A DNA stretch of 21,538 nucleotides from a virus. The stretch spans positions 1 to 21,538 of IMG/VR virus record IMGVR_UViG_3300009422_000061. One strand, written 5' to 3'. Made by a program: the position numbers and the translations under genes. The notes below the pieces were generated by a model, which did no database searches, was not told the origin of the DNA, and saw only the letters and a program-made list of their open reading frames with translations. Positions within the stretch are counted from its first letter, which is position 1. Every line of letters begins with the position of its first letter. Positions 1 to 21,538 of the stretch are shown one piece after another.

Positions 1-894
1 AGAGCCGTCTAAATGATGCAATTTGTCTCCAACCTTTAAGTTGTCTACATCTTTCCATTCATCATCCACCCGCATTGGGTGATTACCTGTGACGTTAATG
101 TTGTTGTTGATAATGTAGTAACCTTTTGTATTTGGGTGAACAAATACAGTAGGTACTGGTGAGTCTATTACCTCTCCAGTTTCAATATCAAATGCTTTAA
201 CTGTGTCGCCCACAACAACATTTTCAATGTCTTTTTCAGTGCCATCCGACATTGCTATCTTAGTTCCAGCTAAAAAGCATGACATTGGTGGTCGTGGTGG
301 TTGTGGTCGTGGAGTCGCGTACCCCGGTGGAAAAGGTCGTGGGTCAGGTCGATCTGGACGTGGTGCGGGTCGTGGGCCACCAGCCACAGATGGCAGTGGT
401 GCGTATCGGGGATCGACAGCTACTTTTCGCCGTATTGGAGTCCAAGGACTGTTAGGTCTTGGAGGCATCATGTAAGGATTGCCAGTTTCTACTTCTGGTT
501 GTGACGGATTGGAAACATACTCATTGTATAAGTTTTGAAAACTAGATGGGTTGTCGTTACCATAAGAGGTTCCGCCCATATAACCTGGAGCCTGTCTGTT
601 TAAACTGGATATGCCTTGGTTTTCCATTGTAGGTCGTTGAGTGCCGCCAGCTTGATACTGCGACTTTAGCTCTGGAGACATAGAATCCCATTGATTTTGA
701 GAGTTACTTAATGCCTCAAGTTGTCTGCCTTGATACTGAGGAGCTTGCTGTTGAGAATACTGCTGACCAGCTCCATTGTTCTTCATTCCGCCCACATTCT
801 GCTGGGTTTGATTTTGGTTCCCACCGTACAATCCGAGATTACCTCCCGCACCGCCTTGATTACCTTGATTGCCTTGATTGTTTTTACCACCCAT
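1..894 (-). CDS. Hint (hedgehog/intein) domain protein, 3' end beyond window
   Basis: The frame is open from ATG at 894 to the window edge (298 codons, no stop). Residues 1-60 are rich in Gly, Gln and Asn. Residues 60-172 contain Tyr/Asn/Pro-rich segments. Residues 173-205 form a Pro/Arg-rich linker. A Hint fold then starts at Cys206 (codon 277-279) with the block-A-like motif CFLAGTKI, then DG at 217-218 and VGD at 228-230. A block-B-like TGNH follows at 269-272 (His codon 79-81), then LKVGD at 286-290. In this family the Cys makes the N-S acyl shift and the block-B Thr/His assist, giving self-cleavage or splicing. The end of the domain and any C-terminal extein or effector lie outside. The start is 11 bases after the holin stop and has an AAGGGG ribosome site overlapping that stop. 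By position it could be a virion or tail-associated protein. The Hint call is firm, but the role of the protein is unknown. Confidence 0.85.
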   Translation of the reverse strand, partial: MGGKNNQGNQGNQGGAGGNLGLYGGNQNQTQQNVGGMKNNGAGQQYSQQQAPQYQGRQLEALSNSQNQWDSMSPELKSQYQAGGTQRPTMENQGISSLNRQAPGYMGGTSYGNDNPSSFQNLYNEYVSNPSQPEVETGNPYMMPPRPNSPWTPIRRKVAVDPRYAPLPSVAGGPRPAPRPDRPDPRPFPPGYATPRPQPPRPPMSCFLAGTKIAMSDGTEKDIENVVVGDTVKAFDIETGEVIDSPVPTVFVHPNTKGYYIINNNINVTGNHPMRVDDEWKDVDNLKVGDKLHHLDGS

Positions 895-905
895 AATAAT
901 TCCCC

Positions 906-1316
906 TTAATTGGCTGCAACGCCTTTAGTTTTTTCAATAGTTCTTGCTGTTGTTAAGCCTAACATACCCATTAATAAAGGCAGCATGACCGTCATATCTA
1001 GTGGCTCCATGTTAATAGGAGTATAAGCTTCTACAACTGGCCCTGCCATTGGGATTACGACATAGTTAATCCCAAGTGCAAAGACAGTCAGCCACCCGCA
1101 GGCAGGCCGCCAGCCACCTTTAAACAGAGATTCACTAGAAGCCTCTGCTTTATTTATTTCTAATTGAGCTAATACTTGAATGTGGGCATTTTGTTCAGCC
1201 ATCGTAGCTATTTTGTACGCAATCTCGGCTTGTTTATCTTTGTCTACAATAAATTCAGACAGCAAATCAGACACAGGATCAACCAAAGAGCCTACAATAG
1301 AAGTAACAATGCTCAC
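906..1316 (-). CDS. Holin-like protein (3TM holin type)
   Basis: This 136-aa protein probably inserts in the host inner membrane to time lysis or release endolysin. Residues 1-60 are amphipathic and partly charged. A GGWRPACGW motif at 67-75 precedes a hydrophobic segment at about 74-93, and a second hydrophobic segment lies at about 106-124. The tail is short and positively charged. The GGWRP-x-x-GW signature followed by hydrophobic helices is typical of the three-TM holin family of phages and gene transfer agents. The start is GTG in a GTGA overlap with the tail-fibre stop, with GAGG upstream. No endolysin is visible in the window; it may lie beyond the left edge. The holin function is inferred from family resemblance. 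Confidence 0.75.
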   Translation of the reverse strand: MSIVTSIVGSLVDPVSDLLSEFIVDKDKQAEIAYKIATMAEQNAHIQVLAQLEINKAEASSESLFKGGWRPACGWLTVFALGINYVVIPMAGPVVEAYTPINMEPLDMTVMLPLLMGMLGLTTARTIEKTKGVAAN

Positions 1317-3109
1317 GCTTCTAACGCCTCAACTTTAGCTGTAAGTTCCTTAATAGACTCGACAAGCAGGCCAACCATGTTGCCATATCCTACAGCGAGG
1401 TAGCCGTCTTCGTCTTCAATGACAGCTTCGGGGAGTACGGCTTGTACTTCCTGTGCTATCAGACCAGTGGCTACTGCGCCGTTCTCGATGTACGAGAAGG
1501 TGATACCGTTGAGGGTGTTCACCTTAGCGAGTGCGCCAGTGATAGGCTCTACGTTCTCCTTCAGGCGTATGTCGGACACGTTGCCTGTAGTACCAGAGGA
1601 AGTCCAGTTGGCACCAGATGCCCTGAGCCAAGCTGTTGAAGACTCTATCTTTACGTCTCCTGCGCTGACAGCATTCCTAGCGCTGCCGGTGGCGTTTATG
1701 ACAATGCTGCCGGCAGCTTGAGTAGTCTGCCCAGCCCTGTTGCCGATAGCGATAGCGTTGAGTCCCTGAGTAGTCTGCCCAGCATACAGCCCTATGGCAA
1801 CAGCTTGTCCTTGTTGACCTGTGCTGCCAGCAGCGTTACCGATAGCTACGGCGTTGTTAAGCTGCCCTGAAGTAGCAGCAGACTTACCGATAGCGATAGA
1901 AGCGCCGCCCTGTGTCGTCTTTCCAGCAGCGCTTCCAATGGCTACTGAGTCTGAGCCTTGGTCTGAGTAGCCACATTGATAGCCTACAGCGATACCCTTT
2001 GCGCTTTGGCCTGAGTAGCCACATTGCGTACCTACAGCTACAGCGTTAGTCAGTTGTCCGGTATAGCCTGACCTGTAGCCAACAGCCGTAGAATTGTTGC
2101 CCTGTGTTGTCTTGCCAGCCTCGTAGCCCACAGCGACACAGTTATCTCCCTGTGTAGTTTGCCCCGCTGCGCGTCCGACAGCAACAGAGGCGTCTCCTTG
2201 GTCTGAATAGCCTGCCAAGTTACCAAAAGCAGAGGCGTTTATGGACTGATTAGAGTAACCTGCTCTCCTTCCGACAGCAACAGCGGTAGTGATCTGCCCT
2301 GTATAGCCTGCCTCATAGCCTATGGCTACGCACTCCACTCCTTGGGAAATATTTCCTGCCGAAGTGCCTATGGCTACTCCTTTAGAGCCTTGGGTTGTCT
2401 GTCCAGCACTGTTTCCGACAGCTACGCCATTTGCTCCTTGGGTAGTCTGACCCGCAAAGTATCCAATCGCTACAGCCTGCGCTGTCTGTGCAGTGAGGCC
2501 AGCTTGGTTGCCGATAGCAATTGATGAGCTTCCCTGTGTAGCATTCCCTGCGTTACTGCCTATAGCTATACTAGACCCTGCTTGGGTAGTCTCGCCTGCG
2601 TTCTTTCCTATAGCTACACTAGACCCGCCCTGAGTAGTTGCTCCAGCACTAGTACCAGCTCTGAAGCTGTCAGCGCCTGCGCCTGTGCTTAGTAAGCCAC
2701 CAGTGAACGTGTTAAGTCCTGTCCATGTGTTGTCTAGCGGAAGCAAATTATCATTGGCGGTTGATACTGTAAACCACTGCAATAAAACATTGTCCCATAT
2801 TTGAACGCCCGATGTCTGCCAGCGCATAACGTCTTGAGTTAAGATCGCCATACGAACATCACCGCTATCCTCTCTATACAGGCCAGAGGAAGTTTCATTT
2901 ACAAATGATGCAGAAGGTAATAATTTAGTGCCGTCAGCAAACCTGAAAGAAGCTAACATGCCCCCTCTGCCATAACGATCAAGAGAATCAGTCAGCGCAG
3001 TGCTAACATCATTAAGTGTGGTATTTGCCCAGCTAGACGATATAACCGTTCCACTAAGAACTGGGTTTCCTGCTACTAAAGTGTATGAGCCTGCTGCATC
3101 GCGTGGCAT
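1313..3109 (-). CDS. Tail fibre/spike with hexapeptide-like repeats and S74 chaperone domain
   Basis: This 598-aa protein is a probable host-recognition fibre. Residues 1-150 form an N-terminal region resembling fibre attachment and shaft segments (motifs RFADGT, SGLYRED). Residues 155-474 are twenty consecutive 16-residue repeats of the form AGxTTQGxxxVAIGxx. The AIGxxAG core is like the left-handed beta-roll of YadA-type trimeric adhesin heads. Residues 475-510 are a linker. The C-terminus has the peptidase S74 signature VSDIRLKEN, with the presumed Ser512/Lys517 dyad. It ends in a short coiled coil (LLVESIKELTAKVEALEA). S74 domains trimerise the fibre and then cut themselves off before the Ser. 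The start ATG is preceded by GGAG. The G+C is clearly higher than in neighbours, suggesting modular acquisition. The receptor is unknown. Confidence 0.88.
   Translation of the reverse strand: MPRDAAGSYTLVAGNPVLSGTVISSSWANTTLNDVSTALTDSLDRYGRGGMLASFRFADGTKLLPSASFVNETSSGLYREDSGDVRMAILTQDVMRWQTSGVQIWDNVLLQWFTVSTANDNLLPLDNTWTGLNTFTGGLLSTGAGADSFRAGTSAGATTQGGSSVAIGKNAGETTQAGSSIAIGSNAGNATQGSSSIAIGNQAGLTAQTAQAVAIGYFAGQTTQGANGVAVGNSAGQTTQGSKGVAIGTSAGNISQGVECVAIGYEAGYTGQITTAVAVGRRAGYSNQSINASAFGNLAGYSDQGDASVAVGRAAGQTTQGDNCVAVGYEAGKTTQGNNSTAVGYRSGYTGQLTNAVAVGTQCGYSGQSAKGIAVGYQCGYSDQGSDSVAIGSAAGKTTQGGASIAIGKSAATSGQLNNAVAIGNAAGSTGQQGQAVAIGLYAGQTTQGLNAIAIGNRAGQTTQAAGSIVINATGSARNAVSAGDVKIESSTAWLRASGANWTSSGTTGNVSDIRLKENVEPITGALAKVNTLNGITFSYIENGAVATGLIAQEVQAVLPEAVIEDEDGYLAVGYGNMVGLLVESIKELTAKVEALEA
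1688..2647 (-). repeat. Twenty tandem 48-bp units encoding 16-residue repeats
   Basis: Residues 155-474 of the tail fibre divide exactly into twenty 16-residue units without insertion or deletion. The consensus is roughly A-G-Q-T-T-Q-G-x-x-x-V-A-I-G-x-x. The DNA copies are diverged, so this looks like an old expansion kept by protein structure, not a recent slippage array. Variant units cluster: GY-S/T-x-Q versions at 267-314 and 347-394, and Cys in place of Ala at the start of units 363 and 379. Confidence 0.9.
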
Positions 3110-3154
3110 TACTTATTCTCCTGCGGCTTCTATAGCCATGTATTAAATTAGTTA

Positions 3155-4681
3155 CTAATATTCTTCTTCTGGTCTATTTGTAGAGCCTAATGCTGCTGGT
3201 CTTTTAAGGTAATCTGGAATTTTATCTAACTGTTGCGCTAAAGTTTTTTGAAGTCCAGTATTGCCGAGTACAGCATCGCCAGTTTTTTGTGCAAAAGGAA
3301 CAGCTAAACCTACACCTGCAATTCTTCGCATAAATGAAAGAGGGGCAGGATCGTCTGCACTTTTAGATATTTCTGCTATATCCATTACTAATTCTTGCAA
3401 TGGCCCTTGTCCATACCCAGCAGCGTCACCGCTTGATTGCAAAGAAGTTATTAACTCTTTTGAAGTAAACTCTCCCCTGTCTTTTAAAGATTTTTGAGCA
3501 GCACTTTTAGCAAGAAGATAACTTCCATATTGAGCGTCTACTGCTTGTAATTTGTCAAAAACACCACTTGGCGCACCATCACGCAAAGTAGTTCTAAGTT
3601 GTTTTAAAATTTCTTGATAATCATAATCATCTAAGGCTGCGTTAATGCGTTTTCTTAAAACATTGTCTAACGCTTTAAATTTTTCTGGTGTTATATCAGT
3701 AGTTAATTCGGCAAAATCTGTAACAATATTATCTAATTGTTTTTGTTGAGCTTCTGGGACTCTATTTTTTGCAGCATCTACTACATCTACAAATCTAACT
3801 CTTGCTGTGTTGCTTATAGCCGTAGCTCCTTTCCACGCATCCTCATAAGCTTCTTCAAAACCTTGTTTTAATTCAGCTATACCTAATACGCCAGATTGAG
3901 AAACTCTTTTATTAGGAGCAGTAGCCCCTTTGTAAACTAATTCAGCAGTTTCTTTTAACGCTCTTTCTTCTGCTTTTCTTACACTAGGAGCCATAACAGG
4001 AGTAACTTCTGCAATAGACTGCAAAGCTTTTAAAATTTTATTGTTAGAAGCTTGTCCAGGAGTTAAATAAGCACCAGCATCCATAATCCTGCGACCTGCA
4101 TCACTTACATTTATACCTCTTACTGCTTTTGAAAGCACTTTCCCCGCAAGTTCGCCTCCAAGTGCGCCTATAGCAGCACTTTCTGCATTACCTGCTCTTG
4201 TTTCTCCTATATCAGGGGCTTGTGATGCCGCTAATCCCGTTCCAATAACGCCATCAACACCCGCAGTAACAAGTGCTTTTGCTTTTTTGCTAGCCTCTAT
4301 TGCTTGCATAGCGTTTTTTGTTTTTCCTGCTACTTTTGCTGCTTTTAAAAGCGCACCTCCAGGAGCTATAATCTGGCCTAGCTCACCTACAACTTGTCCC
4401 GCAGTTCCCCAACCGCTTTGCCCTGCATCTTGTCTCCAATCTTCAAGTTGAGCATTAGCATTTTCAGCAGGAATGCCAGCAAGATCACGAACGCCATGAT
4501 AAGTTTCAAGACCTGATAAACCTATACCTTCACCAAAATCTTCATACCAAGGTTCTTCTTTTCTGTTTTTAGTTTGTAATTCTCTAACTTTAAGAGCAAC
4601 TTCTTCATTTGTTGCTCCTTCTGGCCCTTTAATTTTTACAACAGTTCCATCTGGAGCTTTCATGCTATAAACAACACTCAT
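3155..4681 (-). CDS. Probable internal virion/DNA-ejection protein
   Basis: I choose ATG at 4681, giving 508 aa. It overlaps the upstream stop as ATGA and has GGGAG eight bases before it. An in-frame TTG at 4696 would add five residues but has less support. Residues 1-35 carry a small domain seen at the N-terminus of many phage virion proteins (APDGTVVKIKGPEGAT). A region containing Trp, Tyr and Phe follows (EPWYEDFGEGIG). Long Ala/Gly-rich and charged helical stretches cover about 80-200 and 230-400. There is no signal peptide and no recognisable catalytic motif. The helical, Ala-rich composition and the position between nozzle and fibre genes fit an ejection protein that travels with the DNA. 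The exact family is not recognised. Confidence 0.6.
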   Translation of the reverse strand: MSVVYSMKAPDGTVVKIKGPEGATNEEVALKVRELQTKNRKEEPWYEDFGEGIGLSGLETYHGVRDLAGIPAENANAQLEDWRQDAGQSGWGTAGQVVGELGQIIAPGGALLKAAKVAGKTKNAMQAIEASKKAKALVTAGVDGVIGTGLAASQAPDIGETRAGNAESAAIGALGGELAGKVLSKAVRGINVSDAGRRIMDAGAYLTPGQASNNKILKALQSIAEVTPVMAPSVRKAEERALKETAELVYKGATAPNKRVSQSGVLGIAELKQGFEEAYEDAWKGATAISNTARVRFVDVVDAAKNRVPEAQQKQLDNIVTDFAELTTDITPEKFKALDNVLRKRINAALDDYDYQEILKQLRTTLRDGAPSGVFDKLQAVDAQYGSYLLAKSAAQKSLKDRGEFTSKELITSLQSSGDAAGYGQGPLQELVMDIAEISKSADDPAPLSFMRRIAGVGLAVPFAQKTGDAVLGNTGLQKTLAQQLDKIPDYLKRPAALGSTNRPEEEY

Positions 4682-6066
4682 GGCACTAACTCCCAACCAG
4701 CTTCTTCAGAAGACAAAGCATTTCTAACATTACTAAAAATAGGGTCATTTTTTAATTTATTATATTTTTCAAATCCTTTTTCGTATGCGTCCATCATTTC
4801 TGCTTGTGCTTGTGCAGCCATTTCTTCTCCTTTAGCTCCAGGATTGTATTGTTTTATTTTTGCTATAAGAGTTGGCATCCATTGCGTTTTATACCATCTA
4901 TACATTGAGGCAGGTTCGTTAGAGCGACTAGGTGATGCTTCCATAGCAATAGCTAAATCTTTATCAGTAGGGTTTATACCTAATTTTGCTAATATTGGCC
5001 CTGCCGCTTCTAAACTAACATTAGTCATTTGCATTCCAGTTGCTTGTTCTTCCTCCAAGCCAAATATTGGAGCCATATAATCAGTTGCTATTTTTTTAGG
5101 ATCATAAAAAGGCCCACTTGCTGCCATCATTTGTTCTGGCTGACCTAGCAAATCAGTTGCCACATCGTTTGTTATTAAAGTCTGTGTCTGTGTCGCTTCC
5201 CGTTCTTCAGTTGTTTCAATTTCTTTAGGAGTAGGCGGTTTAGAAGTATTTTGACTTCCATAAACTACTTCTGTTAAACCTGGAAGCACATCTTTAACAA
5301 AAGCTTCTGGCATTAACTCATTTGAAGTTGAATAATAATTTCCATGCCCATCTTGTTGCATATTAAGAATATCAACTCCTCCTTCTTCATTTGGCACATA
5401 ATACGCTACATCATTTCTTTTCATTTTTAATTTTTTGAATGCCTCAGAGTTTTCCCCTGCACTTACGCCAGCAGCCACTTTAGCTGCTTCAACATCACGG
5501 TCATTTTCAACTGTTGCCGCTGTTATTTTAGCTAATTCTCCTGCTTCAAAATTTGATTGAGCTTGCTCTGCAAGGCTGGCTTCTAAAGCTAACGCTGCTT
5601 CTTCTTCTGCTGCTTCTGCTGACAATACCAAGCCAGCTTGCTCAGTCACATCTACGTCTAGCTGTTCAGCATCTTTCCTTGCCTGACCTTCTAAATAGCC
5701 GCCTACAAGCTGATTAGTTACGCCCTCTAACTGCTCACCCCAGTTAGGCTGTGTTAGTGTAGCCCATCTGCCTTCTCCTACCATTCTAGCTTGAGGCATA
5801 CCTTTACCTCTTAGACTTGCAGCTCTAGCTCTTTGTGAGGCTATGTTAGATTCTTGGCCTTTAAATGACCTCGCCATAGCTTCAGCATTTTCTCTTTCTG
5901 ATTGAGCTTTTGCTGCATCCACATAGCCACTCACCATACCTGAAGTTGTTCCTGCGTTCACAGCCTGTTGGCCTACATTTGCAAGGGTAGGATTAGCTGC
6001 GCCTGTATACGCATTGTTACTTCGCGTAATAGCTGCAAGCATTCTTTGTCTTTCTAGCTCAGTCAC
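4678..6066 (-). CDS. Probable internal virion protein, Ala/Glu-rich, helical
   Basis: This is a 462-aa protein of unrecognised family. It starts at GTG (6066), one base after the previous stop, with GGAGAA upstream. Residues 1-130 are polar and helical. Residues 135-215 are a strongly Ala/Glu-rich segment of coiled-coil character (EAAEEEAALALEASLAEQAQ). Residues 220-260 form a more globular, Tyr-containing patch. The C-terminal part is again helical, with Met/Ala/Glu. There are no membrane segments, cysteines or catalytic motifs. Its place between two other presumed ejection proteins, and the ATGA overlap with the next gene, suggest it is part of the injected internal protein set. That role is inferred only from position and composition. 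Confidence 0.5.
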   Translation of the reverse strand: MTELERQRMLAAITRSNNAYTGAANPTLANVGQQAVNAGTTSGMVSGYVDAAKAQSERENAEAMARSFKGQESNIASQRARAASLRGKGMPQARMVGEGRWATLTQPNWGEQLEGVTNQLVGGYLEGQARKDAEQLDVDVTEQAGLVLSAEAAEEEAALALEASLAEQAQSNFEAGELAKITAATVENDRDVEAAKVAAGVSAGENSEAFKKLKMKRNDVAYYVPNEEGGVDILNMQQDGHGNYYSTSNELMPEAFVKDVLPGLTEVVYGSQNTSKPPTPKEIETTEEREATQTQTLITNDVATDLLGQPEQMMAASGPFYDPKKIATDYMAPIFGLEEEQATGMQMTNVSLEAAGPILAKLGINPTDKDLAIAMEASPSRSNEPASMYRWYKTQWMPTLIAKIKQYNPGAKGEEMAAQAQAEMMDAYEKGFEKYNKLKNDPIFSNVRNALSSEEAGWELVP

Positions 6067-6067
6067 T

Positions 6068-7231
6068 TTATTCTCCTAGCAATGCGCCATAATTAACGGC
6101 CTTTAATCCACCGAAATCTATGGTGTATTTTTCAGGAATTTCATCTGCCATAACACCTTCATGCGCGGAACCATCATATTTTAAATTGTAGCTATACCAA
6201 GGATAGCCTTTGTTAGTTCCAATGCGTTTAATATTATATTTTAACCTGCGGTCAGAAACTTTTGCCGCCGCAACTGTACCCGCTGCGTTAATTAATGCGT
6301 TAGTAGGATCAGCGGCCGCATCAGCATTAGCCTGTGCTACACCACTTCCTATAATATCAGCAGGTTGTGCAACTCCAGCCTGAGCAAAACTAGGCATTTG
6401 AGGCATTCCAACTTGTTGCCCGCTTAACAACGCATTGATTTCATTAAGCTCAAATCCTCGTAACTGCATTGCTTCAGTAAGTTGCTGCTGACGTATTTGA
6501 TTAGAATACTGGCTTTGAGTCATTGCCTGATTAAAGTTTTGATTATTAGCTCCTATAGCCTGATTGTATCTGTTCTGTTGCTGACCCATCATTTGATTAT
6601 ACATTTGTGAAGATTCAGCCATTCCAGCTTGATTAGCACTCCACAAGGCTTGATTATTTTGATCGTTAAATTGTTGTCCTTGACTTTGTATCTGATTTTG
6701 CCATGCTGCATCTCCAGGTTTTAATCCCTGATTCCGCATTTTCATTTCTAAAGAACCTCTTTGAGATTCTTGTTGAGGGGCAATGCGAGACATAGCCTGC
6801 CCATATACGGCATCTTCAGCAGCTTGACGAGTTCCGTAAGCATTGCCAATGTCAGGCTCAGTCAAGGTAAAATCTGTTTGAGGCGCATAAGCTATATCTT
6901 GAACGCCTCTTAATTCCATTGGTGTGCCAAACGTACTTCCCATACGTCCTGTAAGCATTCCAGCAATATCCGTTCTGCCGCCTTGAATAGCTACTTGCTT
7001 GTTATATATGTCCTGAAGCTCAGGACTTAAAGCCATAGTATTTGCCCAATTAGTAACTGCCTCCCCAGTAGCAGGATCAATTCCAGCAGTAGCTTCCCAA
7101 GCACTGGCTCCCCACGGAGTATATTGCGTAGGGCGATTAGCATAAATCTGATTGCGAATTACGGCCTCGTTTTCTTCGCCTTGGCCTGCCGCAAGCGCAC
7201 CAAAATCTGGCATATTATTTTTTCCACCCAT
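6068..7231 (-). CDS. Virion protein with short C-terminal S74-type chaperone domain
   Basis: This is a 387-aa protein. The N-terminal ~130 residues are mixed. Residues 145-260 are very rich in Gln, Asn and Met, as in phage internal or tail proteins with extended helices. An Ala-rich spacer covers 285-325. The C-terminus has the S74 hallmark SDRRLKYNI, with Ser326 and Lys331 in the expected dyad spacing, followed by YPWYSYNLKYDG and HEGVMADEIPE. The whole domain is only about 62 residues, shorter than usual fibre S74 domains (roughly 100 or more). It may be a reduced form that promotes oligomerisation, perhaps with self-cleavage. The start ATG lies one base after the upstream stop and has GGAGAA. 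The first six residues, MGGKNN, are the same as in the Hint protein at the left edge. Confidence 0.72.
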   Translation of the reverse strand: MGGKNNMPDFGALAAGQGEENEAVIRNQIYANRPTQYTPWGASAWEATAGIDPATGEAVTNWANTMALSPELQDIYNKQVAIQGGRTDIAGMLTGRMGSTFGTPMELRGVQDIAYAPQTDFTLTEPDIGNAYGTRQAAEDAVYGQAMSRIAPQQESQRGSLEMKMRNQGLKPGDAAWQNQIQSQGQQFNDQNNQALWSANQAGMAESSQMYNQMMGQQQNRYNQAIGANNQNFNQAMTQSQYSNQIRQQQLTEAMQLRGFELNEINALLSGQQVGMPQMPSFAQAGVAQPADIIGSGVAQANADAAADPTNALINAAGTVAAAKVSDRRLKYNIKRIGTNKGYPWYSYNLKYDGSAHEGVMADEIPEKYTIDFGGLKAVNYGALLGE

Positions 7232-7232
7232 G

Positions 7233-8843
7233 TTATTCTCCGCTTGCCGCTACGTTAGTATAATTGTTGCCCCATCCAATAGGATTAGCATATCCTGATG
7301 GAGCTTGTGGCCCTGTGCCGCTTCCAATATAAAGATTGTTCATAATTTTAGTTAAAAATGGCTTGTTGTCAGCCCCCAAACTAGAACCAAAACCCTGAAT
7401 AAAATCATTAGGGTTATTTTGTCTTGCCCAGTTAAAAGCGTCAGAAGGATTATTCCCATTGGCATCTGTCTGGCTCCAGTTTGTTATTTTTTCTTGATCG
7501 GCTTTACTGCTAAAAGCAGCAAGCGAGCTTAACGAGTTTAATATTCCTAAATTGCTAGTGTCTCTTGTAAAGCCTTGTCTAAGTTTAAACGTCTGAGGAG
7601 GTGGCTCTCCTCCGCCCATTGTAACGGTAGGCAATCCTTTCCCGTTATTTGCCCAGCTCCAATCATTTTCGCCAGCCATCCAATTTTCATAAGGATTACT
7701 TTCTGCTTCGTATGCGGCTCTTTGACTATTACGCTGCCTGTTTAAAAACCCTTGTTGCTCGCGCATGTAATTAGCAGTTTGTTGCTGATAAAATTCATCA
7801 TTTCCGCCTTGGATATTAGGCATTCCCCAAGGAGTATCTTGGCCTGGTTGATAGCGTTCAAAGGCTTGATAATCTGTATCATAGCCTCCCCACATCCTAT
7901 CTCCGGGAGTTTTTTCTCTAAAATAATCCCAGTCCCATGATGTGTCTGCGGGAGGATTTCCTTCTAAAAATTCGCCATCTCCCGTAGGCGGAGGTACGTT
8001 ATCGTATGAGACGGTAGGATAGACAGGAAAAGTAGGAATAGGCGGCGGCACATAAGGTGGCGGTTGCCCTGTAGGAGGGCCGCCTGTAGGAGGGCCGCCT
8101 GTAGGAGGTTGACCTGTAGGAGGCTGACCTGTAGGAGGCTGACCTGTAGGAGGCTGAACTGGTGTTTGATTTGAAGGAGGCAAAGCTATATACCCATCAT
8201 GCTCACCTGTTGGATTGTCCAACTTTATTGTTGTAGATGCTGAAGGCAATATCCCCAGCACAAATTTTCCAAGATGATTAGTATAGTATCCTGTTATTCC
8301 ATTTCCAGGTCTAAAATCATTTCCTCCTACTCCAGAAGTGCTTCCAGGATCAGAAAAGCTTTGGAACTCTCCTGTTTCTGGGTTCCAAAGAGTCCATCCT
8401 TTATTATTGTCCCATGCCCCACTTGTTTGCCCCTCAAGAGCAAAATTATTTTCGTTTGGGCTTACCAGCGAATAAGGAGACATATCAATAGGATCACGAA
8501 ATCCAACACCAGTTGAAGGCTCCGAACCTCGGCCTATGTTGTTAGGGCCAGAAGGAGTTCCGCCAGTTGCTGCATTGCCTACTAGTACAGCTCTGTCGGC
8601 AGCATTTTCATCTGGATTGGCAAATGTTCCATCTTCTACTCTGGCTAAGGCCGCCTTACGAACTTTAACAAATAATGCTGTTTGTTTTTTAGCGCTCCCA
8701 ATGTTTTCATTCAGCCACTGCTGCCCAGCTTGTATTTGTTCAGAGGTAAAACCACTTCTATCTTCTGCCCTAGCAATAACATGAGCAGCTTGTTCAGCAT
8801 TACTCATATTACCCCAAGTTTTACCTGTTACTTGCGATTTCAT
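7233..8843 (-). CDS. Unknown tail/virion protein with proline-rich tandem repeat
   Basis: This 536-aa protein belongs to no family I recognise. Residues 1-75 look like a helical domain (EQAAHVIARAEDRSG, WLNENIG). Residues 85-225 are Gly/Asn/Pro-rich with aromatic residues, suggesting loops or beta structure. Residues 231-260 are six PPTGx repeats followed by PPPYVPPPIP, a rigid linker. Residues 280-420 are rich in Trp, Tyr, Asp and Gly (TSWDWDYF, MWGGYD, NDWSWANNG). The C-terminus is Asn/Gly/Ser-rich. The start overlaps the GNAT-like gene stop as TAATG. The position between nozzle and ejection genes suggests a virion component; no enzymatic motif is visible. Confidence 0.6.
   Translation of the reverse strand: MKSQVTGKTWGNMSNAEQAAHVIARAEDRSGFTSEQIQAGQQWLNENIGSAKKQTALFVKVRKAALARVEDGTFANPDENAADRAVLVGNAATGGTPSGPNNIGRGSEPSTGVGFRDPIDMSPYSLVSPNENNFALEGQTSGAWDNNKGWTLWNPETGEFQSFSDPGSTSGVGGNDFRPGNGITGYYTNHLGKFVLGILPSASTTIKLDNPTGEHDGYIALPPSNQTPVQPPTGQPPTGQPPTGQPPTGGPPTGGPPTGQPPPYVPPPIPTFPVYPTVSYDNVPPPTGDGEFLEGNPPADTSWDWDYFREKTPGDRMWGGYDTDYQAFERYQPGQDTPWGMPNIQGGNDEFYQQQTANYMREQQGFLNRQRNSQRAAYEAESNPYENWMAGENDWSWANNGKGLPTVTMGGGEPPPQTFKLRQGFTRDTSNLGILNSLSSLAAFSSKADQEKITNWSQTDANGNNPSDAFNWARQNNPNDFIQGFGSSLGADNKPFLTKIMNNLYIGSGTGPQAPSGYANPIGWGNNYTNVAASGE
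8064..8153 (-). repeat. Six 15-bp repeats encoding PPTGx
   Basis: Six in-frame 15-base units encode PPTGQ or PPTGG in residues 231-260 of the preceding entry's protein. The units are nearly identical in DNA (plus strand core cctgtaggagg), which points to recent slippage or unequal recombination. A length change in steps of 15 bases would keep the frame. Confidence 0.9.
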
Positions 8844-9286
8844 TATGCTGCTTCCTTTTGTTCTATGCGTTTAGGCAGCCAAGGATTATTTTCTCTCGAC
8901 ATGCGTATTATTATATAGTCTACACCTTCTGCGTATCCGTCAGGAATTCGAGCAACTTCTTCAAAACCCATTTTTAAATCAAAATCATAAGCTTTTTTAT
9001 TGCCAGCAGGGACTGTTCCAAAAACATATTTGCGGTCACACGTTACATGAATATGAAAAAAAGCTTCTCGCAACAGTCCTGCTCGTATACACATAGGGTT
9101 ATCAATGGCTATATGAGCCTGACACCCTGATTTAGTCCAACTATCCATAACAACAATGCCAGAAATAACACCTGTAGCCTCATTGTAAGCAACTAATCCT
9201 TGAGAATCTTCGACTCTCATTGGAGAAGCTCTTTTTGCCATCCAGTCCCATTCAGTTTGATCGGTTAAAGGCTTAAATTTTATCAT
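8843..9286 (-). CDS. GNAT-like acetyltransferase homologue in virion cluster
   Basis: This 147-aa protein has the layout of a small GNAT fold. A central strand lies at VISGIVVMDSW. A C-terminal half with VPAGNKKAYDFDLKMGFEEV matches the GNAT pattern in which an Asn/Lys-containing helix is followed by GF. The end is YIIIRMSREN. The usual Q/R-x-x-G-x-G/A acetyl-CoA loop is not clear, so activity is uncertain. Similar proteins (GNxxAxxFxxKxGFxxxxRIPDG) are often found between tail genes of short-tailed phages. The gene overlaps both neighbours by one base (TAATG junctions), which argues for fixed co-expression with the nozzle and Pro-rich protein. It could modify virion proteins or a host target, or be a structural derivative; nothing here decides this. 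Confidence 0.7.
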   Translation of the reverse strand: MIKFKPLTDQTEWDWMAKRASPMRVEDSQGLVAYNEATGVISGIVVMDSWTKSGCQAHIAIDNPMCIRAGLLREAFFHIHVTCDRKYVFGTVPAGNKKAYDFDLKMGFEEVARIPDGYAEGVDYIIIRMSRENNPWLPKRIEQKEAA

Positions 9287-11700
9287 TATAAATAACCTCC
9301 AACATTAAATAATACGTCCCAGCCTACTATATTAATCCGAGTGCTTGCACTGCCTGACATGCCTACAGCAAAAGATCGTCCTATGCCTAAATTTCCAGAA
9401 ATAAAAGATTTCCCTTTTAAACTAAAATCCCATAAATCTGAATCCCATACAGCGCTGTCCCAAACAGTTGCTCCTAATGCTGCCGTAACAGGCGGAGGTG
9501 ATATATATTCTTCAAGATTATAATCATAAACAGCTTTTACTGTCAGAGATGCAGTGCCAGCAATTAACCCTATTGTTCTTATAAAGCCAACGCGAGTAAA
9601 ATTAGAATGCCCAGCAGGGGCTTGGAAACTAGTTAAACACCTAAAATTAATAGGCGATCCAGCAAAAGACGTTTTACGCAAACTAACGTCATAAAATGTG
9701 CCTGTAAAATTCTCATCGCCCACAAGAGCCATTTGTGTATTAGTTTGTGTTGAAGTAAAAGTAGAAGTAAATAACCCGCTTCCAGAAATAGGGCTATCCA
9801 TAACCTCTGTGCCAATAGAAATTGAATGTTTTCCTGCTCCATCATAAAGAGCCGCTTTAATATTTCCAACTAATCCACTAAAACTAGAATCTCCTACTAT
9901 GCTTATAGTAGAAATGTCAGTAAGAGGAACAAAAGTAGAAGAATAACTATTATCTCCAGAGCTAAAAGGAGTAACAATTTCTGTCCCTGCTAATAATTTA
10001 TAAGTTCCTACGGCAAGTCCAACTTCAAAAGAAATTGAATATCGCTCGCCCGCCTTTAAGTCCGAAACAAGATTAACTTGGTAAGTCGTTTCGGCTATTT
10101 GAGTGCCGTCACAAGCAATTATTAAGCCAACTACACTCCATTCTGCGCCAGGAGGAACAGTGGGAACATTTTGCCACAGATTAATTAAAGGATTTGCTTT
10201 TATTCTATAAGAAATACTATAGCTAGTGTCTGAAACAATAGCAGTAGCTAAGTCTGTTTGATATTGGGTTTCAGCAATTTGGCTTCCATCACACTGAAAT
10301 TCAAGAGCAACAGGAACAGTCCAAGGTGCTGGAGCTGCTGGATTTGGAACATTTTGAAATTTATTGTCATTGTCAATTTCTGTGCCATCTACAGTGCCGT
10401 CATTAATGTAAACAACACCATCTGGGCCGCCCATTATGTAATCACCGCCCAAAGAATCAGCACTAAATATTGGCACACTTTCCCAGAATCCCCAAGCGCC
10501 TGTCTGAGTATTCATATTGTATTGAATATAAGGTGTTGAGCTTGGTTTAGGCGTTATGATTTGAAGAAATCCATCAGAAGGATTAACAACCATCTGCCAT
10601 GAAGGAGATGCATTACCTTGCTTAACATCTGCCCTTAAAAATCTGCTTATTTTTCTAGAAGGCATGTTCCCCGACAAGGGTTCGCCGCGCAATAAGTTAT
10701 TAAGCGATACAAGGCCATAAGTTGATAACACATACAAATCAGGGCCATAATCAACGGCAACCCTTCGACTGTTGGGTGTCTGGCCTATAAACCAATTTCC
10801 TTTTGTACTCCAAGGTGTGCCTCCTGTTGGAGTAATTTCTGGGTCTTCACCTTGATAAATAATAACATCACCACCACGGCCAATAGCAACCATCATGTCA
10901 TCAACGCCAATTCCACTATCTACAGTCCAAGTAAATAACCCCTGCAAGTTTCCACCATGAGGCATTTTAGACCCAAAGTTAAACTTAGTTAATTGCCCAG
11001 ATATTGAAGCAACAGGCAAATACCAAGCATCATCTTCATCTTCAAGAATTACCCAGATGCGCTGTTTAAACACCATGACAAAAGCCACGTTATCCACAGG
11101 AAATGGCTGTTCTACTGGAGGGTCTTGATTGTCGAGGTAATGCCATTCCCCCGCCCCAGTGCCAGAGATAGGCTGCGTCCATACATCAGTGGCTTCTTCA
11201 TACTGCCAAATGCCATTTAAACCGTCAGCATAGAATAAATAATGCCCTCTAAGTCCTGCTCCAGCAGCATCGCCTGTAAACTCAGCCCATACTCCGTACC
11301 CTGAAGGATCAGAAGTCTGTACAAATGTTGCTTTTCTAACAGGAGTATTAGTGTTAAATAGCGTTACGTCCCAGATTCCTTCTGCTGTAACGCCAAAAAT
11401 ACGGTTGTTGGCTTGATCTTGTATATTGGATTCAAAAGGGATAATTGTTCTAACATCGTTATTAACTGCTGAATCAACAACACAGCCTGTAGCCCACTCC
11501 CGATAGCCTTGACGAAGCCTCATGCCATATTCGCTAGGCATTAGGTTATAAGTGTATATTGCGTCTTCTGGCGGCATTAGCAGCAAAGAATCAAGAGCAT
11601 TGATGCCCCCTACTGCTGCGGGAAAGGTGTAGCTAGTAACAGTTGGCTGGGCAAGTTGATTACCGTAGCGACCTAATGTTGTCTTACGCTGATAAGTCAT
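9286..11700 (-). CDS. Tail nozzle / DNA-stabilisation-like protein with duplicated insert
   Basis: This 804-aa protein is a probable tail tube/nozzle component below the adaptor. The N-terminus has the family pattern FPAAVGGINALDSLLLMPPEDA (residues 26-47), followed by RLRQGYREWATG. Beta-rich segments with repeated Gly/Trp follow, consistent with a propeller-like body. Residues about 455-680 look inserted: they contain two related units beginning CDGSQIAET (470) and CDGTQIAET (530). Two later related strands are IVGDSSFSG (601) and LVGDENFTG (659), resembling beta-sandwich carbohydrate-binding modules. The core resumes with SFQAPAGHSNFTRVGFIRTI (691-710), a conserved motif of this family. The C-terminus is Trp/Asp-rich (TVWDSAVWDSDLWDF). 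The start ATG lacks a strong ribosome site and may be coupled to a 14-codon frame just upstream. Confidence 0.72.
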   Translation of the reverse strand: MTYQRKTTLGRYGNQLAQPTVTSYTFPAAVGGINALDSLLLMPPEDAIYTYNLMPSEYGMRLRQGYREWATGCVVDSAVNNDVRTIIPFESNIQDQANNRIFGVTAEGIWDVTLFNTNTPVRKATFVQTSDPSGYGVWAEFTGDAAGAGLRGHYLFYADGLNGIWQYEEATDVWTQPISGTGAGEWHYLDNQDPPVEQPFPVDNVAFVMVFKQRIWVILEDEDDAWYLPVASISGQLTKFNFGSKMPHGGNLQGLFTWTVDSGIGVDDMMVAIGRGGDVIIYQGEDPEITPTGGTPWSTKGNWFIGQTPNSRRVAVDYGPDLYVLSTYGLVSLNNLLRGEPLSGNMPSRKISRFLRADVKQGNASPSWQMVVNPSDGFLQIITPKPSSTPYIQYNMNTQTGAWGFWESVPIFSADSLGGDYIMGGPDGVVYINDGTVDGTEIDNDNKFQNVPNPAAPAPWTVPVALEFQCDGSQIAETQYQTDLATAIVSDTSYSISYRIKANPLINLWQNVPTVPPGAEWSVVGLIIACDGTQIAETTYQVNLVSDLKAGERYSISFEVGLAVGTYKLLAGTEIVTPFSSGDNSYSSTFVPLTDISTISIVGDSSFSGLVGNIKAALYDGAGKHSISIGTEVMDSPISGSGLFTSTFTSTQTNTQMALVGDENFTGTFYDVSLRKTSFAGSPINFRCLTSFQAPAGHSNFTRVGFIRTIGLIAGTASLTVKAVYDYNLEEYISPPPVTAALGATVWDSAVWDSDLWDFSLKGKSFISGNLGIGRSFAVGMSGSASTRINIVGWDVLFNVGGYL

Positions 11701-11741
11701 ATAAAAACCATTGACAAAACAACTAGCTGTTTTAAAAACAT
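11697..11741 (-). other. Possible 14-codon coupling micro-ORF
   Basis: An ATG follows the adaptor stop directly (TAAATG), and the frame encodes 14 mostly hydrophobic residues (MFLKQLVVLSMVFI). It ends in TGA overlapping the nozzle gene start as ATGA. GGGG lies just upstream of the ATG, whereas the nozzle ATG has no clear ribosome site. This fits translational coupling but could be chance in AT-rich DNA. Confidence 0.2.
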
Positions 11742-12476
11742 TTAAGCCCCAAACCCAGTATCGCCAGTATTTCCATAAGGAGTTATATAGCGCATTCCTC
11801 TGGAGCCATAAGAAGCATTAAGAACTTGTGCGCCTGTAGATTTACCAATTCTTCCGCCAAGCAACGTATCAAATTCCATTGCAGCAGCAGAATAATCAAA
11901 TCCTTTAGCTTGTAAAAACTTTAATTTTAAAAACTTAATAGACAACAAAGGGTCAAGGCAGCAAACATTAGTCCCAGAATTTATGGTATCTCTAGTTGCA
12001 GTGTCTGCCCCTTGTTCTTTTAACCAACTTCTACTAACGTATTCAAAGCTAATATCTAAGCCGTCAGGCGGAGGATTAGGAAATAAATCAAATTTGCCAT
12101 CTAACTGCCGAAAACAAGCGTAGATAGTTTTATTAAATAGATTTCGCCCTTTAAGATATGTCCATTCTTGAGCAGACAAAGGGCCGCCAATAGGCAGCCT
12201 TCGTGTCTTGTCCCAACCTGTCTGATCTATCATGTAATTAAAATCATCAGGCAAGTCATAAGAGCCAGTGTCAGCGCTTGTAGTAAGAATAGAATAGGTC
12301 TTTATTAATATAGGCCAATCATTTAACTCGCACAGCTCTTGCCCAGAAGAATTTAATAACCCGACCATTTGGATAAATGTATCGCCCGTATCTGATGCTG
12401 GGTCTTCAGAGGGCAATAATCCCATCTCAACCGCAGCTCGGTTGATAATAGTATTCACTTCCAAATATCGGGCCAT
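11742..12476 (-). CDS. Head-tail adaptor (P22 gp4 / tubular A-like)
   Basis: This 244-aa protein probably forms a ring joining the portal to the tail nozzle. It has the helical N-terminus typical of such adaptors (YLEVNTIINRAAVEMGL), then LNDWPILIK at about 52-60 and the pattern YDLPDDFNYMIDQTGWD at about 74-90. This is followed by RRLPIGGPLSAQEWTYLKG. These SYxLPxDF, TxWD and GPxSxQEW features are shared by the adaptor/tail accessory proteins of short-tailed phages. The gene lies right upstream of the nozzle gene, the usual order. The ATG has AAGGAA before it. No unusual feature. Confidence 0.72.
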   Translation of the reverse strand: MARYLEVNTIINRAAVEMGLLPSEDPASDTGDTFIQMVGLLNSSGQELCELNDWPILIKTYSILTTSADTGSYDLPDDFNYMIDQTGWDKTRRLPIGGPLSAQEWTYLKGRNLFNKTIYACFRQLDGKFDLFPNPPPDGLDISFEYVSRSWLKEQGADTATRDTINSGTNVCCLDPLLSIKFLKLKFLQAKGFDYSAAAMEFDTLLGGRIGKSTGAQVLNASYGSRGMRYITPYGNTGDTGFGA

Positions 12477-12479
12477 TTT

Positions 12480-13088
12480 TTATTCCTTTAGTGGTGTTTC
12501 AGCTTTTTTAGGGCGGCCACGCTTAGAAGAAGGTTTTTCTGGAGCATTGTCTTCAAGAGCTTTAAGACGCTCTAACAGCTCTGCGTTAATATCGCGCTGT
12601 TCAGCTAACGCTTCACTTGCTAGCCCTTCTTTAGCGTTGTCTAAATACTTCTGAGCTTTTTCTTTTAAAGCGTATACGCCTCTAATATTTTGAGCATTTA
12701 CATCGCTCATAGCAACAAGCTGCTCTAATGTTAAAACGTGCATAAACTTTAGTTCTTCTACCTGAGAACCTTGTATAGCAGGCCATTCAGACAAAGGCGT
12801 TCCTTCTACAACGTCTTGGTTTTCCCTTGCTTGAAAGTTTCTCCAATGTTGAGGAAATCGATGCTTGTCAGCTTCACGGGCAGGACGCTCAACAACACTA
12901 TCCCTGTTTCCAGGAGACATAATTTTAATATAAGGAACGTCCTCATAAATTGGCCTACCTGCTTCTTTAGATTTAGGAAGGCTATGACGGGCAAAAGTAT
13001 AAAACTTTACTACCAGTGTTTCATCGCCAGCGTTTGATCCTCGATTCATTGCTAAATCGGTTTGTCCGTAATCTGCTTCATTTAACAT
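12480..13088 (-). CDS. Conserved head-associated protein with C-terminal AT-hook-like motif
   Basis: This 202-aa protein is of a type common near capsid genes in short-tailed phages. The middle has RPIYEDVPYIKIMSPGNRDS (45-64), FPQHWRNFQA (78-87) and GTPLSEWPAI (96-105). A helical segment follows, LKFMHVLTLEQLVAMSD (113-129), resembling a helix-hairpin-type fold. A charged coiled coil covers about 150-180. The end is basic, SSKRGRPKKAE (187-197), with RGRP as the core of an AT-hook that could bind the DNA minor groove. It might contact packaged DNA inside the head; this is inference from the motif and location. The leader holds a hairpin (13107-13124) and the ribosome site is weak (AAGGCG). 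Confidence 0.6.
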   Translation of the reverse strand: MLNEADYGQTDLAMNRGSNAGDETLVVKFYTFARHSLPKSKEAGRPIYEDVPYIKIMSPGNRDSVVERPAREADKHRFPQHWRNFQARENQDVVEGTPLSEWPAIQGSQVEELKFMHVLTLEQLVAMSDVNAQNIRGVYALKEKAQKYLDNAKEGLASEALAEQRDINAELLERLKALEDNAPEKPSSKRGRPKKAETPLKE

Positions 13089-13106
13089 AGTTTTCGCCTT
13101 TTAGTT

Positions 13107-13124
13107 AAACCCTCTGCGGGGTTT
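13107..13124. other. Hairpin before the head-associated gene
   Basis: AAACCC (13107-13112) pairs with GGGTTT (13119-13124) across a 6-base loop. The T-run follows on the plus strand, so it would be a better terminator for plus-strand transcripts. On the minus strand it lies in the leader of the 202-aa gene and may instead affect mRNA stability or ribosome access. Confidence 0.4.
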
Positions 13125-13132
13125 TGAGTAAA

Positions 13133-13146
13133 GGGGCAAATGCCCC
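13133..13146 (-). terminator. GC-rich hairpin downstream of second decoration-like gene
   Basis: GGGGCAAATGCCCC is a perfect 6-bp stem with a 2-base loop, seven bases past the stop of the 13154-13669 gene. On the minus strand it is followed by TTTACTC, only a short U-run. It may be a weak terminator or an RNA-processing or 3'-protecting element. The same core stem occurs after the capsid gene at 14230-14251. Confidence 0.45.
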
Positions 13147-13153
13147 AGTATTT

Positions 13154-13669
13154 TTAAGGTACTGCTACCCAGCCAGCACCTAATGTAGCTAAAGTGGCAT
13201 TGCCCGTTGAAACAGGAGCTGCGCCTTCAACAGGAGCGCCTTCTACATTATCAGGATTTGTTGCAGCATTAATTGAGCCAAATTGCATATAACCACTAGC
13301 ATCTCCGCCAGAACTTGCCGCACCAGCAGGAGTATAAAGAGCTTGAGTTGTATCCCATGTTGTCGCTACGTTTCCAGTTCTAGAAACATTAGCATAACAC
13401 CCAACAGGACATGCTCCTTGAGGCGTTCTTGGCACAAGAATCGATGGCGCAAAAATATTATATCGTTGCTGTAATAGTGTCCAGTTATAACCAATACTAT
13501 TTTTGCCCGTAACTTCAGGCAAAGAACCTCCGCCTATATTAATCCCAATGCCAGAATTATTTCCAGCATTAGGATTGGCTCCATTATACCACTGAGCATT
13601 AGGCGTTCTGGCTCTTGCTGCATCTCCACCTTGAATGGCAGAAGAATAAAAGTATGTTGCATTAGGCAT
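13154..13669 (-). CDS. Decoration-like capsid protein, paralogue 2
   Basis: This 171-aa protein is rich in Gly, Asn, Ala and Thr, without charged helices, as in beta-rich head decoration proteins. It shares with its upstream neighbour the patterns GIGxxxGGxLPxxTGxNxIG, NWTLL, GNVATTWDTTQ, LYTPxGAASSGG, INxATN and a C-terminal LGxGWVxV. This shows duplication and divergence. A two-Cys segment (ACPVGCYANV, about 87-96) is absent from the neighbour. The start ATG has AAGGA nine bases before it. Its place straight after the major capsid gene fits a head surface or spike protein; the family itself is not named. Confidence 0.6.
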   Translation of the reverse strand: MPNATYFYSSAIQGGDAARARTPNAQWYNGANPNAGNNSGIGINIGGGSLPEVTGKNSIGYNWTLLQQRYNIFAPSILVPRTPQGACPVGCYANVSRTGNVATTWDTTQALYTPAGAASSGGDASGYMQFGSINAATNPDNVEGAPVEGAAPVSTGNATLATLGAGWVAVP

Positions 13670-13681
13670 AAGCTATTTTCC

Positions 13682-14188
13682 TTATACTGAAACCCAGCCT
13701 GTACCTAGTGCCGCCAAATGTGCTTGACCGTCAATAGTAGGGTAAGCATCGTAAACAGGAGCATCGCTTACATCAGCTTGGTTAGTAGCAGTATTAATAG
13801 ACATTAATGGCGAAACAGCACTGCCATTGCCAGAAATTCCACCAGAGCTTGCTGCGCCTTCAGGCGTGTACAAGACTTGAGTCGTATCCCAAGTTGTTGC
13901 TACATTTCCGCTTCTTGGCACAAAACCTACTCCACCAATTACTTGTGATACTTGAGGAGTTCTAGCTGCTGCTTCTTGGTCTAACAGCGTCCAGTTCATG
14001 CCAATGCCATTAAAACCTGTTTTTGCTGGTAAAGCTCCGCCAGCAACGTCAATTCCAAGACCGTGAGCATTAGAAGCTGCTGCGTTACCGCCTGACTCCC
14101 AAACTACTTGTGTAATTCCCGTTTCTGTCTGCCTGGAACCAGCAGAAGTTAAATCGTCAAAAAATGTAGGACTTGCGTTATATGACAT
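13682..14188 (-). CDS. Decoration-like capsid protein, paralogue 1
   Basis: I place the start at ATG 14188 (168 aa), which has GGAG six bases upstream. A longer frame from TTG at 14200 would place the start inside that ribosome site. The protein is Gly/Ala/Thr/Asn-rich and related to the next gene through the shared core GNVATTWDTTQ and LYTPxGAASSGG and the same C-terminal LGTGWVSV. It has no cysteine and no membrane segment. It follows the major capsid gene across a spacer with two hairpins. A role as head decoration or stabilising protein is inferred from position and composition. Confidence 0.6.
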   Translation of the reverse strand: MSYNASPTFFDDLTSAGSRQTETGITQVVWESGGNAAASNAHGLGIDVAGGALPAKTGFNGIGMNWTLLDQEAAARTPQVSQVIGGVGFVPRSGNVATTWDTTQVLYTPEGAASSGGISGNGSAVSPLMSINTATNQADVSDAPVYDAYPTIDGQAHLAALGTGWVSV

Positions 14189-14204
14189 ATATTTCTCCAA
14201 AAAG

Positions 14205-14221
14205 AGGGGATTTTACCCCCT
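14205..14221 (-). terminator. Candidate rho-independent terminator or attenuator after capsid gene
   Basis: On the minus strand AGGGG (14221-14217) pairs with CCCCT (14209-14205) across a 7-base loop, followed by C and five T. It sits between the capsid gene and the ribosome site of the next gene. It could reduce, but not stop, read-through. Confidence 0.4.
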
Positions 14222-14229
14222 AAAGAATA

Positions 14230-14251
14230 GGAAAGGGCAAATGCCCCTTCC
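14230..14251 (-). terminator. Strong hairpin just downstream of the capsid gene
   Basis: A 10-bp stem (14230-14239 with 14242-14251, one mismatch on the DNA level that reads as a G-U pair in the minus-strand RNA) with a 2-base loop lies 17 bases past the capsid stop. The inner part GGGCAAATGCCC is the same as in the hairpin at 13133-13146. No long U-run follows directly, so transcript protection or processing is as likely as termination. Confidence 0.5.
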
Positions 14252-14267
14252 CATTCGGGCGAACTTC

Positions 14268-15242
14268 TTATGCTGTCAGATCAAGACGGCCTTGAAATTG
14301 CGCTCCGCTACAAGTCAAGTTACCAGCCCATGCAAGAATCTGCACTTCTGCGTCTTGGTTAGTTGCATATCGACGGTTAGGTGACAGTGGAACCATGTTA
14401 CGCCCAGAATGAGGACGATAATGGATGTAATCGCTGTTTAAGAAAAACGCTGTTCCAGCAGGACAAGCATTACCAATGCCGCCATCAAGAACTACATCAG
14501 AATCCATAAACTTGATGCTTGCAAAACCAAGGCTACCAGTTTCAGGAGAGCTAAAACGCTGTTGCGCTTGCAGTGATTCCATATAGGTACTCCACACAGA
14601 GTTATCCGTCATAATCAAATCAGGACGATCAGTGCCGCGAACCTGCTGAACCCAAAGATCATTCATAAATCCTTGAATTGTAGTTACATCAGGAATAGCA
14701 CCAGAAGAAACGATCATATTGCGCCAAAACTCATTACCAGCAGTAGCGCGGTTAATGCCGCCATAAGTACCAGTAGTAGGTGTTTCAGAAACAGCCAGAT
14801 CAAGTCCGTCAATCTGTTTGCCGCCAGCAGCAGTACCATTAGAGTACAAGCCAATAGAAATCAGGTTAGAAAGCGTTGACTCAGCTACTGAAAGACGAGC
14901 ATCAAGCAAGTCGATCATTTTTTCTCGGCCAGCGTTTTGCAGCATTTCAAGACCAGAAATAACTACTGGAACAGCAGCCTGCTTGATTTGAAAAGCAGCA
15001 GCACTAATAACGTCACTTACGCCAACAGGCAAAATGTCGTAGCCAGAATACCAGCCGCCATTGCTGTTTTCAGCAAAAGAAAGTTCTTGAAGAATCTGTG
15101 AACCACCAGAAAAGGTTTTAATTTTGCCTTTCTGAGACAAACGCATAAGAACAGCATTGTTTTTAGTTACGTTGTCGGCAATAGTTTTACTGCGCGATTC
15201 AATTGTAGTGGCAAGAATGTCACTAATGTTTGGATTTGCCAT
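14268..15242 (-). CDS. Major capsid protein
   Basis: This 324-aa protein is the main head shell subunit and probably has the HK97 fold. The N-terminus NISDILATTIESRSKTIADN (5-24) is a helical arm. It is followed by FSGGSQILQELSF (44-56), WYSGYDILPV (64-73) and QIKQAAVPVVISGLEMLQNAG (85-105), with DLLDARL next. This is the pattern of a widespread capsid family in short-tailed phages. No N-terminal scaffold or protease is fused. The ATG has AGGAGA upstream. The gene is preceded by a 191-bp leader with three direct repeats and followed by two hairpins, which suggests separate control of this highly expressed gene. Scaffold upstream and decoration-like genes downstream agree with the call. Confidence 0.87.
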   Translation of the reverse strand: MANPNISDILATTIESRSKTIADNVTKNNAVLMRLSQKGKIKTFSGGSQILQELSFAENSNGGWYSGYDILPVGVSDVISAAAFQIKQAAVPVVISGLEMLQNAGREKMIDLLDARLSVAESTLSNLISIGLYSNGTAAGGKQIDGLDLAVSETPTTGTYGGINRATAGNEFWRNMIVSSGAIPDVTTIQGFMNDLWVQQVRGTDRPDLIMTDNSVWSTYMESLQAQQRFSSPETGSLGFASIKFMDSDVVLDGGIGNACPAGTAFFLNSDYIHYRPHSGRNMVPLSPNRRYATNQDAEVQILAWAGNLTCSGAQFQGRLDLTA

Positions 15243-15433
15243 GAGGCTATCTCCTAAGTTAAAAGGTAATAAGGTTAATTACACTTTATTCTGCCGCTTG
15301 AATGGCTGAATACTTAGAAGGAACCGCTTGAATAGCCCTTCAGTTGTAAGACCGCTTGAATGGCCTTTTGTTGCTTATTTTCTATACAGAACCTCACATA
15401 ATTGGAACTGTACAGAGAATATACATCTATTAA
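15243..15433 (-). promoter_or_regulatory. Capsid gene leader, longest non-coding spacer of the window
   Basis: This 191-bp stretch between scaffold stop and capsid start has no convincing ORF. It holds three short direct repeats (15294-15364), an 8-base palindrome CTGTACAG (15408-15415), and the capsid ribosome site AGGAGA. A weak promoter-like pair TTCCAA and TATAGA with a 15-base spacer lies near 15405 to 15381 on the minus strand. A dedicated capsid promoter or a translation control region is plausible, but the promoter match is poor. Confidence 0.35.
15294..15364 (-). repeat. Three direct repeats of GCCATTCAAGCGG in capsid leader
   Basis: Copies lie at 15294-15306, 15324-15336 and 15352-15364, with start-to-start spacings of 30 and 28 bases. 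The minus-strand core TTCAAGCGG is identical in all three; the middle copy has CTA for CCA before it. The outer copies can each form a small stem (GCC...GGC or GGCC...GGTC). I saw no further copy elsewhere in the window by eye. Confidence 0.85.
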
Positions 15434-16444
15434 CTACATTCGTCCAGCATTATCCCACGCAAAGTTTAAAGCTGCTTCAACGCTGCCAGGAGTATTGCTC
15501 GACATAGACCCGCCTGAGTTACCGTGAACACTAGAGGCTGCTCTCTGTTTCTTTTGAACAGATTGTTGCGATTGTCTAGATTGAATTATTTTAGAAATCT
15601 GAGGATGAGATATGCAAGCCGTATAATAGGCTTCTTCCATTGACATCTGCCGATTGCGATTAGCGGCCATATCCATTAAATCAGCCATTTCAGAACGAAC
15701 ATCATTATAAAACTCATTCTGAGAACCAAAGTTATTTACTTCTCCAGCAATTTGATTTTGAACATGCTGCTGCTGCTGTTGTTGTTGCTGCTCAAACTGC
15801 TGCATGTGTTGCTGATAAGGTGCTACAGCTTGCTGAACAGCCAATTGAACTTCTGATTGCCGCTGCACTTCTGGAGGAGGAGCTTCGCCAACTAACAAAG
15901 AGTCTAAAGTCCGTATATCCACACCAAACTGCTTAATAATTCCAGCTACAACTTGCGCTTTTTGAGGGCCACTTCCCATTTGCAGTTGAGAAGCAGACTG
16001 TAACAATACTGGAAGAACTTCATTGCCTCCGCCATGCATAGCAAATAGTTGAGAATAAGGCGCAAGCGACCTATCCATAGCTTCGGCGCGTTTAGAATTA
16101 GCTCCAAATTTTTGAGCCATTCCTTCCATGCGCTGTTCATTACGAGCAAGATGCTCTTTTATTGCTGGAGGAGTATTAGCCCATTCTTCTCTTGCCTCTG
16201 GAGATAATCCAACAGGAGATTGATCGAGATTTGCTGCTTCTTGGCTAATTGGCTCAGGATTTTCATACTCAACTTCTTCAGAAAAGTTATTTTCATCTTG
16301 TGCAGCAATGGGTTCAACAGGCTCATCAACAGGATCATATAAAAGACCTTCATCTGATTCAGTTGGATCGCCAGCTCCATTTGCAGCATCCCATGCAGCC
16401 GCTAATTCCAAGTTAATGTCGTCTGATTCTATTTCTTCATTCAT
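15434..16444 (-). CDS. Capsid scaffolding protein
   Basis: This 336-aa protein has the features of phage scaffolds. The N-terminal ~75 residues are very acidic (Glu/Asp-rich). A central helical region begins with SPEAREEWANTPPAIKEHLA (81-100). This is followed by a segment with PYSQLFAMHGG and VLLQSASQLQMGSGPQK. A Gln-rich coiled coil (about 199-230) contains an eight-Gln run (219-226). The C-terminus is basic and Ser-rich (QSVQKKQRAASS) and would bind capsid subunits. The gene sits between portal and major capsid genes, the expected place. It follows the 109-aa gene by one base. No protease motif is visible, so the scaffold probably leaves the prohead by another route. Confidence 0.8.
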   Translation of the reverse strand: MNEEIESDDINLELAAAWDAANGAGDPTESDEGLLYDPVDEPVEPIAAQDENNFSEEVEYENPEPISQEAANLDQSPVGLSPEAREEWANTPPAIKEHLARNEQRMEGMAQKFGANSKRAEAMDRSLAPYSQLFAMHGGGNEVLPVLLQSASQLQMGSGPQKAQVVAGIIKQFGVDIRTLDSLLVGEAPPPEVQRQSEVQLAVQQAVAPYQQHMQQFEQQQQQQQQHVQNQIAGEVNNFGSQNEFYNDVRSEMADLMDMAANRNRQMSMEEAYYTACISHPQISKIIQSRQSQQSVQKKQRAASSVHGNSGGSMSSNTPGSVEAALNFAWDNAGRM

Positions 16445-16445
16445 T

Positions 16446-16775
16446 TTAATTCGCCCTTTCTGCTCTAATTATAGTTTCGTAAATCTCTTGTTTACGAGCT
16501 AGTTTTTCCTGAGATGTATGTTCACCTCTTAGGATTCTTTCTCGCTCCACTCGCTTTTTATCGAGGAAGTTTTGATCGAACTCTGCCGAATTTACAACAT
16601 TATGTTTTTTATTATGCTCTCTAAGTTGATTTCGATCAGAAATAACAGACTGATCTATTGGAGATACAAATGAAACTATATCACCGTGAATATTGTGACT
16701 ATGAGAAGAAGGACGGCAATATTCTTCTGCTGGCACTAGCTTTAAAGTTATTGGATGCTGAATAAAACGCGCCAT
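16446..16775 (-). CDS. Conserved small phage protein between portal and scaffold
   Basis: This is a 109-aa protein of unknown function. It has the pattern HGDIVSFVSPIDQSVISDRNQLREHNKKHNVV (about 30-61), which I know from small phage proteins often located next to portal or capsid genes. The C-terminal third is a charged helix (KKRVERERILRGEHTSQEK). Only one cysteine is present, so it is not a zinc ribbon despite its size. The start overlaps the portal stop as TAATG. It may be a packaging or head assembly accessory; this is inference from location. Confidence 0.6.
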   Translation of the reverse strand: MARFIQHPITLKLVPAEEYCRPSSHSHNIHGDIVSFVSPIDQSVISDRNQLREHNKKHNVVNSAEFDQNFLDKKRVERERILRGEHTSQEKLARKQEIYETIIRAERAN

Positions 16776-18946
16776 TATTCCTTTTCCTTTAGCCGAGCTT
16801 GAGTATACATTTCGTCCATGTTGTATTCATGGTTTACTTCTTGCGAGGCTATATCAAAACGAGCCTGAGCTTCCTCGACAGCAATGTTTGCTTGCATGTT
16901 AGCTTGTATCTCAGACATAGAAGCTTGCATCTCACGCGCTATTTCCATCAGCCTGTTCTGAGTTTGTTTTTCTGCAAGAGTCATATCTCTTTCAGAATCC
17001 ATCTGCATTTTTTGCATTTCGCCCTGAATTTTCATTTGCTGAGTTTGAATATCAGCCTGAGACTTAGCTTGTATCTTAGCCAGCTCGCCCTGCTGCTTAA
17101 CTTGCGCTCCCTGCAACTTCATTTGCTCAATCTGCATTTTTAGTTGTTCTGGGCTTGGGCCTTTATTCTCGCCTTCTGGAGGCGATTTCTTAGCAATCTC
17201 AATAGCATGATCCAAAGTTCCTTCAAGGTATTCTGCTCCTTTATAACCAGCAAGGCTCCATTTCATCAGCTCCATTAAGATTGGAAGTGAACCTGGAATA
17301 GCTTGAGCAGCACCAGAAGCGGCCTGAATGTACTGAGACATAGCCATTAAAAACTCTGACCTTTCTGATTGAATTTGAGCATAATCAACCATAGCAATAG
17401 ATTCTGGGCGTATTTGAACGCGCCATCTAATATCTTCGCTTTGCATTAGATCAAGAGCAGGAGCAACTTTTGGCTTGTCATATTCAGGCAAAAAACCTGC
17501 ATTAGACTGAGTAACAATGCTTTCTTTGCTAAAATGTTTAGAAATTATTTCAGCTTTAAGTCCTTCAAGATCACTGGCAAACCGAGCAAATTCCTCTTGT
17601 AAGGCTTGAATGCCAATACTACCCATCTTGGCTTTTATAGCCTGAGTGCCACCAGAAGTATACTGATCTGTATTCGCGCCACGCATAATGTCGCTCATGC
17701 CTGTTATTTCATATAACTGTTCTACTTTAGTTTGCTGCACAGCTTGTAGGGTCTGAAGAACGCCAACAATTTCTTGAACGGGAAACCATTGAATAACGCC
17801 TTGCAATCCGCCTTTTTCAGCAAACATGGCCCAGTTATCAACAGGTATTAAATCATTTTCAACGCCTTCTTTTAGCATACGCCCTGCCGAATCTCCAGCA
17901 GACTTGTCATATACGCCAACAACTTTAATTGCGCGAGTAATAACGGCAATACGCCCTTGAAGCTCATCAATCTCATTATATAAATCTTGAGCAAAAAGAA
18001 AGTCGGCTTTAGGCAAAAACATTGTAGTTGTGGGGTTTGCCACCATAGGGCGGGGCATAGGCCAAAATCCTTCTAATTCAAGAGGATCATCACGCATATC
18101 TAGGATCAAATCAGCTCCCTGAGAGAACCAATACACCTTTTTAGTCTTTTTTTCCCAGATTTCCCAAATTTCAGCCTTTTGAATGTTATCTTTTTGCTCT
18201 GGGTCGCTATTACTGCTTGATTTTCTATCGCCATCGGCAGTTTGATTTTTATACTCGATATTCTTGGCTATTTGCTCGCCAAAACGCTCTGTAACTTCAT
18301 CTTTTGTCATCCAACTGCGAAAAGCCCACCAAGGTATCTCTTTCCATGTTCTACCCCAGCCCCAACAAACATCCTGCCAGTGAACATAGTCAATACAAGC
18401 ACTTTCGTAGTCTAAAACTTCAATTTCTTCCATTTGCATGGTTTGAGGATTAAGATTTATTTCTGTTGTTGTATTTACTTCATAACGAACCCGCGCAGTA
18501 CCCATTCCAGGCAACAATCTGTCTTGTAAAGAAGCTTTAAGGACAGTTGATAAGTCTTCGCCACTAGGCTCAATGTCATTTTCTAGCATTCTTTGAAACA
18601 TTAACGATGCTACTCGCGCAATATCGTCATCAGGATCAGAATGCTCACGGCTTACTTCAACAGAAGGAGTGTTTCCGTAAAGCATTGCTAATGTTGTGCT
18701 AATATTTTTGTGAAACAAGTTAAGAGTTGCCCCTCCTCGCAACGCATCATAAGACAAGTCTATTTGTCCCTGTCGATCATCAAGGTATCGGCTAACAACT
18801 TGAGCGCCTTGTTTTTTATAGCGCCTTAGTCGTTTTTCACAGGCATCCATTTCTTTTTGCCAGTGTTGATGCCACTGTGCTGGAGATTTTTCCTTTTTAG
18901 GGGAAGCCATTTCAACAACAGTGGTTTCTTCTATATTAATATCCAC
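16775..18946 (-). CDS. Portal protein with long coiled-coil C-terminus
   Basis: The protein is 723 aa with a GTG start at 18946 that overlaps the previous gene by 11 bases (AGGGA about eight bases upstream). An internal ATG at 18907 would remove 13 residues and is a weaker alternative. The portal forms the dodecameric DNA gate of the head. The N-terminal helical region (WQKEMDACEKRLRRYKKQG) is followed by NLFHKNISTTLAMLYGNTP, a motif of P22-type and related portals. Then come the wing and stem regions, with GVYDKSAGDSAGR and DIMRGANTDQYTSGGTQAIK. The last ~120 residues are Gln/Met/Ala-rich coiled coil, like a portal barrel. The length fits the large-portal families of short-tailed phages. Confidence 0.87.
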   Translation of the reverse strand: MDINIEETTVVEMASPKKEKSPAQWHQHWQKEMDACEKRLRRYKKQGAQVVSRYLDDRQGQIDLSYDALRGGATLNLFHKNISTTLAMLYGNTPSVEVSREHSDPDDDIARVASLMFQRMLENDIEPSGEDLSTVLKASLQDRLLPGMGTARVRYEVNTTTEINLNPQTMQMEEIEVLDYESACIDYVHWQDVCWGWGRTWKEIPWWAFRSWMTKDEVTERFGEQIAKNIEYKNQTADGDRKSSSNSDPEQKDNIQKAEIWEIWEKKTKKVYWFSQGADLILDMRDDPLELEGFWPMPRPMVANPTTTMFLPKADFLFAQDLYNEIDELQGRIAVITRAIKVVGVYDKSAGDSAGRMLKEGVENDLIPVDNWAMFAEKGGLQGVIQWFPVQEIVGVLQTLQAVQQTKVEQLYEITGMSDIMRGANTDQYTSGGTQAIKAKMGSIGIQALQEEFARFASDLEGLKAEIISKHFSKESIVTQSNAGFLPEYDKPKVAPALDLMQSEDIRWRVQIRPESIAMVDYAQIQSERSEFLMAMSQYIQAASGAAQAIPGSLPILMELMKWSLAGYKGAEYLEGTLDHAIEIAKKSPPEGENKGPSPEQLKMQIEQMKLQGAQVKQQGELAKIQAKSQADIQTQQMKIQGEMQKMQMDSERDMTLAEKQTQNRLMEIAREMQASMSEIQANMQANIAVEEAQARFDIASQEVNHEYNMDEMYTQARLKEKE

Positions 18947-19277
18947 TAGGCATTCCCTGTGGAGGCATTTGCGGAGGCATCTGCCCTTGTGGTGGCATTT
19001 GCGGAGGCATTTGCCCTTGTGGTGGACCTTGACGCATAGCTTGCGCTTGCATCATTTGAGCAAGCATTGGGTCAATCTGCGGTTGAGCAGGGTCTTGTCC
19101 CATAGGCGGCCCAGGCATCATTGTGCCATCAGGCATCATGTGCATAGGAGGCATTTCTGCTGACTGAGGAGGCTGTCCTTGAGGCTGTCCTTGAGGTTGT
19201 CCTTGAGGCGGCATCATTTGAGGAGCCTGAGGAGGCATTCCTTGTGGTGGCATTCCTTGTGGGTGCATTCCGTTCAT
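18936..19277 (-). CDS. Low-complexity Pro/Gln/Met-rich protein
   Basis: This 113-aa protein is made mostly of Pro, Gln, Met and Gly, with repeated PPQG and QMPPQMPPQG units. A short helical segment is seen at PQIDPMLAQMMQAQAMRQ (about 67-84). There are no charged or hydrophobic domains, so it is probably disordered. The ATG has AGGAT seven bases upstream, which supports translation. It lies between large terminase and portal and overlaps the portal start, so it may assist portal or packaging steps, or simply keep the portal coupled. The plus-strand frame opposite it (18921-19163) is a shadow. Confidence 0.6.
   Translation of the reverse strand: MNGMHPQGMPPQGMPPQAPQMMPPQGQPQGQPQGQPPQSAEMPPMHMMPDGTMMPGPPMGQDPAQPQIDPMLAQMMQAQAMRQGPPQGQMPPQMPPQGQMPPQMPPQGMPSGY
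18966..19025 (-). repeat. Two 30-bp tandem copies in low-complexity gene
   Basis: Bases 18966-18995 and 18996-19025 differ at one position only and encode the repeated MPPQMPPQGQ unit at the C-terminal end of the Pro/Gln/Met-rich protein. The near identity suggests a recent duplication. Confidence 0.85.
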
Positions 19278-19286
19278 AATTATATC

Positions 19287-19343
19287 CTATTGGTTAAATT
19301 TTAATCGTATCTTACAATTTACACATTGTCTATGTTGCAGCAT
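19287..19343 (-). other. Possible 18-codon ORF with CxxC in terminase-portal spacer
   Basis: An ATG four bases past the terminase stop opens 18 codons, including QCVNCK, and ends in TAG next to the following gene's ribosome site. It fills the 70-bp spacer neatly, but no good ribosome site precedes it. It may be chance. Otherwise the spacer (19278-19347) holds only a small ACAAT...ATTGT inverted repeat. Confidence 0.18.
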
Positions 19344-19347
19344 TTTA

Positions 19348-20700
19348 CTAAATACGAATAATGCTTGAGCGCCAGTTGTCTTCTTTTTTGTCTTTCCACA
19401 GTTGATCTAAAGAATACTCAGGTTTAGTTAACAAGGGTTCTTCCATGTCTTCTGTGCTTTCTGTTTCTGATTTGCTTAATTCTGTTACTAAGGCAAAGTA
19501 GCGTAGTGAGTCTGAGCCATTACTTGCCCAGTCATGCCGAGGGTGATCGCTATAGCTTTGGAGTTTTTCATTAAAGGAACGGCTGTAAGCCCTCACCGCC
19601 TCAATTCCTGAATAACAATTAGCTTTATCTATCTTACACTGAGGCAATAGTAGTCTTACTGCGTCAATGCCATGTTGAACACTAAGCTTGGGAACAACTT
19701 TACAAGGGTAGCCGTGATCTACAAATTGCTCAATAGTTGATCTGCCTGTTTGCAAGGATTTTGCTTTGCTATCATGGGGAAGATAGATTCTTTGATATTT
19801 ATAAGGTTTTCCGTCTAATAACTCAAAATAAAAGTCTAAAGACTGCCCATCATATTCTTCGTAATCAATAAGAATAGGGCCAGTATCTGAAAGTTGCCAG
19901 AACCAAAACGCTGTAGAGTCTGTATAGCCAAGATCAGCCGAGACATAAACTTCTTCTAATGGGTCGTATGGAAACTCGCCTATTTGGTTGTTAAGTTCCA
20001 TTTTTGTTAATAAAGAAGAATAATATGACCCTTGAACGGCTGCTTCAAAAGAACACTCCATCTCTTGTTCATATTGGGCTTCTGTCATTTCAGCCCTAGC
20101 TTCTTTTAATGAATCATCATCAAGAAGCCCTGACTCACTGGCTTTTAATGTCATGTAATACCAGTTATCTTCTTCTTGAGCGCGTTTTACCATCTGATAA
20201 AAATGGTTTTTACCTTTGGGTGTTCCAATGAACACAGCCCAGCCTTTTCTGTCCAAGAGGGTTGGTAGGACAACCTCTCCCCACAAAGACGGTCTACAGT
20301 CACCGTACTCATCCAAAACAATACCGTCAAAGTACAATCCCCTAAGAGCATCGGGGTTATCAGCACCGTAAAGAGTAATGGTTGAGCCGTTGTGTAGTGT
20401 CACCCTAAGATCAGATTCTCTGGGAGGCCCACGCCTGATACCTTCTGTAAATTCCTTTAGGTATTCCCAGGCTACTTCTTTGGCTTGTTGTCGGTAGGGG
20501 CCGCAGTAAGCAAACTTAGCGCGGGTCTTAGTTGTATATAAGGCGCGGATAACCAGTTCACCAATACAGGAGACTGTCTTGCCAGCCCTTCTGTGGCAGA
20601 CCATTGCGCTGAATCGCGCACTACGACCGTGAAACGGCAGGAACTGCTCACGAGGTTTATAGCTTAAATGAAACTCAGACGATGTTTCATGCGGGTTCAC
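19348..20700 (-). CDS. terL: Terminase large subunit (ATPase and nuclease)
   Basis: This is the DNA-packaging motor and head-filling nuclease, about 450 aa from the chosen GTG at 20700. Numbering from that GTG, the Walker A-type motif CHRRAGKT is at 35-42. Walker B IVLDE is at 127-131, and the coupling motif GTPKG is at 159-163. The RNase H-like nuclease half carries Asp256 in SADLGYTD, Asp310 in LPHDSKA and Asp397 in NGSDSLR. The frame is open upstream to ATG 20829, but that part is the out-of-frame shadow of the 54-aa gene at 20702-20866 and lacks terminase features. The GTG lies one base after that gene's stop, with AGAGG upstream. All motifs needed for activity appear present. Confidence 0.9.
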   Translation of the reverse strand: MNPHETSSEFHLSYKPREQFLPFHGRSARFSAMVCHRRAGKTVSCIGELVIRALYTTKTRAKFAYCGPYRQQAKEVAWEYLKEFTEGIRRGPPRESDLRVTLHNGSTITLYGADNPDALRGLYFDGIVLDEYGDCRPSLWGEVVLPTLLDRKGWAVFIGTPKGKNHFYQMVKRAQEEDNWYYMTLKASESGLLDDDSLKEARAEMTEAQYEQEMECSFEAAVQGSYYSSLLTKMELNNQIGEFPYDPLEEVYVSADLGYTDSTAFWFWQLSDTGPILIDYEEYDGQSLDFYFELLDGKPYKYQRIYLPHDSKAKSLQTGRSTIEQFVDHGYPCKVVPKLSVQHGIDAVRLLLPQCKIDKANCYSGIEAVRAYSRSFNEKLQSYSDHPRHDWASNGSDSLRYFALVTELSKSETESTEDMEEPLLTKPEYSLDQLWKDKKEDNWRSSIIRI

Positions 20701-20701
20701 G

Positions 20702-20866
20702 TTAGTAACCTCTAATAACTTTAGCCTGCTGTTTTTGTCGGTTAGTGGCAGCCCTTTGATTGCGTTTGGGCAAAGACTCTTGCGTTTCTTCTTTTTCCCA
20801 CTTCTTAGCAATAGCGGGTTCATTAGCATGAAGATAGGCGCGTTGCTTTTGACTTTTAAAAGGCAT
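20702..20866 (-). CDS. Small MPFKS-type phage protein
   Basis: This 54-aa protein, MPFKSQKQRAYLHANEPAIA at its start, then KKWEKEE and a basic Gln/Arg/Lys-rich tail, belongs to a kind of short phage protein with the pattern MPFKSxxQRxYxxAxxPxxAxxWxxE. Its function is not known to me. The gene sits between the membrane protein and the terminase and ends one base before the terminase GTG, so the two are probably translated together. The ribosome site is weak, and the start lies two bases after the upstream TAG. The family pattern in this frame is the main reason to prefer it over an extended terminase. Confidence 0.75.
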   Translation of the reverse strand: MPFKSQKQRAYLHANEPAIAKKWEKEETQESLPKRNQRAATNRQKQQAKVIRGY

Positions 20867-20868
20867 AA

Positions 20869-21144
20869 CTAGCGCGACTTAGCCACAGCAAGAATCTGTA
20901 GGACAATGGTTGGCACGATAAAGAACTGGGTAATGTGACCTAGTATATACGCCCAATCCTTACCAAAAACAGATTCCTTTGTTAATACGGGAAACAGATA
21001 CCGCAAATTCTCAACATCCATATTTGTGTAGCTGTGACCTACTTGTGCAATGCACCACCATAGTCGAGTACCACACTCACCATGACCTTCAGTAGAGATG
21101 TATTCATGTTTGGCAGTATAGAGTCTTTCTTTGTATGTACTCAT
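20869..21144 (-). CDS. Small protein with C-terminal membrane segment
   Basis: The protein has 91 aa from ATG 21144, which has GGGGAT eight bases upstream; a TTG at 21159 would put the start over that site. Residues 1-60 are polar, with two cysteines (ECGTRLWWC) and many aromatic residues. Residues about 64-87 are hydrophobic (WAYILGHITQFFIVPTIVLQ) and end in a basic KSR, as a single membrane helix. The family is not recognised. It overlaps the cysteine-rich gene by 41 bases in a different frame and precedes the MPFKS gene. A holin or antiholin-like or signalling role is possible but not shown. Confidence 0.55.
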   Translation of the reverse strand: MSTYKERLYTAKHEYISTEGHGECGTRLWWCIAQVGHSYTNMDVENLRYLFPVLTKESVFGKDWAYILGHITQFFIVPTIVLQILAVAKSR

Positions 21145-21301
21145 TTTTGTTATCCCCAATAATAGAATGGCAACATTTATATAAATATCTTAGGTAGTTA
21201 ACGCTGTTTGTGTTTTCGTTGCAAAGCGCACAAATAACGCCATCACGGTTAAGCAAATAATTATCGTCACAACAAATATAACAAGGCTTTTTATTTGCCA
21301 T
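21104..21301 (-). CDS. Cysteine-rich, zinc-ribbon-like small protein
   Basis: This is a 65-aa protein with cysteines at 7, 10, 11, 24, 27, 43, 44 and 63. The pair C7-x-x-C10 and C24-x-x-C27 separated by 13 residues fits a small zinc ribbon; the CC pairs add further possible ligands. The ATG overlaps the stop of the preceding terminase-small-like gene as TAATG. The 3' end overlaps the membrane protein gene. It could bind DNA or protein in packaging, but no family is recognised. Confidence 0.55.
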   Translation of the reverse strand: MANKKPCYICCDDNYLLNRDGVICALCNENTNSVNYLRYLYKCCHSIIGDNKNEYIQRKTLYCQT

Positions 21302-21538
21302 TAGTCATCTAGTCCTGATCGGGGAAGGTCATTGCTAATACGGATGTTTACATCACCGACCAAGCCCTGAGTGGGTTGTAGGTTAGGCACCATCTTAACA
21401 AGTTGATTAAGGTATTTACTGGGGTTCTCTCTAGCCCACTCTAGTATCCAGTCCTCACCGCCTAAGCGCATAAAGACATTAGAGTAAACACCCATGAGAG
21501 GATGCTGAGAGTGCAAAGAGTTAATGACAAGCTGATTA
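21301..21538 (-). CDS. C-terminal part of probable terminase small subunit
   Basis: The frame is open to the right edge (first full codon 21537-21535), so the 5' part is missing; a TTG at 21516 should not be taken as the start. The visible ~78 residues include MRLGGEDWILEWARENPSKY, then LNQLVKMVP and a short strand-rich tail VGDVNIRISNDLP. The GG-x-x-x-x-x-WAxxNPxxFY-x-x-x-x-K-x-x-P pattern is typical of the C-terminal end of small terminase or related DNA-binding packaging proteins located before the large subunit. Here three small genes separate it from the large subunit. The call rests on the pattern and location only. Confidence 0.55.
   Translation of the reverse strand, partial: NQLVINSLHSQHPLMGVYSNVFMRLGGEDWILEWARENPSKYLNQLVKMVPNLQPTQGLVGDVNIRISNDLPRSGLDD

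Follow-up and report, generated by a model that had tools for sequence, protein, structure and literature searches.

In a viral contig fragment from IMG/VR of 21,538 bases, called here the window, we found a tail-fibre gene whose repetitive shaft and C-terminal folding chaperone, to judge from sequence comparisons, travel together as a single exchanged cassette behind a conserved virion anchor. This mosaicism is a more interesting fact than the array of twenty 16-residue repeats in the shaft itself. Our preferred interpretation, which we hold to be probable, is that of a trimeric, Mx8-like podovirus-type fibre made of a conserved anchor, a swappable YadA-like β-roll rod and a self-cleaving S74 chaperone.

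Domain layout of the tail fibre

The fibre is encoded on the minus strand at window positions 1313–3109 as an open reading frame of 598 amino acids, recognized by its S74 domain, by PHROG tail and long tail fibre families and by its N-terminal homology to the fibre of phage Mx9. Only one Pfam domain scores above its cut-off, Peptidase_S74 (PF13884) at residues 512–563 (E 3.2e-17; 63 bits against a curated cut-off of 22), while the PHROG matches of the fibre are nearly all tail fibres, and the array by itself matches phrog_4636, “tail spike protein”, with an E-value of 8.5e-13. The sequence-only reading of this DNA had already named the gene a tail fibre, and the S74 chaperone, the Mx8/Mx9-like anchor and the PHROG tail families all agree with that name.

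The N-terminal virion-anchor module comprises residues 1–115 (positions 2765–3109, minus strand) and is delimited by homology to the Mx9 fibre and to a sister contig described below. It has 74 relatives in IMG/VR and shares 48.5% amino acid identity with the Mx9 “putative tail fiber protein” over residues 3–101; with the fibres of Mx8 (p64) and Mx9 taken together, identity is 46–49% over the same residues, but the homology stops past the anchor, at query residue 101. The portal protein of the window is also nearest to that of Myxococcus phage Mx8, with 39–40% identity to Mx8/Mx9. Next come a linker and N-terminal lead-in at residues 116–154 (NTWTGLNTFTGG...LLSTGAGADSFRAG; positions 2648–2764, minus strand), common to the fibre of contigs L001/L003 although the N-terminus of the latter differs, and then the array, behind which residues 476–511 (positions 1577–1684, minus strand) form a short segment that, from its position, may be the distal tip of the mature fibre and that is modelled by AF2 with low confidence.

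At the C-terminus lies a Peptidase_S74 intramolecular chaperone (residues 512–598; positions 1316–1576, minus strand), assigned by PF13884, by its SDIRLK motif and by its identity to the L001/L003 domain. The domain opens with SDIRLK, which places Lys517 five residues after Ser512, and in the S74 family a Ser/Lys catalytic dyad with this same spacing drives self-cleavage of the fibre at the serine (PMC3742440). The following gene (positions 906–1316, minus strand) encodes a holin with three transmembrane segments (Pfam GTA_holin_3TM; PHROG holin) and is the downstream limit of the segment that was exchanged. The S74 domain, the Mx8/Mx9-like anchor, the PHROG matches and the holin neighbour thus lead to a layout of anchor, linker, repeat rod, short tip and removable chaperone, and these homologies make the gene a tail fibre of the podovirus type, of a kind that is ordinary for phages.

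Exchange of shaft and chaperone

The exchange was found by comparison with a sister phage contig (L012/L093), which has 83–89% DNA identity to the window over most of positions 5.6–15.3 kb. This sister keeps fibre residues 1–115 with 86.9% DNA identity (window 2766–3153), whereupon the homology stops, to resume only at window position 1348 with the holin gene, kept at 84.7% identity; between anchor and holin, from 2766 to 1348, the shaft of L012 is unrelated and its S74 domain is a different one. The base composition also steps at the module edge, from 42–47% GC in the anchor to 52–57% in the rod and chaperone, and the GC3 of the chaperone is 0.56 versus 0.16–0.39 for the other genes of the window.

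Relatives of either end of the fibre were also surveyed. Among the 42 anchor relatives with complete open reading frames over 200 amino acids, none has the array and five have the S74 signature; their distal parts are unrelated to that of the window, the S74 domain excepted, and all these distal parts, with the window's included, form 23 clusters in which the window's stands alone in its own. The array was found in only two of the best 80 S74 relatives, namely, the contigs L001 and L003, which hold the same fibre twice. The S74 domain of this nearest array relative has 94.5% DNA identity to that of the window, with 11 synonymous and 2 non-synonymous changes in 79 codons, and the array type, lead-in and closing motif are also the same; however, its N-terminus is unrelated, its array has 11 units, one of them stretched to 18 residues, and its fibre gene does not adjoin a holin. 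The window's fibre therefore shares with the known S74 (endosialidase-type) chaperone fibres the C-terminal PF13884 domain, the Ser/Lys pair at +5, the tail-fibre context and the modular exchange, and differs from most of them in its shaft.

Such exchange of host-recognition modules has been reported for marine phages (PMC10579305; PMC3909814), and the fibre of a pelagiphage carries a C-terminal YadA domain (PMC3909814). Immediately upstream of the fibre, the gene at window 3155–4696 (minus strand) is replaced in L012 too, with an open frame of 947 amino acids there versus 513 here, so the exchanged stretch may exceed the fibre.

The 16-residue array

Period and core-spacing analysis divides residues 155–474 (positions 1688–2647, minus strand) into exactly twenty units of 16 residues without any indel, as the sequence-only reading had proposed with exact coordinates, and at period 16 the self-identity of the array reaches 0.49, whereas none of 300 shuffles exceeded 0.19, whatever the period. 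The array is confirmed as real. Its consensus unit is AG-x-T-T-Q-G-x-x-[SA]-[VI]-A-[IV]-G-x-x, in which Gln6 is present in all 20 units and Gly2, Ala12 and Gly14 in 19 each, and a core of the SVAIG type occurs once per unit. Around this constant core, positions 3, 5, 7–9 and 15–16 differ freely between units, and the loops are mostly of small polar residues, with only 20 Asp, Glu, Lys or Arg in the 320 residues.

Unit 20 departs from the consensus because the array closes there with a conserved motif, SIVINATG (residues 468–475; positions 1685–1708, minus strand), with the unit itself finishing in SIVINAT. Among the array-bearing IMG/VR relatives examined, the pattern [ST][IVL]x[ILVF]N[AS][TS] terminates every array (L001, L002, both arrays of L004, L005, L006 and L008).

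Predicted fold of the array

When a profile made from the array and its relatives was run against the PDB, it found only the heads of YadA (1p9h, E 1.4e-5) and EibD (2xqh, E 0.0048); the reversed-profile control found no adhesin but gave one spurious match at E 5e-7, and the E-values of the array profile are consequently not trustworthy. It is telling that both forward matches are YadA-type heads, and the kinship with the YadA-like β-roll put forward by the earlier reading is plausible. With the Pfam model YadA_head (PF05658), the window's array gives 10.6 bits and its best single match 13.9 bits, below the cut-off of 25, which the relatives L004, L005 and L002 pass. The left-handed parallel β-roll heads of YadA and EibD share with the array the SVAIG core once per layer, but solved β-rolls have layers of 14 residues, or 15 in UspA1 (PMC9543794), versus 16 in all 20 units of the window, and among solved structures we identified none with a 16-residue layer. 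The fibre also differs from the trimeric autotransporter adhesins in that Pfam finds no C-terminal YadA membrane anchor in it, its C-terminus being the S74 domain.

In the AF2 model of units 1–10, a strand falls on each VAI, every 16 residues, with pLDDT of 63–82 over units 1–8, and the full-length model has the same strand phase along all 20 units with low confidence; these are monomeric models of modest confidence at best, and their input alignment itself has a period of 16. Among predicted viral structures, the best matches to the array model reach a TM-score of 0.90 (query-normalised) with 51% identity, and the top two are entries without a protein name; others are named FhaB-like adhesion (Bodo saltans virus) and glycoprotein repeat (Qinghai Lake virophage), a further one is the protein of Tenacibaculum phage pT24, and some with weak E-values bear the names LbR_YadA-like and YadA-like head. 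Foldseek gave no significant match in the PDB for either the array model or the low-confidence full-length model.

Twenty layers of the BpaC β-roll rise 81.5 Å (PMC9543794), and hence the twenty units would make a rod of only about 8–9 nm, which disposes of the long fibre or rod first imagined for them. Most likely, the array forms a trimeric YadA-like β-roll of about this length. More tentatively, and with the balance somewhat against it, the 16-residue unit could be a β-roll layer widened by two residues over that of YadA, thereby defining a distinct subtype of trimeric roll with its own closing motif and no solved structure.

The same repeat type in other viruses

The earlier reading had regarded the strict 16-residue phase as special, a claim that the relatives contradict. 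Exact 16-residue core spacing is also present in the IMG/VR phages L004, L005/L006 and L008, and the cultured Tenacibaculum phage pT24 has unbroken runs of 18, 16 and 11 exactly 16-spaced cores in a single giant open reading frame; therefore, the strict phase belongs to the repeat type and not to the phage of the window, and its uniqueness is rejected. Arrays of the same type and phase exist in other viruses, and the repeat itself is no surprise. The stretched unit of L001/L003 and the units of 22–24 residues that break up the 16-mers of L002 indicate that insertions in the turns are tolerated. In L002 (positions 3–1448), the array is unusually rich in Cys and Tyr, and its three enlarged units resemble loop insertions.

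The pT24 protein (YP_009876745.1, “chlorovirus glyco repeat domain-containing”; L170, positions 4633–13539) has exact-16 runs and [AG]xGxx[AS]G-type cores as in the window, but its units carry N-[TS]-G where those of the window carry T-T-Q-G, and it is a giant frame of about 3,200 amino acids with several separate long arrays. It is named for PF06598, although the Pfam model gives no match there; for the window, membership of this chlorovirus glycoprotein repeat family was rejected because Pfam finds no match either. The putative widened-layer subtype would be widespread, in a reading that we hold just as tentatively as the subtype itself, both in phages and in the large DNA viruses that infect algae and protists, and [ST][IV]x[IL]NA[TS]G would be its motif. 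A scan of bacterial genomes with residues 139–598 found no relatives, and we found no literature on 16-residue YadA-like arrays in phages.

Evolution of the array and alternative readings

Between units, codons for the same amino acid are identical at a rate of 0.393, versus 0.357 expected from codon usage; synonymous sites are therefore near saturation, and the array is old and without recent homogenisation, so that recent concerted evolution of the units is rejected. The same numbers bear on whether the exact phase could be a mere by-product of a recent tandem duplication of a 48-bp unit instead of a constraint of the fold. Adjacent units do resemble each other a little more than they would in permuted orders (p = 0.005 for protein, 0.015 for DNA), and 75% of DNA positions are identical between units 1 and 2, as such a duplication would leave them; however, the codons are nearly saturated while the protein core is kept, which favours selection on the fold, and the relatives keep the phase of 16 across strongly diverged sequence, and we consider this origin of the phase very improbable. 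The similarity of neighbours is also what is left of the alternation of unit types in blocks noted in the sequence-only reading: at most a trace exists, since duplication of blocks of three to five units shows no excess over permuted unit order (p about 0.5–0.86). One five-unit (240-nt) block duplication, hinted at by repeat spacings and by units 8 and 13, was likewise not significant against permuted unit order.

The units could also fold as another solenoid, such as a right-handed β-helix or a pentapeptide-like quadrilateral helix, and a second-look structural aligner in fact pairs the model with right-handed β-helices and pentapeptide-repeat proteins at Z of 5–7, values below 8 being common by chance for repeat proteins; its list has no YadA chain, an absence that excludes nothing. 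The fibres of PBCV-1, including Vp260, are right-handed parallel β-helix trimers near the capsid (PMC9617893). Against this, the YadA_head model accepts sequence relatives of the array, and heads of the YadA type are all that the array profile finds, and we hold another solenoid to be unlikely. More credible, but still less so than a display surface, is that the array serves only as a spacer, a stiff rod setting the distance between tail and cell, with the 36-residue tip (476–511) or another protein doing the binding. The number of units varies among relatives, 20 here versus 11 in L001 when repeat numbers were compared as the earlier reading had proposed, the loops carry few charges, and a short unmatched segment separates the array from the chaperone, all of which would suit a spacer, whereas a rod of only 8–9 nm suits it less, and variable positions around a fixed core are what is expected of an exposed display surface.

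Other genes in the window

Several further genes, all on the minus strand, deserve mention. The gene at 1–894, cut by the contig end, encodes a Gln/Asn/Pro-rich N-terminus followed, from residue 204 on, by a domain of the Hint type (intein/hedgehog/pretoxin-HINT), and its start, MGGKNN, is common to the gene at 6068–7231. The latter encodes a virion structural protein (phrog_6121) with SDRRLK at residue 326 and an S74-like C-terminus of 18.8 bits, below the cut-off of 22, so that a chaperone-like end occurs a second time, here in a gene other than a fibre gene. Two adjacent small paralogues (13154–13669 and 13682–14200), which directly follow the major capsid gene on its downstream side, share GG[SA]LP..TG.N.IG.NWTLL and found no match in a PHROG search. 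Between portal and terminase lies a low-complexity Pro/Gln/Met frame (18936–19277) with PPQGMPPQ repeats and 54% GC.

Proposed fibre and its significance

In the anchor–roll–chaperone fibre that we favour, residues 1–115 would attach the fibre to the tail, and the twenty units, each contributing one layer, would stack into a β-roll rod akin to the YadA head of bacterial adhesins, on which the residues of the variable loops would point outwards and be open to contact with a host receptor. The SIVINATG turn would terminate the rod, and the C-terminal S74 domain would trimerise it, fold it from its end and then cut itself off before Ser512, leaving residues 1–511 on the virion. Phages swap shaft and chaperone as one cassette, presumably through recombination in the interval from the anchor to the holin gene. 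Of this picture, the geometry of the repeats, the order of the domains, the conserved Ser/Lys pair and the swap of the distal module are established, and the trimer, the roll, the cleavage and the receptor contact are inferred.

Read in this way, the window offers a clean case of a whole receptor-binding cassette, shaft together with folding chaperone, swapped between otherwise syntenic phages, and its compact and regular 16-residue array is a target for solving the fold of a widespread viral repeat.
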